64,000 nt of DNA from Magnetospirillum moscoviense (GTDB lineage: Bacteria; Pseudomonadota; Alphaproteobacteria; Rhodospirillales; Magnetospirillaceae): contig NZ_LWQU01000174.1 in the NCBI RefSeq assembly GCF_001650635.1, positions 1-64,000 on the forward strand. Direction: 5' to 3'. This document shows positions 1 to 64,000 of this stretch, in pieces. The notes under the pieces are model-generated. The model saw nothing but the letters and a program-made list of their open reading frames with translations. It ran no database searches and had not been told where the DNA came from. The translations under genes were made by a program, and so were the position numbers. How positions within the stretch are numbered: the first letter of the stretch is position 1; each line of letters opens with the position of its first letter.

Positions 1-484
1 ACCGCGTCAAATGCTCCGCCCCCTTGTCGTCGGTCAGGTCGATGTTCTCGATCCCGCCGCTCAAGCCGTAGCGGACATGCACGCGCCACGAGGTTCTATC
101 GGCGCCGGGATGACAAATCGCGGTTGCATCCACCAGCCGCAACCGCCAACCCGCCCAAAGACCATCGGGTTGCACGGGCGCGTCCTCGACAAGGCTCTTG
201 ACGATCAACTCCAGCCAATCTGCGGCGTTGCCAAGCCGTCGGTGCAGGGCGGGGGCCGACACAGCCGCCATCTCTGTTGCTTGCGCCAAGGCACTACATT
301 CCCGCAGCGACGTCCCCGCACCATAGGTCAGCGCCAATCGAAGAAGATCGCGCGCCTCTCGTATGCCACGGGGCCGCAGGAAGGCGTTGCTGGATCGAGC
401 CGTCGCCTCAAGGTCAAGCAGGGAGCCGATCTCGGCCTCTGCCGCCGACCAACTGATTTCAGGGGGGCATGATGGATGAGTCAT
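1..484 (-). mobile_element. IS4-type transposase, 5' part only (continues past left edge)
   Basis: An open minus-strand frame starts at an ATG ending at 484 (MTHPSCPPEIS...) and runs without a stop to the window edge, giving about 160 residues. It contains the patch RLRLVDATAICHPG followed by SWRVHVRYGL. This matches the region around the first catalytic Asp of IS4-family DDE transposases, where a DAT..C.PG motif precedes a WR.H strand. The remaining catalytic Asp/Glu and the far end of the element lie outside the window, so intactness cannot be judged. The 63 bases between its start and the end of the neighbouring carrier gene (485-547) should hold one IS terminus, but without the other end no terminal inverted repeat can be defined. 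Codon choice is somewhat less GC3-biased than in the chromosomal neighbours, in keeping with a mobile gene. Confidence 0.8.
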
Positions 485-547
485 TCCATCTTGAATCACG
501 CTCACGCCCGCCTGTCCAGGCTATGTTAACGCCTATGGGGCTGACCC

Positions 548-1510
548 TCACTCCGGCACGAACAAGGTCCGCTTGGCGATGGCCGCCAACGTTCGCACGG
601 TGACGATGCCGACCACCAGGCTGGCCAGCGCCAGCATTGCCAATCCCACCGTCGGCCACATCCCATCGGGCGCGAAGCGGCCGTGCTGGATCGCCGCCAT
701 GGCCACCGCGTCCAACGGGAAGGTAAAGGCCCACCACGACAAGGCGAAGGGCAGGCTGATGAAGCGCCTGGTCTTGGCCAGCAGCACCAGGGTCATGAAC
801 AGGGCGCCGTTGACCAGCACCTGGGCGAACGGGTCTACCGTTCCCACCAGTCCGACATAGGCCAGATATCCGACCGCCAGCGGCGGCAACAAGATGAACA
901 AGGTCGGAGCCAGGCGCGGCGGCAGGGCATCGTGGAAGATGACCCGGTAAAGGACGATGGTCATCAGAGGCAGCCAGAACACCATGCCGATGGACAGGAA
1001 GAACCAGGAAATCTCGATCTGGCCCAACGAAACCCCCAGGGTCGGCACGATGATGTTGCCGACGATGGGGATGAACCAGGCGGGATTGACGTGGGTGATG
1101 TCCTGCTTGTGGACCATCCAACGCACGATCAGTCGGATGGTCAGGGCCAATTGCAGCAAGGCGCCCGCCGCCCACAGCCAGAAGGACACGGCCGGCCCAT
1201 GGGGATGAAGGGCTGCCGCCATCAACATCATGCTGATGGGAATGGTCGAGAAGAAGGCCGAGCGGATCGGGTGGTCGAATTCGCCCACCACCGCCGGGAA
1301 ATGGCGCAACGCCTTCAGTCCATAGGTCGTGGCCGAGGCCAGGAAGGCCAGGGCCGCCAGCACCAGGACCCCATCCGACACCATGGCGGGAAAACCCAGC
1401 AAGGCGTTGGCCTTGCGCCAGGCCAGTCCCAGACCGGCCAGCCCCATCACCGAGGCGAAAATGGTGACGGGTACGTGGGGAAGGACAGGGCCGGCTTGCG
1501 GGGCATTCAT
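548..1510 (-). CDS. SLAC1/TDT-family anion or dicarboxylate carrier (TehA-like)
   Basis: The 320-residue protein is almost entirely hydrophobic, with about ten predicted membrane helices. This fits the tellurite-resistance/dicarboxylate transporter (TDT, SLAC1) family. The family-like segments DHPIRSAFFSTIPISMMLM (about residues 78-96) and HVNPAWFIPIVGNIIVPTLG (about 140-160) are recognisable; in TehA/SLAC1 the core helices carry the pore-gating Phe. The substrate cannot be told from sequence: related proteins carry C4-dicarboxylates, sulfite, chloride or nitrate. It lies 4 bases after argE on the same strand, so the two are probably cotranscribed. The length is normal, so the IS4-like element just downstream seems to have inserted behind the gene and not into it. 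Confidence 0.85.
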   Translation of the reverse strand: MNAPQAGPVLPHVPVTIFASVMGLAGLGLAWRKANALLGFPAMVSDGVLVLAALAFLASATTYGLKALRHFPAVVGEFDHPIRSAFFSTIPISMMLMAAALHPHGPAVSFWLWAAGALLQLALTIRLIVRWMVHKQDITHVNPAWFIPIVGNIIVPTLGVSLGQIEISWFFLSIGMVFWLPLMTIVLYRVIFHDALPPRLAPTLFILLPPLAVGYLAYVGLVGTVDPFAQVLVNGALFMTLVLLAKTRRFISLPFALSWWAFTFPLDAVAMAAIQHGRFAPDGMWPTVGLAMLALASLVVGIVTVRTLAAIAKRTLFVPE

Positions 1511-1514
1511 GGTG

Positions 1515-2693
1515 TCAGGTCCTGGTCATGTGGTCGAGCAGGCGGCGGATGAAGGCCTCGCCCTGGGCGACCTGCGACAGTTCGATGAATTCGTTCGGCT
1601 TGTGGGCCTGGGCGATGCTGCCGGGGCCGCAGACTACCGCCGGAATGCCGGCGGCGTGGAACAGGCCGGCCTCGGTGGTGAAGCTGACCCGGCCAGCCGG
1701 CCCGTTGGCGCCCGACAGGTGGCGGGCCAGCAGCGCCGCTTCGTCGTCTTCGCCGGTATCAAGCCCCGAGGTGGTGTTGTATTCGTCGAACATGATGCCG
1801 GTGGCGCCATCGATCATCAGCATTTCCGGCACCAGATCCTGGGCATGGCCGCGAATTTCCGCCATCAGCGCCTCGGAATCGTGGTTGGGCAGGTTCCTGA
1901 TCTCGAATTCGAAGCTGCATGAGGCCGGTACGATGTTAAGCGCGGTGCCGCCGTGGATGGTGCCGGTATGCACGGTCGAATAAGGCGGGTCGTAACCATG
2001 GTCGAACGGGCCTTGCTCGCGGATGCGCTTTTGCAAGGACCGCATGAAGGCCACCATGTCGGCGGCGATCTCGACGGCGTTGACGCCGCGGTCGTTCAGC
2101 GCCGAATGGCATTCCTTGCCATGGACGTGACAGAGAACGTTTTTTTTACCCTTGTGACCGATGATCACCTGCATCTCGGTCGGTTCGCCGACGATGCACA
2201 ATTTCGGGCGGACGGAAAGGGAGCCCAGGTCGGAAATCAAGCGGCGTACGCCGATACAGCCCACTTCCTCATCGTAGGAAAAGGCGAAGTGTATCGGAAG
2301 CGCCAGCGGGCGGGCGGCGAATTCAGGGGCCAAGGCCAGGCAGATGGCGATGAAGCTTTTCATGTCGGCGGTGCCGCGACCGAACAGACGGTCGTCACGG
2401 CGCACGACGTCGAAGGGGTCGCCGTCCCAGTCCTGGCCGTCAACCGGCACGACGTCGGTATGGCCCGACAGCACGATGCCCGGTAAGCCAGAAGGGCCGA
2501 TGGTGGCGAAAAGGTTAGCTTTCCGTCTGCTTTCGTCCCAAGTCAGGCGGGTTTCGGCCCCCAACCCCTGAAGGAAGTCTGCTGCGAAGTGGATTAATTG
2601 TATGTTTTCCTTGTGGCTGGTAGTGTCAAAACTAACCAGGCGTTCGATCATTTCGATACAGGATGGGGTGATATTCTTGCTGGTCGGGCTCAA
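1515..2693 (-). CDS. argE: Acetylornithine deacetylase (M20 family)
   Basis: The 392-residue cytoplasmic metallohydrolase belongs to the ArgE/DapE branch of peptidase family M20. It would remove the acetyl group from N-acetylornithine in arginine synthesis. The family metal sites are visible: SGHTDVVPVDG (His78, Asp80), GRGTADMKS (bridging Asp110), catalytic DEE (141-143), IVGEPT (Glu170) and a C-terminal AQAHKPNEF His. The lid domain (about 180-295) with the GGTALNIVP segment is complete. Overall motif spacing is that of ArgE and not DapE, but relaxed deacylases of this family look alike, so exact substrate is an inference. The coding strand has an A8 run at 2140-2147 (GGT AAA AAA AAC), unusual in such GC-rich DNA. 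The gene is divergent from the secretion operon that begins at 2825. Confidence 0.88.
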   Translation of the reverse strand: MSPTSKNITPSCIEMIERLVSFDTTSHKENIQLIHFAADFLQGLGAETRLTWDESRRKANLFATIGPSGLPGIVLSGHTDVVPVDGQDWDGDPFDVVRRDDRLFGRGTADMKSFIAICLALAPEFAARPLALPIHFAFSYDEEVGCIGVRRLISDLGSLSVRPKLCIVGEPTEMQVIIGHKGKKNVLCHVHGKECHSALNDRGVNAVEIAADMVAFMRSLQKRIREQGPFDHGYDPPYSTVHTGTIHGGTALNIVPASCSFEFEIRNLPNHDSEALMAEIRGHAQDLVPEMLMIDGATGIMFDEYNTTSGLDTGEDDEAALLARHLSGANGPAGRVSFTTEAGLFHAAGIPAVVCGPGSIAQAHKPNEFIELSQVAQGEAFIRRLLDHMTRT

Positions 2694-2750
2694 TGTCGGC
2701 CACTCATCGAACAGGGACGGGATGGGGGTCTCGTCAGTATAAGGGGTGTG

Positions 2751-2764
2751 GGTCGTGCACGACC
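2751..2764. promoter_or_regulatory. 14-bp perfect palindrome in divergent argE / secretion-operon interval
   Basis: GGTCGTGCACGACC is a perfect 14-base palindrome. It lies 57 bases before the argE start on one side and 60 bases before the first ABC gene on the other. A symmetric site in the only promoter-bearing space between two divergent units is a plausible operator for a dimeric regulator. No regulator gene lies beside it, and no matching copy was noticed elsewhere in the window, so the role is a guess. Confidence 0.4.
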
Positions 2765-2824
2765 AGGGGCGAGATCGGATCTTCTCGGGGAGAGGTCGAG
2801 ATTTCCGTTTAGCGGGCGAGGGGT

Positions 2825-4567
2825 ATGAGTGATTCCAGTGCCGCCACCATGGCGGCGAACGACAAGAACGAAAAGCCGTTCAGCTTGAGCGAGCTGTCCA
2901 CGCTGCGGTCGAGTTTCTTCGATCTCGGCGTGGCGTCGGTGTTCCTGAACGTCCTTGGCCTGGCGATGCCGATGTCGTTGTTGCAGGTCTACGACCGCAT
3001 CTTGCCCAACAAGTCCACCGGCACCATGGTCTTGCTGCTGACGGCGGTGCTGGCGGCACTGGCGCTTGAATCCGTGCTGAGTTTCGGTCGCTCGTATATC
3101 ACCGGCTGGGTCGGCGCCAAGTTCGAGCACAAGGCCGGCTGCGCCGCGCTCGACCGCTTGCTGATGACCGGTATCGACAGTTTCGAAAAAGAGGGCTCGG
3201 GCGTCCATCTGGAACGCATGGGCTCGTTGGGTACGGTGCGCGAGTTCTATGCCGGCCAGGCCCTGCTGACCATCCTGGATCTGCCGTTCGCCATCCTTTA
3301 CCTGTCGCTGGTCGGCTTCATGGGCGGAACGCTGGTGATCGTGCCGATCATCTTGCTGGTGGCCTTCGGCCTGTCGGCGATGCGCATCGGCACCACCCTG
3401 CGCGCCGCCATCCAGAAGCGCATGACCGCCGACGACCGCCGCTTCAATTTCATTATCGAGGTGCTGGGCGGCATCCACTCGGTCAAGGCCTTCGCCATGG
3501 AGGCGCAGATGGTGCGCCGCTACGAGCGCCTGCAGGAAAGCTGCGCCGAGGGCTACCATACCGTTGCCTTGCGTTCGGCCGACGCTTTGTCGGTGTCGTC
3601 GTTCTTCTCACAATTGACCATGATCAGCATCGCCGCCGTCGGCAGCCTGATCGTCATCGACGGTGACATGACCACCGGTGGCCTGGCCGCCTGCTCACTG
3701 CTGGCCGGGCGCGCCATGGCGCCGTTGCAGAAGGCCCTGGGGGTGTGGACCCGGTTCCAGTCCTTCATGCTGGCCCGCGACCGTCTGGCCGGCATTTTCG
3801 CGCTTGAACGCGAGGTCCCGGATGGGTTGCCGCGTATTCCGGCCATCAAGGGCCGGCTGGAAATGGAAAATGTCAGCTTCCGTTTCGGCGAGAAGCTGCC
3901 GATGGTGATCGACGAGGCGTCCATTAAGATCGAGGAGGGCGAGTGCATCGCCATCGCCGGCGGCAACGGATCGGGCAAGACCACGCTTCTGACGGTGATG
4001 CAAGGGGCGCTCCGCCCGACCATCGGCCGGGTGCTGGTCGATGGCGAGGACGTCCGCAACTACGAACCGCAATCGGTGCGGGATCAGATCGCCTATCTGC
4101 CGCAATCGGGCGTCTTGTTCCAGGGCACCATTTTGCAGAACATCACCATGTTCCGCCCCGAATTCGACGATGTCGCGGTGGAAACCGCCGGATTGTTGGG
4201 CTTGGACGAGGTGGTGGCCACCATGGCCATGGGCTTCGACACGCCGGTTGGCGACGGCGCCTATGATTCGCTGCCGCGCGGCATCAAGCAGCGCATCGCC
4301 ATCGCCCGGGCCCTGGTCAACAATCCGCGCATCGTTTTGTTCGATGAAGCCAACACCGCCATCGATTCCGCCGGCGACAATTTCCTGCGCGTGTGGCTCG
4401 AGCGGGCCAAAGGCAGGCGGACCCTGGTCCTGGTCACCCCGCGCCCGTCGATGGTCAAGATGGCCGACCGCGTGTTCGACCTGGAAAACGGTCGTCTTAC
4501 CCCGCGCGCCCCGCGTGAGCCGCAGGCGCCGCCGGCCTTGCTGGGGCAGGGGGGCAGTACGCCATGA
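2825..4567 (+). CDS. Type I secretion ABC half-transporter, short form (PrtD-like), degenerate NBD
   Basis: The 580-residue protein has a six-helix ABC exporter membrane domain (about residues 35-320) followed by a nucleotide-binding domain. It resembles PrtD/LapB-type exporters that push proteins straight through both membranes with an HlyD adaptor and an outer-membrane channel. Walker A (GGNGSGKT, 379-386), the Q-loop (YLPQSGVLFQG) and Walker B (IVLFDEAN, about 503-510) are intact. The signature loop reads LPRGIKQR in place of LSGGQ, and the switch His is Pro539 (LVTPRPSM). There is no C39-like N-terminal domain. The stop overlaps the next gene's start (ATGA), so the two half-transporters are made together and probably pair as a heterodimer. 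No TolC-like channel or RTX substrate lies in the window. The ATG at 2825 follows a GCGAGGGGT ribosome-binding region. Confidence 0.85.
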   Translation: MSDSSAATMAANDKNEKPFSLSELSTLRSSFFDLGVASVFLNVLGLAMPMSLLQVYDRILPNKSTGTMVLLLTAVLAALALESVLSFGRSYITGWVGAKFEHKAGCAALDRLLMTGIDSFEKEGSGVHLERMGSLGTVREFYAGQALLTILDLPFAILYLSLVGFMGGTLVIVPIILLVAFGLSAMRIGTTLRAAIQKRMTADDRRFNFIIEVLGGIHSVKAFAMEAQMVRRYERLQESCAEGYHTVALRSADALSVSSFFSQLTMISIAAVGSLIVIDGDMTTGGLAACSLLAGRAMAPLQKALGVWTRFQSFMLARDRLAGIFALEREVPDGLPRIPAIKGRLEMENVSFRFGEKLPMVIDEASIKIEEGECIAIAGGNGSGKTTLLTVMQGALRPTIGRVLVDGEDVRNYEPQSVRDQIAYLPQSGVLFQGTILQNITMFRPEFDDVAVETAGLLGLDEVVATMAMGFDTPVGDGAYDSLPRGIKQRIAIARALVNNPRIVLFDEANTAIDSAGDNFLRVWLERAKGRRTLVLVTPRPSMVKMADRVFDLENGRLTPRAPREPQAPPALLGQGGSTP

Positions 4568-6729
4568 ACCGCCTTGCTCCCGTGCAGGCGCAGCCCAAGG
4601 CCAGCGCCCAGGCGATCGAGGCCTATGAAGCCCATCTGGCACAAAGCGCGCTGGGTGGCTTCGTCGCGGCGTCGGACCTGGCCGCCTGTCTGTTGCCGCT
4701 GTTGAAGGCGCTGAACTGGAAGGGCAATCCCCGCCACGTCGCCGAATCACTGCCGCACTTCGCCAACGACCTGGATTTGACCGGCCTGCGCAACGTCATG
4801 GCCAACCTCAATTATTCCAGCCGACCGGCCCGGCTGCAGATCGCCGACCTCGACCAGCGTCTGCTGCCTTGCCTGTTCCTGCCCGACAAGGGACCGGCCA
4901 TGGTGGTCCGGTCGCTCGAGGACGGCATCGCCGAAGTGTTCGACAGCCAGGCCGGCGCCATCCGCAAGACCGAGGATATCGAGGCTCCCGGCACCGTCTA
5001 TTTCTTCACCCCCATCCCCGATCCCGGCCCGTCCCGCGTCGGCTGGTTCCACACCATCCTTGACCGTTTCCGGCCGCTGTTCTGGCAGGCCTTCTTCGTC
5101 ACCTTGTTCTTGAACGTCATGGCCTTGGCGACGCCGTTATTCGTGATGTCGATCTACGACAAGGTCATCGCCACCAGCTCGATGCACATGCTGGTGGCCT
5201 TTTCCATCGGCGTCACCCTGGCCCTGATGTTCGATACCATTTTGCGGACGGTGCGCGCCCGGGTTCTGGCCTATATCGGCGCCCGGCTTGACAACATCAT
5301 GGGCAACAACATCTTCCAGCACATCCTGGCCCTGCCGCCCGGCTTCACCGAACGCGCCACCATCGGTGCCCAGGTGGCCCGCATCAAGGATTTCGAGTCG
5401 GTGCGCGAGTTCTTTACCGGGCCGTTGGCCACGGTATTCATGGAACTGCCCTTCGCCTTCTTCTATTTCGCCATCATCTTCATGCTGGGCGGGGTGTTGG
5501 CCCTGGTCCCGGTGATTTCCACCATCTTGTTCATCGTCGGCGGCTATCTGGTGTTGCCGGTGGTGCGCAAGAATGTCGGCATCGCCGGCCGCGCCGCCTC
5601 GCGCCGCCAGGAGTTCCTGGTCGAGACGCTGGGCAAGATGCGGGCGGTCAAGCTGTCGGCCGGCGAGCACAATTGGGTCAAGCGCTATCGCGAGATGAGC
5701 GCGCGCGCCGCCTATGGCGGCTTCAAGAACGGCGTGTTCGCTTCCGCCGTGATGACCGGCTCGAATGTTCTGATCGTCAGCTCGGGCATGGCGACCATCG
5801 CCACCGGCGTGATCGGCGTCATCGACGGGTTCATGACCACCGGCGGCCTGATCGCCGCGATGATGCTGGTGTGGCGGGTGCTGTCGCCGTTGCAGACGGT
5901 GTTCACCCTGATCCAGCGCGTCGAGGCGGTGCGCGGCTCGATCAATCAGATCAACCAGCTGATGAACCTGAAGCCCGAGCGCGATCCCCGTGCCATGGTG
6001 GCGCCTTTGAAGAACCTGAAGGGGCGGGTGTCGTTCCAGCGCATCAGCCTGCGCTATACCAACGACGCCGACCCGGCCCTGGTCGGCGTGTCGTTCGACA
6101 TCGAACCGGGGGAAGTGGTGGCGGTGACCGGCCGTAACGGCTCGGGCAAATCGACTATCATCAAGCTGATTCTGGGCCTTTACTCGCCGCAGGCGGGGTC
6201 GATCAAGATCGACAGCGCCGATCTGCGCCAGATCGATCCGATCGAGCTGCGCCATGCCGTCGGCTATGTTCCCCAAGTGTGCAACCTGTTCCACGGCACC
6301 ATTTCCCAGAATCTGCGCCTGGCCCATCCGACCGCCACCGATGCCGACATCCGCTGGGCCTGCGAGCTGGCCGACGTGTGGGATGAAATCATGGCTCTGC
6401 CGCGCGGACTGGAAACCCGCGTCGGCGACGGCACCATCGACCACCTGCCGACCAGCTTCGTCCAGAAGCTGTCCCTGACCCGCTGCTATCTTAAGCGCAG
6501 CCCCTTGATGCTGTTCGACGAGCCGGTCAACGGTCTGGATTTCGAGGGTGATCGCCAGTTCATGCAGGCGGTCGACTTCTTCCGCGGCCAATCGACCGTG
6601 ATCATGGTCACCCATCGCCCCAGTCACTTGCGGTTCGCCGACAAGATCCTTGTTTTCGACGGCGGTTACCTGCGCCTGGCCGGCCCGGCCGACGAGGTGC
6701 GCGCCCGCATTCCTCCGGATTTGATCTGA
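4564..6729 (+). CDS. Type I secretion ABC half-transporter with C39-like domain, degenerate signature motif
   Basis: The 721-residue protein has three parts. An N-terminal domain of about 150 residues sits where HlyB/LapB proteins carry a C39-peptidase-like domain; no catalytic Cys-His pair is evident, suggesting a substrate-docking role. A six-helix exporter domain (about 165-455) and an NBD (about 485-710) follow. Walker A GRNGSGKS (523-530), the Q-loop YVPQVCNLFHG, Walker B LMLFDEPVNGLD (about 648-659) and the switch His (VTHRPS) are present. The ABC signature is LPTSF (628-632), with almost nothing of LSGGQ left. It overlaps the preceding ABC gene by four bases and is followed one base later by the HlyD-type adaptor. 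Together they form one secretion unit whose cargo is unknown. Confidence 0.87.
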   Translation: MNRLAPVQAQPKASAQAIEAYEAHLAQSALGGFVAASDLAACLLPLLKALNWKGNPRHVAESLPHFANDLDLTGLRNVMANLNYSSRPARLQIADLDQRLLPCLFLPDKGPAMVVRSLEDGIAEVFDSQAGAIRKTEDIEAPGTVYFFTPIPDPGPSRVGWFHTILDRFRPLFWQAFFVTLFLNVMALATPLFVMSIYDKVIATSSMHMLVAFSIGVTLALMFDTILRTVRARVLAYIGARLDNIMGNNIFQHILALPPGFTERATIGAQVARIKDFESVREFFTGPLATVFMELPFAFFYFAIIFMLGGVLALVPVISTILFIVGGYLVLPVVRKNVGIAGRAASRRQEFLVETLGKMRAVKLSAGEHNWVKRYREMSARAAYGGFKNGVFASAVMTGSNVLIVSSGMATIATGVIGVIDGFMTTGGLIAAMMLVWRVLSPLQTVFTLIQRVEAVRGSINQINQLMNLKPERDPRAMVAPLKNLKGRVSFQRISLRYTNDADPALVGVSFDIEPGEVVAVTGRNGSGKSTIIKLILGLYSPQAGSIKIDSADLRQIDPIELRHAVGYVPQVCNLFHGTISQNLRLAHPTATDADIRWACELADVWDEIMALPRGLETRVGDGTIDHLPTSFVQKLSLTRCYLKRSPLMLFDEPVNGLDFEGDRQFMQAVDFFRGQSTVIMVTHRPSHLRFADKILVFDGGYLRLAGPADEVRARIPPDLI

Positions 6730-6730
6730 C

Positions 6731-8122
6731 ATGAGCAACCAAAGCCTGGTCAAAGTACCCGAATCCGACGCGACACCGGCCAAGGCCGGCGGCGGCGGAC
6801 CCGCTGTCAAGCAATCGAGCCGGGTGTCGCGTCATCTGGCGCAAGCGGTTCAGCTGGAGGAAAGCGGCACCACGCCGCTGGTGCGCTTCACCATGCTGAT
6901 GGCCGCCCTGGCCTGCCTGTTGTTCATCGCCTGGTCGGCAATTACCCGGGTCGAGGAAGTGGCGGTCGCCGAGGGTGAAATCGTGCCGTTGGGATCGACC
7001 AAGACCATCCAGCATCTGGAAGGCGGCCAGGTCGAGGAAATCCTGGTCAAGGAAGGCCAACTGATCGACGCCGACCAACCGGTCATCAAATTGTCGCCGG
7101 TCCAGCCGATGGCGGAACTGGAACAGACCCGCGCCCGCGAGATGACCCTGTTGCTGAAATCCGAGCGGCTGCGCGCCTTCGTCGAATCCCGCCGTCCCGA
7201 TTTCGGCTTCGCCGGCCCGCAATACGCCTCGCTGGTGGCCGACAACACCAGTATCTTGCAGGCGCAGACCCAGTCGCGCGAAACGGCGCGCTCGATCATC
7301 TTGTCGCAGATCGAACAAAAGCGATCTGACCTCCGTTTGCTGGAGAACCAGCAGAAAAGCATGCGCGAACAGGTCCAAGCCCTGGCCGAGGAGATGAAGA
7401 TTCGCGACCAACTGGTGGCCAAGGGTCTGGTCACCCGCATCGCCCATCTCGACACCAAGCGCGAACTGGCCCGGGCCGAGGGCGAGTTGACCCGTATCCT
7501 GGGCCAGGCGGTATCCGCCCGCGAGGCGGTGCAGGAAATGGAACGCCGCCTGATCGACAGCCAGTCGACGCTGCAAAAGGCGGCGATGGACGAAATGGGC
7601 GTAGCGATCGCTGAACTGGCCCAGGTTCAGGAAACCATCTCGCGCCTGGAAGACCGCGTTCATCGCCTGGTGGTGACCGCCCCCAACCGCGGCTATATCA
7701 AAGGCTTGACGGTCAAGAATGCCGGCGCGGTGATCCAGCCCGGCGGGCTGATCGCCGAATTGGTCCCGGCCGACCTGGAATTGCGTGTCGATGCCAAGAT
7801 CCTGCCGAAGGATATCGGCCACGTGAAGCTGGGCCAGAAGGTCAAGATCAAGGTCAGCACTTATGATTTCGCCCGCTATGGCTTCATCTGGGGCGAGTTG
7901 TCGCGAATCTCGGCCTCGACCTTCCTGAACGAAAAGGGCGAGCCCCATTACAAGGCGCAAGTGACGCTGTCGAAGAACTATGTCGGTGAAGATCCTGCCG
8001 TGCACTTGGTCACCCCAGGCATGACAGTGATGGCCGAAGTCATGACCGGCGATAAGACCTTGCTGCAATATATGCTGAAGCCGATCTTCACCCAGTTGCA
8101 GCAATCCTTCCACGAACGGTGA
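6731..8122 (+). CDS. HlyD-family periplasmic adaptor of the type I secretion unit
   Basis: The 463-residue membrane-fusion protein would bridge the inner-membrane ABC exporter to an outer-membrane channel. A cytoplasmic tail of about 50 residues is followed by one membrane helix (about 54-73, LMAALACLLFIAWSAI). Next come the first half of the lipoyl/barrel-sandwich domain (IVPLGSTKTIQHLEGGQVEEI), a long coiled-coil hairpin (about 125-300, rich in Glu/Gln/Arg/Leu), the second lipoyl half (RLVVTAPNRGYIKGL) and a beta-barrel domain ending LVTPGMTVMAEVMTGDKTLL. That C-terminal block is typical of HlyD/PrtE/LapC adaptors. The ATG is one base after the stop of the second ABC gene, so it belongs to the same transcript. 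Confidence 0.9.
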   Translation: MSNQSLVKVPESDATPAKAGGGGPAVKQSSRVSRHLAQAVQLEESGTTPLVRFTMLMAALACLLFIAWSAITRVEEVAVAEGEIVPLGSTKTIQHLEGGQVEEILVKEGQLIDADQPVIKLSPVQPMAELEQTRAREMTLLLKSERLRAFVESRRPDFGFAGPQYASLVADNTSILQAQTQSRETARSIILSQIEQKRSDLRLLENQQKSMREQVQALAEEMKIRDQLVAKGLVTRIAHLDTKRELARAEGELTRILGQAVSAREAVQEMERRLIDSQSTLQKAAMDEMGVAIAELAQVQETISRLEDRVHRLVVTAPNRGYIKGLTVKNAGAVIQPGGLIAELVPADLELRVDAKILPKDIGHVKLGQKVKIKVSTYDFARYGFIWGELSRISASTFLNEKGEPHYKAQVTLSKNYVGEDPAVHLVTPGMTVMAEVMTGDKTLLQYMLKPIFTQLQQSFHER

Positions 8123-8148
8123 TCGCGTGGCGATCCCGATTGCAAAGG

Positions 8149-8184
8149 CGCTTGCGCTCGGCCATGCTCCGGCCGACGCAAGCG
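8149..8184 (+). terminator. Hairpin after the secretion operon
   Basis: CGCTTGCG (8149-8156) pairs perfectly with CGCAAGCG (8177-8184). After a one-base bulge, TCGGCC (8158-8163) pairs with GGCCGA (8171-8176), leaving a 7-base loop. The stem is strong enough to end or weaken transcription after the HlyD gene, but no T run follows. It ends 13 bases before the start of the DUF502 gene, so it may instead be an intercistronic processing or attenuation structure. Confidence 0.45.
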
Positions 8185-8197
8185 TGAAGGATCCCCG

Positions 8198-8902
8198 ATG
8201 ACCAAGCCGAACAGCGCCGAGACCCATCACCCCGAGACGCCGAAGCCAAAAGGCTGGCATCTCGGGGTGATGGCCCGGCTCAGGGCCTATTTCTTCGCGG
8301 GCATCCTGGTGACCGCACCAGTTTCCATCAGCTTCTATCTGGCCTGGCAGTTCATCAAGTTCATGGACAACCAGGTGGCGCCGTTCCTGCCGCCGACCTT
8401 TCATAACCTGATCTGGGACATACCCGGTTTTGGCTTGGTGATGGTGGTGGTCGGCCTGACCGTGACCGGCTTCCTGACCGCCGGTTTCGCCGGCCGGCTG
8501 ATCGTTCGCATTTCCGATTTCGTGCTGGCCCGCATGCCGGTGATTCGCTCGATCTATTCGGCGGTCAAGCAGATCTTCGAGACCATGCTGGCCCAGAAGG
8601 CCAATGCTTTCCGCGAGGTTGCGCTGATCCAGTATCCGCGTCAGGGCGTCTGGACCATCGCCTTCATCACCGGCACCACCGCCGGCGAGGTCAAAGGCCA
8701 TTTTGACGAGGAGATGGTCAACGTCTATGTGCCGACCACCCCCAATCCGACTTCGGGCTTTCTGCTGTTCCTGCCGCGCGCCGAACTGCGCGTGCTGAAC
8801 ATGTCGGTCGAGGACGGGCTGAAGATGGTGCTGTCGACCGGCATCATCGTGCCGGACTGGCATGGCGGCGAGGATCAGCCCGAGTTGCCTATCCGGACCT
8901 GA
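8198..8902 (+). CDS. DUF502 family membrane protein
   Basis: The 234-residue protein matches the DUF502 pattern. A charged N-terminus (about 30 residues) precedes a helix (YFFAGILVTAPVSISFYLAW, about 31-50) and a second helix (FGLVMVVVGLTVTGFLTAGF, about 80-100). Then come the conserved stretch RMPVIRSIYSAVKQIFETML, a soluble beta-rich domain (VALIQYPRQGVWTIAFITG) and NVYVPTTPNPTSGFLLF. The family is widespread, and no biochemical function is established that I can apply here. It lies on the plus strand after the secretion operon and its 3' end overlaps the 3' end of recG by 14 bases in convergent orientation. Confidence 0.88.
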   Translation: MTKPNSAETHHPETPKPKGWHLGVMARLRAYFFAGILVTAPVSISFYLAWQFIKFMDNQVAPFLPPTFHNLIWDIPGFGLVMVVVGLTVTGFLTAGFAGRLIVRISDFVLARMPVIRSIYSAVKQIFETMLAQKANAFREVALIQYPRQGVWTIAFITGTTAGEVKGHFDEEMVNVYVPTTPNPTSGFLLFLPRAELRVLNMSVEDGLKMVLSTGIIVPDWHGGEDQPELPIRT

Positions 8903-10970
8903 GCGTCCGGATCGCCGCGTCGCGCTCGAATAGATACAGCAACACCCGCAGCGCCTGGCCGCGCGGTCCCGACAGGTCGGGATCGCGGTCCATGATCAGC
9001 TTGGCATCGTCGCGGGCGGCGGCCAGCAATTCCCCGTGCACCGCCAGATCGGCCGCGCGAAATTCCGGCAGACCGCTTTGCCGGGTTCCCAGGATTTCGC
9101 CGCCGCCGCGCAGGCGCAAATCCTCCTCGGCGATGACGAAGCCGTCCTCGGTGGCGCGCATGATCTCGAGCCTGGCCTTGGCCGCCTCGGACAGCGGGGT
9201 CTCGTACAAAAGCAGGCAGGACGAGGCGCCCGAGCCGCGCCCGACCCGCCCGCGCAACTGATGCAACTGGGCCAGGCCGAAACGCTCGGCATGCTCGATG
9301 ACCATGATGGTTGCCTCGGGCACATCGACGCCCACCTCGATGACGGTGGTGGCCACCAGGATATCCAACAGGCCGGCGGCGAAAGCGGCCATCACCTTGT
9401 CCTTGGCCGGCCCCTTCATACGCCCGTGCACCAGCCCGACGCGGGGGCCGAACACTTGCTCCAGGTGGCGATGGCGGTCCTCGGCAGCCGCCAGATCGGA
9501 ATTTTCCGATTCCTCGACCAGCGGGCAGACCCAATAGATGCGCGCACCGGCGGAAATCGGCCGGCGCAAGCCGGTGACGATCTCATCCATGCGCGAAGCC
9601 GGCAGGACCCTGGTGTCGATGGGTTGGCGCCCCGGCGGCTTCTCGTCCAGGCGCGACGCCTCCATGTCGCCATAGGCGGTCAGGACCAGGGTGCGGGGAA
9701 TGGGGGTGGCGGTCATCACCAGCACGTCGGTCCCGCTGCCCTTGGCGGCCAGATCCAGGCGCTGCTGCACCCCGAAGCGATGCTGTTCGTCGATGACCGC
9801 CAGGCCCAGATCGTGAAAGACCACGTCGTCCTGGATCAGCGCATGGGTCCCCAGGATCAGGTTGATCGCGCCCGACTTCAGATCGGCCAGGATCGCCTCG
9901 CGGGGGCGGCCCTTGTCGCGTCCGGTGAGCAACGCGACCCGCAGCCCGGCCGCCTGGGCCAGGGGCGAGATGGTGGCGAAGTGCTGCCGGGCCAGAATCT
10001 CGGTGGGGGCCAGAAGTGCTGCCTGGGTGCCGGCCTCGATGGCGGCCAGTGCGGCGAACAGCGCCACCACCGTCTTGCCGCTGCCGACGTCGCCCTGCAA
10101 CAGCCGCAGCATGCGAAACGGCTTGGCCATGTCGGCCTCGATCTCGGCCAGCGAGCGGGCCTGCGCCCCGGTCAGGCTGAAGGGCAGGGCGGCGGCGACC
10201 TTGGCTCGCAGGCTGCCGTCGCCTTGCAGCGCGCGCCCCTTCACCTTGCGCATGTGGGCCCGCACCATGGCCAGGGCCAATTGGTTGGCCAGCAGTTCGT
10301 CGTAGGCCAGTCGGCGACGCGCCAGGCTGTCGGCACCGATATCCGCCTCGCTTTGCGGCTGGTGCAGGCAGGTCAGGGCCGGCTTCCAGTCGGGCCAGGC
10401 CTGGCGCTGCTTCCAGGCCGCGTCCAGCCATTCCGGCAGGTCGGGCACACGGTCCAGCGCGGCGCGCACCGTCTTGGTCACCATCTTGGCGGTCAAGCCG
10501 GCGGTCAGCGGATAGACCGGCTCCACCCCCATCACGCTGTCTTTTTCGGCCAGGGGGACGATATGGTCGGGATGGGTGATCTGCACTTCGTTGTTGAAAT
10601 GCTCGACCATGCCGCTGACCACCCGCCATTCGCCGTCGGGCAATTGCCGGCGCAGCCAGTCCTCGCGGCCATGGAAAAACACCAGGGTCACGATTCCGGT
10701 TTCGTCGAAACAGCGGACGCGATAGGGCCGCTTGGACGAGGCTGAGGGGAAATGCGCCTCGACCCGGACGGTCAGGGTGGCGATCTTGCCGGCCGGGGCG
10801 GCGGCCACTTTGGGGGTATGGCTGCGATCCACCAGACCGGCGGGCCAGTGCCAGATCAGGTCGCCGACCCGCTCGCCCACCAGGCGCTGATATAGCGGCG
10901 CCAACCGGGGGCCGATGCCGGGCAGGGTGGTGATCGGGGCGAAAAGCGGGTTCAGAACCGAGGGGCGCAT
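8889..10970 (-). CDS. recG: ATP-dependent DNA helicase RecG
   Basis: This 693-residue superfamily 2 helicase remodels stalled replication forks and branch-migrates Holliday junctions. The N-terminal wedge/OB domain (about 1-160) includes the fork-recognition segment VRCFDETGIVTLVFFHGRE. The first RecA-like domain carries Walker A GDVGSGKT (293-300) and the Walker B/DExH box DEQH (394-397). The second carries VATTVIEVGVDVPEATIMV, QLHQLRGRVGRG and the RecG C-terminal TEDGFVIAEEDLRLRGGGEILGTRQSG region. The length equals that of the family. It is divergent from sdhE-mfd across a 94-base interval and convergent with DUF502. Confidence 0.97.
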   Translation of the reverse strand: MRPSVLNPLFAPITTLPGIGPRLAPLYQRLVGERVGDLIWHWPAGLVDRSHTPKVAAAPAGKIATLTVRVEAHFPSASSKRPYRVRCFDETGIVTLVFFHGREDWLRRQLPDGEWRVVSGMVEHFNNEVQITHPDHIVPLAEKDSVMGVEPVYPLTAGLTAKMVTKTVRAALDRVPDLPEWLDAAWKQRQAWPDWKPALTCLHQPQSEADIGADSLARRRLAYDELLANQLALAMVRAHMRKVKGRALQGDGSLRAKVAAALPFSLTGAQARSLAEIEADMAKPFRMLRLLQGDVGSGKTVVALFAALAAIEAGTQAALLAPTEILARQHFATISPLAQAAGLRVALLTGRDKGRPREAILADLKSGAINLILGTHALIQDDVVFHDLGLAVIDEQHRFGVQQRLDLAAKGSGTDVLVMTATPIPRTLVLTAYGDMEASRLDEKPPGRQPIDTRVLPASRMDEIVTGLRRPISAGARIYWVCPLVEESENSDLAAAEDRHRHLEQVFGPRVGLVHGRMKGPAKDKVMAAFAAGLLDILVATTVIEVGVDVPEATIMVIEHAERFGLAQLHQLRGRVGRGSGASSCLLLYETPLSEAAKARLEIMRATEDGFVIAEEDLRLRGGGEILGTRQSGLPEFRAADLAVHGELLAAARDDAKLIMDRDPDLSGPRGQALRVLLYLFERDAAIRTLRSG

Positions 10971-11064
10971 GGGGGAAATGACAGGATGGCGGCTGACAGG
11001 GACGGCATAAGGTTCTATATCCTAGCCGGATTCGCCCGCACTGTCGCCGCATCAACAAGGTCGA

Positions 11065-11331
11065 ATGATGGATTCACGATTGAAGCGCCTGGCCTTCCGC
11101 GCCCACCATATGGGCTCGAACGAGAACGACATCCTGTTCGGCGGCTTCGCCGAGCGCTACCTGGCGGGGCTGTCGCCCGAGCAGGTCGATCGCTTCGAGG
11201 CCCTGCTGGCCGAGACCGACAACGACCTGTTCAACTGGATCACCGCCAAGGAGCCGGTGCCCGAACGCCTGGATCATGACGTGATGGGCATGATTAAGAA
11301 ATTCGTTCAGGAAGAAGCGGCAATCACTTGA
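11065..11331 (+). CDS. sdhE: FAD assembly factor SdhE
   Basis: The 88-residue all-alpha protein is of the SdhE/Sdh5 (DUF339) family, which helps attach FAD covalently to succinate dehydrogenase SdhA. The core RLKRLAFRAHHMGSNENDILFGGFAE is followed by LSPEQVDRFEALLAETDNDLFNWIT, the usual family layout. The family's RGxxE flavinylation motif is altered: the Arg position reads Met (MGSNE). Start may be Met1 or Met2 (11065 or 11068). Its stop overlaps the TTG start of mfd by three bases, an arrangement suggesting translational coupling. Confidence 0.92.
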   Translation: MMDSRLKRLAFRAHHMGSNENDILFGGFAERYLAGLSPEQVDRFEALLAETDNDLFNWITAKEPVPERLDHDVMGMIKKFVQEEAAIT

Positions 11332-14300
11332 TTGATTTCGACAAACTTTCTTTCAATGCAATGATCGGCGGCGCCCCCGAGGGCGCCGATTGCCTGGCGC
11401 TGGTCCAACTGGCACAGGCGCGCCCGGGGCAAGACATCTTGTTCGTCGCCCGCGACGACGGCCGGCTGGCGCGAATGGCCGAGGCATTGTCCTTCTTCGC
11501 CCCCGACCTGAATGTGATCGAGTTTCCGGCCTGGGATTGCGTGCCCTATGACCGCGTCTCGCCCAATGTCGACGTGGTGGCCCGGCGGATCGACGCCCTG
11601 GCCCGGCTGGCGGCTGGCACCGGCGGCGGTCGCGTGGTGCTGACCACCATCGCTGCCGCCTTGCAGCGCGTGCCGATGCGCGAGGTGCTGGAAGGGGCGA
11701 CCTTTGCCGCCACCATCGGCGACCGTATCGACCTGGCGCGGGTAGTGACGTTCTTGAACCGCAACGGCTATGTCCGTGCCGACACGGTGATGGAACCGGG
11801 TGAATATGCCGTGCGCGGCGGCATCCTCGACCTGTTTCCGCCCGGTACGCCCGAGCCGGTTCGGCTGGACTTCTTCGGCGACGAGCTGGAATCGATCCGT
11901 TCGTTCGATCCGATGAACCAGCGTTCGACCGGCACCTTGAAGACCTTTGCGCTGGCCCCGGTCAGCGAGGCCTTGCTGGACGAGGCCTCGATCGCGCGAT
12001 TCCGTTCCAGCTATCGCGAGATGTTCGGCATCGTCTCGGCGGCCGACCCGCTGTACGAATCGGTGTCGAGCGGCCTGAAGTTCAACGGCATGGAACATTG
12101 GTTGCCCTTGTTCCATGACGGGTTGGACACATTGTTCGCCTATCTGCCTGATTGTCTGACGGTGCTGGACCACCAGACCAATGAGGCCAGCGACGCCCGC
12201 TGGGCGTTGATCCTGGAATATTACGACGCCCGCTGCACCCTGATCCGGGCCGGCACCGCCGATTCCGGCATCGTCTACCATCCGATCGCGCCGCCGCTTC
12301 TTTATGTCGAGAAGGACGAATGGGCGCGGCTGTTGGCGGCGACCGGCGCCATCACCTTGTCGCCCTTCGTCGGCGAGGATGGCGGCCTTGATTTCGGCGC
12401 CCGCTCGGGCCGCGACTTCGCCGATATCCGGGCCATGCCCGGCGCCAATGTCTACGAAGCCTTCCGCGATCATGCCGAAAACTTGGCCAAGGCCGGCCAG
12501 CGCGTGGTGCTGGCGGCCTGGTCTGCCGGCTCGCGCGATCGCCTGGGCCATGTGCTGGCCGATCACGGCATGAAGATCGACGTGGTGGAAGACTGGACGG
12601 GCGCGCAAGCGGTGCCCAAGGGCACGATTGCGATGGCGGTGCTGGGCCTGGATCACGGCTTCGCAGCACCCGGCCTGGCGGTGTTGACCGAACAGGACCT
12701 GTTGGGCGACCGCCTGGCCCGGCCGGCCCGCAAGAAGCGCAAGGGCTCGCAGTTCCTGGCCGAGGCCTCGGCCCTGGCCGAGGGTGACCTGGTGGTCCAT
12801 GTCGAGCACGGCATCGGCCGCTATGACGGTCTGGAAACCGTGCAGGTCGGCGGCGCCCCCCATGATTGCCTGCGGGTGGTCTATGACGGCGGCGACAAGC
12901 TGTTCGTGCCGGTGGAAAACATCGACGTCCTGACCCGTTTCGGCTCGGACCAGTCGGGGGCCGCGCTGGACAAGCTGGGCGGCGTCGCCTGGCAGCAGCG
13001 CAAGGCCCGCCTCAAGAAGCGCATCCGCGACATGGCCGACCAGTTGATCGCTGTCGCCGCCGAGCGCCAGTTGCGCCGCGCCGACGCTTTGACCCCGCCG
13101 GAAGGATTGTGGGACGAGTTCTGCGCCCGCTTCCCCTATGCCGAGACCGAGGATCAAAGCCGGGCCATCGAGGATTCCATCGCCGATCTGGGCTCGGGCC
13201 GGCCGATGGACCGGCTGGTGTGCGGCGATGTCGGCTTCGGCAAGACCGAGGTGGCGCTGCGCGCCGCCTTCGTCGCCGCCATGGCCGGCATGCAGGTGGC
13301 GGTGGTGGTGCCGACCACCCTGTTGGCCCGCCAGCATTACCGTAATTTCGCCAATCGTTTCAGCGGATTGCCGGTGCGGGTCGAGCAATTGTCGCGCCTG
13401 GTGACCGCCAAGCGGGCCGGCGAGGTCAAGGCTGGCATGGCCGACGGCTCGATCGACATCGTCGTCGGCACCCATGCCGTGCTGGCCAAGTCGATCAATT
13501 TCAAGCGCCTGGGCCTTCTGATCATCGACGAGGAACAGCATTTCGGCGTCGCCCACAAGGAACGCCTGAAGCAATTGAAGGCCGACGTCCATGTGCTGAC
13601 GCTGACCGCCACGCCGATCCCGCGCACGCTGCAACTGGCGCTGACCGGCGTCAAGGAAATGAGCGTCATCGCCACGCCGCCGGTCGACCGTCTGGCGGTC
13701 CGCACCTTCGTGCTGCCGTTCGACCCGGTGGTGATCCGCGAGGCGATCCTGCGCGAGCGTTATCGTGGTGGCCAGGTCTTCTTCGTCTGCCCGCGCCTGG
13801 CCGACATCGATCGGGTCGCCGAGCGACTGGCCAAGCTGGTGCCCGAGGTCAAGTGCGCCATCGCCCACGGACGACTGACGCCCACCGAGCTGGAAGAGGT
13901 GATGACCGCCTTCGGTGACAAGCGCTATGACGTGCTGCTGTCGACCAACATCATCGAATCGGGCCTGGACATGCCCGGCGTCAACACCTTGATCATCCAC
14001 CGCGCCGACATGTTCGGGCTGGGCCAGCTTTACCAGCTGCGCGGCCGGGTTGGGCGCGGCAAGCTTCGGGGCTATGCCTACCTGACCCTGCCGACCGAAC
14101 GGGTGTTGTCCAAGGCCGCCGAGAAGCGGCTGCAGGTGATGCAAGCGCTCGACACCTTGGGGGCGGGCTTCCAGCTGGCCAGCCACGACCTCGACATCCG
14201 GGGCGCCGGCAATCTTCTGGGCGAGGAACAATCCGGCCATATTCGCGAGGTCGGCATCGAGCTTTACCAGCAATTGATCGAGGAAGCCGTCGCCGCCGCC

Positions 14301-14789
14301 AAGGGCGGCGAGTCCGGGCCTGCCGCCGACGATTGGTCGCCGCAGATCGCGGTGGGGACTTCGGTCCTGTTGCCCGAGAGCTATGTCCAGGACCTGTCGG
14401 TGCGGCTGTCGCTTTACCGTCGGATCGGCGGCCTGGCCGACCGCGAGGAAATCGACGCTTTGGCGGCCGAGCTGGTCGATCGCTTCGGCAAATTGCCGCC
14501 CGAGGTGGAAAACCTGCTGGAGGTGGTGGCGGTCAAGGCCCTGTGCAAGAAGGCCGGTATCGAGAAGGTCGATGCCGGGCCGAAGGGCGCGGTGGTCACC
14601 TTCCGCGGCAACAATTTCGCCAACCCGCTGGGACTGGTCAAGTATATCAGCCAGCAGGCCGGCACCGCCAAGATGCGCCCCGACCACAAGGTGGTGTTCA
14701 TCCGCGATTGGGATGATCCCAAGCGCCGGGTCGGTGCAGTGCAGAAATTGGTGGCGAAACTGGCCGAAATCGCCGCCAGTCAGGGCTGA
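11328..14789 (+). CDS. mfd: Transcription-repair coupling factor Mfd
   Basis: The 1153-residue translocase releases RNA polymerase stalled at DNA damage and recruits UvrA. The UvrB-like N-terminal part (about 1-330) includes VIEFPAWDCVPYDRVSPNVD. The RNA-polymerase-interacting domain starts near GDLVVHVEHGIGRYDGLETV (about 490). The RecG-like motor carries GDVGFGKTEVALR (about 632-644), DEEQHFGV (about 733-740), LTATPIPRTLQ and QLYQLRGRVGRG. The C-terminal TRCF domain (about 1010-1130) includes LPESYVQDLSVRLSLYRRI. The first codon is TTG, overlapping the sdhE stop; the next in-frame ATG is at 11361, which would trim the normal N-terminus. The length is standard. Confidence 0.96.
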   Translation: MIDFDKLSFNAMIGGAPEGADCLALVQLAQARPGQDILFVARDDGRLARMAEALSFFAPDLNVIEFPAWDCVPYDRVSPNVDVVARRIDALARLAAGTGGGRVVLTTIAAALQRVPMREVLEGATFAATIGDRIDLARVVTFLNRNGYVRADTVMEPGEYAVRGGILDLFPPGTPEPVRLDFFGDELESIRSFDPMNQRSTGTLKTFALAPVSEALLDEASIARFRSSYREMFGIVSAADPLYESVSSGLKFNGMEHWLPLFHDGLDTLFAYLPDCLTVLDHQTNEASDARWALILEYYDARCTLIRAGTADSGIVYHPIAPPLLYVEKDEWARLLAATGAITLSPFVGEDGGLDFGARSGRDFADIRAMPGANVYEAFRDHAENLAKAGQRVVLAAWSAGSRDRLGHVLADHGMKIDVVEDWTGAQAVPKGTIAMAVLGLDHGFAAPGLAVLTEQDLLGDRLARPARKKRKGSQFLAEASALAEGDLVVHVEHGIGRYDGLETVQVGGAPHDCLRVVYDGGDKLFVPVENIDVLTRFGSDQSGAALDKLGGVAWQQRKARLKKRIRDMADQLIAVAAERQLRRADALTPPEGLWDEFCARFPYAETEDQSRAIEDSIADLGSGRPMDRLVCGDVGFGKTEVALRAAFVAAMAGMQVAVVVPTTLLARQHYRNFANRFSGLPVRVEQLSRLVTAKRAGEVKAGMADGSIDIVVGTHAVLAKSINFKRLGLLIIDEEQHFGVAHKERLKQLKADVHVLTLTATPIPRTLQLALTGVKEMSVIATPPVDRLAVRTFVLPFDPVVIREAILRERYRGGQVFFVCPRLADIDRVAERLAKLVPEVKCAIAHGRLTPTELEEVMTAFGDKRYDVLLSTNIIESGLDMPGVNTLIIHRADMFGLGQLYQLRGRVGRGKLRGYAYLTLPTERVLSKAAEKRLQVMQALDTLGAGFQLASHDLDIRGAGNLLGEEQSGHIREVGIELYQQLIEEAVAAAKGGESGPAADDWSPQIAVGTSVLLPESYVQDLSVRLSLYRRIGGLADREEIDALAAELVDRFGKLPPEVENLLEVVAVKALCKKAGIEKVDAGPKGAVVTFRGNNFANPLGLVKYISQQAGTAKMRPDHKVVFIRDWDDPKRRVGAVQKLVAKLAEIAASQG

Positions 14790-14793
14790 TCAA

Positions 14794-15441
14794 TCAGGAC
14801 AAGGCGGCTTCGGCCTCGGATTCACGGGCGATATCGATCAGGCGCAGCAAGATGTCCGGCTCCTGCGCGCCGGCCAGGGCGTAAAGTCCGTCCAGAATCA
14901 TGCACGGAACGCCGTTGACCCCCTGACGGTGGGCTCGCGCGTTCTCGTTCAGCACCGACGAGATGTCGGTGTCCGACCGCAGGAACGTCTCGAGCTCGGC
15001 AGCCACCAGGCCGACCTTCTCGCCGATGGCCACCAGTTCCGAGATTTCGCCGATGTCGATTCCTTCGCAGAAATAGGCGTGGTAGATCGCCTCGACCGTT
15101 TCGGCCTCGCGGCCCGAGCCGGTGGCGAAACGGATCATGCGATGGGAATTCAAGGTGTTGGGCGCCCGGGTGATGCGGTCGAAGGCGAACTGGATGCCTT
15201 CCGATTCGCCGGCACTGGCCACGGCGGTATGAATGCGCTGCACCCGCGCCGGGCCGCCGAACTTGCGGTCGAGATAGGTCTTGCGGTCGATGCCTTCGGC
15301 CGGGATGTCGGGGTTCAGCAGGAAGGGACGCCAGACGATCTGCACGCGCGCGCCGGACCTTTGCGCCAAGGCACGCTGGAAGCGGCGCTTGCCGACATAG
15401 CACCACGGACAGACCGTGTCGAAGATGAAGTCGACTCTCAC
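14794..15441 (-). CDS. FrnE-like DsbA-family thioredoxin-fold oxidoreductase
   Basis: With a GTG start at 15441 (VRVDFIFDTVCPWCYVGKRRF) the product has 215 residues. That is normal for the DsbA/FrnE-like subfamily related to 2-hydroxychromene-2-carboxylate isomerase. The redox motif CPWC is at residues 11-14, and the cis-Pro loop reads QGVNGVPCMILDG. There is no signal peptide, so it acts in the cytoplasm. A longer frame opening at 15525 exists, but it would overlap the upstream regulator gene and adds an unrelated Cys/Ser-rich stretch, so the internal GTG is preferred. The gene is convergent with mfd with a 4-base gap and follows the PleD-like gene by 40 bases. Its substrates are unknown. 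Confidence 0.85.
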   Translation of the reverse strand: MRVDFIFDTVCPWCYVGKRRFQRALAQRSGARVQIVWRPFLLNPDIPAEGIDRKTYLDRKFGGPARVQRIHTAVASAGESEGIQFAFDRITRAPNTLNSHRMIRFATGSGREAETVEAIYHAYFCEGIDIGEISELVAIGEKVGLVAAELETFLRSDTDISSVLNENARAHRQGVNGVPCMILDGLYALAGAQEPDILLRLIDIARESEAEAALS

Positions 15442-15481
15442 GGCTGGCAGCCTATCACAACAAGGGGCCGAGCCCCAAAAT

Positions 15482-16789
15482 CTAGCTGCGCTTGGCGCGC
15501 TCCAGCAGCGAGGCGACATCGTCATCCTCGCGAACGTCGGTGCTGCCGACCTGGACCCACACCTTGACCGGCTGATAGACGTCGCGCACCGCGAAGTCGG
15601 TATAGGCCAGGACGCCGGCGATGCGGTGCATCACCACCTCGGCCTCGCCCAGCGGGGTGTCGGGCAGGACCACGCAGAATTCGTTGGGCTTGGTGGCGGC
15701 CGTGATGTCCTCGGCGCGCAGCAGGCCGGTGATCCACTGGCCCAGTTGCTGGGTCAGGTGCAGGGCAGCGTCGTCGCCGAACTGGCGGCGTACTTCGTCG
15801 ATGTTGGGGGCCGAGAAGAACACCACCGACAGGTGGCGGCCCTGCGACTTGGCCGCTTCCAGGCGGCTGGACAGATAGGATTCCAGGAAGGCGCGGCCAT
15901 AGGCGCCGGTGACCTCGTCACGGGTGGCGGCCTGCAGGCTGTCGTTCATCGCCGAACGGATGGCCCAGCGCAATTGCTGGCGCCGGACCAGGGTGACGAT
16001 GACCGAGCGCAGAATCGCCGGATCGGTCGGCCGGGTCAGCACGCGCGAGGCGCCGCGGCGATAGGCTTCTACCCGGTCGGTGCCCATGCCGGATAGCAGC
16101 ACCATCGGCAGGTTGAACAGGCGCGGATTGTTGCGGACCTGGGTGCAGAAACCCAGGATTCCCTCGGGTTCCTCGGTGAAGGACAAGATGGCGGCGTCGT
16201 AATTGCGCCGGGTCAGGGCGTCCTCCGCCTCATACAAGGTGGCGGCGACGGTGATGTCGGCCACGCCCTGCAGCAACGGCAGCAACGAATCGCAATCGTC
16301 GCCGATCAGCATGATGGCCGCGTCCGAGGCGGCCGCCGCCTCGGTGACGCGGTCGCGGGCGTCGATGCCGAACCGCCGGGCTGTTTCGGCACGGTGGCGC
16401 AGTTCGGCGTGCATGGTGGCCAGGCGCACCAGCGGGCGCATGCGCGAGAACAGTTCGGTGTCGTCGCAGCCGAAGGCCAAGACATCGTCCAACCCGTTTT
16501 CGACCGCGCGATTGCACAGCTCGGGGCTGGGCTGGTCGGCATAGATCACCACCGGGATGTCACTGGAAGCCGGGTCCTTCTTCAGCCCTAGCGCAAACGC
16601 TACCGGATCGACGCCGGTCGGGTCGCCGACCAGGATCAGATCGGGATGCTCGGTCTGGGCCTGCTTGGTGCCATCGACGAAACCCTGGGCCAGCGTGGCG
16701 TGATAGGCGCCCTGTGCCAGACGATCCCGAAGCGAGGCCGCGCGGGCGGCGTTGCCATCGACGATAAGGACATTGGCGAGGCGGATCAT
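15482..16789 (-). CDS. PleD-like protein: two receiver-like domains and a degenerate GGDEF domain
   Basis: The 435-residue protein has the REC-REC-GGDEF layout of the cell-cycle regulator PleD. REC1 (about 1-120) opens with VLIVDGN, but the phospho-acceptor position is Gly55, with an Asp one residue later (LILVGD, 51-56). REC2 (about 155-270) has Ser203 at the acceptor position (AAILSFTEE). In the cyclase domain (about 285-430) the active site reads KPNEF (367-371) instead of GG[DE]EF, so diguanylate cyclase activity is not expected. The protein may act by binding partners or c-di-GMP, as described for degenerate PleD paralogues in alphaproteobacteria; here that is inference. It follows the cyclic-nucleotide-binding gene (88 bases apart) on the same strand. 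Confidence 0.82.
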   Translation of the reverse strand: MIRLANVLIVDGNAARAASLRDRLAQGAYHATLAQGFVDGTKQAQTEHPDLILVGDPTGVDPVAFALGLKKDPASSDIPVVIYADQPSPELCNRAVENGLDDVLAFGCDDTELFSRMRPLVRLATMHAELRHRAETARRFGIDARDRVTEAAAASDAAIMLIGDDCDSLLPLLQGVADITVAATLYEAEDALTRRNYDAAILSFTEEPEGILGFCTQVRNNPRLFNLPMVLLSGMGTDRVEAYRRGASRVLTRPTDPAILRSVIVTLVRRQQLRWAIRSAMNDSLQAATRDEVTGAYGRAFLESYLSSRLEAAKSQGRHLSVVFFSAPNIDEVRRQFGDDAALHLTQQLGQWITGLLRAEDITAATKPNEFCVVLPDTPLGEAEVVMHRIAGVLAYTDFAVRDVYQPVKVWVQVGSTDVREDDDVASLLERAKRS

Positions 16790-16876
16790 CGGGTCCCCAG
16801 AATTGTGGCCTGTGCAGAGACGTCAGGATAATACGGATCGGAGCCGACCATAAGGGGGAAGTGTGGGTTGGCGCCC

Positions 16877-17521
16877 CTATATCTTGCGCTGACCTTCGGT
16901 GCCGATGACATCGACGAAGCCGTTGCCGGTCAAATCGTCCTCGGACAGCAAGTCGTGGCGATTGTCGGCGCACAATTCCGAGACATTGTTGAGGTCGACC
17001 AGATTGGCATCCAGGCGGTCAAGCACGTCCAGCAGATCGTCGGCCATCTCGACATCCTGGATACGACCGGCGAAGCGGCGCATGTTCCAGGAAAACATCC
17101 GCATCTGCTTGACGTGGTCGCGAAAGCTGCGCGGCCGGCGCAGAAACAACTTGGGAGAGTTGCGGATGTTCTTGATGAACAGGCCGATCAGCGCGGCCAG
17201 GAAGCGATCGGCGTTCTTGAGCTTGTGCTGGAACACCGGCAACGGGACGATCGCGACCGTCGAATCCTCGATGGCGACCGCCGAGGCGCTGCGGCTACCC
17301 TGGTCCAGCACCGCCATTTCACCGAAGATTTCGCCGACCCCGATATCGCCCAACTCGACCTGCTGGTCGTCGGCGGCCTGGTAAAGGCGGATCAAGCCCT
17401 TCTGGACGATATAGGCGGCGTTGCCGACATCGCCTTGGGAGAAAACACGCTGGCCGGCCTTGAGGTGCAGCCGCTCCAGGCGTCCCGAGATGGCGTTGGT
17501 GAAGTGTCCCTGTTTGTCCAA
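16877..17521 (-). CDS. Cyclic-nucleotide-binding-domain protein without DNA-binding domain
   Basis: From a TTG at 17521 the product has 214 residues. A GGGGGGA ribosome-binding sequence stands six bases upstream. A GTG at 17536 is the alternative; the frame is open further, to 17719, but that part overlaps the dehydrogenase gene. Residues about 10-120 form a Crp-like cNMP-binding fold (LKAGQRVFSQGDVGNAAYIV, GEIFGEMAVLDQGSRSASAV, the phosphate-binding-cassette pattern). No helix-turn-helix follows. The C-terminal 90 residues are helical and charged (RRPRSFRDHVKQMRMFSWNM, DDLLDVLDRLDANLVDLNNV) and not recognised. It is probably an effector-type sensor, possibly working with the PleD-like product encoded downstream. 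Confidence 0.75.
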   Translation of the reverse strand: MDKQGHFTNAISGRLERLHLKAGQRVFSQGDVGNAAYIVQKGLIRLYQAADDQQVELGDIGVGEIFGEMAVLDQGSRSASAVAIEDSTVAIVPLPVFQHKLKNADRFLAALIGLFIKNIRNSPKLFLRRPRSFRDHVKQMRMFSWNMRRFAGRIQDVEMADDLLDVLDRLDANLVDLNNVSELCADNRHDLLSEDDLTGNGFVDVIGTEGQRKI

Positions 17522-17576
17522 ATTCAGTCCCCCCACGGGCGCTAAGAGTGCGACAACTCCAGGTTCTTGACAAATG

Positions 17577-19061
17577 TTACTTGTCCAAATCGAACCGAAT
17601 GCCCTGGGCCAGCGGCAGGTCGCGACCGGCATTGATGGTGTTGGTGGCCCGGCGCATATAGGCCTTCCAGCAATCCGAGCCGGCCTCGCGCCCGCCGCCG
17701 CTGTCCTTCTCGCCACCAAAGGCGCCGCCGATCTCGGCCCCCGACGGGCCGATATTGACGTTGGCGATGCCGCAATCCGACCCGGCCAGGAAGTGCTCGG
17801 CCTCGCGCAGGTCGGTGGTGAAGATCGACGATGACAGACCCTGATCGACTTGGTTGTTCAGGACGATGGCTTGATCCAGCGTGCGATAGGTCATGACGTA
17901 AAGGATGGGCGCGAAGGTTTCGCGCCGGACCACCCCCGACTGGGTCGGCATCTCGACCAGGGCGGGGGCGGCGTACCAGCCGTCGGCGCACCCGGGGACG
18001 GCAACCCGGTGGCCGCCGGTAACGGTGCCGCCTTCGGCCTTTGCTTGCGCCAAGGAATCCTGCATGGCGGCAAACGCTGCCTCGTCGATCAGCGGCCCCA
18101 GTAAGGTGCCGGGCAGGCGGGGATCACCGATGGGGATGCGGCCATAGGCCGCCTTCAGGCGGTCCATCACCGTATCCAGGATCTCGTGGTGGACGATCAG
18201 CCGGCGCAGGCTGGTGCAGCGCTGGCCGGCGGTGCCGATGGCGGCGAACAAGATGGCCCGCACCGCCAGATCGAGGTCGGCCGACGGGCAGAGGATGGCC
18301 GCGTTGTTGCCGCCCAGCTCGAGCAGCGAGCGGCCCAGGCGTGCGGCCACCCGCGGGGCCAGCGCCCGGCCCATGGCGGTCGAGCCGGTGGCCGACAGCA
18401 AGGCCACGCGCCGATCGTCGGCCAACGTGACGGCGGCGTCGCGACCGGCCGGAACGACTTCACACAATCCATCAGGAATATCACCGAACATATTGGCTGC
18501 ACGTAAGAAAAGTGCTTTACAGGCCAGGGCGGTCAAGGGTGTCTTCTCGGACGTCTTCCAGACCAGGGCGTTGCCGCAGACCAGGGCCAGGGCGGCATTC
18601 CACGCCCACACCGCCACCGGGAAATTGAAGGCCGAGACGATGCCGACCACCCCCAAAGGGTGCCAGCTTTCCATCAAACGGTGATGGGGGCGCTCGCTGG
18701 CGATGGTCAGTCCGTGCAATTGCCGCGACAGGCCGACGGCGAAGTCGCAGATATCGATCATTTCCTGCACTTCGCCCAGGCCTTCTTGCAAGATCTTGCC
18801 GGTTTCCAGGGTCACCAGCAGGCCCAGATCGTCCTTGTGGTTTCGCAAGGTCTCGGCGAAGCGGCGGACCAATTCGCCGCGCCGGGGCGCCGGCACCGTC
18901 TTCCAGGCGGCGAAGGCGGCTTGGGCGCGGCCGATGGCGGCATCGATATCTCTCGCCGGCACCCGCCCCATCGGGGTGCCGTCGATCGGGCTGGTGACTG
19001 GGATGTCACCCAGTTCCGGCAACTCGACACCCAGGCGGGATAAGAGCGGGGCGACATCCAT
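17577..19061 (-). CDS. amaB: ALDH7-type aldehyde dehydrogenase (piperideine-6-carboxylate / aminoadipate-semialdehyde dehydrogenase)
   Basis: The 494-residue NAD-dependent aldehyde dehydrogenase is closest to the antiquitin/ALDH7 group that oxidises alpha-aminoadipate semialdehyde in lysine breakdown. SAFNFPVAVWAWN (about 143-155), catalytic Glu248 (SLLELGGNNAA) and catalytic Cys282 (GTAGQRCTSL) are present. The C-terminal FGGEKDSGGGREAGSD and MRRATNTIN are characteristic of ALDH7. The ATG at 19061 has AAGGAAA six bases upstream; a longer frame reaches into the upstream gene and is not used. It follows the ThDP-enzyme gene by 10 bases, so the pair forms an operon: the first enzyme may yield an aldehyde or acid handled by the second. 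The specific substrate is inferred from family only. Confidence 0.85.
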   Translation of the reverse strand: MDVAPLLSRLGVELPELGDIPVTSPIDGTPMGRVPARDIDAAIGRAQAAFAAWKTVPAPRRGELVRRFAETLRNHKDDLGLLVTLETGKILQEGLGEVQEMIDICDFAVGLSRQLHGLTIASERPHHRLMESWHPLGVVGIVSAFNFPVAVWAWNAALALVCGNALVWKTSEKTPLTALACKALFLRAANMFGDIPDGLCEVVPAGRDAAVTLADDRRVALLSATGSTAMGRALAPRVAARLGRSLLELGGNNAAILCPSADLDLAVRAILFAAIGTAGQRCTSLRRLIVHHEILDTVMDRLKAAYGRIPIGDPRLPGTLLGPLIDEAAFAAMQDSLAQAKAEGGTVTGGHRVAVPGCADGWYAAPALVEMPTQSGVVRRETFAPILYVMTYRTLDQAIVLNNQVDQGLSSSIFTTDLREAEHFLAGSDCGIANVNIGPSGAEIGGAFGGEKDSGGGREAGSDCWKAYMRRATNTINAGRDLPLAQGIRFDLDK

Positions 19062-19071
19062 GGCGGTTTCC

Positions 19072-20751
19072 TTATGGCCGGCCCGCCGCCGTCGCCTTGG
19101 CCCGGATGGCCGACAGGGTGGTCCGGGTGGTGATGGCTTCGGGGTCGAGAACAAGGTGCAGCAAGGCCAGCCGTCCGGCCCGGCTGGCGGCCAGGGCCTG
19201 GTCGAAGGCCGGGGTGAACTGGTCGGTGGCGGTGACCGAGGCCGACCAGGCGCCATAGGATGCCGCCAAGGCGGCAAAATCCGGGTTGGCCAGGTCGGTG
19301 GCCAGGGCGCGGCCGGGATGGGTGGCTTCCTGGTGCATGCGAATGGTGCCGTACATGCCATTGTCGATCACCAGCACCACCGGGGCCAATCCGTGCAGCT
19401 TGGCGGTAGCCATTTCCTGCGCGGTCATCAGGAAACAACCGTCGCCGGCGAAGGCCAGGACAATGCGGTCGGGATGAAGGGCCTTGGCCGCCAGTGCCGC
19501 CGGCAGGCCATAGCCCATCGAGCCGTTGGCCGGCGCCAGCTGGGTGCCGAAGCGGCGAAAGCGGCGGAAGCGCTGGACCCAGCCGGTATAATTGCCAGCG
19601 CCGGTGCAGAGGATGGCATCTATGGGCAGGCGGGCTTGGATTTCGGCCATCACCCGGCCCATATCCAGCCCGCCGGGGCAGGGTTGGGGGATCAGGTTGG
19701 CCTGGTATTCGGCCCTCAGCTCGGCGGCCCAGCCGGCCCAGGCCGATTTGGCGGGCGGCGGCAGTCCGGCGGCCCGGCGGGCGAATGGCAGCGGCGCCGC
19801 CGGGATCGCCACGGTCGGGCGGAACACCCGGCCCAATTCCTCGGGGGCCGGGAAGACGTGAACAAGGATTTGATCCGGCTCTGGCGCCTTGACCAGGGTG
19901 TAATTGTGGGTGTCGATCTCGCCCAGCCGGGTGCCGATGGCCAGGATCAGGTCGGCCTCGCGCACGCGGCGATCCAGGCTGGGACTGATGGAAAAGCCCA
20001 ACTCGCCGACATAGCAGGGGCTGTCATTGTCCAGGATGTCCTGGCGGCGGAAGGCGGCGGCGGTCGGCAGGCCCCAGGCCTCGACGAAAGTACGCAACTG
20101 GTCGGCGGCGTCCTGGCTCCAGCCGCCGCCGCCGACGATGGCCAGCGGGCGCTTGGCCGCGCCCAGCAGTTCGACCATCCGGTTGATCTGACAATCGCCC
20201 GGATGCGGCCAGGCCCGGGGCAGCGGACCGACATCCTGGGCCTTGGCGGTTTCCGCCAACACGTCCTCGGGCAGGATCAGCACCACCGGGCCGGGGCGGC
20301 CGCCTTGCGCGGCAGCGAAGGCGCGGGCCACCGCCTCGGGGATGCGGGCTGGGTCCTCGATCTGCTCGACCCGTTTGGCCAGCGGGGCGAACATGGTACG
20401 AAACTCGACCTCCTGGAACGCCTCGCGGCCGATATTGGGGCGATAGACCTGGCCGATCAGCAGCACCATCGGAGTGGAGTCCTGGAATGCGGTGTGGATG
20501 CCGACGGCGGCGTGGGCAGCCCCCGGTCCGCGGGTGACGAAGCACACTCCCGGCCGTCCGGTCAGCTTGCCCATGGCCTCGGCCATATAGGCGGCGCCGC
20601 CTTCGTGACGGCAGGTCAACAGGCGCAAGCGGTCGCGACGGTCGAGGGCGGCGTCGATGAACGGCAAAAAGCTTTCGCCGGGAACCATGGTGACCCATTC
20701 CGCCCCCTGGGCAATCAAGGAATCGGCCAGAATTTCGCCGCCGGTACGCAT
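19072..20751 (-). CDS. Thiamine-diphosphate enzyme (acetolactate synthase / decarboxylase superfamily)
   Basis: The 559-residue protein has the three-domain AHAS-like fold. The PYR domain holds the activating Glu50 (TCRHEGGAAYMAEAMGKLTG) and TRGPGAAHAAVG. A central domain follows (about 185-330), then a ThDP-binding PP domain with LAFAGDGCFLMTAQEMATA and DNGMYGTIRMHQ (about 430-470). It is annotated in relatives as thiamine-pyrophosphate-binding or acetolactate-synthase-like. It has no nearby regulatory subunit (ilvN), so valine/isoleucine synthesis is unlikely to be its job. Start: ATG at 20751, with AAGGA eight bases upstream, is preferred; an in-frame ATG at 20784 is possible. It is followed by amaB, suggesting a shared catabolic route. 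Confidence 0.83.
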   Translation of the reverse strand: MRTGGEILADSLIAQGAEWVTMVPGESFLPFIDAALDRRDRLRLLTCRHEGGAAYMAEAMGKLTGRPGVCFVTRGPGAAHAAVGIHTAFQDSTPMVLLIGQVYRPNIGREAFQEVEFRTMFAPLAKRVEQIEDPARIPEAVARAFAAAQGGRPGPVVLILPEDVLAETAKAQDVGPLPRAWPHPGDCQINRMVELLGAAKRPLAIVGGGGWSQDAADQLRTFVEAWGLPTAAAFRRQDILDNDSPCYVGELGFSISPSLDRRVREADLILAIGTRLGEIDTHNYTLVKAPEPDQILVHVFPAPEELGRVFRPTVAIPAAPLPFARRAAGLPPPAKSAWAGWAAELRAEYQANLIPQPCPGGLDMGRVMAEIQARLPIDAILCTGAGNYTGWVQRFRRFRRFGTQLAPANGSMGYGLPAALAAKALHPDRIVLAFAGDGCFLMTAQEMATAKLHGLAPVVLVIDNGMYGTIRMHQEATHPGRALATDLANPDFAALAASYGAWSASVTATDQFTPAFDQALAASRAGRLALLHLVLDPEAITTRTTLSAIRAKATAAGRP

Positions 20752-20863
20752 GGCACGGATCCTTATGCTATGATGGTCGGCCATGGTCGGCCGGCCTCCG
20801 ATGTCCGTCAACTGCACACTAGTTTGAGATGGTGCCGGGCAGGGGGGGCAAAAAGGAGGGAAC

Positions 20864-21169
20864 GTGACGGATTGGAGCGCGCTTGAAGATCGGCTCGGCA
20901 AGGCCAAGGGCGGCGACGCGCAATTGGATCACGATCTGTGTGTTGCCGTGGGCGCGTCCCTTCAGCCGGTCACCGAATCGGTCGAGGCAGCGCGCGCCCT
21001 GGTTCTGCAAGGCGCGCCCGGCTGGCACCTTCATGTCGGTTTCGACGCCACCGGACTGTTTCCCTATGCGGCCCTGACCCTGGGCGATACCCATATCGAA
21101 GCCAGCGCCACCAGCGTTCCCCTGGCCCTGCTAGGGGCTCTGGCCAAGGTCAGGACTCTGTCGCCCTGA
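20864..21169 (+). CDS. Small protein of unknown function
   Basis: This 101-residue protein starts at a GTG with an excellent AAGGAGGG site 3-10 bases upstream. The sequence has a helical N-terminus (LEDRLGKAKGGDAQLDHDLCVAVG), a middle PGWHLHVGFD strand-like segment and a helical end (TSVPLALLGALAKV). This layout resembles small hypothetical proteins that I associate with alphaproteobacterial genomes and phages, but no named domain is recognised. There is no signal peptide or membrane helix. It is divergent from the ThDP-enzyme gene, and its 3' end overlaps pncC by 20 bases in convergent orientation. Confidence 0.7.
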   Translation: MTDWSALEDRLGKAKGGDAQLDHDLCVAVGASLQPVTESVEAARALVLQGAPGWHLHVGFDATGLFPYAALTLGDTHIEASATSVPLALLGALAKVRTLSP

Positions 21170-21647
21170 TCGCCAGTTCCAGGGCCACGATCGCCGCCTG
21201 ACGGCGCACGGCATCGCGGTCGCCCTCGAAGACCTCGCGATGATGAATAACCTCGCCGCCGCGCCGCAGGGCGGCGAAATGCACCAACCCTACCGGCTTG
21301 GAGGCAGAGCCGCCGCCGGGGCCGGCGATGCCGGTGATCGCCACCGCGACATCGGCGTCCGAGCGGTCGATCGCGCCTTTCGCCATCGCTCTCGCCACCG
21401 CCTCGCTGACCGCCCCCTCGGCATCGATCAAGATGGGATCGATTCCCAACATCGCCGCCTTGGCCTGATTCGAATAGGTGACGAAGCCGCACTGGACCAC
21501 CGAGGACGATCCCGCCAGCGAGGTCAGCGCCGCCGTCACCAATCCGCCGGTGCAGGATTCGGCGGCGGCGAAACGCAAGCCCCGCTGGGCCAGGGCGTCG
21601 AGGGTCAGCCGGGCCTGGGCCAAAAGGTCGGCGGGCAGCAGCGTCAT
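21150..21647 (-). CDS. pncC: Nicotinamide-nucleotide amidase (CinA C-terminal family)
   Basis: The 165-residue protein is a stand-alone CinA C-terminal (PncC) domain, which deamidates nicotinamide mononucleotide to nicotinate mononucleotide in pyridine-nucleotide recycling. Motifs are AAAESCTGGLVTAALTSLAG (catalytic Ser region, about 21-40), VQCGFVTYSNQAKAAMLGI, GAVSEAVARAMA and AITGIAGPGGGSASKPVGLV. The start at 21647 forms an ATGA overlap with the pgpA stop. A slightly longer start at 21662 is possible. The N-terminal COG1058 domain of full CinA is absent, as in most proteobacterial PncC proteins. Confidence 0.92.
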   Translation of the reverse strand: MTLLPADLLAQARLTLDALAQRGLRFAAAESCTGGLVTAALTSLAGSSSVVQCGFVTYSNQAKAAMLGIDPILIDAEGAVSEAVARAMAKGAIDRSDADVAVAITGIAGPGGGSASKPVGLVHFAALRRGGEVIHHREVFEGDRDAVRRQAAIVALELAIRATES

Positions 21648-22111
21648 GGCAGGCTCCACCATAGCGAGGCGACCGCCAGGACCAGCGCCCCATAAAGGGC
21701 GGCCAGGATGTCGTCGGCCATCACCCCCAGGCCGCCGCCCAGCGTCCGGTCGGCCCACGAGGCCGGCCATGGCTTCCAGATGTCAAGCAGGCGAAACAGC
21801 AAGAACCCGGCCAGATAGGGCAGGGGCTCGGCCGGAACGGCGGCCAGCACCAGCCATTGGCCGGCGACCTCGTCGATCACCACTTCCTTGGGGTCGTCGC
21901 GGCCGGTGCGGCGCACATAGACCGAGGCGGCCCACCACCCGACCAGGGTACATACCGCCGTTGCCGCCAAAAGCGCCGGCGCGCCGCCCCATTGAGCCAG
22001 CCCCCAGGCAAACGGAATCGCCGCCGCCGAGCCCCAGGTTCCCGGCGCGCGCGGCAACAAGCCCGCCCCCATCCAGGTCGAAAGCAGAAACGCCGGATGC
22101 CAAACCGGCAA
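21644..22111 (-). CDS. pgpA: Phosphatidylglycerophosphatase A
   Basis: The roughly 155-residue membrane enzyme removes the phosphate from phosphatidylglycerophosphate to give phosphatidylglycerol. It carries the PgpA pattern GLLPRAPGTWGSAAAIP near the N-terminus and DDPKEVVIDEVAGQWL (metal-site acids). LLFRLLDIWKPWPASWADR and GGLGVMADDILAALYGAL follow. Four hydrophobic segments fit the family. The start is uncertain. A TTG at 22111 is in frame, but the best ribosome-binding site (AGGAGG, at 22138-22143 on this strand) points to a CTG at 22132, which would add seven residues; no ATG or GTG is available. It overlaps pncC by four bases. Confidence 0.9.
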   Translation of the reverse strand: MPVWHPAFLLSTWMGAGLLPRAPGTWGSAAAIPFAWGLAQWGGAPALLAATAVCTLVGWWAASVYVRRTGRDDPKEVVIDEVAGQWLVLAAVPAEPLPYLAGFLLFRLLDIWKPWPASWADRTLGGGLGVMADDILAALYGALVLAVASLWWSLP

Positions 22112-22318
22112 AAGATTATTGGGGACGGTCAGCGTGGCCTCCTGGAAAAGGGTTATGGTTCATTTCTAGAGAAAGTCCCGCTGCCATTGACGTGCTTTTG
22201 GTTGGGAAACTACTGATTGCTAATACTTTTCCATAGGCCCTGCCTCGAATGGAGGCATTGGGGGTTTTGCCCAAACATGCAACAGTAAAGCTGGGATGAT
22301 AAATGGGGTATTTATCCA

Positions 22319-23293
22319 GTGCGGCGGATTTTGACGGTTGGTACGATCTTGTTCGGTTTGGCCGGCGCGGCCCATGCCGCGCCTGAACTGGGCGGTCGTC
22401 CCTTCAGCCCTCCCGGCGACGAAGTCGTCATGCCCGACGGTTGGGACAAGAAGAAAATTCAACGCCCCGATGGCGCCGACCTTGCCCTCGCCATCGACCA
22501 ACAGCTTTATCCGGCTTTGCTGCCACTGGTCCAAGCCTTTTCGCGGCAGACCGGACTGAAGGTCGCCATCCAGGAAGGGACCTGCGGGGTAGCCGCCGGA
22601 GCGCTTTCCGAGCGCAGCGCCGACATCACCGGCATGTGCTGCCCGCCCGGTCCGTTGGACCGGCTGCCCGGCGTGCGCTATCACACCATCGGCATCTCGG
22701 CGATCGCCTTGATCGTTCACCCGGCCAACCCGTTGACCGACGTCACCATGGACCAGGCGCGCCGGCTGTTCGGCGGCCAGACCCGGTCCTGGGCCGACCT
22801 GCCGGTCAGCGGCATGGTCGCCGGCCCGGCGTCTGACGTGCGCGCGGTCACCCGACTGCATTGCAAACCGCGTCCCGGCCACTGGCGCCTGTTATTGGAC
22901 AACGAGAACCAGTTCAGCCAGGAAATGCATGAAGTCCCGGCCATTCGCGACATGATCGCCGAAGTGGCACGCAGCCGCACCGCCATCGGTTACGAGACCT
23001 TGTGGCACATCGCCGACAATGCCCGGCTGGGCGTGGTCAAGCCGCTGAAGCTGAACGGGCTTGATCCGGCCGACCGCAAAAGCCTCGCCCAGGGGCGCTA
23101 TCCGTTGTATCGGGTGATGAACATCACCTCGTGGAGCGGGACGGCCGCCGATCCCCGGGCAGCGAAATTGGCCGCCTGGCTGGTGGACAACGCGCCCACC
23201 CTCGATCCGGCGTTCGCAATCGTGCCGGCGCAGGAATTGCGAAGCCGCGGTTGGTCGTTCGACGGCGACGAAATCGTCGCCCCGCCGAAATAG
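22319..23293 (+). CDS. PstS-like periplasmic substrate-binding protein
   Basis: The 324-residue protein starts at a GTG with a signal peptide (residues 1-20, cleavage AHA|APE). The mature part resembles phosphate-type binding proteins: QEGTCGVAAGALSERSADITGM, then ISAIALIVHPANPLTDVTMDQARRLFGGQTRSWADL, the position of the PstS IVNP.NP...LT..Q...IF.G....W pattern. The ligand is not certain. Two adjacent Cys (MCCPPG) lie in the usual substrate-loop region, which is unlike canonical phosphate binders. No ABC permease or ATPase lies nearby; instead a histidine kinase gene begins 11 bases after the stop, suggesting a sensing role. The 207 bases upstream (22112-22318) hold a small hairpin (TGCCTC-GAATG-GAGGCA, near 22241-22257) and no confident promoter. 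Confidence 0.75.
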   Translation: MRRILTVGTILFGLAGAAHAAPELGGRPFSPPGDEVVMPDGWDKKKIQRPDGADLALAIDQQLYPALLPLVQAFSRQTGLKVAIQEGTCGVAAGALSERSADITGMCCPPGPLDRLPGVRYHTIGISAIALIVHPANPLTDVTMDQARRLFGGQTRSWADLPVSGMVAGPASDVRAVTRLHCKPRPGHWRLLLDNENQFSQEMHEVPAIRDMIAEVARSRTAIGYETLWHIADNARLGVVKPLKLNGLDPADRKSLAQGRYPLYRVMNITSWSGTAADPRAAKLAAWLVDNAPTLDPAFAIVPAQELRSRGWSFDGDEIVAPPK

Positions 23294-23304
23294 GGGCGGC
23301 GAAG

Positions 23305-25839
23305 ATGCGACGGTGGATGATCGGGCGATCCAGTCTGGTGTCGAGCTTCCTGTTTGGTGGGTTGGTGGCGACGGCCCTGCTGTGGTGGGGCCTGGATGTC
23401 CGCTTCACCGCCGAGATCGAGGCACTGACGCACAAGGCCCTGGAAGTCGAACTGGAAGACGAGTCGCGGCAGGACCGCATGCGGTTCGACCAGTCCTTGC
23501 GCGCCCATTTTACCTTCGCCCGCCTTTTGGGTGGCACCCGTTCGGTGGCCCGTCATGTGGAAGCGATCGCGGGCCGGCCGGCCGGCCCGCCGAGTGTTCT
23601 GGTAAACGAGCCGGACTGGTTGCCGCCGCGCGTCGATCGCCGGGCCTTCCCATTGATCAATTTCCTGATCGTGATCGGCAAGGACGGCACGATCCGCGAG
23701 GTGGTGTCGCTGACCGGCGACGCCGTTCCCGGGGGATTGTACGCCCTCGATGGTCGTCTGATCGAATCTGCCTCGCACCAGGCCTATGTCACCCGCATCG
23801 GCGCCATGCCCATGGTTCTTTCGGTGGCGGCGTCGGGCGAAAAGGGCGACAAGGTTGCGCTGTTGTCGCGCCTGGATTCCCGCTTCCTCGCCTTCAACTC
23901 GATTTCCAGCGTCCGCCCCGACCATGTCATCGCCATCAGCGAAGGGCGCGAGCGGGTGGTGGTGGCCAGCAGCGATCCCGGCCTGGTGGCGCCGGGGGCG
24001 TCGCTGGCGGCCCTGGCCGCCGAATGGCTGGTCCTGGGGATGGAATTCTTCGATTACGGCTCGTCGGAAGTGGTCGCCAATTTTTCGACCCTGGTGAGCC
24101 GGCGGCTGGTCGAACACCGCATCCAGCCTCTGCTGGTCCAGGAACGGACCCAGCGGACGGTCCTGGCCGGAGCCATGAGCAGCATGCTATTGGTGATTCT
24201 GGCTGGCTTGGTCTTTCGGTTGCGGGCGACCATCCGCCGCGTCGATCAGGTCACCCGCCAGGTGTTCGGCATCGCCGTCGATGAGTATCGCGGCGGCGAT
24301 GAATTGGCCGAACTGCTCAACAAGGTCGAGGTTTTGACCGGCGAGGTCATGAGCTCGCGCGATCGCCTGCGCGCGGAAGAAGCCGAGCGGCTGCAACTGG
24401 CGACGGCGCGCATGGCCATCGAGGCGGAAAACGATCGCCTGCGCCTCTTGCAGACCGTGACCGACCTGCTGGGCGTCGGGGTCATCCGCACCACCCCCGA
24501 CGGCGCCGTCGCCGAGAACGCGGCGATGGTCGGCTATGAAGCGGCCTGCGGCGGCCTGCAGCCTTTCCTGGACGCCATTGCCCGGGATTCCTCGGATCTG
24601 GTGGTGGTGGACGGTAACGGCGAACGCCGGGTGTTCGAATTGCGCCGCGCATCCGGTCCGTCGTTCGAGATGCTGCTGGTCACCGACGTCACCGCCCGGC
24701 GCCAAATCGAGGACGAGGTCCGCACGCTGGCGCTGTTCACCGCCCAAAGCCCGTATCCGGTCCTGCGGGTCAACCAGGACGGCACTATTTCCCATGCCAA
24801 TCCGGCCAGCACCACCTTGCTGGAGGAATGGCGGACCTCGGTGGGCCAGCGGGTCCCGAACCTGTGGCGGCGGCGCATCGGCGACGTCTTGCGCGGCGCC
24901 CATCGGGCCATCATCGAATGTGACATCGGCGGGCGGACCTTGGCCTTGACCCTGGTTCCCATCATCAATGGCGGATACGTCAACGTCTACAGCGCCGATG
25001 TCTCCGCCCGTGTCGAGGTCGAACGCATGCTGGCCTCGGCCAACGAGGGCCTGGAACGCCGGGTCGCCCAGCGCACCGCCGACCTGCTGTCGGCCAAGGA
25101 GCAGGCGGAAATGGCCAGCCGGGCCAAGACCGAGTTCCTGGCCACCGTCAGCCACGAATTGCGCACGCCGTTGAATGCGATCATCGGCTTTTCCGAGGTG
25201 ATGGCCAGCGCCCTGTTCGGGCCGCTGGGAAGTGCCCGGTACGAGGGGTATGCCGGCGACATCCTGGATTCGGCTCGCCATCTGCTGGAGGTGATCAACG
25301 ACATCCTGGACGTCGCCAAGATCGAATCCGGCGAAATGGCACTGCATTTCGAGGAGGTCGATCTGACCGAGCTGATGGCCGCTGCCGTGCGGCTGGTCGA
25401 GGGGCGGGCCAGGAACGGCAGCGTGTGTCTGCTGACCAGCATTGGCGGCAACGTGCCGTTGGTGTGGGCCGACCGGCGCCGGATCTTGCAGATCCTGGTC
25501 AACCTATTGTCCAACGCCGTCAAGTTCACCCAGGCCGGCGGCACGGTCTCGACCGCCATCGAGGCGACGGCCAACGGCGTCGCCATGAAGGTCACCGACA
25601 CCGGCATCGGCATGGACGCAGACGAGGTCGCCGTCGCGCTGCAGCCGTTCCGCCAGGTCGATGGCTCGCTGGCGCGTCGATTCGAGGGAACCGGCCTGGG
25701 CCTGCCGCTGGCCAAATCCTTGACCGAACTGCATGGGGGCGAATTGAAGCTGGTCAGCGCCCGTGGGGTCGGGACCGAGGTGACGGTGGCGCTGCCGCTG
25801 ACCGCCGTGGGCCAGGAAACGCTGGCCACGGCCGTTTGA
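23305..25839 (+). CDS. PAS-containing membrane sensor histidine kinase
   Basis: The 844-residue kinase starts at ATG 23305; the frame is open further upstream, but that would overlap the binding-protein gene. One membrane helix (about 9-28) is followed by a periplasmic sensor domain of about 255 residues, not matched to a named fold. A second helix (about 285-306, AMSSMLLVILAGLVF) leads to a HAMP/coiled-coil linker. Two PAS-like regions (about 390-465 and 480-570) and a coiled coil precede HisKA with phospho-acceptor His617 (ATVSHELRTPLNAIIGFSEV). The HATPase has NLLSNAVKFT (N box), DTGIGMDADEV (G1) and GTGLGLPLAKSL (G2). There is no receiver domain and no response regulator beside it, so its partner is unlinked. 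Its placement implies it is tuned by the PstS-like protein. Confidence 0.88.
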   Translation: MRRWMIGRSSLVSSFLFGGLVATALLWWGLDVRFTAEIEALTHKALEVELEDESRQDRMRFDQSLRAHFTFARLLGGTRSVARHVEAIAGRPAGPPSVLVNEPDWLPPRVDRRAFPLINFLIVIGKDGTIREVVSLTGDAVPGGLYALDGRLIESASHQAYVTRIGAMPMVLSVAASGEKGDKVALLSRLDSRFLAFNSISSVRPDHVIAISEGRERVVVASSDPGLVAPGASLAALAAEWLVLGMEFFDYGSSEVVANFSTLVSRRLVEHRIQPLLVQERTQRTVLAGAMSSMLLVILAGLVFRLRATIRRVDQVTRQVFGIAVDEYRGGDELAELLNKVEVLTGEVMSSRDRLRAEEAERLQLATARMAIEAENDRLRLLQTVTDLLGVGVIRTTPDGAVAENAAMVGYEAACGGLQPFLDAIARDSSDLVVVDGNGERRVFELRRASGPSFEMLLVTDVTARRQIEDEVRTLALFTAQSPYPVLRVNQDGTISHANPASTTLLEEWRTSVGQRVPNLWRRRIGDVLRGAHRAIIECDIGGRTLALTLVPIINGGYVNVYSADVSARVEVERMLASANEGLERRVAQRTADLLSAKEQAEMASRAKTEFLATVSHELRTPLNAIIGFSEVMASALFGPLGSARYEGYAGDILDSARHLLEVINDILDVAKIESGEMALHFEEVDLTELMAAAVRLVEGRARNGSVCLLTSIGGNVPLVWADRRRILQILVNLLSNAVKFTQAGGTVSTAIEATANGVAMKVTDTGIGMDADEVAVALQPFRQVDGSLARRFEGTGLGLPLAKSLTELHGGELKLVSARGVGTEVTVALPLTAVGQETLATAV

Positions 25840-26484
25840 TCAACGGTAACGCTCTTCCTCCCACGGGTCGCCGACATCGTGATAGCCGCGCAGTTCCCAG
25901 TAACCGGGGCTGTCCTTTTCCATGAAGGTGATGGCGCGCAGCCACTTGGCACTTTTCCAGAAGTAAAGCTTGGGGATCACCACCCGCACCGGGCCGCCAT
26001 GTTCGCGGGTCAGCGGCAGGCCTTGCCAGGAATGGGCCAGCATGACGTCGCTGTCGGCGAAATATTCCAGCGGAACATTGGTGGTGTAGCCGTCGAAGCT
26101 GCGAAACATCACGAACTTCGCCTGCGGCTTCGGTCGGACCAGGGCCATCAGGTGCAGCGCCGACACCCCGGTCCAGCGGCTGTCATACATCGACCAGGTG
26201 GTGACGCAGTGGATGTCGGTGATGAAATCCGTCTGCGGCTGGGCGCGGAACTGGTCCCAGGTCCAGGTCAGCGGGGATTCGACGGCGCCGGACACGGTCA
26301 AAGACCAGTCGGTGGTCGATAGATTGGGGTGAATGCCGAGATCCAGGACCGGCCAATCGTGGGTCAGATGCTGGCCGGGCGGCAAGCGGTCGCGGTTGCG
26401 CCGGCCGGTCAGGCCACGGCGCTCCTCGACCCACTTTTCCTTGGTGGCGATCAGCTTGTCGTTGGTCTTCCCGTCATCGGACAT
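25840..26484 (-). CDS. Sulfite-oxidase-like molybdopterin oxidoreductase
   Basis: The 214-residue protein matches the short cytoplasmic sulfite-oxidase-like group (oxidoreductase molybdopterin-binding domain, COG2041). The Mo-coordinating Cys is in TDIHCVTTWSMYDSRWTGV (about residue 93). TTNVPLEYFADSDVMLAHSW and LTREHGGPVRVVIPKLYFWKSAKW complete the molybdopterin pocket. No signal peptide or Tat RR motif is seen, so it should remain in the cytoplasm. The physiological substrate of this subgroup is not known to me. It lies 7 bases after smpB on the same strand and abuts the kinase stop in convergent orientation with no gap. Confidence 0.88.
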   Translation of the reverse strand: MSDDGKTNDKLIATKEKWVEERRGLTGRRNRDRLPPGQHLTHDWPVLDLGIHPNLSTTDWSLTVSGAVESPLTWTWDQFRAQPQTDFITDIHCVTTWSMYDSRWTGVSALHLMALVRPKPQAKFVMFRSFDGYTTNVPLEYFADSDVMLAHSWQGLPLTREHGGPVRVVIPKLYFWKSAKWLRAITFMEKDSPGYWELRGYHDVGDPWEEERYR

Positions 26485-26491
26485 GGGGGCC

Positions 26492-26953
26492 TCATCCCTT
26501 GTCGCGCAGTACTCGCGCCTTGTCGCGGTTCCATTCCCGCTGCTTGATCGCCTCGCGCTTGTCGTGGGCCTTGCGGCCCTTGGCCAAGCCCAGCAGGACC
26601 TTGGCGATGCCGCGATCGGTGAAATGGATATCCAGCGGCACCAGGGTCATGCCTTCCTTGGCGATGGCGCCCGACAGCTTGCGCAGCTCGCGGCGATGCA
26701 ACAGCAGCTTGCGCGGGCGCCGGGTCTCGTGCGGGAAGGGCATCTTCGACTGGTATTCGGGGATATAGGCGTTGTACAGCCACAATTCAGCCCCGCCGGG
26801 GCCGGCATAGGCCTCGTTGATGTTGCCCTTGCCGGCGCGCAACGACTTGACCTCGGTGCCGACCAGCATGATGCCGGCCTCGACCGTGTCCACGATGGTA
26901 TATTCGTGGCGGGCCTTGCGGTTCTGGGCTGCGATGTGGGCGGGCAGGGACAT
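26492..26953 (-). CDS. smpB: SsrA-binding protein SmpB
   Basis: The 153-residue protein brings tmRNA to stalled ribosomes in trans-translation. The SmpB OB-fold pattern is clear: [62 protein letters not shown] and [21 protein letters not shown], ending in the basic tail that folds in the decoding centre. No tmRNA gene was seen in the window. It lies downstream of dapA (42 bases) and just upstream of the sulfite-oxidase-like gene. Confidence 0.97.
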
Positions 26954-26995
26954 GGCGGGGTAGGCGGGGGCACAAGGCCCCCCGTCCTTTCAGTG

Positions 26996-27868
26996 TCAGA
27001 TCAGGCCGACCTGCTTCATGGCGGCGGATACCTTGGCGCGGGCCGCCTCGGTAGCCTCGACCATGGGCAGGCGGACGTCGGGCAGGGACTTGCCCAGCAG
27101 GCTGGCGGCGTACTTGACCGGGGCCGGGCTGGTTTCGCAGAACATGGCATCGTGCAGCGGCATCAGACGGTCGCGGATGGCGAAGCAGGTGGCGAGGTCA
27201 CCCTTCTGCCAGGCTTCGTGCATCTGGGCGCACAGCTTCGGCGCCACGTTCGAGCTGACCGAGATGCAGCCAACGCCGCCCTGGGCCAGGAAGGCGGTGG
27301 CGGTGGCGTCCTCGCCCGACAATTGGCAGAACTTTTCGCCAAGTGCTACGCGCATCTGCAGCGGCCGGGCCAGGTCGGCGGTGGCATCCTTGACGCCGAC
27401 GATCTGCGGGATCTTGGCCAGACGCTGGAAGGTCTCGACGGTGATGTTGACCACCGAGCGGCCGGGGATGTTGTAGACGATGATCGGCAGATCGACCGCC
27501 TTGGCGATGGCCTCGTAATGGCGGAACAGGCCTTCCTGGGTCGGCTTGTTGTAATAGGGCGCCACCACCAGCGCGGCGTCGGCGCCGGCCTGCTTGGCAT
27601 GACGGGTCAGGGCGATGGCTTCGTCGGTCGAGTTCGAGCCGGTGCCGGCAATCACCGGGACCTTGCCCTTGGCGACTTCCAGGCACAGTTCGACCACCCG
27701 CTTGTGTTCCTCGTGCGACAAGGTCGGCGATTCGCCGGTGGTGCCGCACGGAACGACGCCGTGGCTGCCTTCGGCGATCTGCCAGGCGACGAAGTCCTGG
27801 TACGCCTTCTCGTCCACGCTTCCATTGCGGAAGGGGGTGATGAGGGCGGTGATCGATCCCTTGAACAT
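26996..27868 (-). CDS. dapA: 4-Hydroxy-tetrahydrodipicolinate synthase
   Basis: The 290-residue class I aldolase condenses pyruvate with aspartate semialdehyde, the first committed step to diaminopimelate and lysine. The Schiff-base lysine is Lys160 ([11 protein letters not shown]) and the proton-relay Tyr is Tyr132 ([10 protein letters not shown]). [14 protein letters not shown] (42-55) forms the pyruvate-binding loop. Start ATG 27868 gives the normal family length; a TAGGGA stands upstream. An upstream in-frame extension lacks family similarity. It heads the minus-strand group dapA-smpB-sulfite-oxidase-like and is divergent from the lytic transglycosylase over a 138-base interval in which I see no recognisable regulatory site. 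Confidence 0.97.
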
Positions 27869-28006
27869 GGCCTTATCCCTAAAGATTTGGGTGATGCGTT
27901 TTGAACCGGCGACATTACAGGCAAGCCTTCCTTCGGGCAAGTGCCGCCATCTTGTCTTGCGTGCGACACCGGAGCTTCCCTAGAATGCCCGCCCGGGTCT
28001 TTACCG

Positions 28007-29986
28007 ATGGGAGCGGCGTTGAGGGGTTTCATCTATTCCGTGCTGATGGCGATGTTTGCGGTTTCGGCCATTTTGCCGGCCGCTGCCGGGGAAATCGCCG
28101 CCGCCGAGCGCCCGCTTTATCAGCAGGTCTTCGCCGCCGCCCGCAAGGACCATTTCGGCGAGGCCGAGCGGTTGGCCATGCAGTCGCACAACCGCCTGCT
28201 GGCCAAGCTGATCCGCTGGATGACCTATTCCAATCCGCGCTCTGGGGCCAGTTTCGAAGAGATTTCCTCGTTCGTCGAAACCTCGCCCGATTGGCCGCTG
28301 ATGGGTTCCATCGGCCGCCGGGCCGAGGAGGCCATCGGCCCGGCCACGCCGGCCGACCGGATCCTGGCCTGGTACCAGACCCGCGAGCCGGTGACATCCG
28401 ACGGCGCCATGGCGCTGGCCAAGGCGTTTCTGGGCAGCGGCCAGACTGAGCGGGCCGCAGCGCTCTTGCGCAAGACCTGGGTCGATGGCTCGTTCGGGGC
28501 GATGCAGGAACGCCAGTTCGTCAGCCAATATTCCGACTATCTGCAGCCCGACGATCATTGGCGACGCCTGGATCGCCTGTTGTGGGACAAGCAGGACGGC
28601 CCGGCCGGCAACATGCTGTTGAAGGTCGATGTCGGCCACCGCCAACTGGCCCAGGCCCGGCTCGCGCTCCAGAACACCAAGGCCAATCCCGAGCCGGCGA
28701 TCGCCGCCGTCCCCAAGGAATTGAAGAACGATCCCGGCCTGATTCTCGACCGTGTGCGCTGGCGCCGCCAGAAGGACATGGACGAGGACGCCATCGATCT
28801 GTTGAGCCATCCGTCCCGCAATCAGGTCCGCCCGGACCTGTGGTGGCAGGAACGTTCGATCCTGGCGCGCCGTGCCCTGCAGAAGGGGCTGATTTCCAGG
28901 GCCTATCAGGTCGCCGCCGATCACGGCCTGGATGCCAAGGCCAGTCAGTTCGCCGAGGCCGAGTTCCTGGCCGGCTGGATCGCGCTGCGCTTTCTCGACG
29001 ACCGTGAGACCGCCATGGGCCATTTCCAGCGCCTATGGGAGTCGGCGGTGACGCCGCTGAACCGCTCGCGCGCCGCCTATTGGGCCGGCCGCACCGCGGA
29101 AGCCCTGAAGGACGACCGTGCCGCGCGCGAATGGTACAGCCACGGGGCGCGCTATTTCACCGCTTATTACGGCCAGTTGTCGGCATCCAGGCTGGAAGAC
29201 CATCGCTGGCCGTTGCCGCCCGATCCGCAGCCAACCCCCGACGACCGCAAAAGGTTCGAATCCCGCGAGTTGGTGCGCGCCATCCGCATCATGACCGAGA
29301 TGGGCGAGCGCGAACATCTGCGCGCCTTCTTCATTCGCCTGAACGAAGTGGCGCAAAGCCCGGGGGAACGCACCCTGGTCGGACGGATGGCGCTGGATGG
29401 CGGGCGGAACGATCTGGCGGTCGCGGTGGCGCGCCGTGCCGATCGCGACAGCGTGTTCCTGGTCGATGCCGGCTGGCCGATGCCGGCGATCTCGGGCGAC
29501 GACAGCCCGGAACAGGCCCTGGTCCTGGCCCTGATCCGTCAGGAAAGCGGCTTCATCACCGACGCGCAGTCACCTGTAGGGGCGCGGGGATTGATGCAAT
29601 TGATGCCGGCGACCGCCAAGAAGGTGGCGCAATCCATCAAGATGGCCTTCCATCCCGGCCGATTGGACGACCCGGACTACAATGTCCGTCTGGGTCGGGC
29701 CTATCTGTCCGACATGATTTCCGATTTCGGCGGCTCCTATGTGCTGGCGCTGACCGCTTATAACGCCGGGCCATCCCGGGCCAGGCGCTGGATCAGGGAT
29801 TATGGCGACCCGCGCGAGGCCAATGTCGATGTGGTCGATTGGATCGAAATGATCCCGTTCACCGAAACCCGCGGCTATGTCCAGCGGGTGATGGAAAGCG
29901 TGTCGATCTATCGCCGCAAGTTGGGGCGCAACGACGGCATCTCGTTCGAGGACGATCTGAAACGCTGGGCGCGGCGGGCGGGATAG
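28007..29986 (+). CDS. slt: Soluble lytic murein transglycosylase (SLT, GH23)
   Basis: The roughly 659-residue periplasmic enzyme cleaves peptidoglycan between MurNAc and GlcNAc to form 1,6-anhydro ends. A hydrophobic signal sequence (FIYSVLMAMFAVSAILPAAA) leads a long helical superhelix of TPR-like repeats (about 40-470), as in Slt70. The catalytic domain begins LALIRQESGFITDAQSPVGA with catalytic Glu513, continues GLMQLMPATAKKVA, then LALTAYNAGPSRARRWIRDYG and FTETRGYVQRVMESVSIYRR. The ATG at 28007 and a TTG at 28019 preceded by GGGAG are both plausible starts; an ATG at 27941 would put 22 non-signal residues in front. The dnaE start follows after 6 bases. Confidence 0.92.
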   Translation: MGAALRGFIYSVLMAMFAVSAILPAAAGEIAAAERPLYQQVFAAARKDHFGEAERLAMQSHNRLLAKLIRWMTYSNPRSGASFEEISSFVETSPDWPLMGSIGRRAEEAIGPATPADRILAWYQTREPVTSDGAMALAKAFLGSGQTERAAALLRKTWVDGSFGAMQERQFVSQYSDYLQPDDHWRRLDRLLWDKQDGPAGNMLLKVDVGHRQLAQARLALQNTKANPEPAIAAVPKELKNDPGLILDRVRWRRQKDMDEDAIDLLSHPSRNQVRPDLWWQERSILARRALQKGLISRAYQVAADHGLDAKASQFAEAEFLAGWIALRFLDDRETAMGHFQRLWESAVTPLNRSRAAYWAGRTAEALKDDRAAREWYSHGARYFTAYYGQLSASRLEDHRWPLPPDPQPTPDDRKRFESRELVRAIRIMTEMGEREHLRAFFIRLNEVAQSPGERTLVGRMALDGGRNDLAVAVARRADRDSVFLVDAGWPMPAISGDDSPEQALVLALIRQESGFITDAQSPVGARGLMQLMPATAKKVAQSIKMAFHPGRLDDPDYNVRLGRAYLSDMISDFGGSYVLALTAYNAGPSRARRWIRDYGDPREANVDVVDWIEMIPFTETRGYVQRVMESVSIYRRKLGRNDGISFEDDLKRWARRAG

Positions 29987-29992
29987 GCCGTC

Positions 29993-32900
29993 ATGCCCAG
30001 CCACGCCGATTTCGTCCATCTCAGGGTCCACACCGCCTATTCGCTGTCGGAAGGCGCCATCAAGATCAAGCAGCTGACCAAGCTGTGCGAGAAGATGGCC
30101 ATGCCGGCGGTCGGCATCGCCGACACCGGCAATCTGTTCGGCGGGCTGGAATTCTCGACCTCGTGCGCCGATGCCGGCATCCAGCCGATCATCGGCTGTC
30201 AGGTGGCGGTGCGCCGCGACGATGGTGCGCCCTCGAAGGACGGGCGCAAGCCCAATCCCGATTGGCTGGTGCTGCTGTGCCAGAACGAGGCCGGCTATTC
30301 CAACCTGCTGAAACTGGTGTCCAAGGCCTATCTGGAAACCGATGCCGGGGAAACGCCGCAGGTGCGGCTTTTGGACCTCGAGGTCCATGCGGCCGGTCTT
30401 TTGGTGCTGACCGGGGCCGGCGGCGGCCCCGTCAACCGCCTGTTGACGGAAGGCCAAGCCGACAAGGCGGAAATCCTGCTGGCCCGCCTGGCCCAGGCCT
30501 TCCCCGGCCGCACCTATGTCGAGCTGCAGCGCCATGGCATCAATGCCCAGGACCGGGTCGAGCCGGCACTGGTCGAGCTGGCCTACAAGCATGGGCTGCC
30601 GTTGGTCGCCACCAACGAGCCGTTCTTCGCCGACCGCGCCATGTACGAAGCGCACGATGCCCTGATCTGCATCGCCGAGGGCGCCTATGTCGCCCAGGAA
30701 GAGCGCCGCCGCCTGACGCCCGAGCATTATTTCAAGAGCCCCGAGGAAATGCGGGCGCTGTTCGCCGATTTGCCGGAAGCTTGCGACAATACCCTGGTGG
30801 TGGCCAAGCGTTGCGCCTTCATGGTGTTCAAGCGCAAGCCGATCCTGCCGCCCTATCGCATGGACGGCCTGACCGAGGCCGAGGTCTTACGCAAGAAGTG
30901 CCTGGAAGGGTTGGAGGCCCGGCTGGAAAAGCACGTCTTCCAGCCCGGCATGACCGACGACGAGAAGGAGCACGCCGCCAAGCCCTATCGCGAGCGCATC
31001 GAGTACGAAATCGGCGTGATCGAGCAGATGGGCTTTCCCGGCTACTTCCTGATCGTGTCGGATTTCATTCAATGGTCGAAGGCGCACGATATTCCGGTCG
31101 GTCCGGGCCGTGGTTCGGGCGCCGGCTCGGCGGTGGCCTGGGCGCTGACCATCACCGATCTCGACCCATTGCGCTGGGGCTTGCTGTTCGAACGCTTCTT
31201 GAACCCCGAACGCGTGTCGATGCCCGACTTCGACATCGATTTCTGCCAGGACCGCCGCGAAGAGACCATTCGCTACGTTCAGGACAAATACGGCTACGCC
31301 CAGGTCGCCCAGATCATCACCTTCGGTAAGCTGCAGGCCCGCGCCGTGCTGCGCGACGTCGGCCGCGTGCTGCAGATGCCGTACGGACAGGTCGATCGCA
31401 TCTGCAAGCTGGTGCCCAACAATCCGGCCAATCCGGTGACCCTGGAACAGGCCTTGGAGGTCGAACCGCAGCTCAAGGAAGCGCGCGAGCGCGACGAGGC
31501 GGTCGGCCATTTGATCGATCTGGCGATGAAGCTGGAAGGGCTTTACCGCCATGCCTCGACCCACGCGGCCGGCGTGGTGATCGGCGACCGCTCGCTGGAC
31601 GAACTGGTGCCGCTTTACCGCGATCCCAGGTCCGACATGCCGGTGACCCAGTTCAACATGAAGTGGGTAGAGGCGGCCGGCCTGGTCAAGTTCGACTTCC
31701 TGGGCCTCAAGACCTTGTCGGTGATGATCACCGCGATCAAGCACATCAAGAAGGTCACCGGCACCGAGGTCGATTTGTCGGCATTGCCGCTGGACGACCA
31801 GCATTCCTACGAACTCTTGACCCGGGGCGACACCGCCGGCGTGTTCCAGCTGGAAAGTTCGGGCATGCGCGACGTGCTGCGCAAGATGCGCCCGAACCGG
31901 CTGGAAGATCTGATCGCGGTGGTGGCGCTTTACCGCCCCGGCCCGATGGACCAGATTCCGCGTTACATCGCCTGTAAGCACGGGCTGGAGCAGCCGGACT
32001 ACATGCATCCGTTGCTGGAGCCGATCTTGAAGGAAACCTTCGGGATCATGGTCTACCAGGAACAGGTGATGCAGATCGCCCAGGTGTTGTCAGGCTATTC
32101 CCTGGGCGGCGCCGATCTGTTGCGCCGCGCCATGGGCAAGAAGATCAAGGAAGAGATGGAGGCCCAGCGCAAGGCCTTCGTCGATGGCGCGGTGGCGCGC
32201 GGCGTCGATGGCGACCAGGCCTCGATGATCTTCGACAAGGTGGCGAAATTCGCCGAATACGGCTTCAACAAGTCGCACGCGGCGGCCTATGCCCTGATCG
32301 CCTATCAGACCGCCTGGCTAAAGGCCAACCATCCGGCCGAGTTCATGGCCGCGACCATGACCTACGAAATCAGCTCGACCGACAAGCTGAACGCCTTCCG
32401 CCAGGAACTCGACCGGCTGAAGATCAAGCTGCTGCCGCCCGACATCAACAAGTCGCGCGCCGATTTCTCGGTGGAAAAGCTGCCCGACGGCACCTTGGCG
32501 GTGCGCTATGCCCTGGCGGCCTTGAAGAATGTCGGCGAAGGCGCTTGCCGTTCCATCGCCGACGAACGCGACCGTGGCGGTCCCTACAAGGATCTGTTCG
32601 ATTTCGCCCGCAGGCTGGATACCAAACAGCTGAACCGCCGCCAGATGGAAAACATGGTCCGCGCCGGCGTGTTCGACAGCCTGGAAAAGAATCGTGGCAA
32701 GGTGTTCAAGAACGTCGAATCGCTGATGCGCTTCGCTGCGGCCGAGGCGGAAAGCCGCGGCTCGCAGCAGATGAGCCTGCTGGGCGGAAACGTCGCCCCG
32801 GCGCCCAAGCTGGAAAACGCCCCCGACTGGTCGCCGCACGAGAAACTAAGCCAGGAATTCGACGCCATCGGTTTCTATCTGTCGGCCCATCCGTTGGACG

Positions 32901-33457
32901 CCTTCGCCAAAAGCCTGAAGCGCCTGGGGGCCTTGAAGATCACCGAATTGCCGCGCCATCTGCAGGCCGGCGGCAAGGGCCGGGTGAAGCTGGCCGGCAA
33001 TCTGTTATCGAAGCAGGAACGCACGTCCGCCAAGGGCAGCCGCTACGCCTTCCTGACCCTGTCCGACGCCTCGGGCATGTTCGAGGTCACCTGCTTCTCG
33101 GAAGTCCTGAACACCACCCGCGAATTGCTGGAAGCCGGCGGGCCACTGCTGCTCGAGGTCGATGCCCGCCTCGAGGACGAACAATTGCGCCTGACCTGCC
33201 AGCGGATCGCCTCGCTGGACCAAGAGGCGGCCAAGGCCGCCGCCGGCCTGCGCATCACCATCCGCGACGAGGCGCCGCTTCCCGCCCTGGCCGGGCTGGT
33301 CGAAAAGGAAGCGCGCGGACGCAACCGCATCACCATCGTCTCGCAGATCGGCAACCGCGAGGTCGAAATCGGGCTGAAACAGACCATCCAGCTCAGCCCG
33401 GCCTTCATGGGCGCCCTACGCTCGGTGTCGGGCATCGTCGAGGTCGAGGAAATCTAA
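29993..33457 (+). CDS. dnaE: DNA polymerase III alpha subunit
   Basis: The 1154-residue replicative polymerase has an N-terminal PHP domain (FVHLRVHTAYSLSEGAIKI, about 6-25). The palm holds the catalytic pair Asp412/Asp414 in MPDFDIDF, preceded by GPGRGSGAGSAVAWAL. The finger region includes GVFQLESSGMRDVLRKMRPN and ALYRPGPMDQIPRYI. After FNKSHAAAYALIAYQTAWLK come helix-hairpin-helix and OB-fold parts (GRVKLAGNLLSKQERTSAKG) and a short C-terminal domain. MSLLGG near residue 925 resembles the internal clamp-binding motif. This is the DnaE1 type by length and intact C-terminus. It follows slt by 6 bases. Confidence 0.97.
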   Translation: MPSHADFVHLRVHTAYSLSEGAIKIKQLTKLCEKMAMPAVGIADTGNLFGGLEFSTSCADAGIQPIIGCQVAVRRDDGAPSKDGRKPNPDWLVLLCQNEAGYSNLLKLVSKAYLETDAGETPQVRLLDLEVHAAGLLVLTGAGGGPVNRLLTEGQADKAEILLARLAQAFPGRTYVELQRHGINAQDRVEPALVELAYKHGLPLVATNEPFFADRAMYEAHDALICIAEGAYVAQEERRRLTPEHYFKSPEEMRALFADLPEACDNTLVVAKRCAFMVFKRKPILPPYRMDGLTEAEVLRKKCLEGLEARLEKHVFQPGMTDDEKEHAAKPYRERIEYEIGVIEQMGFPGYFLIVSDFIQWSKAHDIPVGPGRGSGAGSAVAWALTITDLDPLRWGLLFERFLNPERVSMPDFDIDFCQDRREETIRYVQDKYGYAQVAQIITFGKLQARAVLRDVGRVLQMPYGQVDRICKLVPNNPANPVTLEQALEVEPQLKEARERDEAVGHLIDLAMKLEGLYRHASTHAAGVVIGDRSLDELVPLYRDPRSDMPVTQFNMKWVEAAGLVKFDFLGLKTLSVMITAIKHIKKVTGTEVDLSALPLDDQHSYELLTRGDTAGVFQLESSGMRDVLRKMRPNRLEDLIAVVALYRPGPMDQIPRYIACKHGLEQPDYMHPLLEPILKETFGIMVYQEQVMQIAQVLSGYSLGGADLLRRAMGKKIKEEMEAQRKAFVDGAVARGVDGDQASMIFDKVAKFAEYGFNKSHAAAYALIAYQTAWLKANHPAEFMAATMTYEISSTDKLNAFRQELDRLKIKLLPPDINKSRADFSVEKLPDGTLAVRYALAALKNVGEGACRSIADERDRGGPYKDLFDFARRLDTKQLNRRQMENMVRAGVFDSLEKNRGKVFKNVESLMRFAAAEAESRGSQQMSLLGGNVAPAPKLENAPDWSPHEKLSQEFDAIGFYLSAHPLDAFAKSLKRLGALKITELPRHLQAGGKGRVKLAGNLLSKQERTSAKGSRYAFLTLSDASGMFEVTCFSEVLNTTRELLEAGGPLLLEVDARLEDEQLRLTCQRIASLDQEAAKAAAGLRITIRDEAPLPALAGLVEKEARGRNRITIVSQIGNREVEIGLKQTIQLSPAFMGALRSVSGIVEVEEI

Positions 33458-33469
33458 GTTTGTCTGTAC

Positions 33470-33484
33470 GGCCCGTGCCGGGCC
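33470..33484 (+). terminator. Short hairpin after dnaE
   Basis: GGCCCG (33470-33475) and CGGGCC (33479-33484) form a six-pair GC stem with a three-base loop, 13 bases after the dnaE stop. A competing stem (GCCCGC at 33482 onward with GCGGGC ending near 33504, followed by TT) overlaps it. No long T run is present, so this is a possible intrinsic or Rho-assisted terminator for the dnaE transcript. Confidence 0.4.
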
Positions 33485-33520
33485 CGCTCACACGCCGCGC
33501 GGGCTTGGCGCATGTTCCGC

Positions 33521-33535
33521 TCTGACCGGGTCAGA
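33521..33535. terminator. Inverted repeat between convergent dnaE and Anbu genes
   Basis: TCTGACC (33521-33527) and GGTCAGA (33529-33535) are perfect inverted copies around one base. The repeat sits 12 bases beyond the 3' end of the Anbu-like gene and 63 bases beyond dnaE. In a convergent interval the likeliest use is bidirectional transcription termination, although a one-base loop makes it look more like a protein-binding palindrome. Confidence 0.35.
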
Positions 33536-33547
33536 CCGGGAAATGCG

Positions 33548-34282
33548 CTAAATTTCCCACGGCGGGTCGGGCAGGCGCTGGAACAATTCGCGGATGCCCT
33601 TGCCCCAATGGGTGCGCAGATCCTCGAAATAGGAATCGTGGTCGCGCACCACCTGATGGGTGGCGACCTTGAAGGTGTCCTTGCGATAGACCAACAGATC
33701 AATCGGCAGGCCGACCGTCATGTTCGAGCGGATGGTCGAATCCAGCGATACCAGGGCGCATTTGGCGGCACTGGTCAGGTCGGTCTTGGTGTTGACCATG
33801 CGGTCGATGATCGGCTTGCCGTATTTGGTTTCGCCGATCTGGAAGTAGGGGGTCTCGGGCGTCGCCTCGATGAAGTTGCCGGCGGCGTAGATCATGAACA
33901 GGCGCGGTTCCTCGCCCTTGATCTGGCCACCCAGGATCAACGAGATGGTGAAATCGACGCCGGCTTCCTTCAGGGCCTTGCCGTCATGGTGATAGACCTG
34001 ACGCACCGCCTGGCCGACCAGCCGGGCGGCGTGCTGCAAGGAATCGACGTTCAACATGCTGTGGTCGGTGGCGTCGGCGCGGACATTCTGTTCCAGGATC
34101 GCCACCACCGCCTGGGTGATCGCCAGGTTGCCGGCGCTCAGCAGCACGATCAGGCGGTCGTCGTCCTTTTGCCACACCCGCATCTTGCGATAGGTCGAAA
34201 TGTGGTCGACACCGGCATTGGTCCGCGAGTCGGACGCCAGAACCAGGCCCTCGTCCAAGGCCATCGCCAAACAATAGGTCAT
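33548..34282 (-). CDS. Anbu-type proteasome-like peptidase
   Basis: The 244-residue protein is of the Ntn-hydrolase proteasome superfamily, in the Anbu (ancestral beta-subunit) group. It begins MTYCLAMALDEGLVLASDSRTNAG: after Met removal Thr2 would be the nucleophile. Downstream segments such as FTISLILGGQIKGEEPRLFMIYAAGN and PYFQIGETKYGKPIIDRMVN are Anbu-like. Its exact substrate is unknown. Anbu genes often sit with an alpha-E/ATP-grasp/transglutaminase cluster; none of these is nearby, so here the gene stands alone between dnaE and putA. It is divergent from putA over 109 bases. Confidence 0.9.
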   Translation of the reverse strand: MTYCLAMALDEGLVLASDSRTNAGVDHISTYRKMRVWQKDDDRLIVLLSAGNLAITQAVVAILEQNVRADATDHSMLNVDSLQHAARLVGQAVRQVYHHDGKALKEAGVDFTISLILGGQIKGEEPRLFMIYAAGNFIEATPETPYFQIGETKYGKPIIDRMVNTKTDLTSAAKCALVSLDSTIRSNMTVGLPIDLLVYRKDTFKVATHQVVRDHDSYFEDLRTHWGKGIRELFQRLPDPPWEI

Positions 34283-34391
34283 CTTCGGTCACTCTCCCCC
34301 GTATGAAACCGTATTCTTGATGCAAGCGGCATGCCCGCCGCCCCTTGAACGACAGGGATTGGTATCGCACATCCGAAGAAAGGGGGAAACC

Positions 34392-37328
34392 ATGTCCGAT
34401 CGCAGCCCGATCATCACCGCTCATCGTCAGGACGAAGCCGCCTGCCTTCGGGACTTGCTGGCCCAGGTCGCACTGCCGCCGGCTTGGGTGCAGGCCCGCG
34501 CCGCGCAATTGATCCAGGTGGCCCGCAACCGGCCGCCGGCTCTGTTCGACGCCTTGTTGCAGGAATTCAGCCTGTCCAATGCGGAAGGGGTCAGCCTGAT
34601 GGTGATCGCCGAATCGCTGCTCAGGATTCCCGATAGAGCCACCATCGACGCCTTGATCGAGGACCGGTTGGGGCATGGGGATTGGCACCGCCATCTGGGC
34701 CATTCGCCATCAAGGCTGGTCAACGTGGCGGCCTGGGGGCTGGCGACCGGGGCTGACCTGCTGCACCATGCCGGCCTGGTGGTGCGACTGGGCGAGCCGG
34801 TCCTGCGGGCGGCCTTGGCGCAAGCCGTGCGCTTGCTGGCCCACCAGTTCGTGATGGGAAGCTCCATTGAGGACGCCCTGGCCCGGTCCGATACCCGCTA
34901 TCGCTATTCCTTCGACATGCTGGGCGAAGGCGCCAGGACCCAAGCCGATGCCGACCGCCATTTCGACGCCTATACCGAGGCCATCGCCGCCATCGGCCGG
35001 ACATCCGGCGGGCAGGGGCCGATTGTGGGGCCGGGCATCTCGGTCAAGCTGTCGGCCCTGCATCCCCGCTTCGAGACGGCGCAGACCGAGCGGGTCCTGG
35101 CCCAGTTGGCGCCCCGCCTGGCCGAACTGGGGCGCTTGGCCCAAGATGTCAATGTCGGGTTGACAATCGATGCCGAGGAGGCCCATCGCCTGCATCTGAC
35201 CCTGGATGTGTTGGAGCGCCTGGTCTGGTGGGATGGGCTGGGGCTGGCGGTTCAGGCCTATCAAAAGCGAGCCCGGGCGGTGTGTGGTTATTTGGCGGAA
35301 ATGGCCCGTGCCCGGGGCGTTCGCCTGGTGGTGCGCCTGGTCAAGGGCGCCTATTGGGACGGCGAGATCAAGCGGGCGCAAGAGGCTGGCCTGGCCACCT
35401 ATCCGGTCTTCACTGACAAGGCCGCCACCGACCTGTCCTATCTCGCCTGCGCGCATATTTTGTTCGGTGGCGAAACGTTCATCTATCCGGCCTTCGCCAC
35501 CCACAACGCTCAGAGCATCGCCAGCATCGAGGCTTTGGCCGGATCGCGCACCGATTGGGAGTTCCAGCGCCTGCACGGCATGGGCGAGCGAATCTACGAG
35601 CAAATCGTCGCCAGCCATCCCTGCCGGGTCTATGCCCCCGTCGGTCATCACCACGATTTGCTGCCCTATCTGGTCCGCCGTTTGTTGGAAAACGGCGCCA
35701 ACGGCTCGTTCGTCAACCATATGGTTGACGAAGATGCGCCCATCGACAGCCTGATCCAGGCGCCGCATCAGGTTTGTCGTGGTGGCTTGCCGGAACCGCC
35801 ATTGATGTTTGCCCCCGAGCGGCGGGCGGCGGTGGGATGGGACCTGTCCGAGCCCGATGTCCGGGCAATGATGGAAGGCCATGCCGCCGCCCGGCCCGAC
35901 CATCCGCGCCCGCCAACTTCCGCGCCCGCAGATGTCAACCATGCGGTTGACGCCGCGGCTGCGGCTGCCGGGTCCTGGGACCGTCTGGGCGGCGAGCGCC
36001 GGGCGGAAATCCTTGAAAATGCGTCGGATCTTGTGGAATCCGCGGCCCCGGACCTGATGGCAGGACTGGTCCACGAGGCCGGCAAGACCATCCCCGACGC
36101 CCTGGCCGAACTGCGCGAGACGGTCGATTTCCTGCGTTATTACGCCGTGCAGGCGCGGAAACATTTTGGGGGCGATATGGTCCTGCCGGGACCGGCCGGT
36201 GAAAGCAACAGGTTGCGGCTGAAGGGCAGGGGGGTGTTCGCCGCCATCAGCCCGTGGAACTTCCCCCTGGCGATCTTCGTCGGTCAGGTCGCGGCGGCCC
36301 TGGCCGCCGGCAATGCCGTGGTGGCCAAGGCAGCACCGCAGACGCCAAGGATCGCCGCCCGCGCGGTGGATCTGCTGCATCAAGCCGGGGTGCCCCGGGG
36401 CGTCTTGCATCTGGTGACGGGTGGCGTCGAAATCGGCCAGGCCCTGACCCAGCATCCCGGTTTGACTGGGGTTTCCTTCACCGGTTCCACTGCCACCGCC
36501 CAGGCGATCAATCGCCGGCTGGCGGCCAGGTCCGGGCCGATCATTCCGCTGATCGCCGAAACCGGCGGCATCAACGCCCTGATCGCCGATTCCTCGGCAT
36601 TACCCGAGCAACTGGTCGACGACATCATCGTCTCGGCCTTTCGTTCGGCCGGGCAGCGCTGTTCGTCAGCGCGAATCCTGTTCGTGCAAAATGAGGCTGC
36701 AAAAACGGTCGAACGGCTGCTGGCCGGGGCGGCGGCCGAGCTTCGGCTGGGGTCGCCCTGGCACTTGTCGACCGATATCGGCCCGGTGATTGATGCCGCC
36801 GCCCGCGACCGCCTGCAGGCCCATGCCGATTGGATCGGGCACCGGGCCGCCCGATTGTTCGAATGTCCCATTCCCGATGGTCTGGCGGAACTGACGATGT
36901 TCGGCCCTCGGGCCTTTCGCCTGGAAAATGCCGATCTGTTGGGCGCGGAAGTGTTCGGCCCGATCCTGCACGTGGTGCATTTCGCCCGGTCGCACCTGGG
37001 TTCGGTCCTGGATTGGATCAATGCCAGCGGCTATGGCCTGACGCTCGGCATCCATTCACGAATTGATTCGTTTTGGCAACAAGTGGCCGAGAACGTGCGT
37101 GTCGGCAACATCTATGTCAATCGCGGTCAGATCGGGGCAGTGGTTGGGGTGCAGCCGTTCGGCGGCGAGGGTCTGTCGGGCACCGGCCCGAAAGCCGGCG
37201 GCCCGCACACACTATTCCGTTACGCGACGGAAACGACCACCAGCATCAATCTCGCCGCCATTGGCGGCGATGTCGGATTGCTGACCGGTGGTCGTCAACC
37301 GAAGTTTACGCCTTGCGGCAGGTCTTGA
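34392..37328 (+). CDS. putA: Bifunctional proline dehydrogenase / L-glutamate gamma-semialdehyde dehydrogenase
   Basis: The 978-residue protein is a minimal (type A) PutA that oxidises proline to glutamate. An N-terminal arm precedes the FAD-dependent PRODH barrel (about 90-450; GISVKLSALHPRFE, VRLVKGAYWDGEIKRAQ, QRLHGMGERIYEQI). The NAD-dependent aldehyde dehydrogenase half (about 480-970) has ISPWNFPLAIFVGQVAAALA, VSFTGSTATAQAIN, the Glu in IAETGG and catalytic Cys in RSAGQRCSSARILF (about 756). There is no N-terminal ribbon-helix-helix, so it is not a self-repressor like E. coli PutA. The start ATG 34392 has AAGGGGG seven bases upstream. The 3' end overlaps the convergent DUF2892 gene by 23 bases. 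Confidence 0.95.
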   Translation: MSDRSPIITAHRQDEAACLRDLLAQVALPPAWVQARAAQLIQVARNRPPALFDALLQEFSLSNAEGVSLMVIAESLLRIPDRATIDALIEDRLGHGDWHRHLGHSPSRLVNVAAWGLATGADLLHHAGLVVRLGEPVLRAALAQAVRLLAHQFVMGSSIEDALARSDTRYRYSFDMLGEGARTQADADRHFDAYTEAIAAIGRTSGGQGPIVGPGISVKLSALHPRFETAQTERVLAQLAPRLAELGRLAQDVNVGLTIDAEEAHRLHLTLDVLERLVWWDGLGLAVQAYQKRARAVCGYLAEMARARGVRLVVRLVKGAYWDGEIKRAQEAGLATYPVFTDKAATDLSYLACAHILFGGETFIYPAFATHNAQSIASIEALAGSRTDWEFQRLHGMGERIYEQIVASHPCRVYAPVGHHHDLLPYLVRRLLENGANGSFVNHMVDEDAPIDSLIQAPHQVCRGGLPEPPLMFAPERRAAVGWDLSEPDVRAMMEGHAAARPDHPRPPTSAPADVNHAVDAAAAAAGSWDRLGGERRAEILENASDLVESAAPDLMAGLVHEAGKTIPDALAELRETVDFLRYYAVQARKHFGGDMVLPGPAGESNRLRLKGRGVFAAISPWNFPLAIFVGQVAAALAAGNAVVAKAAPQTPRIAARAVDLLHQAGVPRGVLHLVTGGVEIGQALTQHPGLTGVSFTGSTATAQAINRRLAARSGPIIPLIAETGGINALIADSSALPEQLVDDIIVSAFRSAGQRCSSARILFVQNEAAKTVERLLAGAAAELRLGSPWHLSTDIGPVIDAAARDRLQAHADWIGHRAARLFECPIPDGLAELTMFGPRAFRLENADLLGAEVFGPILHVVHFARSHLGSVLDWINASGYGLTLGIHSRIDSFWQQVAENVRVGNIYVNRGQIGAVVGVQPFGGEGLSGTGPKAGGPHTLFRYATETTTSINLAAIGGDVGLLTGGRQPKFTPCGRS

Positions 37329-37494
37329 TGCCCAGCGGCAGATAGGCCGGGCACCAGCCGATCAGGCCGGTGGCCAGCGGCACCACGCCGATGAAGCCCC
37401 ACACACCGACAAGGCCGGTCGCGGCGGCCCCGATCAGGCCGATTCCAGCGACAATGCGAAGGATGCGGTCGATACCGCCAACGTTCTTGTTCAT
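37306..37494 (-). CDS. YgaP-like DUF2892 inner-membrane protein
   Basis: The 62-residue protein (MNKNVGGIDRILRIVAGIGL...) has two membrane helices, the second ending VPLATGLIGWCPAYLPLGIKTC. This is the DUF2892/YgaP transmembrane module with its conserved GWCP..LP.G..TC pattern. In YgaP it is fused to a rhodanese; here it stands alone. GGAGC precedes the ATG at 37494. It lies just downstream of a Crp/Fnr gene on the same strand, a pairing that suggests control by that regulator. Its C-terminus overlaps the putA end. Confidence 0.88.
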   Translation of the reverse strand: MNKNVGGIDRILRIVAGIGLIGAAATGLVGVWGFIGVVPLATGLIGWCPAYLPLGIKTCRKA

Positions 37495-37556
37495 GATTGC
37501 TCCGACATCAAAATGGTTCAGTCGGGGCACTAGACCACAACGAGCGCCATCGTTCC

Positions 37557-37569
37557 GTGACTAGGTCAC
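37557..37569. promoter_or_regulatory. 13-bp palindrome upstream of DUF2892 gene, overlapping crp-like stop
   Basis: GTGAC-TAG-GTCAC is a perfect inverted repeat 63-75 bases upstream of the DUF2892 start. It resembles Crp/Fnr half-sites (TGA...TCA), but the core spacing is five bases, whereas classical sites have six. It may be an operator for the adjacent Crp/Fnr regulator. Confidence 0.35.
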
Positions 37570-38240
37570 ACACCGTCGGACAGGCTGGATAGTCCTTTTG
37601 CATCGCGGATCTCGACGCGGCCGCGATGCAGGCAGACCCAGCCGCGCCGCTCGAATTCCTTGAGCTGGCGGCTGACCACCTCGCGGGCGGTGCCCAGTTC
37701 GACGGCGATTTCCTGGTGGGTGGCGCGGGCGTGGCCGCCGCTATCGGCATGCTGGCGCAGCCAGGCGGCCAGGCGGACATCGACCCGGCCGAAAGCAACT
37801 TCCTCGATCAACATCAGCAAATCGCCGATCCGCGCCGCATAGGCCGAGAACACGAAGTCCCGGAACGCTTCCGAGTGCCCGAGAAGGGTGCGGAAGGTCG
37901 CGGCCGGCAGCACCAACGCGCGGACGTCGGTCTCGGCGATACCCTCGGCGGCATAATCCTCGCGGGCGATCAGGCAATTGGTGGTCAAGACGCAGGATTG
38001 GCCGGATTCCACGCGGTACAGCACGATCTCGCGCCCGTTCTCGGCGACCTTCTGCACGCGGATCGAGCCGTCCATCACCAGGACGTAGCTGGAACATTCG
38101 GCGCCGTCCTGGAACAACACGGTGCCGGCCGGAATGGCGGCGACACGGGCCGAATCGCGCAGCAGCCGGGTGCTGTCGGAATCCAGTTTGGCAAACTGGG
38201 GAAACGAGGCGACGATATCCCCGTCCATCGATCCGCTCAT
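37566..38240 (-). CDS. Crp/Fnr-family transcription regulator
   Basis: The 224-residue regulator has a cNMP-like beta-roll (about 10-120; IPAGTVLFQDGAECSSYVLV), a dimer helix (about 125-150) and a winged helix-turn-helix. The recognition helix lies in ATHQEIAVELGTAREVVSRQLKEFERRGWV (about 170-200). The N-terminal Cys cluster of true Fnr is absent, and the cAMP-contact residues are not obviously kept. This leaves a DNR-like or redox-responsive type as one possibility, with the single Cys in GQSCVLTTNCL notable. It overlaps the upstream ACT-domain gene by four bases (ATGA) and precedes the DUF2892 gene. Confidence 0.88.
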   Translation of the reverse strand: MSGSMDGDIVASFPQFAKLDSDSTRLLRDSARVAAIPAGTVLFQDGAECSSYVLVMDGSIRVQKVAENGREIVLYRVESGQSCVLTTNCLIAREDYAAEGIAETDVRALVLPAATFRTLLGHSEAFRDFVFSAYAARIGDLLMLIEEVAFGRVDVRLAAWLRQHADSGGHARATHQEIAVELGTAREVVSRQLKEFERRGWVCLHRGRVEIRDAKGLSSLSDGV

Positions 38241-38749
38241 GCCGCTTCGATATGGCAGGTCAGGTGCAGCTCGCCGGCGGTATTGGCCACCGTCGCCAGG
38301 CAGGCATCGGCCCGTTCCGTCAGCGATACGGCGAAGCGGGTGATGTAAAGCCCCTGTTCGGGAAGGCGTTGGGCGTCCATGCGAACGATGTTGGCCTTGA
38401 ACTCGCCGAACACCTCGGACAGGCGGGCGACCAGGCCGGGACGGTCGCCGCCCGACACCACCACCCGGTGGGTGATTCGCCCGGCCGGCCCGTGGGCGGA
38501 ATCAAGGTCGAACGACCTGACCGAAATCTGCGCCGCGGCCAGTTCCGGCATCGCTTCCAGCGCGCCTTCGATCTCGAGGGCGTCGATACCGGCCGGCAAT
38601 TCGCAAATCGAGGTGAATTCGGCGCCGGCGCCCAGCATGGCGAAGCTGGTATCGCCCAGATTGGCGCCAAGGTCGAACAGCCTGCCGGTGATCGCGGCGA
38701 TCAGGCCGGTGCGATCGGGGCAGAAGATCGAGATCAGGACGGTGCTCAT
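38237..38749 (-). CDS. Tandem ACT-domain protein (GcvR-like)
   Basis: The 170-residue protein has two ACT domains: residues about 1-75 (VLISIFCPDRTGLIAAITGRLFDLGANLGD) and about 90-165 (HRVVVSGGDRPGLVARLSEVFGEFKANIVRM). It belongs to the GcvR-like group of amino-acid-sensing regulators. These usually bind a small ligand or partner protein and lack their own DNA-binding domain. The start at 38749 is an ATG without a strong ribosome-binding site. Its stop overlaps the start of the Crp/Fnr gene, so the two are translated together; a functional link is possible but unproven. Confidence 0.85.
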   Translation of the reverse strand: MSTVLISIFCPDRTGLIAAITGRLFDLGANLGDTSFAMLGAGAEFTSICELPAGIDALEIEGALEAMPELAAAQISVRSFDLDSAHGPAGRITHRVVVSGGDRPGLVARLSEVFGEFKANIVRMDAQRLPEQGLYITRFAVSLTERADACLATVANTAGELHLTCHIEAA

Positions 38750-38863
38750 GTCAAAGGCCCGCAGCCGTGGAAAACAGGCCCCATCATGCGCCTTGGCCGG
38801 CGGATTGCAACCCACTACCGCGGGCGCGGCGGGGCCGTTATAGTTCGCGCCAGGAGGGGCGGA

Positions 38864-39316
38864 ATGAAGCCGAAAATCGTGATTGGCCTGGTGGTGGCGG
38901 CGGCTGTGGTGGCGGGCATCCTGGCATCGCGACCGTGGCAGCGCTTCAGCCACAGCATCGACCCGCGCGACGCCCAGGCCGTCGCCCAGGGGGCCGACCT
39001 TTATCGCCGCCATTGTGCCGAATGCCACGGCGCCGACCTGAAGGGCGAGCCCGATTGGCGGGTCCGCAAGCCCAACGGCGAATTGCCGGCGCCGCCACAC
39101 GACGAAACCGGCCACACCTGGCACCATAGCGACGAGCAATTGTTCGCCATGACCAAGCACGGCATGAGCCGGTTCGCGCCGCCCGACTACCGTTCGGCCA
39201 TGCCGTCCTTTGTCGGTCGCCTGACCGACCGGGAAATCCGCTCGGTCCTGGCCTATGTCAAGTCGACCTGGCCGGCCGATATTCAGGCGCGCCAGCAACA
39301 ATTGAACTTACGGTGA
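38864..39316 (+). CDS. Membrane-anchored monohaem cytochrome c
   Basis: The 150-residue protein has an N-terminal anchor or uncleaved signal (IVIGLVVAAAVVAGILAS, residues 5-22) and one class I haem site, CAECH (about 52-56). A distal Met follows in YRSAMPSFVGRLTDREIRSVLAYVKSTWP. CAGGAGGGG stands just upstream of the ATG at 38864. It would pass electrons in the periplasm. The partner is not identifiable; no oxidase or dehydrogenase gene lies nearby. A small stem (GGCAA-7-TTGCC, 39346-39362) follows the gene and may aid termination. Confidence 0.9.
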   Translation: MKPKIVIGLVVAAAVVAGILASRPWQRFSHSIDPRDAQAVAQGADLYRRHCAECHGADLKGEPDWRVRKPNGELPAPPHDETGHTWHHSDEQLFAMTKHGMSRFAPPDYRSAMPSFVGRLTDREIRSVLAYVKSTWPADIQARQQQLNLR

Positions 39317-39363
39317 TTCCGGCGCTGCCGAAAGCTTAGTCACTAGGCAAGCGGCTTTTGCCG

Positions 39364-39392
39364 TTGCATTGGGCAGCGTCTGCATAATAAAT
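39364..39392 (+). promoter_or_regulatory. Candidate sigma-70 promoter for the dusB-ntr superoperon
   Basis: TTGCAT (39364-39369) and ATAAAT (39387-39392), spaced by 17 bases, lie just before dusB. This AT-rich patch stands out from the GC-rich surroundings. It would give a very short leader (dusB ATG at 39400), so TAATAA at 39385-39390 may be the actual -10 element or the promoter may lie elsewhere. A sigma-54 match was sought and not found at the right spacing. Confidence 0.4.
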
Positions 39393-39399
39393 ACGCAGC

Positions 39400-40407
39400 A
39401 TGACTGCGATCTTGTCGAAACCCCTGTCCGTCGGCGACCTGACCCTCGCCAACCCCGTGATTCTGGCGCCGATGTCCGGCGTGACCGATCTGCCGTTCCG
39501 GCGTCTGGTCAAGCGGATGGGCGGCGGGCTGGTGGTGTCGGAAATGATCGCCAGCCAGGCGATGATCCGGGCCAACCGCCAGACCATCAAGATGGCCGCC
39601 GGCTGTGCCGAGGAATTCCCGCTGTCGGTGCAACTGGCCGGCTGCGACACCGCCGCCATGGCCGATGCGGCGCGGATGAACCAGGACATGGGCGCCGCCA
39701 TCATCGACATCAATATGGGCTGCCCGGTCAAGAAGGTCGCCATCAAGGGCGAGGCCGGCTCGGCCCTGATGAAGGACGAGGTGCTGGCCGGGCGCATCCT
39801 GGAAGCGACCGCGCGGGCGGTGTCGATCCCGGTGACCTTGAAGTGCCGCATGGGCTGGGATCACCACACCCTGAACGCGCCACGCCTGGCCCGCATCGCC
39901 GAGCAAAGCGGCATCAAGATGGTCACCGTGCACGGGCGCACCCGCCAGCAATTCTATACCGGCACCGCCGATTGGGCCTTCGTCCGCCAGGTCAAGGAGG
40001 CGGTATCGATCCCGGTGGTGGTCAATGGCGACATCCACACCGAGGCCGATGCCGTGCGCGCATTGCAGGAATCGGGCGCCGACGGGGTGATGATCGGGCG
40101 GGCCACCTATGGCCGGCCGTGGTTGCCCGGCCAGGTGGGCGCATACCTGACGACCGGCGAGCACCGTGCCGATCCCTCGCTGGAACGCCAACTCGAGATA
40201 CTGCTCGCCCATTTCGACGACATGCTGTCCCATTACGGCAGCGATACCGGTGTTCGCATGGCCCGCAAGCATGTGGCCTGGTATTCCAAGGGATTGCACG
40301 GCTCGGCCGATTTCCGCGCGGCCGTCAACCGGATGAGCGATGCTGCCCAGGTTCGCCGCGCCATCCTCGACTTTTATCTTCCCCTGTGCGACCGCGAGGC
40401 GGCATGA
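39400..40407 (+). CDS. dusB: tRNA-dihydrouridine synthase B (NifR3)
   Basis: The 335-residue flavoenzyme reduces uridines in the tRNA D-loop. The N-terminal TIM barrel carries [18 protein letters not shown], the catalytic Cys108 in [20 protein letters not shown], and [36 protein letters not shown] binds the FMN phosphate, and a helical RNA-binding domain follows. In alphaproteobacteria this gene, historically nifR3, heads the ntrBC operon, exactly as here; the ntrB start overlaps its stop (ATGA). Confidence 0.96.
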
Positions 40408-41516
40408 GCGTGAAAACGGCCCTGCGCAGGGTCCCGCGGGACACGGTCGATCCGTCCTTGGTGCTGGGCGCCCTGGCGGCGGCGGTGCTGGTGATCGACG
40501 GCGATGATCGCATTCTTTACGCCAACGCGGCGGCCGAGCAATTGTTCCAGTCGGGCCAGGCCTATCTGTGCAACCAGTCGGTCCAGGCGTTGCTGCCGCC
40601 CGATTGTCCGATCTTCTCGCTGATCGAGCAGGCCCGTCACGAATCTCAGGTGGTGTCCGAGTACGGCATCATCCTCGACACCCCGCGCACCGGTCATCGG
40701 ACCGTGACCGTTCAGGTGTCGCCGATCGCCGAAATCCCCGGCGGCGTGGCGCTTTCCCTGCACGAGCAATCCATCGCCTTGAAGATCGGCGGCTCGTTGG
40801 CCAGCCGCAACGCCGCCCGTTCGGTCACCGCCATGGCGGCCATGCTGGCCCACGAGGTCAAGAATCCGTTGTCGGGCATCCGTGGCGCCGCGCAATTGCT
40901 GGAACTGGGGGCGTCCGAGGAAGACCGCCAACTGACCCGCCTGATCGTCGACGAGGCCGACCGCATCGTCGCCTTGGTCGATCGGATGGAGGTGTTTTCC
41001 GAAAATCCGCAGGTCGACCGCGTACCGGTCAACATCCATCAGGTGCTGGAACATGTGCGGCGCATCTCGGAAAACGGCTTCGCCCGCAATGTCCGGATCA
41101 TCGAGAATTACGATCCGTCGCTGCCTCCGGTGTGGGGCAGCCGCGACCAATTGATCCAGGTATTCTTGAACCTGCTCAAGAACGCGGCCGAGGCCGCACC
41201 CGCCGATGGCGGCGAAATCGTCGTCACCACCGCCTACCAGCATGGTGTCCGCTTGGCCGTTCCCGGCAGCGAGGCTCGGCGCCACCTGCCGCTGGTGGTC
41301 AGTATCCAGGACAATGGCGACGGCATTCCCGACGATCTGCGCCAGCACCTGTTCGACGCCTTCGTCACCACCAAGCCGGCCGGCAAGGGCCTGGGCCTGG
41401 CCCTGGTCGCCAAGATCGTCGGCGACCATGGCGGTATCGTCGAATTTGACTCTATTCCACGGCGCACCGTGTTCAGGGTGATGTTGCCGATGGTCGAGGA
41501 AGGGGATCGAGCCTAG
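40404..41516 (+). CDS. ntrB: Nitrogen-regulation histidine kinase NtrB
   Basis: The 370-residue cytoplasmic kinase/phosphatase for NtrC responds to PII-signalled nitrogen status. A PAS domain (about 18-120) is followed by HisKA with His150 ([21 protein letters not shown]). The ATPase domain has [11 protein letters not shown] (N box), [10 protein letters not shown] and [18 protein letters not shown]. No membrane segments are present, in keeping with NtrB. It is translationally coupled to dusB and followed 3 bases later by ntrC. Confidence 0.96.
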
Positions 41517-41519
41517 GTC

Positions 41520-42968
41520 ATGAGTACACCATCCACCATCCTGGTCGCCGACGACGATCGCGGCATCCGTACTGTTCTGGCCCAGGCGCTGGGCCGCGCC
41601 GGCTACGAGGTCCGCACCACCGGCAACGCCTCGACCTTGTGGCGCTGGGTGTCGGAAGGCGAGGGCGACCTGGTCATCACCGATGTCGTGATGCCCGATG
41701 AAAGCGGCCTGGACCTCTTGCCCCGCATCAAGAAGATCCGCCCGGAAATGCGCATCATCGTGATGAGCGCGCAGAATACCTTGCTGACCGCGGTCAAGGC
41801 GACCCAGCGCGGCGCCTTCGAATATCTGCCCAAGCCGTTCGACATCAAGGAACTGGTCTCGGTTGTCAACCGCGCCTTGACGACGCCGCGCAGCCAGCCC
41901 AGCGAGGACGGCGCCGCCGAGGACGAGGAAAAGCTGCCGCTGATCGGCCGGTCGGCGGCGATGCAGGAAATCTATCGGACCCTGGCCCGCCTGATGGGGA
42001 CCGACCTGTCGGTGATGATCACCGGAGAGTCGGGCACCGGCAAGGAACTGGTGGCCCGGGCGCTTCACAATTACGGCAAGCGGCGCAACGGCTCGTTCGT
42101 CGCCATCAACATGGCGGCGATTCCGCGCGAACTGATCGAGTCCGAGCTGTTCGGTCATGAAAAGGGCGCCTTTACCGGCGCCACCCAGCGGGCATCCGGC
42201 CGGTTCGAGCAGGCGGAAGGCGGAACGCTGTTCCTGGACGAGATCGGCGACATGCCGCCCGAGGCGCAGACCCGGCTGCTGCGGGTGCTGCAGGAAGGCG
42301 AATACACCACCGTCGGCGGCCGCACGCCGATCCGGGCCAATGTCCGCATCGTCGCCGCCACCCACCGCGACCTGACCCAGTTGATCCGCCAGGGCCTGTT
42401 CCGCGAGGATTTGTTCTATCGCCTGAACGTGGTGCCGATCCGGCTGCCGCCCTTGCGCGAGCGGACCGAGGACATTCCCGAACTGGTCCGCCATTTCCTG
42501 AGCCAGGCCGGGGCCGAGGGATTGCCGCCCAAGGCCATCGATTCCCAGGCGATGGACCGTCTGAAGCGGCATCGGTGGCCCGGCAACGTGCGCGAGCTGG
42601 AAAATCTGGTTCGCCGGTTGGGCGCGCTTTATTCCCAGGAAGTGATCGGCGTCGATGTCATCGAGGCCGAGTTGGCCGGCGGCGCCCCGATCGCCGATGC
42701 CGTCGCCTCGGTCGAGGGCGAGGGGCTGTCGGCCAGCGTCGAGCGCCATCTGCGCGAATATTTCTCCAGCCACGGCGACAACCTGCCGCCGCCCGGCATC
42801 TACGACCGCGTGCTGCGCGAGGTCGAGCGGCCGTTGATCAGCCTGGCGCTCGAGGTCACCCGCGGCAACCAGATCAAGGCCGCCCATATCCTGGGCGTCA
42901 ACCGCAACACGCTTCGCAAGAAAATCCGCGATCTCGACCTGTCGGTGGCCCGCGGCGGGCTGAAATAG
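41520..42968 (+). CDS. ntrC: Nitrogen response regulator NtrC
   Basis: The 482-residue sigma-54 activator has a receiver domain with phospho-acceptor Asp55 ([13 protein letters not shown]). The AAA+ domain carries Walker A GESGTGKE (about 169-176), the sigma-54-contacting GAFTGA loop (217-222) and [14 protein letters not shown] Fis-type helix-turn-helix lies at the C-terminus (about 445-475, [21 protein letters not shown]). All motifs needed for activating nitrogen-scavenging promoters are intact. It lies between ntrB and ntrY with 3-base gaps. Confidence 0.97.
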
Positions 42969-42971
42969 CCG

Positions 42972-45215
42972 ATGGCCGGTGACCGCAGGCGCCAGTTGCC
43001 GCGTTTGATGGTGTGGGCCCGAAAGGTCGGGCTGGCCCGTAAACTGGCCCTGCTGCTGGCCTTCACCACCGTACCGTCGGTCATCGCCACCTTCCTGGCC
43101 ATGACGGTGTCCGGCCCCGAGGTGCCCGACCCGCGGACCGTCCTTAGCCTGCTGGCGCTGGATGTCGCCTTGCTGCTGGGATTGGGCGTGCTGGTGGGGT
43201 TGCGCATCGTCTCGGTGTGGCGGGCCCATCGGCGCGGCACCACCGGCTCGCGCCTGCATTTGAAATTCGTCCTGCTGTTCTCGTTGGTGGCGCTGACGCC
43301 GGCGATCCTGGTGTCGGTCGGCTCGACGGTGTTTTTCCGCTATGGCGTCGAGGGGTGGTTCTCGGACCGGGTGCGGACCGCGCTGCAGGCCTCGCTGGCC
43401 GTCGCCAAGGCCTATCAGGAGGAACACCAGCAGATCATCGGCGGCGACGCCCTGGCCATGGCCAACGACATCAACCGCGAAGGGCCGATGCTGACCAGGT
43501 CGCTGCCACGCTTTTCCAATTTCGTCTCGACCCAGGCAGCCGTCCGCGGCCTGACCGAGGCCATCGTCTTCGACGCCCAGGGCAGGGTGCTGGCCAAATC
43601 CGGCCTGGCCTTCTCGATCGAATCGGGGCTGGATCAGATTCCGTTCTGGGCTTACGAAAAGGCCCGCTCGGGCGAGGTGGCGGTGCTGACCAGCGAGGAT
43701 GACGACCGCATCCGCGCCCTGGTGATGCTGCAAGGCTTCTTCAGTGAGACCTTCTTGTATGTCGGCCGTTTCGTCGATCCCAAGGTGATCGGTCACATGG
43801 AGCACACCTCGGCGGCGGTGGCCGAATACGAACGGCTGGAAGGCAAGCGCGAAGGGCTGGAACGCGCCTTCTCGCTGGTGTTCGCCGTGGTGGCGCTGTT
43901 GCTGCTGCTGGCCGCCGTGTGGGTCGGCCTGAGCATGGCCATGACGCTGGCGACGCCGATCGCCAAGCTGATCGATGCAGCCGAGAAGATTCGCGCCGGC
44001 GACCTGTCAATCCGGGTTGACGAGGATGCCGCCGACGAGGTCGGCACGCTGGCCCGCGCCTTCAACCGCATGACCGGCCAGCTGGACCAGCAGCGCCGCG
44101 AGCTGATCGAGGCTAACCGCGAACTGGACGAGCGCAGCCGTTTCACCGAAACCGTGCTGGCCGGCGTGTCGGCCGGCGTGATCGGTCTGGACCGCGAACA
44201 GCGCATCCATCTGCCCAACCGCTCGGCGTGCGAATTGCTGGGCCTGTCGTCGGAAGAGATGATCGGCCATCCCCTGGTCGATATGGTGCCCGAACTGGCC
44301 GACGCCATCGACGACATGCGCCGCCGGCCCGACCGTCTGGTCCATCACGAGGTGCGGCTGTCGCGCGCAGGCCGGGCCAGGACCTTGCTGGTGCGCGCCG
44401 CCGCCGAGCGCCTTGAGGGCGAAACCATCGGCTATGTCGTCACCTTCGACGACATCACCGAGCTGGTCTCGGCCCAACGCAAGGCCGCCTGGGCCGACGT
44501 CGCCCGGCGCATCGCCCATGAAATCAAGAATCCGCTGACCCCGATCCAATTGTCGGCCGAGCGGCTGAAACGCAAATATCTGAAGGAAATTCAAAGCGAT
44601 CCGGACACCTATGTAACCTTGATCGAAACCATCGTCCGTCAGGTCGGCGACATCGGCCGCATGGTCGATGAATTCTCGTCCTTCGCCCGCATGCCGGCCC
44701 CGCAGATGAAGCCCGAGAACCTGTCGGCCATCTGCCGCGAATCGCTGTTCCTGCAAAAGACCGGATATCCCGAGGTCACGTTCACCGGCCACATTCCCGA
44801 TCATCCGGTGACCTTGTTCTGTGACGCCCGCCTGATGGGCCAAGCCCTGACCAACCTGTTGAAGAACGCGGTCGAGGCGATCGCCGGCCGGGAAGGCGAC
44901 GATCTGCCGCCCGGCCAGGTGTCGCTGGTGCTGACCGAGGACGCGACCGGCGCCATTCGCGTCGAGGTAACCGACAACGGCAAGGGATTGCCGGCGGAAA
45001 ACCGCGAAAGATTGACCGAGCCCTATGTCACGACGCGGAGCAAGGGCACGGGATTAGGTCTTGCCATCGTCAAGAAAATCGTGGAAGACCATGAAGGTGA
45101 CCTTTATCTGGAGGACGCCCCCTCAGGCGGGGCCCGCATCGGCATGGCGTTCCGCCACACCGAGTCGCAAGCGGCCTCCGCGTCTGCCGACATGACGGTT
45201 GAAAATGGCGCATGA
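42972..45215 (+). CDS. ntrY: Membrane sensor kinase NtrY
   Basis: The 747-residue kinase forms the second nitrogen/redox-related pair with NtrX. Two N-terminal helices (about 22-75) and a third (about 95-120, LLFSLVALTPAILVSVGSTV) precede a periplasmic loop of about 170 residues. A fourth helix (about 295-318) leads to HAMP (TPIAKLIDAAEKIRAGDLSI), PAS (about 380-500) and HisKA with His516 (RRIAHEIKNPLTPIQLSAERL). The ATPase has NLLKNAVEAI, DNGKGLPAENRER and GTGLGLAIVKKIVEDHEG. This is the standard NtrY architecture. Its end overlaps the start of ntrX by about 11 bases. Confidence 0.95.
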   Translation: MAGDRRRQLPRLMVWARKVGLARKLALLLAFTTVPSVIATFLAMTVSGPEVPDPRTVLSLLALDVALLLGLGVLVGLRIVSVWRAHRRGTTGSRLHLKFVLLFSLVALTPAILVSVGSTVFFRYGVEGWFSDRVRTALQASLAVAKAYQEEHQQIIGGDALAMANDINREGPMLTRSLPRFSNFVSTQAAVRGLTEAIVFDAQGRVLAKSGLAFSIESGLDQIPFWAYEKARSGEVAVLTSEDDDRIRALVMLQGFFSETFLYVGRFVDPKVIGHMEHTSAAVAEYERLEGKREGLERAFSLVFAVVALLLLLAAVWVGLSMAMTLATPIAKLIDAAEKIRAGDLSIRVDEDAADEVGTLARAFNRMTGQLDQQRRELIEANRELDERSRFTETVLAGVSAGVIGLDREQRIHLPNRSACELLGLSSEEMIGHPLVDMVPELADAIDDMRRRPDRLVHHEVRLSRAGRARTLLVRAAAERLEGETIGYVVTFDDITELVSAQRKAAWADVARRIAHEIKNPLTPIQLSAERLKRKYLKEIQSDPDTYVTLIETIVRQVGDIGRMVDEFSSFARMPAPQMKPENLSAICRESLFLQKTGYPEVTFTGHIPDHPVTLFCDARLMGQALTNLLKNAVEAIAGREGDDLPPGQVSLVLTEDATGAIRVEVTDNGKGLPAENRERLTEPYVTTRSKGTGLGLAIVKKIVEDHEGDLYLEDAPSGGARIGMAFRHTESQAASASADMTVENGA

Positions 45216-46608
45216 CATTCTGATCGTCGACGACGAGGCCGACATCCGGGCCTTGATCGCCGGAATTCTGGAAGACGAAGGCTATTCCACGCGTGAGGCC
45301 GCCCATTCCGATGCGGCGCTCGAAGCCGTGCGGACGCGCCGTCCCAGCCTGATCATCCAGGATATCTGGCTGCAGGGCTCGAAGCTCGACGGCCTGGGCA
45401 TCCTCGAGGCGGTCAAGGCCGAGCACCCCGACGTGCCGATGGTGATGATTTCCGGCCACGGCACCATCGAGACGGCGGTCGAGGCCATCCACAAGGGCGC
45501 CTACGACTTCATCGAGAAGCCGTTCAAGACCGACCGTCTGCTGATCATCATCGAGCGCGCCATCGAGGCCGCCCGCCTGCGCCGCGAGAACCAGGAACTG
45601 CGCCTGCGCATCGGCGGCGCCACCGCCGTCGGCGACATGGTCGGCGTGTCGGCCTATGTCCAGCAGATCCGCCAGATCATCGAAAAGGCGGCGCCGACCA
45701 ATTCGCGCGTGCTGATCACCGGCCCGGCCGGTTCGGGCAAGGAAGTGGTGGCCCGCATCGTTCACGCCCATTCCAAGCGGGCCGACGCGCCCTTCGTGGT
45801 GCTGAACTGCGCCGCCATGCACCCCGACCGCATGGAAATCGAGCTGTTCGGCTCGGAACACGGCCATGACGGCCATGATGGCCAACGCAAGGTCGGCACC
45901 TTCGAACAGGCCCATGGCGGCACGCTGCTGCTGGACGAAGTGGCCGACATGCCGCTGGAAACCCAGGGCAAGATCGTCCGCGTCCTGCAGGACCAGACGT
46001 TCGAACGGGTCGGCGGCACCAAGCGGGTCGAGGTCGATGTCCGCGTCATCGCCACCACCAACCGCGACCTGCAATCGGAAATGACCGCCGGCCGTTTCCG
46101 CGAGGATCTGTTCTATCGCCTGAACGTCGTGCCGATGCGAGTGCCGGCGCTTCGCGACCGCAAGGAAGACATCCCCCATCTGGCGCGCCATTTCATGTTC
46201 CTGGCGGCCCAGGCCGCCGGCGTGCAGCCGCGCACATTGGGCGAGGACGCGCTGGCGGCGCTGCAGGCCTATGACTGGCCGGGCAATGTGCGCCAACTGC
46301 GCAATGTGATGGATTGGCTGTTGATCATGGCCCCGGGCGAGCAGTCCGAGGCGGTGCGCGCCGACATGCTGCCCAGCGAAATCGGCGCCATCACGCCGGT
46401 AGTGCTGCGCTGGGAGAAGTCGGGCGAAATCATGACGTTGCCACTGCGCGAGGCCCGCGAACTGTTCGAGCGGGAATATCTGCTGGCCCAGGTCAACCGT
46501 TTCGCCGGCAACATCTCGCGCACGGCCGCCTTCGTCGGCATGGAGCGGTCGGCGTTGCATCGCAAGCTCAAGCTTCTGGGCGTCAACACCGACGACAAGG
46601 CACGTTAG
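45205..46608 (+). CDS. ntrX: Response regulator NtrX
   Basis: The 467-residue NtrC-family regulator pairs with NtrY. The receiver has acceptor Asp53 (IIQDIWLQGSKLDG). The AAA+ domain keeps Walker A (ITGPAGSGKEVVA) and GGTLLLDEVADMP but lacks the GAFTGA sigma-54 loop; the equivalent stretch is FGSEHGHDGHDGQRKVGTFE (about 213-232). The Fis-type HTH is present (GNISRTAAFVGMERSALHRKL). Loss of GAFTGA is known for alphaproteobacterial NtrX and implies a sigma-54-independent mode. The ATG at 45205 is preferred over a TTG two codons earlier. Confidence 0.94.
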   Translation: MAHDILIVDDEADIRALIAGILEDEGYSTREAAHSDAALEAVRTRRPSLIIQDIWLQGSKLDGLGILEAVKAEHPDVPMVMISGHGTIETAVEAIHKGAYDFIEKPFKTDRLLIIIERAIEAARLRRENQELRLRIGGATAVGDMVGVSAYVQQIRQIIEKAAPTNSRVLITGPAGSGKEVVARIVHAHSKRADAPFVVLNCAAMHPDRMEIELFGSEHGHDGHDGQRKVGTFEQAHGGTLLLDEVADMPLETQGKIVRVLQDQTFERVGGTKRVEVDVRVIATTNRDLQSEMTAGRFREDLFYRLNVVPMRVPALRDRKEDIPHLARHFMFLAAQAAGVQPRTLGEDALAALQAYDWPGNVRQLRNVMDWLLIMAPGEQSEAVRADMLPSEIGAITPVVLRWEKSGEIMTLPLREARELFEREYLLAQVNRFAGNISRTAAFVGMERSALHRKLKLLGVNTDDKAR

Positions 46609-46641
46609 AAGCGTGGCTGCGTCGGTCCAAAGGGGGCAGGG

Positions 46642-48018
46642 ATGAAGGTCATCGTTTGCGGCGCCGGCCAAGTCGGCTTCAACATCGCCCATTACCTGGC
46701 CGGGGAAAGCAACGACGTCACCGTCATCGACCAGCGCCCCGATCTGATCCGCAAGATCACCGATACCCTGGACGTCCAGGCGATCCTTGGCCACGCCTCG
46801 CATCCGTCGGTGCTGGAACAGGCCGGCGCCGGCGACGCCGACATGATCATCGCGGTGACCCACGCCGACGAGGTCAACATGGTGGCCTGCCAAGTGGCGC
46901 ACTCGCTGTTCAACGTGCCGACCAAGATCGCCCGCGTGCGCGCCCAGACCTATTTGCAGCCGATGTGGTCGACGCTGTTCACCCGCGATCACATGCCGAT
47001 CGACGTCATCATCAGCCCCGAGATCGAGGTGGCCCGCGCCATCACCCGACGGCTGGAAGTGCCGGGCGCCATCGACGTCATCCCCATGGCCGGCGACAAG
47101 GTCCGCCTGATCGGGGTGCGGTGCGATCTGCAGACGCCGCTGATCAACACGCCGCTGCGTCAATTGACGGTTCTGTTCCCCGATCTCAACATCGTGGTGG
47201 TCGGCATCGTCCGTGACGGCCGCGCCATCGTGCCCAGCCCGGAAGACCAGATGCTGGACGGCGACGAGGTCTATTTCGTCGTCGACACCTTGCATGTGCC
47301 GCGCGCTTTGTCGGCCTTCGGCCGCGAGGACCAGGAAGCCCGCCGGATCATCATCTTCGGCGGCGGCAATGTCGGCCTGTTCCTGGCCCAGCAATTGGAA
47401 GAGGAATTCCCGGCGGCATCGATCAAGGTCATCGAGGCCGACAAGGAACGCGCCGAGTTCGTCGCCAAAAGCCTGAACCGCGCCGTGGTGCTGAATGGCG
47501 ACGTGCTGGACCCGGAAATCCTCAACGAGGCCGGGGTCTCCCACGCCGAGGCAGTGGTGTCGGCCACCAATGACGACGAAACCAACATCCTGGCCTCGCT
47601 GCTGGCCAAGCGCTACGGCGCCCGGCGCTCGATGACGCTGATCAACAAGACCACCTATTCGGCGCTGATGGGGCCGTTGGGCATCGACGTGGTGGTATCG
47701 CCCCGGACCATCACGGTATCGAACATCCTGCAGCATGTCCGCCGTGGCCGTATCCACGCCGTCCATTCCCTGCACGAAGGCTTCGGCGAACTGATCGAGG
47801 CCGACGCGCTCGAGACCTCAAGCCTGGTGGGAAAGCCGCTCAAGGAAGTCAAGCTGCCGACCGGCGTGCTGTTGGGCGCGGTGGTGCGGGGCGGAACGGT
47901 GATCAGCCCGCGCGGCAACACCATCATCCAATCCGGCGACCGTGTCGTCCTGTTCGCCGCCGCCGAATCCGTCAAGAAGGTCGAGAAGATGTTCTCGGTC
48001 CGGCTGGAGTATTTCTGA
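46642..48018 (+). CDS. trkA: Trk potassium-uptake regulatory subunit TrkA
   Basis: The 458-residue cytoplasmic protein binds NAD(H)/nucleotides and gates a TrkH/TrkG channel. It has two tandem RCK units: the first nucleotide-binding fold opens MKVIVCGAGQVGFNIAHYLAG. A TrkA-C domain follows (about 145-225). The second fold has RRIIIFGGGNVGLFLAQQLEEEFP (about 233-256) and a second TrkA-C domain runs to the end. No TrkH gene is in the window. trkA directly after ntrX is a common alphaproteobacterial order. A GGGGCAGGG region precedes the ATG. Confidence 0.96.
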   Translation: MKVIVCGAGQVGFNIAHYLAGESNDVTVIDQRPDLIRKITDTLDVQAILGHASHPSVLEQAGAGDADMIIAVTHADEVNMVACQVAHSLFNVPTKIARVRAQTYLQPMWSTLFTRDHMPIDVIISPEIEVARAITRRLEVPGAIDVIPMAGDKVRLIGVRCDLQTPLINTPLRQLTVLFPDLNIVVVGIVRDGRAIVPSPEDQMLDGDEVYFVVDTLHVPRALSAFGREDQEARRIIIFGGGNVGLFLAQQLEEEFPAASIKVIEADKERAEFVAKSLNRAVVLNGDVLDPEILNEAGVSHAEAVVSATNDDETNILASLLAKRYGARRSMTLINKTTYSALMGPLGIDVVVSPRTITVSNILQHVRRGRIHAVHSLHEGFGELIEADALETSSLVGKPLKEVKLPTGVLLGAVVRGGTVISPRGNTIIQSGDRVVLFAAAESVKKVEKMFSVRLEYF

Positions 48019-48867
48019 TTGTCCCGCGTCAGCTATGTCAACGGCCGCTATGTGCCGCACGACCAGGCGGTGGTCCATGTTGAAGACCGCGGCTTCCAGT
48101 TCGCCGACGGCGTCTATGAGGTTCTTCCCCTGGTCTCCGGCCGCATCTGCCATCTCGATCAGCATCTTGATCGCCTGGGCCGGTCGCTGGGCGCCCTGGC
48201 CATCGCCAGGCCGGTGCCGCGCCGGGTTCTGCCGATTCTGTTGGCCGAAGTGGTGCGCCGCAATCGTTTGGCCGACGGCCTGGCCTATATCCAGGTGACG
48301 CGCGGGCCGGCGGCTCGCAACCACCAATTCCCGGTGGCGGCGGTGCCCAGCCTGATCATCTCGGTGTGGCCGACCAAGGCGGTGACCGCCCACCAGCTGG
48401 AAAACGGCGTGGCGGTGGTGACCCGGCCCGACCAGCGCTGGAAGCGCCCCGACATCAAGAGCGTCGGCCTGCTGCCCAATGCCCTGGCCCGACAATCGGC
48501 CAAGGAAGCCGGCGCCGTCGAGGCCTGGATGGTCGATGACAGGGGCATGATCACCGAGGGCGCGGCCACCAACGCCTTCATCGTCGCCCGCGATGGCGCG
48601 CTGCTGACTCATCCGGCCGACCAGCGCATCCTGGCCGGCATCACCCGGGGAAACGTGATCGCCTTGGCCCGCGCCGCCGGCATCGAGGTCGGCGAGCGCC
48701 CCTTCACGCTCGAGGAACTGAAGAATGCCCGCGAGGCCTTCATGACCGGCTCCACCATTACCGTGCTGCCGGTGACCAAGATCGACGGCCAGCCGGTCGG
48801 CGACGGCAAGCCTGGGCCGATCACCCTGCGGCTGCGCGCCCTTTACGCCGAGCTGCGGCGATCGTGA
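48019..48867 (+). CDS. dat: D-amino-acid aminotransferase (class IV PLP enzyme)
   Basis: The 282-residue protein is a fold-type IV aminotransferase. The PLP lysine is Lys147 (PDIKSVGLLPNAL), and the cofactor-anchoring ITEGAATNAF follows (about 174-183). FQFADGVYEVLPLVSGRICHLDQHLDRL near the N-terminus is typical of D-alanine aminotransferase, which makes D-amino acids such as D-glutamate for the cell wall. Branched-chain aminotransferases share the fold, so the exact substrate is inferred. The first codon is TTG, immediately after the trkA stop. Its end overlaps the following HAD gene. Confidence 0.9.
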   Translation: MSRVSYVNGRYVPHDQAVVHVEDRGFQFADGVYEVLPLVSGRICHLDQHLDRLGRSLGALAIARPVPRRVLPILLAEVVRRNRLADGLAYIQVTRGPAARNHQFPVAAVPSLIISVWPTKAVTAHQLENGVAVVTRPDQRWKRPDIKSVGLLPNALARQSAKEAGAVEAWMVDDRGMITEGAATNAFIVARDGALLTHPADQRILAGITRGNVIALARAAGIEVGERPFTLEELKNAREAFMTGSTITVLPVTKIDGQPVGDGKPGPITLRLRALYAELRRS

Positions 48868-49535
48868 CCGTTCGACCGCGCGCCATTCTGTTCGACTGGG
48901 ACAACACGCTGGTCGATTCCTGGCTGTGCATCCAGGAGGCCTATAACCGCACCTTCCGCCATTTCGGCATGGGGCAATGGAGCCTGGACGAGACCCGGGC
49001 CAACGTCGCCCGGTCGCTGCGCGACACCTTCCCGGAAATGTTCGGCGAGCGCTGGCTCGAGGCCAAGGACGTCTTCTATCAAAGCTTCGAGGCCATCCAC
49101 CTGTCGCATTTGCGCCCCTTGCCCGGGGCCCAGGACATGCTGGAGGATTTGCGGGCGAGGGGGATCTATCTGGCGGTGGTCAGCAACAAGCGCGGCCAGT
49201 ATCTGCGCCAGGAAGCCGAGCTGCTGGGATGGGCCGGCTTTTTCGGAGCGCTGGTCGGCGCCGCCGACGCCGCTCAAGACAAGCCGGCCGCCGCACCGGT
49301 CCATCTGGCGCTCCGTTCGGCGCCGGTGGCCGCCGGCCCCGACGTGTGGTTCGCGGGCGATGCCGGCGTTGACCTGGAATGTGCCGTCAATGCCGGCTGC
49401 GTTCCGGTGCTGATTCGCCCCCAACCTCCCCAACCGGGTGAGTTCGCGTCCCACCCGCCCCGATATTATTTGGAAAATTGCCAGAGTATGACCGCGCTTA
49501 TGGCCGAACTATGGGTTCCCAACGCCCCGATTTGA
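48864..49535 (+). CDS. HAD-superfamily phosphatase (subfamily IA, Gph-like)
   Basis: The 223-residue hydrolase begins with a GTG overlapping the aminotransferase stop. HAD motif I is [12 protein letters not shown], with nucleophile Asp11 and general acid Asp13. A helical cap follows (about 20-85), then motif II (VVSNK, Ser-Asn) and motif IV ([17 protein letters not shown]). It resembles phosphoglycolate phosphatase, but substrates in this group vary widely. It lies inside the ntr-hfq operon, 83 bases before hfq. Confidence 0.87.
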
Positions 49536-49560
49536 TGGTAACTCCAAGGCAACAGGGGAG

Positions 49561-49583
49561 CTTCATCGCCAATGCGGATGAAG
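49561..49583 (+). promoter_or_regulatory. Hairpin in the hfq leader
   Basis: CTTCATC (49561-49567) pairs perfectly with GATGAAG (49577-49583) around a 9-base loop, 35 bases before the hfq ATG. No T run follows. It could be an RNA element acting on hfq translation or an mRNA end/processing site after the HAD gene. Hfq is autoregulated at its own leader in other bacteria; a similar role here is inference. Confidence 0.35.
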
Positions 49584-49618
49584 ACTCTACTCGGGCAATA
49601 AGAACGGAATTAAAGACG

Positions 49619-49873
49619 ATGTCCGCCGAAAAATCTCAGAACGTCCAGGATGTGTTTCTCAATCACATCCGCAAGAACAAGACCCCCGTCACCGTCTTTC
49701 TGGTCAACGGTGTGAAGCTTCAGGGGATCGTGACCTGGTTCGACAACTTTTCGGTGTTGCTGCGCCGCGATGGTCACACTCAGCTGGTGTACAAGCACGC
49801 CATCTCCACGGTGATGCCGTCGACGCCGATCCAGCTGTTCGAGCCGCAGTCCAAGGAAGGCGGCGAGGAATAG
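49619..49873 (+). CDS. hfq: RNA chaperone Hfq
   Basis: The 84-residue Sm-like protein assembles as a hexamer and matches small RNAs with mRNAs; in nitrogen-fixing alphaproteobacteria it also affects nif regulation. Sm1 is [20 protein letters not shown]...[18 protein letters not shown], and Sm2 contains [12 protein letters not shown]. The short C-terminal tail is typical of alphaproteobacteria. The ATG at 49619 begins [11 protein letters not shown]; an in-frame upstream extension reaching 49478 has no family similarity and overlaps the HAD gene. hflX starts directly after the stop. Confidence 0.98.
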
Positions 49874-51193
49874 GTGCCAGGCGAACAGGCCGACAAGCCC
49901 GGTTCGACCCGCCCGCGTGCCATGGTCGTCCACCCGGCCCTCAAGGCCGGGGAGGGCGGTTGTCGCTCGCCAGAGGGGCGGCTGGCCGAGGCTGTCGGCC
50001 TGGCGCAGGCCATCGATCTCGATATCGTTGCCGCCGAATGGGTGGCGGTCAACAAACGCCGCCCGGCGACCTTGATCGGCAAGGGCGCGGTCGAGCGCCT
50101 GGCTGTATTGGTCGAAGAACAGGCGATTGCCGTCGCGGTGATCGACGGCCACCTGACCCCGGTGCAGCAGCGCAATCTGGAAAAGGCGTGGTCGTGCAAG
50201 GTCATCGACCGCACCGGCCTGATCCTGGAAATTTTCGGCGCCCGTGCCCGCACCCGTGAAGGCACGCTTCAGGTCGAGCTGGCTGCGCTTTCCTATCAGC
50301 GCTCGCGGCTGGTGCGGTCGTGGACCCACCTGGAACGTCAGCGCGGCGGCTTCGGCTTCCTGGGCGGCCCCGGCGAGACCCAGATCGAGGCCGACCGCCG
50401 CATGATCGGCGACCGCATCGTCAAGCTGAAGCGCGAGCTGGAAGAGGTCAAGCGCACCCGCGAGCTGCATCGCCACGCCCGCCGCCGGGTTCCCTATCCG
50501 ATCATCGCCCTGGTCGGCTACACCAATGCCGGCAAGTCGACTTTGTTCAACACCCTGACCCGGTCCGAGGTGCTGGCCAAGGACATGCTGTTCGCCACCC
50601 TGGACCCGACCATGCGCGGCCTGGTGCTGCCCTCGGGGCGCCGGGTGATCCTGTCGGACACCGTGGGCTTCGTGTCGGACCTGCCGCACGAGCTGGTGGC
50701 CGCCTTCCGCGCCACCCTGGAAGAGGTGCTGGAAGCCGACATCGTCGTCCATGTCCGCGACATCTCGCACCCCGACACCGAGGCCCAGGCCGCCGATGTC
50801 GAGACGGTGCTGAAGGAACTGGGCCTGGCCGAGGTGGTCGATCGCGGCCTGGTCGAAGTGCTGAACAAGATCGATTGCCTGCCCGAGGCCGAGCGCCTGG
50901 AATGCCGCAATCAGGCCGAGCGGCGCCCCGATTGCCTGGCCCTGTCCGCCCTGACCGGCGACGGTGTCGAAACCTTGCTGGCCCATCTGGACTCGCGATT
51001 GTCGCACGGCCAGGAGACCATCGAGGCCGAGGTGGCGCTGGCCGACGGTGCCGGCATCGCCTGGCTGTACCGCCACGGCGACGTCACCGCCCGCATCGAT
51101 GACGACCACGTCGCCCGCCTGACCGTCCGTCTGGACCCGGCCAACGCCGAGCGTTATCGTCAGCGTCTCGCCAAGAAGAGCAAGAATCCATGA
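49874..51193 (+). CDS. hflX: GTPase HflX
   Basis: The 439-residue ribosome-associated GTPase splits or rescues stalled 70S ribosomes, especially under heat stress. The N-terminal HflX domain has RPATLIGKGAVERLA, LEIFGARARTREGTLQVELA and QRGGFGFLGGPGETQIEADR, followed by a coiled-coil helix pair. The G domain has G1 GYTNAGKSTL, G3 DTVGFVSDLPHELV and G4 NKID. The GTG start follows the hfq stop directly, preceded by GAGGA. hfq-hflX is a classic gene pair. Its end overlaps the next gene (ATGA). Confidence 0.96.
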   Translation: MPGEQADKPGSTRPRAMVVHPALKAGEGGCRSPEGRLAEAVGLAQAIDLDIVAAEWVAVNKRRPATLIGKGAVERLAVLVEEQAIAVAVIDGHLTPVQQRNLEKAWSCKVIDRTGLILEIFGARARTREGTLQVELAALSYQRSRLVRSWTHLERQRGGFGFLGGPGETQIEADRRMIGDRIVKLKRELEEVKRTRELHRHARRRVPYPIIALVGYTNAGKSTLFNTLTRSEVLAKDMLFATLDPTMRGLVLPSGRRVILSDTVGFVSDLPHELVAAFRATLEEVLEADIVVHVRDISHPDTEAQAADVETVLKELGLAEVVDRGLVEVLNKIDCLPEAERLECRNQAERRPDCLALSALTGDGVETLLAHLDSRLSHGQETIEAEVALADGAGIAWLYRHGDVTARIDDDHVARLTVRLDPANAERYRQRLAKKSKNP

Positions 51194-51951
51194 TCGACGT
51201 CGCCCGGGTCACCGCCATCATCCGTGAGGTCGCCGAGGCCGAGATCCTGCCGCGCTTCAAGAATCTGCGCCGCGACCAGATCCGCGAGAAGAAGCCGAAC
51301 CAACTGGTCACCGAGGCCGACACCGAGGCGGAGCGCGCCCTTGCCCCCCGCCTGCGCGAATTGGCGGACGGCGTGGTGGTCGGCGAGGAAGGGGTCGAAA
51401 GCGATCCCACGGTGCTGAGCGCGCTGGAACGATCCGGCGTGGTGTGGGTGATCGATCCGGTCGATGGCACCGCCAATTTCGCCAACAACAATCCCCGTTT
51501 CGCGGTGATCGTCGCCCTGGTGGTGGACGGAATCACCCAGATCGGCTGGATCCATGATCCGGTCCCCAACCTGACCGTGGTCGCCGAGCGCGGGCAGGGG
51601 GCGTGGCGCGACGGCACCCGCCTGAAGGTCGCGGCCGAAGTGCCGCTGGCCCAGATGACCGGCTCGGTCAAGAAGCGGGGCCGCGTCGCCGATCAGGTGC
51701 TGCATGTGGCCCGGCGCGGCAGTGCCGCCCACGATTACCTGGACCTGGCCGCCGGGCGGCAGCATTTCGTCCATTTCCGCCGGCTGATGCCATGGGACCA
51801 CGCCGCCGGCGTGCTGATCCATCAGGAAGCCGGCGGTTCCGCCCGCCTGTTGAATGGCCAGGATTACCGGCCGGTGCTCAACGTCGAAGGTCAGCTGCTG
51901 CTGACGCCAGGCGAAAAAAGCTGGCAGGACATCGCCGCGCTGATGGATTGA
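51190..51951 (+). CDS. Inositol-monophosphatase-family phosphatase
   Basis: The 253-residue Mg-dependent phosphatase has metal-ligand motifs GEEG (about 69-72), WVIDPVDGTANF (about 90-101) and the late MPWDHAAGVLIHQEAGG (WD metal Asp, about 199). It is of the SuhB/CysQ/histidinol-phosphatase type; which sugar or nucleotide phosphate it uses cannot be read from sequence. It overlaps hflX by four bases, so it ends the superoperon that begins at dusB. The SDR gene follows convergently with no gap. Confidence 0.88.
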   Translation: MIDVARVTAIIREVAEAEILPRFKNLRRDQIREKKPNQLVTEADTEAERALAPRLRELADGVVVGEEGVESDPTVLSALERSGVVWVIDPVDGTANFANNNPRFAVIVALVVDGITQIGWIHDPVPNLTVVAERGQGAWRDGTRLKVAAEVPLAQMTGSVKKRGRVADQVLHVARRGSAAHDYLDLAAGRQHFVHFRRLMPWDHAAGVLIHQEAGGSARLLNGQDYRPVLNVEGQLLLTPGEKSWQDIAALMD

Positions 51952-52704
51952 TCAGCGCCGATAGACCGTCAGGCCGGCCGGGGCCTGGCAGGTCGGCATC
52001 ATCTCGATGCGGTTGATGTTGACGTGGGCGGGCAGGGTCGCCGCCCACACCACCGCCTCGGCGACATCCTCGGGCGTCAGCGGCTCGGTGCCGGCATAGA
52101 CCTTGGCTGCCGCTTCCTTGTCGCCCTTGAACCGCACTTCGGAAAATTCCGAGCCGCCGCACAGGCCCGGCTCGATGTTGGTCACCCGTACCCGGGTCTT
52201 GACCAGATCGGTGATCAAATTCAGCGAGAACTGGGTCACCGCCGCCTTCGAGGCGCCATAGGCGTTGCCGCCGGGATAGGGGTAGGTGCCGGCGGTCGAG
52301 GACAGGTTGATCACATGGCCGCGGTCGCGGGCCACCATGCCGGGCAGCACCGCCCGGGTCATGGACATCAAGCCCTTGACGTTGGTGTCGATCATGGCCT
52401 CCCAATCGTCCAGGCTGGCCTGATCGGCCGGTTCCAGACCCAGGGCCAGGCCGGCATTGTTGACCAGAACGTCGATGTCGGCGAAATCGGCGGGCAGGGT
52501 GGCGATGGCCTGTTCGATTCCGGCGCGGTCGCGGACATCAAGCACCAGCGGCAAGGTCGGAACCGCCAGCTCGCTGTTCAACACCGCCAGCCGGTCGGCG
52601 CGACGGCCCACCAGGATCAGGCGATCGCCCAGGGCGGCGAAGCGCTTCGCGATGGCCTCGCCGAAGCCGGCGGTGGCGCCGGTGATCAGGATGGTACGGG
52701 GCAT
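51952..52704 (-). CDS. Short-chain dehydrogenase (YdfG-like)
   Basis: The 250-residue SDR enzyme has the cofactor loop TGATAGFGEAIAKRF and an Arg-rich second-strand end (VGRRADR), suggesting NADP(H). NNAGLAL, the catalytic Ser in INLSSTAGTYPY and YGASK (Tyr-x-x-x-Lys) are present. The C-terminal NINRIEMMPTCQAPAG is like that of YdfG-type serine/3-hydroxy-acid dehydrogenases. The substrate is inferred only. It lies 9 bases after the lipoprotein gene, likely in one operon with mazG. Confidence 0.9.
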   Translation of the reverse strand: MPRTILITGATAGFGEAIAKRFAALGDRLILVGRRADRLAVLNSELAVPTLPLVLDVRDRAGIEQAIATLPADFADIDVLVNNAGLALGLEPADQASLDDWEAMIDTNVKGLMSMTRAVLPGMVARDRGHVINLSSTAGTYPYPGGNAYGASKAAVTQFSLNLITDLVKTRVRVTNIEPGLCGGSEFSEVRFKGDKEAAAKVYAGTEPLTPEDVAEAVVWAATLPAHVNINRIEMMPTCQAPAGLTVYRR

Positions 52705-52713
52705 GGCGGATTC

Positions 52714-53346
52714 CTATAACGGGCGGCTGGGGTCGGGATCGCGCAGCATCACCAGGGTCGGCGTGGACGACAGCGGGTTTTCGATCTTCCAGATATAAAC
52801 GCGATACTGGCCGAACGGCCTGACCTCGGTGGCATTGTGACGCAAGACGTTGGCATCGGTGGTGATGCGGAACTCGCCTTCCATGCCGATGCCCAGCTCG
52901 GCCATGCGCTGGGCGTCCGACGCCTTGACGCCGTTGGCGTCGATGATGATGGTGCCATCCTCGTTTGATTTCAACGAGATCAGGCGGGCGTCTCGCCGCA
53001 AAAGCGAGGTCAGCTGCACCTTGCCCAGCCGGCCGCCGCGCTCGTATTTCAGATGGAAGCGGCCCTTGCCGACCTTCTTCAGGTCCTTGACGGCGATGTC
53101 GCGCACCAGGTCCTTGTAGATGTTGTTGTGGCGCTCCAGCTCGTTCTCGGGCGTGATCGTGCCGTTGGCGTAATCATGCAGGATGGGCGCGTAGATGACG
53201 TCGCCCTCGTACGTAATGGCCCAGTCGCCATAGCGCGAGATGCGCAGCTCGCCCTTGAACTTGTCGGGGATGTAGCAAGACGACAACAAGACGGTGAGGG
53301 CCGCCACCGACAGCAAGCGGACCATGCCGCCGAACATACCCCTCAT
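52714..53346 (-). CDS. Lipoprotein of unknown function
   Basis: The 210-residue protein has a lipoprotein signal (MRGMFGGMVRLLSVAALTVL) with lipobox LLSSC and lipidated Cys24. The mature part begins YIPDKFKGELRISRYGDWAI and is mostly beta-strand in character, with a closing segment RPFGQYRVYIWKIENPLSST. No named domain is recognised. It should sit at the periplasmic side of the outer or inner membrane. Its ATG overlaps the mazG stop (ATGA), so expression is coupled to mazG; the SDR gene follows. A longer frame opening upstream lies over mazG and is discarded. Confidence 0.82.
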   Translation of the reverse strand: MRGMFGGMVRLLSVAALTVLLSSCYIPDKFKGELRISRYGDWAITYEGDVIYAPILHDYANGTITPENELERHNNIYKDLVRDIAVKDLKKVGKGRFHLKYERGGRLGKVQLTSLLRRDARLISLKSNEDGTIIIDANGVKASDAQRMAELGIGMEGEFRITTDANVLRHNATEVRPFGQYRVYIWKIENPLSSTPTLVMLRDPDPSRPL

Positions 53347-54143
53347 GGCCCGTCCCCCTTGCTCCGTTCCTGGTGCTTGGCCTGCACCCACAATTCTTCC
53401 ATCTCGTCGAGGCTCGCCTGGGCCGGGTTCCGGCCGGCGCGCCTCAATTCGGATTCGATATGACGAAATCGGCGCTCGAACTTGGCGTTGGCCCGCTTCA
53501 GGCACCGCTCGGGATCGATTGTGAGCTTGCGGGCTAGGTTCGCGCAAGCGAAGAGAAGGTCGCCCATCTCGTCCTCGACCCGGTCAAGCTCGGCGTCGTC
53601 GGTGATTTCAGCTTTGATTTCAGCTAGTTCTTCGTCGATCTTGTCAACGACGTCGAGCGGCTTGGCCCAGTCGAAGCCGACACGGGCGGCCCGCGCCTGC
53701 AGCTTCAGCGCCCGGGTCATCGGGGGCAGGGAGCGGGCGATTCCGTCCAGCACGCTGTCGGTTCCCTTGGCGGCTCTCTCGGCCTCCTTGGTCGCTTCCC
53801 ACGCCTGGGTCTGTTCGGTGGCATTGCGCGCCTCGGCCTGGCCGAACACATGGGGATGGCGGCGGATCATCTTGTCGCAGATCGCCGCCACCACATCATC
53901 GAAGCCGAAATGACCAGCCTCGGCGGCCATTTGCGCATGAAACACCACCTGGAACAGCAGATCGCCCAATTCGTCGCGCAAGGCCTCCATGTCGCCATGG
54001 TCGATGGCGTCGGCCACCTCGTAGGCTTCCTCGATGGTGTAGGGGGCGATGGTGGCGAAACTCTGTTCCCGGTCCCACGGACAGCCGCCTTCCGGCGCCC
54101 GCAAGGTCCGCATGATGGTCAGCAAATCGTCGATGGAGGGCAT
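53343..54143 (-). CDS. mazG: Nucleoside triphosphate pyrophosphohydrolase MazG
   Basis: The 266-residue enzyme hydrolyses NTPs to NMPs and pyrophosphate and clears aberrant nucleotides. It has two MazG repeats. The first has CPWDREQSFATIAPYTIEEAYE and ALRDELGDLLFQVVFHAQMA (acidic Mg-binding EExxE/ExxD motifs), the second WAKPLDVVDKIDEELAEIKAEI and RVEDEMGDLLFACANLARKL. The start ATG 54143 (MPSIDDLLTIMRTLRAPEGG) gives family length. An open frame continues to an ATG at 54278 with 45 unrelated residues. It leads the minus-strand trio mazG-lipoprotein-SDR. Confidence 0.95.
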   Translation of the reverse strand: MPSIDDLLTIMRTLRAPEGGCPWDREQSFATIAPYTIEEAYEVADAIDHGDMEALRDELGDLLFQVVFHAQMAAEAGHFGFDDVVAAICDKMIRRHPHVFGQAEARNATEQTQAWEATKEAERAAKGTDSVLDGIARSLPPMTRALKLQARAARVGFDWAKPLDVVDKIDEELAEIKAEITDDAELDRVEDEMGDLLFACANLARKLTIDPERCLKRANAKFERRFRHIESELRRAGRNPAQASLDEMEELWVQAKHQERSKGDGP

Positions 54144-54268
54144 GGCCTGCGGCGGGGAAGGTTTAAGGGGACGGCAACCATAGCGCATCCGAACCCACCC
54201 GTCTGCGTGGAGATTGGCCCGTCCACCTGCGTTGACCAGCCAGCCCCACGGGGTGAAGCGGCCATAGC

Positions 54269-54313
54269 CCTTACTCATGTAAGGTTTCCTGCATAGGGGA
54301 CCATCAGAGTCCC
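54269..54313. promoter_or_regulatory. Two inverted repeats upstream of the phosphoribulokinase gene
   Basis: CCTTAC-TCAT-GTAAGG (54269-54284) and GGGAC-N7-GTCCC (54297-54313) lie in the 186-base divergent interval between mazG and the kinase gene. The second ends 17 bases before the kinase ATG, where it could affect translation. The first is placed like an operator. Neither matches the T-N11-A signature of CbbR-type LysR regulators cleanly, and no regulator gene adjoins. Confidence 0.35.
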
Positions 54314-54329
54314 GTCATGGGAGGCAGGA

Positions 54330-55229
54330 ATGTCCGTCAGGCATCCGATCATCGCGGTCACCGGCGCCTCGGGCGCGGGCCGGGAATCCGTCAGGTTCGT
54401 TTTCGACCGTCTGTTCCGACGGGAAGGCATCACCGCCGCCTATGTCGCGGGCGAGAGCTTTCATCGCTTCGACCGGACCGAGTTCAAGGCCGCCGAGGCC
54501 GAAGCCGCCGCCAGCGGCAACCCGCATTTCAGCCATTTCGGTCCCGACGCCAATCTGTTCGACGAGCAGGAGCGTCTTTATCGCGATTACGGCCAAAGCG
54601 GCACCGGCCGGCGGCGTCATTACCTGCACGGCGACGATGACGGCCGCCGGCTCGGCTATCCCGAACTGGGGGGCGGCCGGTTCACGCCCTGGGAGGATTT
54701 GCCGCAAGACACCGACCTGATGCTGTACGAGGGACTGCACGGCGTGGTCCGCGGCGACGGCTTTGATCTTGGCAAACATGTCGATCTGAAGATCGGCATG
54801 GTGCCGATCATCAATCTTGAATGGATCCAGAAGGTCCACCGCGACACCGCCAAGCGCGGCTACTCGCGCGAGGCGGTGATGGACCGCATCCTGCACCGGA
54901 TGCACGATTACACCCATTACATCCTGCCGCAATTCAAGCATTCGGATATCAACTTCCAGCACGTGCCGGTGGTCGATACCTCGGAGCCGTTCATCGCCCG
55001 TGACATTCCTGCGGTGGACGAGCGGGTGGTGGTGATCCGCTTTCGAAAGCCCGAGGAAATGGGCGTGGATTTCCCGCTGCTGCTGAGAAAGATCGCCGGC
55101 TCGTGGATGACCCGGCGCAATACGCTGGTGGTGCCCGGCGGCAAGCGTGAACTGGCCAAGGAACTGATCCTGACCCCGATCTTGCGCCGGCTGATGGACC
55201 GCCGCGCCGAGGTCAGGGGAGCGGCCTGA
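54330..55229 (+). CDS. prkB: Phosphoribulokinase
   Basis: The 299-residue protein is of the bacterial (class I) phosphoribulokinase family, which makes ribulose-1,5-bisphosphate. Family segments are VAGESFHRFDRTEFK, HFSHFGPDANLFDEQERLY, YGQSGTGRRRHYLH, LMLYEGLHGVVRGD, VPIINLEWIQKVHRDTAKRG and NTLVVPGGKRELAKELIL. The ATP loop reads GASGAGRES (12-20), whereas relatives normally have GSSGAGT followed by Ser/Thr residues; Arg18 and Glu19 replace small hydroxyl residues, so activity is uncertain. No RuBisCO or other Calvin-cycle gene is nearby. GGGAGGCAGGA precedes the ATG. Confidence 0.88.
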   Translation: MSVRHPIIAVTGASGAGRESVRFVFDRLFRREGITAAYVAGESFHRFDRTEFKAAEAEAAASGNPHFSHFGPDANLFDEQERLYRDYGQSGTGRRRHYLHGDDDGRRLGYPELGGGRFTPWEDLPQDTDLMLYEGLHGVVRGDGFDLGKHVDLKIGMVPIINLEWIQKVHRDTAKRGYSREAVMDRILHRMHDYTHYILPQFKHSDINFQHVPVVDTSEPFIARDIPAVDERVVVIRFRKPEEMGVDFPLLLRKIAGSWMTRRNTLVVPGGKRELAKELILTPILRRLMDRRAEVRGAA

Positions 55230-55252
55230 TTTCAGGTCTTGGCAAGAAACAG

Positions 55253-55281
55253 GGCGGCTTTCCCGAAGGAGCCGCCCTTGT
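55253..55281 (+). terminator. Intrinsic terminator after the phosphoribulokinase gene
   Basis: GGGCGGCT (55253-55260) pairs with AGCCGCCC (55271-55278) around a ten-base loop and is followed by TTGTT. It lies 23 bases after the kinase stop. The stem is perfect and GC-rich. The short T-rich tail makes it the best intrinsic terminator in the window, and it isolates the next gene transcriptionally. Confidence 0.7.
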
Positions 55282-55285
55282 TGCC

Positions 55286-58200
55286 ATGCGCAATTGTCGC
55301 ATAATGCATATTATGACGTTTATCGTGACGCCCTCATCTGGTACGCCTGCTGGTGACCATGGTCATCGTGATCGGGACGGCCACCTAAGCCCGGTGATGC
55401 CCGACTGGGCCGCCTTGGGCGAAAGTGGTCGCCCCGTGACCATGGTTGTCCGTATCGACACCTCGATGGCACGCCTGAACGCCACCGAACTCGTCAAAAG
55501 TCTTGGCGCCCAGGTCGAGCGCTGGCACGCGGCCGGAGTAAGCCTGGCTGGGCTGGAGATCGACCACGACAGCCCAACGGCCCGGTTACCAGAATATGGC
55601 GCCTTCCTGCGTCTCGTGCGTCGCGAATTTTCGTTGCCGCTTTCGGTGACCGCGCTGCCGACCTGGCTAGAGGCGCCGGCCTTCGATCAAATCATCGCTG
55701 TCGCCGACGAAGTGGTTTTGCAGGTTCACGCGGTCCGCCAACCCGTCCGGGGCGAAGGTCTGTTCAGCCCGAGCAACGCCATGGCGTGGCAGAAGCGGAT
55801 GGCGTCGCGCAGTACCAAGCCGTTTCGCCTGGCCCTGCCCGCCTATGGAACCCGCATCGGTCGCGACGAGGATGGTTCGGTGGTGGTGGTGGAAAGCGAG
55901 GCCCCGGCACCAGGGGGCGCGCATTCCGAGGAATTGGTGGTTGCACCCGCCGAAGTTCGCAGGTTCCTGGACGACCTTCGGGGCAATCCCGCGCGCAATC
56001 TGGCCGGAATCGTATGGTTTCGCCTGCCCAATACCGCCGATCGCCGTGCCTGGAGCCTCGCCACGTTACGCGCCGTTATCAACGGCATGCCAGTGAATGG
56101 CAACGCGCACGTGATGGTGGAAGACAGCGACACTGGGGCCGGCATCTTATTGCTCGCCAATAACGGCGTCACTGACGCTCGCTTGCCCCATCGACTGGTC
56201 CTGCCCGCCGGCTGCGGCCATGCTGGCGGAGCTAATGGATATCACCTGGACACCGACGGCAGGACCTTGATCCGGGGGCGCGACGGCTTGCTGCGCATGG
56301 CGAGCGCCGTCTCCATCGCCTGCGTCATGGATGTGACGCCCAACATGCTCGATGACCGCGACGCGTCGGTACGTGAACCGATCACCCACAGTTTCTCGTT
56401 TGAACTGCGAGCGATGCACGGCGCGCCGAAGGACGAGCTGAGGTTTCGTGACGTCTGCCACTGGCCCGAGACCCCTGAGGCTTGCGCGATTCGCATCGAG
56501 AGCGATGGGCTCAGTCCCCGGCAGGTCGCTACGCTCAAGACGGTCCGCGCGAGCAATGGCGACGCGTTCGAGGCGGCCGACGGCTTGCCGATTGCTGTCC
56601 GCCACTATGTGGCCGGTGCCAAAGCCTTCCACGCCAAGCGGTGGGACCAGGCGGCAGAACATTTCCACGCCATCCAGACCCTGCCCGAGGAGGCAGCAAG
56701 GCCGCGCCTGGTGTGGGCCACCTACATGCTGGGCCGTACCTTGGTGGCCCAGGGGCGCGAGATTGAAGCCGCGCCGCAATTTGCCGCTACTCGCGCCCTG
56801 GCGTTGCGTGGCCTGCCCGACCCACACGGGTTGGCGGTCGCCAGCCTCGGCGAGGAAGCGCGCATCCATTTTCGCCGCGCCAAGGCGCTGCTGGAGGACA
56901 GTGTGCTGGCCCCGGAAAAAGCGGCCGCCTACACCTCGGCCATGACCCTGGCGGCGACCTTGTATCTCGATCAGTCGGTGCGCGATGACCAGGGCGGCAC
57001 GGCCTCGCTACGCGCCATGGTCCGCCATTTGCGCGGCCACCGCAGCATCGCCGAGGCGGCGGTGCGTCATCCGCTGCTGCGCCGCCTGATGGTCGCCAAC
57101 ACGCTGGCCGATTTCCTGTGGTCGGTCCCCGACCCCGATGAGTCCCCCGTCGATGATTCCTGGAATTTTCCCGACGCGGGAGTCGATGCCTCGGCGCTGG
57201 CGGTCCTGGTGGCCGAAGCTGTGCATGACGAGCCCGGGCCGGTGCCCGACTTGGACCGGCTGGCTGCCCTGGCCTACCACCAGGCGCGTTACGACCTGGC
57301 TGCCCAATTGGTGGAAAGAGCCCACGGCCCCATGGCCGCCTGGGTGCGCGCAAAGTTGGCCTTGCAGGGCGGCGACGAAGCCGCTGCCGCGCGCCATTAC
57401 GCCGAGGCCGCCAAGGCCTTCCCCGCTTCGACCGCCAATCCGCTGGACCAGGCCGGCATGAACCGTATCCAGGCCGAGACCGGCGTGCTGGCCTTCTCGC
57501 GCGGCGAATATACCCAGGCGATGTTGCTGCTGATGAATAAAGGTCATTGGGGCGACGTCGCCGCCATCGGCGAGCGGGTTCTGACATTGAACGAACTGAA
57601 AACCTTCGTGGATGCACGTCCGGCCCTCCATCTTAGCGGTGGAGACGACGCGAACCTGCGGGACTTACTGGCCCGCCGGCTGGTCCGTACCCACCGAATC
57701 GCCGACGCACTGCCCTATTTCGCCAGTGACGATGTGCGCGCCAAGGCTGCCGAGTATCTTGCGACGCTCAAGGACGCCGAGGGAAGCTGGAGCAGGCTGG
57801 CGCGTGGCGAGGCGTGGTACCGGGCCGCCGTACTTGCCCGCATTTGGGGCATGAAGATGATGGGGACCGAGGGGGCGCCGGACCATGCCGATTGGCAAAG
57901 CCGGAACTGCTGCGTCGCCGAGATAGAGCCTGCCAACGACGAGGAGCGCAAGCGAATGGAAGCCGACCCGGCCAAGCCTTTCGCGCGGTTCCATTACCGC
58001 TATATCGCGGTCGATCACGCACAGAAGGCGGCCGACATGCTGCCGCCGCGCTCGCAGGCTTTTGCCGCCGTTCTTTGCCACGCTTCGGATTGGATGCAGC
58101 AGACCTGGGAAATGGGCAGATCCTGGGATATCTACCAGCGTTACGTCCGCGAAGGAGCCCATGTCCCCTTCGCCCGGCATTTTGGCCGTAAATGTCCAAC

Positions 58201-58381
58201 CCCAGACTTTGCCGCAGCCCCGGCCAGTGAACGCCGCCTGATGATTCTCAAGGCCCGCAATTTTCTCTCCGCCAACCGCTGGTGGGCGGCGGGATTGTTA
58301 GCGACGGTCCTGGCTGTCACTGGTTGGTGGCTGGTTCATCGACGCCGCACTTTTTGCCATCATTGCACCAAGTCCCAATAA
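55286..58381 (+). CDS. DUF3142-TPR fusion with C-terminal membrane anchor, function unknown
   Basis: This 1031-residue protein has three parts. Residues about 39-350 match the DUF3142 pattern, probably a TIM-barrel-like fold: WAALGESGRPVTMVVRID, LAGLEIDHDSPTARLPEYG, LSVTALPTWLEA, ADEVVLQVHAVRQPV, RLALPAYGTRIG and GIVWFRLPNTADRRAW. Residues about 430-980 are helical and alanine-rich with TPR-like pairs (AKAFHAKRWDQAAEHFHAIQ, YHQARYDLAAQLVERAH, GEYTQAMLLLMNKGHWGDVA). Residues about 998-1017 (WWAAGLLATVLAVTGWWLV) form a membrane helix with a basic Cys-containing tail. DUF3142 proteins usually begin with a signal peptide and a further N-terminal segment before the W..L...GRPV motif; only 38 unrelated residues precede it here. 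The start is therefore doubtful (ATGs at 55286, 55304, 55313 and 55397) and the gene may be 5'-truncated. It follows the kinase terminator and has no operon partner. Confidence 0.75.
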   Translation: MRNCRIMHIMTFIVTPSSGTPAGDHGHRDRDGHLSPVMPDWAALGESGRPVTMVVRIDTSMARLNATELVKSLGAQVERWHAAGVSLAGLEIDHDSPTARLPEYGAFLRLVRREFSLPLSVTALPTWLEAPAFDQIIAVADEVVLQVHAVRQPVRGEGLFSPSNAMAWQKRMASRSTKPFRLALPAYGTRIGRDEDGSVVVVESEAPAPGGAHSEELVVAPAEVRRFLDDLRGNPARNLAGIVWFRLPNTADRRAWSLATLRAVINGMPVNGNAHVMVEDSDTGAGILLLANNGVTDARLPHRLVLPAGCGHAGGANGYHLDTDGRTLIRGRDGLLRMASAVSIACVMDVTPNMLDDRDASVREPITHSFSFELRAMHGAPKDELRFRDVCHWPETPEACAIRIESDGLSPRQVATLKTVRASNGDAFEAADGLPIAVRHYVAGAKAFHAKRWDQAAEHFHAIQTLPEEAARPRLVWATYMLGRTLVAQGREIEAAPQFAATRALALRGLPDPHGLAVASLGEEARIHFRRAKALLEDSVLAPEKAAAYTSAMTLAATLYLDQSVRDDQGGTASLRAMVRHLRGHRSIAEAAVRHPLLRRLMVANTLADFLWSVPDPDESPVDDSWNFPDAGVDASALAVLVAEAVHDEPGPVPDLDRLAALAYHQARYDLAAQLVERAHGPMAAWVRAKLALQGGDEAAAARHYAEAAKAFPASTANPLDQAGMNRIQAETGVLAFSRGEYTQAMLLLMNKGHWGDVAAIGERVLTLNELKTFVDARPALHLSGGDDANLRDLLARRLVRTHRIADALPYFASDDVRAKAAEYLATLKDAEGSWSRLARGEAWYRAAVLARIWGMKMMGTEGAPDHADWQSRNCCVAEIEPANDEERKRMEADPAKPFARFHYRYIAVDHAQKAADMLPPRSQAFAAVLCHASDWMQQTWEMGRSWDIYQRYVREGAHVPFARHFGRKCPTPDFAAAPASERRLMILKARNFLSANRWWAAGLLATVLAVTGWWLVHRRRTFCHHCTKSQ

Positions 58382-58437
58382 GGCCGGCCCAAGAGCCATT
58401 CGGACAGGAAATCGGCGATGGCCTGGCCTAAGCCGCC

Positions 58438-59211
58438 TCACCCGGGCAGGCTGATCCTTAGCCCGTCATGGGCCGGGGCCACTCCGGCCGGCAGCCTGGC
58501 CTTCAGGGCCTGGTAATCCAAGGACGGCGTCATGTGGGTCAGCCAGGCCTGGCGCGGCTTGATCCGCTTGATCCATTCCAGCACCTTATCAAGATGGGCG
58601 TGGGTCGGATGCGGGGCCAGGGTCAGGCAGCCGACGATCCAGGTGTCGATGCCGGCCAGCGCGGCGAAGCTTTCCTCCGGCAGATCGACCACGTCGGTCG
58701 AATAAGCCAGCGGGCCGAAGCGATAGCCGGTGGTGCGGCAATAGCCGTGATCCTGGTCGAACGACACCACCTCGATATCGCCAACAGTAAAGCTGGGCTG
58801 CAATTCGGTGAAATCCAGCATCGGCTTGTAGATGGTCTGGCCCTCTTCCACCGCGCCCACCACATAGGCGAACCGGGTGCGGATCGAGGCCAGCACGTCG
58901 GGGCTGCCGAACACCGGGAACGGCTTGCCCATGGCGCGGTTGACCTCGCGCAGATCGTCGATGCCGTGCAGATGGTCGGCATGGTCGTGGGTGTAGAGCA
59001 CCCCGTCCAGCCGAGCGATGCCGGCACCCAGCAATTGCTCGCGGCAATCGGGCGAGGTATCGACCAGAAGAGTGGTCGTTTCGGACTCGACCAGAATCGA
59101 CGGCCGCAGCCGGCGGTTCTTCGGATTGGCCGGATCGCACAAGCCCCACCCCCGCGAGATCGACGGCACACCGCCGGCCGAACCGCACCCGAGGATGGTG
59201 GCCGAAATCAT
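58438..59211 (-). CDS. MBL-fold metallohydrolase (PhnP-like)
   Basis: The 257-residue protein has the metallo-beta-lactamase fold with LGCGSAGGVPSISRGWGLCD at the N-terminus, THDHADHLHGIDDLR (HxHxDH metal site, about 74-79), YSTDVVDLP (metal Asp) and a late LTHM. It is similar to PhnP, a cyclic ribose phosphodiesterase, and to related phosphodiesterases; there is no phn cluster here, so the substrate is open. Its start overlaps the tatD stop by four bases, so it ends the dac-tmk-holB-metG-tatD transcript, an order common in alphaproteobacteria. Confidence 0.9.
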   Translation of the reverse strand: MISATILGCGSAGGVPSISRGWGLCDPANPKNRRLRPSILVESETTTLLVDTSPDCREQLLGAGIARLDGVLYTHDHADHLHGIDDLREVNRAMGKPFPVFGSPDVLASIRTRFAYVVGAVEEGQTIYKPMLDFTELQPSFTVGDIEVVSFDQDHGYCRTTGYRFGPLAYSTDVVDLPEESFAALAGIDTWIVGCLTLAPHPTHAHLDKVLEWIKRIKPRQAWLTHMTPSLDYQALKARLPAGVAPAHDGLRISLPG

Positions 59212-59984
59212 TGCGCCACCTTATTGAAAAGACGGCGGAAATTGGCGGTGGTCGCCTCGGCCATCCGGTCGCTCGAGACCCCCTTCAGCTCGGCCAGCTT
59301 GGCCGCCGTGTGGGCGACATAAGCCGGTTCGTTGCGCTTGCCGCGATAGGGGATCGGGGCCAGGAACGGGCAGTCGGTTTCCACCAGCAGACGGTCCAGC
59401 GGCACCGTCGCCAGGGTTGCCTGCAACGCCTCGGCCTTCTTGAAGGTAATGATGCCGGAAACCGAGATATAAAGACCTAAATTCAAAGCGATTTCAGCAA
59501 GTTCCGGACCAGAGCTGAAGCAATGCACCAGCCCGGTGAAGGCCCCCTTGCCCATCTCCTCGGTCAGGATGGCGGCCATGTCGTCATCGGCGTCGCGGGT
59601 ATGGATCACCACCGGCAGACCGGTGGCCCGGGCGGCGGCGATATGGGTGCGAAACGAGTCACGCTGCCGGTCGCGCGGGCTTTTATCGTAGTAATAATCC
59701 AGCCCGGTTTCGCCAAAGCCGACCACCTTGGGATGGCGGGCCATGGCGATCAGGCCGTCCAGGTCGGCGGCCGGCTCGGTGCCAGCCTCATGCGGGTGGA
59801 TGCCGACGGTGCAATAGATCTCGGGGAATCGTTCCGCTACCGCCAGGACCTGGGGGAAGCGGGTGACATGGGTGTTGATGGTCAACATCATGCCGATTCC
59901 GCCCGCGCGCGCCCGCGCCACCACCGCGTCCAGTTCGTCGGCGAAGTCGGGGAAATCCAGGTGGCAGTGGCTGTCGACCAGCAT
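59208..59984 (-). CDS. tatD: TatD-family metal-dependent DNase
   Basis: The 258-residue TIM-barrel hydrolase has metal ligands in LVDSHCHLDFPDF, GFGETGLDYYYD, VIHTRDADDDM, LVHCFSSGPEL and LVETDCPFLAPIPYRGKRNEP, all in family order. TatD/YcfH proteins show 3'-5' DNase activity. The ATG at 59984 overlaps the metG stop by one base (TGATG). The next gene begins at an ATGA overlap. Confidence 0.94.
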   Translation of the reverse strand: MLVDSHCHLDFPDFADELDAVVARARAGGIGMMLTINTHVTRFPQVLAVAERFPEIYCTVGIHPHEAGTEPAADLDGLIAMARHPKVVGFGETGLDYYYDKSPRDRQRDSFRTHIAAARATGLPVVIHTRDADDDMAAILTEEMGKGAFTGLVHCFSSGPELAEIALNLGLYISVSGIITFKKAEALQATLATVPLDRLLVETDCPFLAPIPYRGKRNEPAYVAHTAAKLAELKGVSSDRMAEATTANFRRLFNKVAQ

Positions 59985-61537
59985 CAGGCCGCCCCCTCCT
60001 CCTCGACGAAGCGCGGAAACACCCCTTGCGGGGTCGGCAAAGCCGTGCCGGACACCAAGGCGCCCGCCATGCCGCAACGATCCAGGGTGCGGGCGTCGGG
60101 CGCCACCGCCAGCTGGTCCAGCAAACGGGCCGAGGAATCGGGCATGAACGCCTGGGTCAGCAGGGCCAGGTTGCGCACCGTTTCGGCCAGGACCCACAGC
60201 ACCGTGCCCATGCGTTCGGGATCGGTCTTCTTCAAGGCCCACGGGGCCTGGCGATCGACATAGCCGTTGGCGGCGCGGATCACCACCCAGGCGGCTTCCA
60301 GCGCCTCGTGGAACATCTGGCGGTCCATGGCGTCGCGCATCTTGACGACCAGGCCGTGGGCGGTGCCCAGCATCTCGTTGTCCTCGGGGGTGAAGGGGCC
60401 GCGGGCCGGTACCTGGCCGGCGCAATTCTTGCCGATCATCGACAGCGAACGCTGGGCCAGATTGCCGTAATCGTTGGCCAACTCGGAATTCATCCGGGTG
60501 ATCATGGCGCGATGGCTGAAATCGCCGTCATTGCCGAACGGCACCTCGCGCAGCAGGAAATAGCGCACCTGATCCAGGCCATAGCGCTCGATCAGGCCGT
60601 TGGGCTCGATGACATTGCCGACGGACTTCGAAATCTTCTGGCCCTCGTTGGTCCACCAGCCGTGGGCGAACACCCGCTTGGGCGCCTCCAGGCCGGCGGC
60701 CATCAGGAAGGCCGGCCAATAGACCGCATGGAACCGCACGATGTCCTTGCCGACCATGTGCAGATCGGCCGGCCACCACTTGGCGTAGGCGCCGTCGACA
60801 TCGGGATAGCCGATGGCGCTGATATAGTTGGTCAGGGCGTCCAGCCAGACATACATGACATGGGCCTCGTCGCCCGGCACCGGCACGCCCCAGGTGAAGC
60901 TGGTGCGCGACACCGACAGGTCCTGCAGGCCGCCCTTGACGAAGCTGATCACCTCGTTTCGGCGCGACTGCGGCGCGATGCAATCGGGATTGGCCTCGTA
61001 GAAGGCCAGCAGGCGGTCTTGCCACGCCGACAGGCGGAAGAAGTAGCTGGGCTCCTTGACCCATTCGACCGGAGCGCCGGTGGGGGCCAGCTTGGACCCA
61101 TTGGGGCCGGCGACCAGTTCGTCCTCGCCGTAGAAGGCCTCGTCGCGCACCGAATACCAGCCCTCGTAATGGCCGAGATAGATGTCGCCGGCCTCGACCA
61201 GCTTGGCCCACAAGGCCTGGACGGCCTGGATGTGGCGGGGCTCGGTGGTGCGGATGAAATCGTCGTTGGTACAGTTCAGACGGGCGGCCAGCTCGCGGAA
61301 ATTGGCGGAATTCTGGTCGGCCAGGGCTTGCGGGCTCATGCCGGCGGCATCGGCCGACTTCTCGACCTTCTGGCCGTGTTCGTCGGTGCCGGTCAGGAAG
61401 CGGACATCGAAGCCGTCCAGGCGCTTGAAGCGAGCCATGACGTCGCAGGCCAGCGTGGTATAGGCATGGCCGATATGGGGCTTGTCGTTCACGTAGTAAA
61501 TCGGCGTGGTGACGTAGAAGGTCTTGGCCCCACTCAT
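59984..61537 (-). CDS. metG: Methionyl-tRNA synthetase
   Basis: The 517-residue class I synthetase charges tRNA-Met. The HIGH motif is YVNDKPHIGHAYTT near the N-terminus, and the KMSKS loop is KISKSVGNVIEPNG (about 297-310). WLDALTNYISAIGY belongs to the Met-pocket region, and a helical anticodon-binding domain follows. The C-terminal tRNA-binding (EMAP-like) domain is absent, as in many alphaproteobacteria. The ATG at 61537 is chosen because GGAG lies six bases upstream; an ATG two codons earlier (61543) touches that site. It is followed by tatD. Confidence 0.96.
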   Translation of the reverse strand: MSGAKTFYVTTPIYYVNDKPHIGHAYTTLACDVMARFKRLDGFDVRFLTGTDEHGQKVEKSADAAGMSPQALADQNSANFRELAARLNCTNDDFIRTTEPRHIQAVQALWAKLVEAGDIYLGHYEGWYSVRDEAFYGEDELVAGPNGSKLAPTGAPVEWVKEPSYFFRLSAWQDRLLAFYEANPDCIAPQSRRNEVISFVKGGLQDLSVSRTSFTWGVPVPGDEAHVMYVWLDALTNYISAIGYPDVDGAYAKWWPADLHMVGKDIVRFHAVYWPAFLMAAGLEAPKRVFAHGWWTNEGQKISKSVGNVIEPNGLIERYGLDQVRYFLLREVPFGNDGDFSHRAMITRMNSELANDYGNLAQRSLSMIGKNCAGQVPARGPFTPEDNEMLGTAHGLVVKMRDAMDRQMFHEALEAAWVVIRAANGYVDRQAPWALKKTDPERMGTVLWVLAETVRNLALLTQAFMPDSSARLLDQLAVAPDARTLDRCGMAGALVSGTALPTPQGVFPRFVEEEGAA

Positions 61538-61586
61538 AATCATCTCCGTATCACTATGCTGGACCTGGGCGCGGCGGCTGCCCGGA

Positions 61587-62666
61587 TCAACCCTTGGCCA
61601 GACGTTCGATCGCCAGGAACGCCGTCAGGATGGCCTGTTTGCGGTCCAGGTTGACCGCGTCGGTGCGACCGAACAGGGCGGAGACCTTTTCCCACAGCTC
61701 AAGCCAGCGTTCAAGGCTGGCGGCGGCCAGCAGCCGGGCCATCACCTGGCCCTCGCCGGGAACCACCTCGGTCATGCCCCTGCCCTCGCGTCCGCCGACC
61801 TGGACCAGGCGGGCCAGCCACCATACCAGCAATTCGGTCACCGTGCGCCAGGCGGCTTCGGCCTCGGGACGGCTGGTGCGGTCGGCGAAGGCGTGCAGCG
61901 CCGGCACGTCCAGGCGCGGCAGCGCCACCAGCAGGCCCATCAATTCCTGATAAAGCTCGAGCCCGCCCTCGGCGGCCAGGCCCAGCGCCTTGCCCAGGCT
62001 GCCCTCGCCCAGGCGGGCCAGGGCGGCGATCTCGGAATCGGTCAGCTCGGGGCGATAATGGGACAGAAGCTGGCTGACATGCTGTTCCGAAAGGGGATTC
62101 AAGGCCAGCTTGCGACAGCGCGAGCGGATGGTCGGCAACAGACGGCCGGGGCTGTGGCAGACCAGCAGGATCAAGGCCTGGCGCGGCGGCTCTTCCAGCA
62201 CCTTCAAGACGGCGTTGGCTGCGTTGCGGTTCATTTCATCGGCGGCGTCGATCAGCACCCCCCGCCAGCCGGCATCGGCGGTCTGGTGGAACAGGTCGCC
62301 GATCTTCCTGACGTCATCGACGACGATCTCGGACTTCAGCTTGCCCTTCTTTTCGTCGGCGACACCGCGCTCGATCGCCTTCAGGTCGCGGTGGGCCTGC
62401 GAAGCCATCTGGTGAAACACCGGATGATCGGCGGAAATCTCCAGGCTGTCGGGCGGGCCGCCGAACAGGCCGCCGCCCTCGCCGCCGCCGGCCAGGGCGA
62501 AGCGGGCGATGCGATAGGCCAAGGTCGCCTTGCCGATGCCCTTGGGCCCGGTCAGCAGCCAGGCATGGGCCATGCGGCCCGAATTCCACGCATCCAGGAA
62601 CACCCGCTCGGCCGCCTGATGGCCGACCAGATGGGGATTGGCCCGGGGATGGGGGAGATCGGTCAT
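61587..62666 (-). CDS. holB: DNA polymerase III delta-prime subunit
   Basis: The 359-residue clamp-loader subunit has a DnaX-like AAA+ fold: LVGHQAAERVFLDAWNSGRM, Walker A-like GPKGIGKATLA (about 39-49), VDDVRKIGDLFHQTADAGWR, LIDAADEMNRNAANAVLKVLEEPP and the sensor SRCRKLAL. The start ATG 62666 overlaps the tmk stop (ATGA); upstream in-frame residues are inside tmk. tmk-holB adjacency is conserved in many bacteria. Confidence 0.94.
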   Translation of the reverse strand: MTDLPHPRANPHLVGHQAAERVFLDAWNSGRMAHAWLLTGPKGIGKATLAYRIARFALAGGGEGGGLFGGPPDSLEISADHPVFHQMASQAHRDLKAIERGVADEKKGKLKSEIVVDDVRKIGDLFHQTADAGWRGVLIDAADEMNRNAANAVLKVLEEPPRQALILLVCHSPGRLLPTIRSRCRKLALNPLSEQHVSQLLSHYRPELTDSEIAALARLGEGSLGKALGLAAEGGLELYQELMGLLVALPRLDVPALHAFADRTSRPEAEAAWRTVTELLVWWLARLVQVGGREGRGMTEVVPGEGQVMARLLAAASLERWLELWEKVSALFGRTDAVNLDRKQAILTAFLAIERLAKG

Positions 62667-63289
62667 GGTGCCAGTCGCTGGCTCACCACCGCCATGATGG
62701 CCTGGTGCACCCATTCTGGACCTTGGCCGGCGTCGATGATGGCGCAGCGTTCCGCATGGCGAGCGGCGATGTCCAGGAAGCCCTGGCGCAGGCGGCGGTG
62801 GAAATCCAGCCCCATCCGTTCATAGCGATCCTCGGCCCCGCCACGGCCGCCGGCCCGGGCCAGCCCGGCCTCGACCGGCAAATCCAGGATCAAGGTCAGA
62901 TCGGGGGCGAAATCGCCCACCGTCAAGGCGGTCAATTGCTCAAGCTCGTCGATGGGCAGGCCATGGCCATAGCCCTGATAGGCGATGGTCGAATCGGCGA
63001 AGCGGTCGCACAGCACCCACTGGCCAGACTCCAAGGCCGGCCACACCTTCTTGACCAGATGGTCGCGCCGCGCCGCCGAATGCAGCAAGGCTTCGGTGCG
63101 CGCGTCCCAGCGATCGGTGTCGCCGGTGACCAGCAGGGCGCGGATGGCCTCGGCCCCGGGCGAGCCGCCGGGCTCACGCGTCACAATCACCGGCTTGCCC
63201 ATGGATTCCAGCGCGGCGGCCAACAGGCGGATCTGGGTCGATTTCCCGGCCCCCTCCCCGCCTTCCAAGGTGATGAACCGTCCGCGCAT
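62663..63289 (-). CDS. tmk: Thymidylate kinase
   Basis: The 208-residue P-loop kinase phosphorylates dTMP to dTDP. It has MRGRFITLEGGEGAGKST (P-loop about 10-18), VTREPGGSPGAEAIRALL, LCDRFADSTIAYQGYGHGL (DRx motif) and LTLILDLPVEAGLARAGGRG. The LID segment AEDRYERMGLDFHRRLRQGF has Arg-poor spacing typical of proteobacterial TMK. The ATG at 63289 lies only five bases after the carboxypeptidase stop, so the genes are cotranscribed. Confidence 0.96.
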   Translation of the reverse strand: MRGRFITLEGGEGAGKSTQIRLLAAALESMGKPVIVTREPGGSPGAEAIRALLVTGDTDRWDARTEALLHSAARRDHLVKKVWPALESGQWVLCDRFADSTIAYQGYGHGLPIDELEQLTALTVGDFAPDLTLILDLPVEAGLARAGGRGGAEDRYERMGLDFHRRLRQGFLDIAARHAERCAIIDAGQGPEWVHQAIMAVVSQRLAP

Positions 63290-63294
63290 CAATT

Positions 63295-64000
63295 CTAGCC
63301 CTTCGGCCCCCACAGGATATGGCGCAACGCCGTGCTGATGCGGCCGATCACGCCCAGTTTGGCGACATCGGCACCGGCGGCCAGCGGCAGTTCCACCGTC
63401 TCGATCCCCGGCGCGGTGATCACCAGCTTGCCGACCACCTCGCCGCGACGGATGGGCGCGGCGATCGGGCCGGTATAGACCGCCGTCACCTTCATGCCCT
63501 GGCGAGCCCGGCGCGGCATGGTCACTTCCAGGCGCTCGGCGGCGACCAGCGGGATGGTGGCCTGTTCGCCCAGCCACACCTCGGCGTCGGTGACGACGTC
63601 GCCGACCTTGAACAGGGCGTAATTCTCGAATTCGCGATAGGCCCACTCGATCAGGCGCTGGCTTTCCTCGGCGCGGTCCTTCATCGACTTCAGGCCGTTG
63701 ATCACCATGATCAGCCGACGTTCGCCGCGCTTGACGGTGCCGACCAGGCCGTAACCGGCCAGTTCGGTGTGGCCGGTCTTCAGCCCGTCGGCCCCCGACA
63801 CCCCGTACAGCAGCGGGTTGCGGTTGCCCTGCTTGATGTTGTTGAAGACGAATTCCCGTTCCGAATAGATCGGGAAATATTCCGGGAAGTCGGTGATCAG
63901 GCGCCGGGCCAGGATCGACAGGTCGCGCGCGGTGGTCAGATGCTCGGGGTCGGGCCAGCCCGACGCGTTGCGAAGCGTGGTGTTGCGCATGCCCAGATCG
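63295..64000 (-). CDS. D-alanyl-D-alanine carboxypeptidase, C-terminal part (continues past right edge)
   Basis: The partial gene gives about 235 residues, lacking the N-terminus with the SxxK and SxN motifs. The KTG motif is seen in GADGLKTGHTELAGYGLVG, and it is followed by the PBP5-type C-terminal domain (GDVVTDAEVWLGEQATIPLV, RRGEVVGKLVITAPG). An amphipathic end (GVIGRISTALRHILWGPKG) probably anchors it to the membrane. This is the DacA/DacC-type low-molecular-weight PBP that trims peptidoglycan pentapeptides. It is the first visible gene of the tmk-holB-metG-tatD-MBL operon. Confidence 0.92.
   Translation of the reverse strand, partial: DLGMRNTTLRNASGWPDPEHLTTARDLSILARRLITDFPEYFPIYSEREFVFNNIKQGNRNPLLYGVSGADGLKTGHTELAGYGLVGTVKRGERRLIMVINGLKSMKDRAEESQRLIEWAYREFENYALFKVGDVVTDAEVWLGEQATIPLVAAERLEVTMPRRARQGMKVTAVYTGPIAAPIRRGEVVGKLVITAPGIETVELPLAAGADVAKLGVIGRISTALRHILWGPKG

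Follow-up and report, generated by a model that had tools for sequence, protein, structure and literature searches.

A merged and truncated DUF3142–TPR gene pair in Magnetospirillum moscoviense, probably a young pseudogene

DUF3142 proteins and their two-gene module

In the portions of the literature covered by our search, the term DUF3142 turns up in a single paper, as a cluster-table entry beside a hypothetical protein. A solved DUF3142 protein is TfeC (PDB 8y6t and 9vtv), and the profile of the relatives described below matches 8y6t (1.9e-12). Modelled with AlphaFold, the intact relative L022 (mean pLDDT 92.6) forms an eight-stranded GH18-like barrel that resembles TfeC. It is also similar to GH18 chitinases and to the spore cortex-lytic enzyme SleL (the first structure listed is 4q6t, with Z 21.5 and rmsd 3.6 over 254 residues); at an identity of 11–17% between these proteins and the DUF3142 proteins this is a likeness of fold only, and an activity on glycan is putative.

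We analyzed a window of 64,000 nucleotides from M. moscoviense (contig NZ_LWQU01000174.1, positions 1 to 64,000), in which a DUF3142 part and a TPR-family part lie in one frame, and compared it with the arrangement elsewhere. A class-level search of 385 genomes gave a match in 12, the window's own genome counted, and in four others (G119, G173, G353, G392) the two parts adjoin in separate frames. GTDB species genomes were scanned with a single conserved peptide pattern, so that relatives lacking it would be missed; among the 387 stretches obtained were 371 relatives, and the top 80 of these were retained. One of 72,556 plasmid records contained a further locus (Xanthomonas sacchari, NZ_CP010410.1). 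At none of these 81 loci (the best 80 of 371 relatives plus the plasmid locus) was a fusion found. Both parts were matched at 78 of them, never within one frame, two of the DUF3142 matches (L038, L099) being unconvincing. This is the comparison with species having separate genes that the initial annotation had proposed. For 58 neighbouring pairs the analyst assigned a start to each gene, the YVWQ-type block also serving to choose starts; 48 of these pairs overlap, and the spacing has a median of -14 nt (range -32 to 73).

The DUF3142 relatives share the block YVWQR.WTP ... WRVLAAE, and the motif CGPxFP after the leader is common to the TPR relatives. By hydropathy threshold, an N-terminal leader is present in 59 of 71 DUF3142 relatives and in all 67 TPR relatives, and a C-terminal helix in 58 of the 67; left out of these samples were seven of the 78 DUF3142 frames (two cut by a contig end, three that contain the block but were given no start, two unconvincing) and 14 of the 81 TPR frames, which have a variant of the motif or were given no start. 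The TPR family profile matches TPR proteins of known structure, the best being a designed TPR protein (2.4e-17). Among ten neighbouring ORFs at eight loci no common functional theme was found; a symporter adjoins both Rhizomicrobium loci (L023 and L025). The intact module probably comprises an exported GH18-like protein and an inner-membrane TPR protein acting jointly on a glycan in the periplasm, the latter probably held via its C-terminal helix with the basic tail inside. A by-product of this comparison is the normal anatomy of a little-described envelope module, in which a GH18-like DUF3142 protein is paired with a TPR protein that ends in a C-terminal helix.

The merged frame and its missing segments

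The frame at 55286–58381 (+ strand) starts with ATG and comprises 1031 codons with no internal stop, so that coordinates, codon count and openness agree with the initial annotation. It contains the single DUF3142 match of the 4.16-Mb genome (Pfam PF11340, residues 48–249, E-value 1.9e-60, 204.8 bits versus a cut-off of 30, model positions 2–201 of 202), and the DUF3142 domain proposed earlier is thereby confirmed. Beyond DUF3142, no match of the protein exceeded the Pfam cut-offs and no TPR was called; the profile search suggested for both halves thus succeeded in Pfam for the first only, the second being recognized by the family profile that fits TPR proteins. The TPR-like region read earlier stands as a TPR-family part, with a length of about 685 residues (346–1031) instead of about 550, and its homology to the TPR partner spans the mature protein and the C-terminal helix. 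Identity to the best relative is about 40–42% in the best segment among the matches listed. These domains are more than a chance occurrence. Gene order and both parts are as in the modules of the X. sacchari plasmid, Rhizomicrobium, Azospirillum and Achromobacter, but these relatives have two genes with two leaders, whereas the window has one frame and no leader. The features are collected in Table 1.

Table 1. Features at and around the merged frame (positions in the window).
Feature	Coordinates	Strand	Remark
Neighbouring phosphoribulokinase-family gene	54330..55229	+	PF00485, 2.4e-57
Hairpin GGGCGGCT ... AGCCGCCC, 3' of the phosphoribulokinase gene	55252..55277	+	read from sequence
First 28 codons of the frame	55286..55369	+	family match absent; codon score negative over codons 1–38
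dif by sequence match, XerCD chromosome-dimer resolution site; residues 4–12 if translated	55294..55321	+	23/28 vs AMB-1 dif
DUF3142 part, residues 29–335; leader and barrel strands 1–2 (the initial ~60 positions of the family) missing	55370..56290	+	
Junction, residues 336–358: DUF3142 tail into end of the TPR protein's leader	56291..56359	+	
TPR-family part, residues 359–1031 and stop	56360..58381	+	
C-terminal hydrophobic helix, residues 999–1017	58280..58336	+	
Neighbouring MBL-fold hydrolase gene, 3' side toward dif	58438..59211	-	PF12706, 5.8e-34

The C-terminal segment is moderately hydrophobic (Kyte-Doolittle mean 1.54, the top 19-residue value of the whole protein) and is followed by HRRR and then by the CHHC tail. 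The final membrane helix noted earlier is thus present, but its anatomy is not unusual given its frequency in the TPR relatives, and because the family as a rule shares both this helix and the basic tail, the idea of a different anchoring or topology was dropped. The CHHC tail (TFCHHCTKSQ, 58340–58378) is not common to the aligned relatives. The GC3 of the last 31 codons of the frame is only 0.58.

At the other end, a strongly hydrophobic N-terminal leader is absent, as the initial annotation had stated. A profile built from the N-terminal ends of the relatives aligns with the frame only from profile position 61, at residue 29, so that fewer than the 38 unrelated residues counted earlier precede the family match, and some of these are encoded by dif. 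Between the end of dif (55321) and the start of this match lie 48 nt, while the sixty missing positions need about 180 nt, which leaves a shortfall of about 130 nt in the window. The DUF3142 part lacks the leader and the YVWQ...WRVLAAE block. A YVWQ-type strand-1 block is carried by 74 of the 78 DUF3142 matches beside TPR relatives (best 80 of 371 plus plasmid); the other four, inspected individually, are two cut by a contig end and the two unconvincing ones. The earlier suggestion that the 5' end was lost is thus supported, but the nearest landmark is dif and not the hairpin behind the phosphoribulokinase gene, which a terminator scan did not list. A promoter scan found none (0.4 expected), and no Shine-Dalgarno sequence was scored for the frame, which is uninformative since the same holds for nine of 12 other ORFs of the window.

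The full-length Pfam match hides this loss because the Pfam model begins after the real N-terminus of the family; in an intact relative the match begins at residue 82. In the L022 model, strand 1 (28–32) and strand 2 (54–62) fall in the segment lost from the window. The model of the window's DUF3142 part keeps six of the eight strands (3–8, by the analyst's count); residues 1–26 have a pLDDT below 50, and confidence is high elsewhere (mean pLDDT 87.0). Against the GH18 chitinases and SleL this version gives Z 15.7 and rmsd 5.1 over 238 residues, with an incomplete barrel. The acidic residues E91, D93 and D95, which are invariant across a 39-row alignment and intact in the window, are located on strand 4, where GH18 enzymes carry their catalytic acids. 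Compared with TfeC and the DUF3142 family, the DUF3142 part of the frame lacks the leader and strands 1–2 and is merged with the downstream gene.

Two candidate remnants of the lost segment were considered and are leads at most. A hydrophobic stretch in frame +1 (55332–55385) has coding-like codon scores, but 43 of 6390 chunk-frames of the window are equally hydrophobic, real coding frames counted. The strand-1-like sequence DALIWYACW in frame +2, just 3' of dif, is equalled or exceeded by 125 of the 6390 chunk-frames with a short strand-1 profile and by 663 with a longer one. Neither was significant after these controls, and because the two stretches overlap (55321–55385), at most one could be right.

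As the two parts are normally encoded by adjacent genes, their fusion is a second lesion. The stretch between the GW codon in the DUF3142 tail and the Cys codon of the TPR partner measures 94–195 nt (median 106) in 58 relatives. In the window, both points fall at residue 346 by two alignments, a spacing of 0. Compared with the relatives, the window is thus short of 94 nt or more at the junction, comprising the DUF3142 stop, the overlap or spacer and the TPR start. A one-base frameshift in the 14-nt overlap was ruled out as the cause of the fusion by this deficit. An assembly or sequencing fault in a strain with two normal genes is most improbable: the genome is a draft of 207 contigs, but base errors do not remove at least 94 nt at the junction plus about 130 nt at the 5' end.

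There is little chance that the TPR half alone works from an internal start with a leader remnant (residues 334–346) while the DUF3142 half is dead. The hydrophobic GLLRMASAVSIAC... is retained (best mean 1.71 over 15 residues within 326–365) and the TPR family profile matches from its position 13, but the first 12 leader positions, including start and basic residues, are unmatched, and the CGPxFP motif is altered to CVMDVT.

The dif sequence and its variable cargo

The dif-site table of PMC2731167, cited here for that table, includes the dif of Magnetospirillum magneticum AMB-1. Its reverse complement shares 23 of 28 bases with 55294–55321, compared with 18 of 28 at the second-best position of the window, and by this sequence match to a published relative the element CGCATAATGCATATTATG within the first codons of the frame is dif. 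A dif core with up to three mismatches is present in 11 of 13 genomes of the genus, the own genome counted; the two without it are 79% and 95% complete. Three genomes have extra core matches elsewhere, with three mismatches, and a reversed control pattern gave one match each in two genomes, the own among them. No clear GC-skew switch was found within the 64 kb.

At all 11 loci from ten other genomes of the genus, the MBL-fold gene has its 3' side toward dif, which is about 0.02 to 7.1 kb away. The cargo in between includes a glycine-transporter-family protein (by Pfam in L136 and L137; alike by eye in L133, L135 and L140) or genes for a histidine kinase and a response regulator (Pfam in L131, L133 and L134; by eye in L130 and L132), and in L138 and L139 there is no frame of 120 codons. 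Because the cargo differs among these loci, the slot beside dif is variable, and the merged frame is its cargo here; a conserved dif with variable cargo alongside is a second by-product of this study. On the far side of dif, a MazG gene is present at four of the 11 loci and in the window. A phosphoribulokinase-family gene separates MazG and dif in the window and was not found at the four other MazG loci.

This variability recalls IMEX, elements integrated at dif by the host XerCD: in both, the cargo near dif varies, here between species of the genus. The window lacks a second dif copy, and an Xer-mediated entry is hypothetical here.

Besides the window's genome, DUF3142 was found in none of 98 relatives, 12 of them from the same genus. 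Horizontal transfer into the slot is probably a simpler reading than loss in the relatives. In trees of both parts (72 and 68 tips), the window sequence has the third longest terminal branch and no close partner; some intact relatives are also on long branches. Foreign origin based on low GC3 and a low codon score was withdrawn as the comparison was biased: the low-GC3 contrast was built in because a GC3 above 0.78 had been the criterion for choosing the 31 genes compared. Among ten window frames omitted earlier, six have Pfam families, and four of these six have a GC3 of 0.740–0.771 or 0.694, the latter value belonging to an over-long TatD frame; the frame from 55370 to 58378 has 0.764. Composition says nothing on a foreign origin. 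Within the frame, with the same codon table, the codon score is -0.61 per codon for codons 1–38 and 0.16 to 0.36 for later parts. The Pfam-positive pair at 38240–39316 (GC3 0.740 and 0.757) consists of overlapping frames on opposite strands, with cytochrome c on the + strand and ACT domains on the - strand.

Decay versus function

We regard the frame as a merged, beheaded pair of normally separate exported-protein genes beside dif and as a young pseudogene, with a probability of roughly 0.65. Horizontal transfer would have brought a two-gene envelope module into the variable slot that dif and the MBL-fold gene delimit. The DUF3142 gene would have been cut close to dif, with loss of start, leader and barrel strands 1–2, and a second deletion of roughly 95–120 nt may have removed the DUF3142 stop and the partner start and so created one frame, which has not met a stop yet. 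The product, if made, should remain cytoplasmic with an incomplete barrel because the N-terminal leader is gone, and we infer that export and function are lost.

In favour of decay are the damage to both leaders, the incomplete barrel, the change in the near-invariant CGPxFP motif and an architecture that none of the relatives shows. Against decay speak the intact acidic residues of strand 4 and the lack of any stop or frameshift over the 994 codons that begin at 55397. In four mutation models, 2.8–3.5% of substitutions are nonsense, and once divergence reaches about 3% a frame of this length would stay open with a probability of 0.05. The open frame therefore limits neutral divergence to about 3%, with which a young pseudogene with two deletions is compatible, and the chance that one deletion leaves the frame open is about one in three. 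As an argument for continued selection, the long frame is thus weaker than the initial annotation had taken it to be. Of the core sites conserved in 95% of relatives, the window is changed at 3 of 48 (DUF3142) and 8 of 95 (TPR), more than in most relatives, since 3 of 71 and 1 of 67 of them, respectively, have as many changes or more; this excess is mild, and a high score is expected because the window sequence has no close relatives in the set.

That the largely retained core sites, the 1031 open codons and the confident DUF3142 prediction outside residues 1–26 reflect a functional fusion seems rather unlikely. In such a leaderless cytoplasmic pair, the incomplete barrel and the TPR part would provide a scaffold for binding, and the C-terminal helix might serve as a tail anchor. 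It would be unique among the 81 loci and would have a barrel without two of its eight strands. The basic HRRR after the helix would disfavour tail insertion, and this tail is also present in relatives whose large part is expected outside. The more specific case of a living fusion translated from a start at or inside dif, with the Xer site giving the start codon and the first residues of a cytoplasmic product, is very doubtful; if true, a dimer-resolution site would have been captured as the start of a gene, and two proteins of the periplasm would have been redirected to the cytoplasm. For a young pseudogene, as we prefer to read it, the locus also bears on annotation: from the full Pfam match and the thousand-codon frame, an automatic procedure would report a new domain architecture, while the losses fall outside the coverage of the Pfam model.
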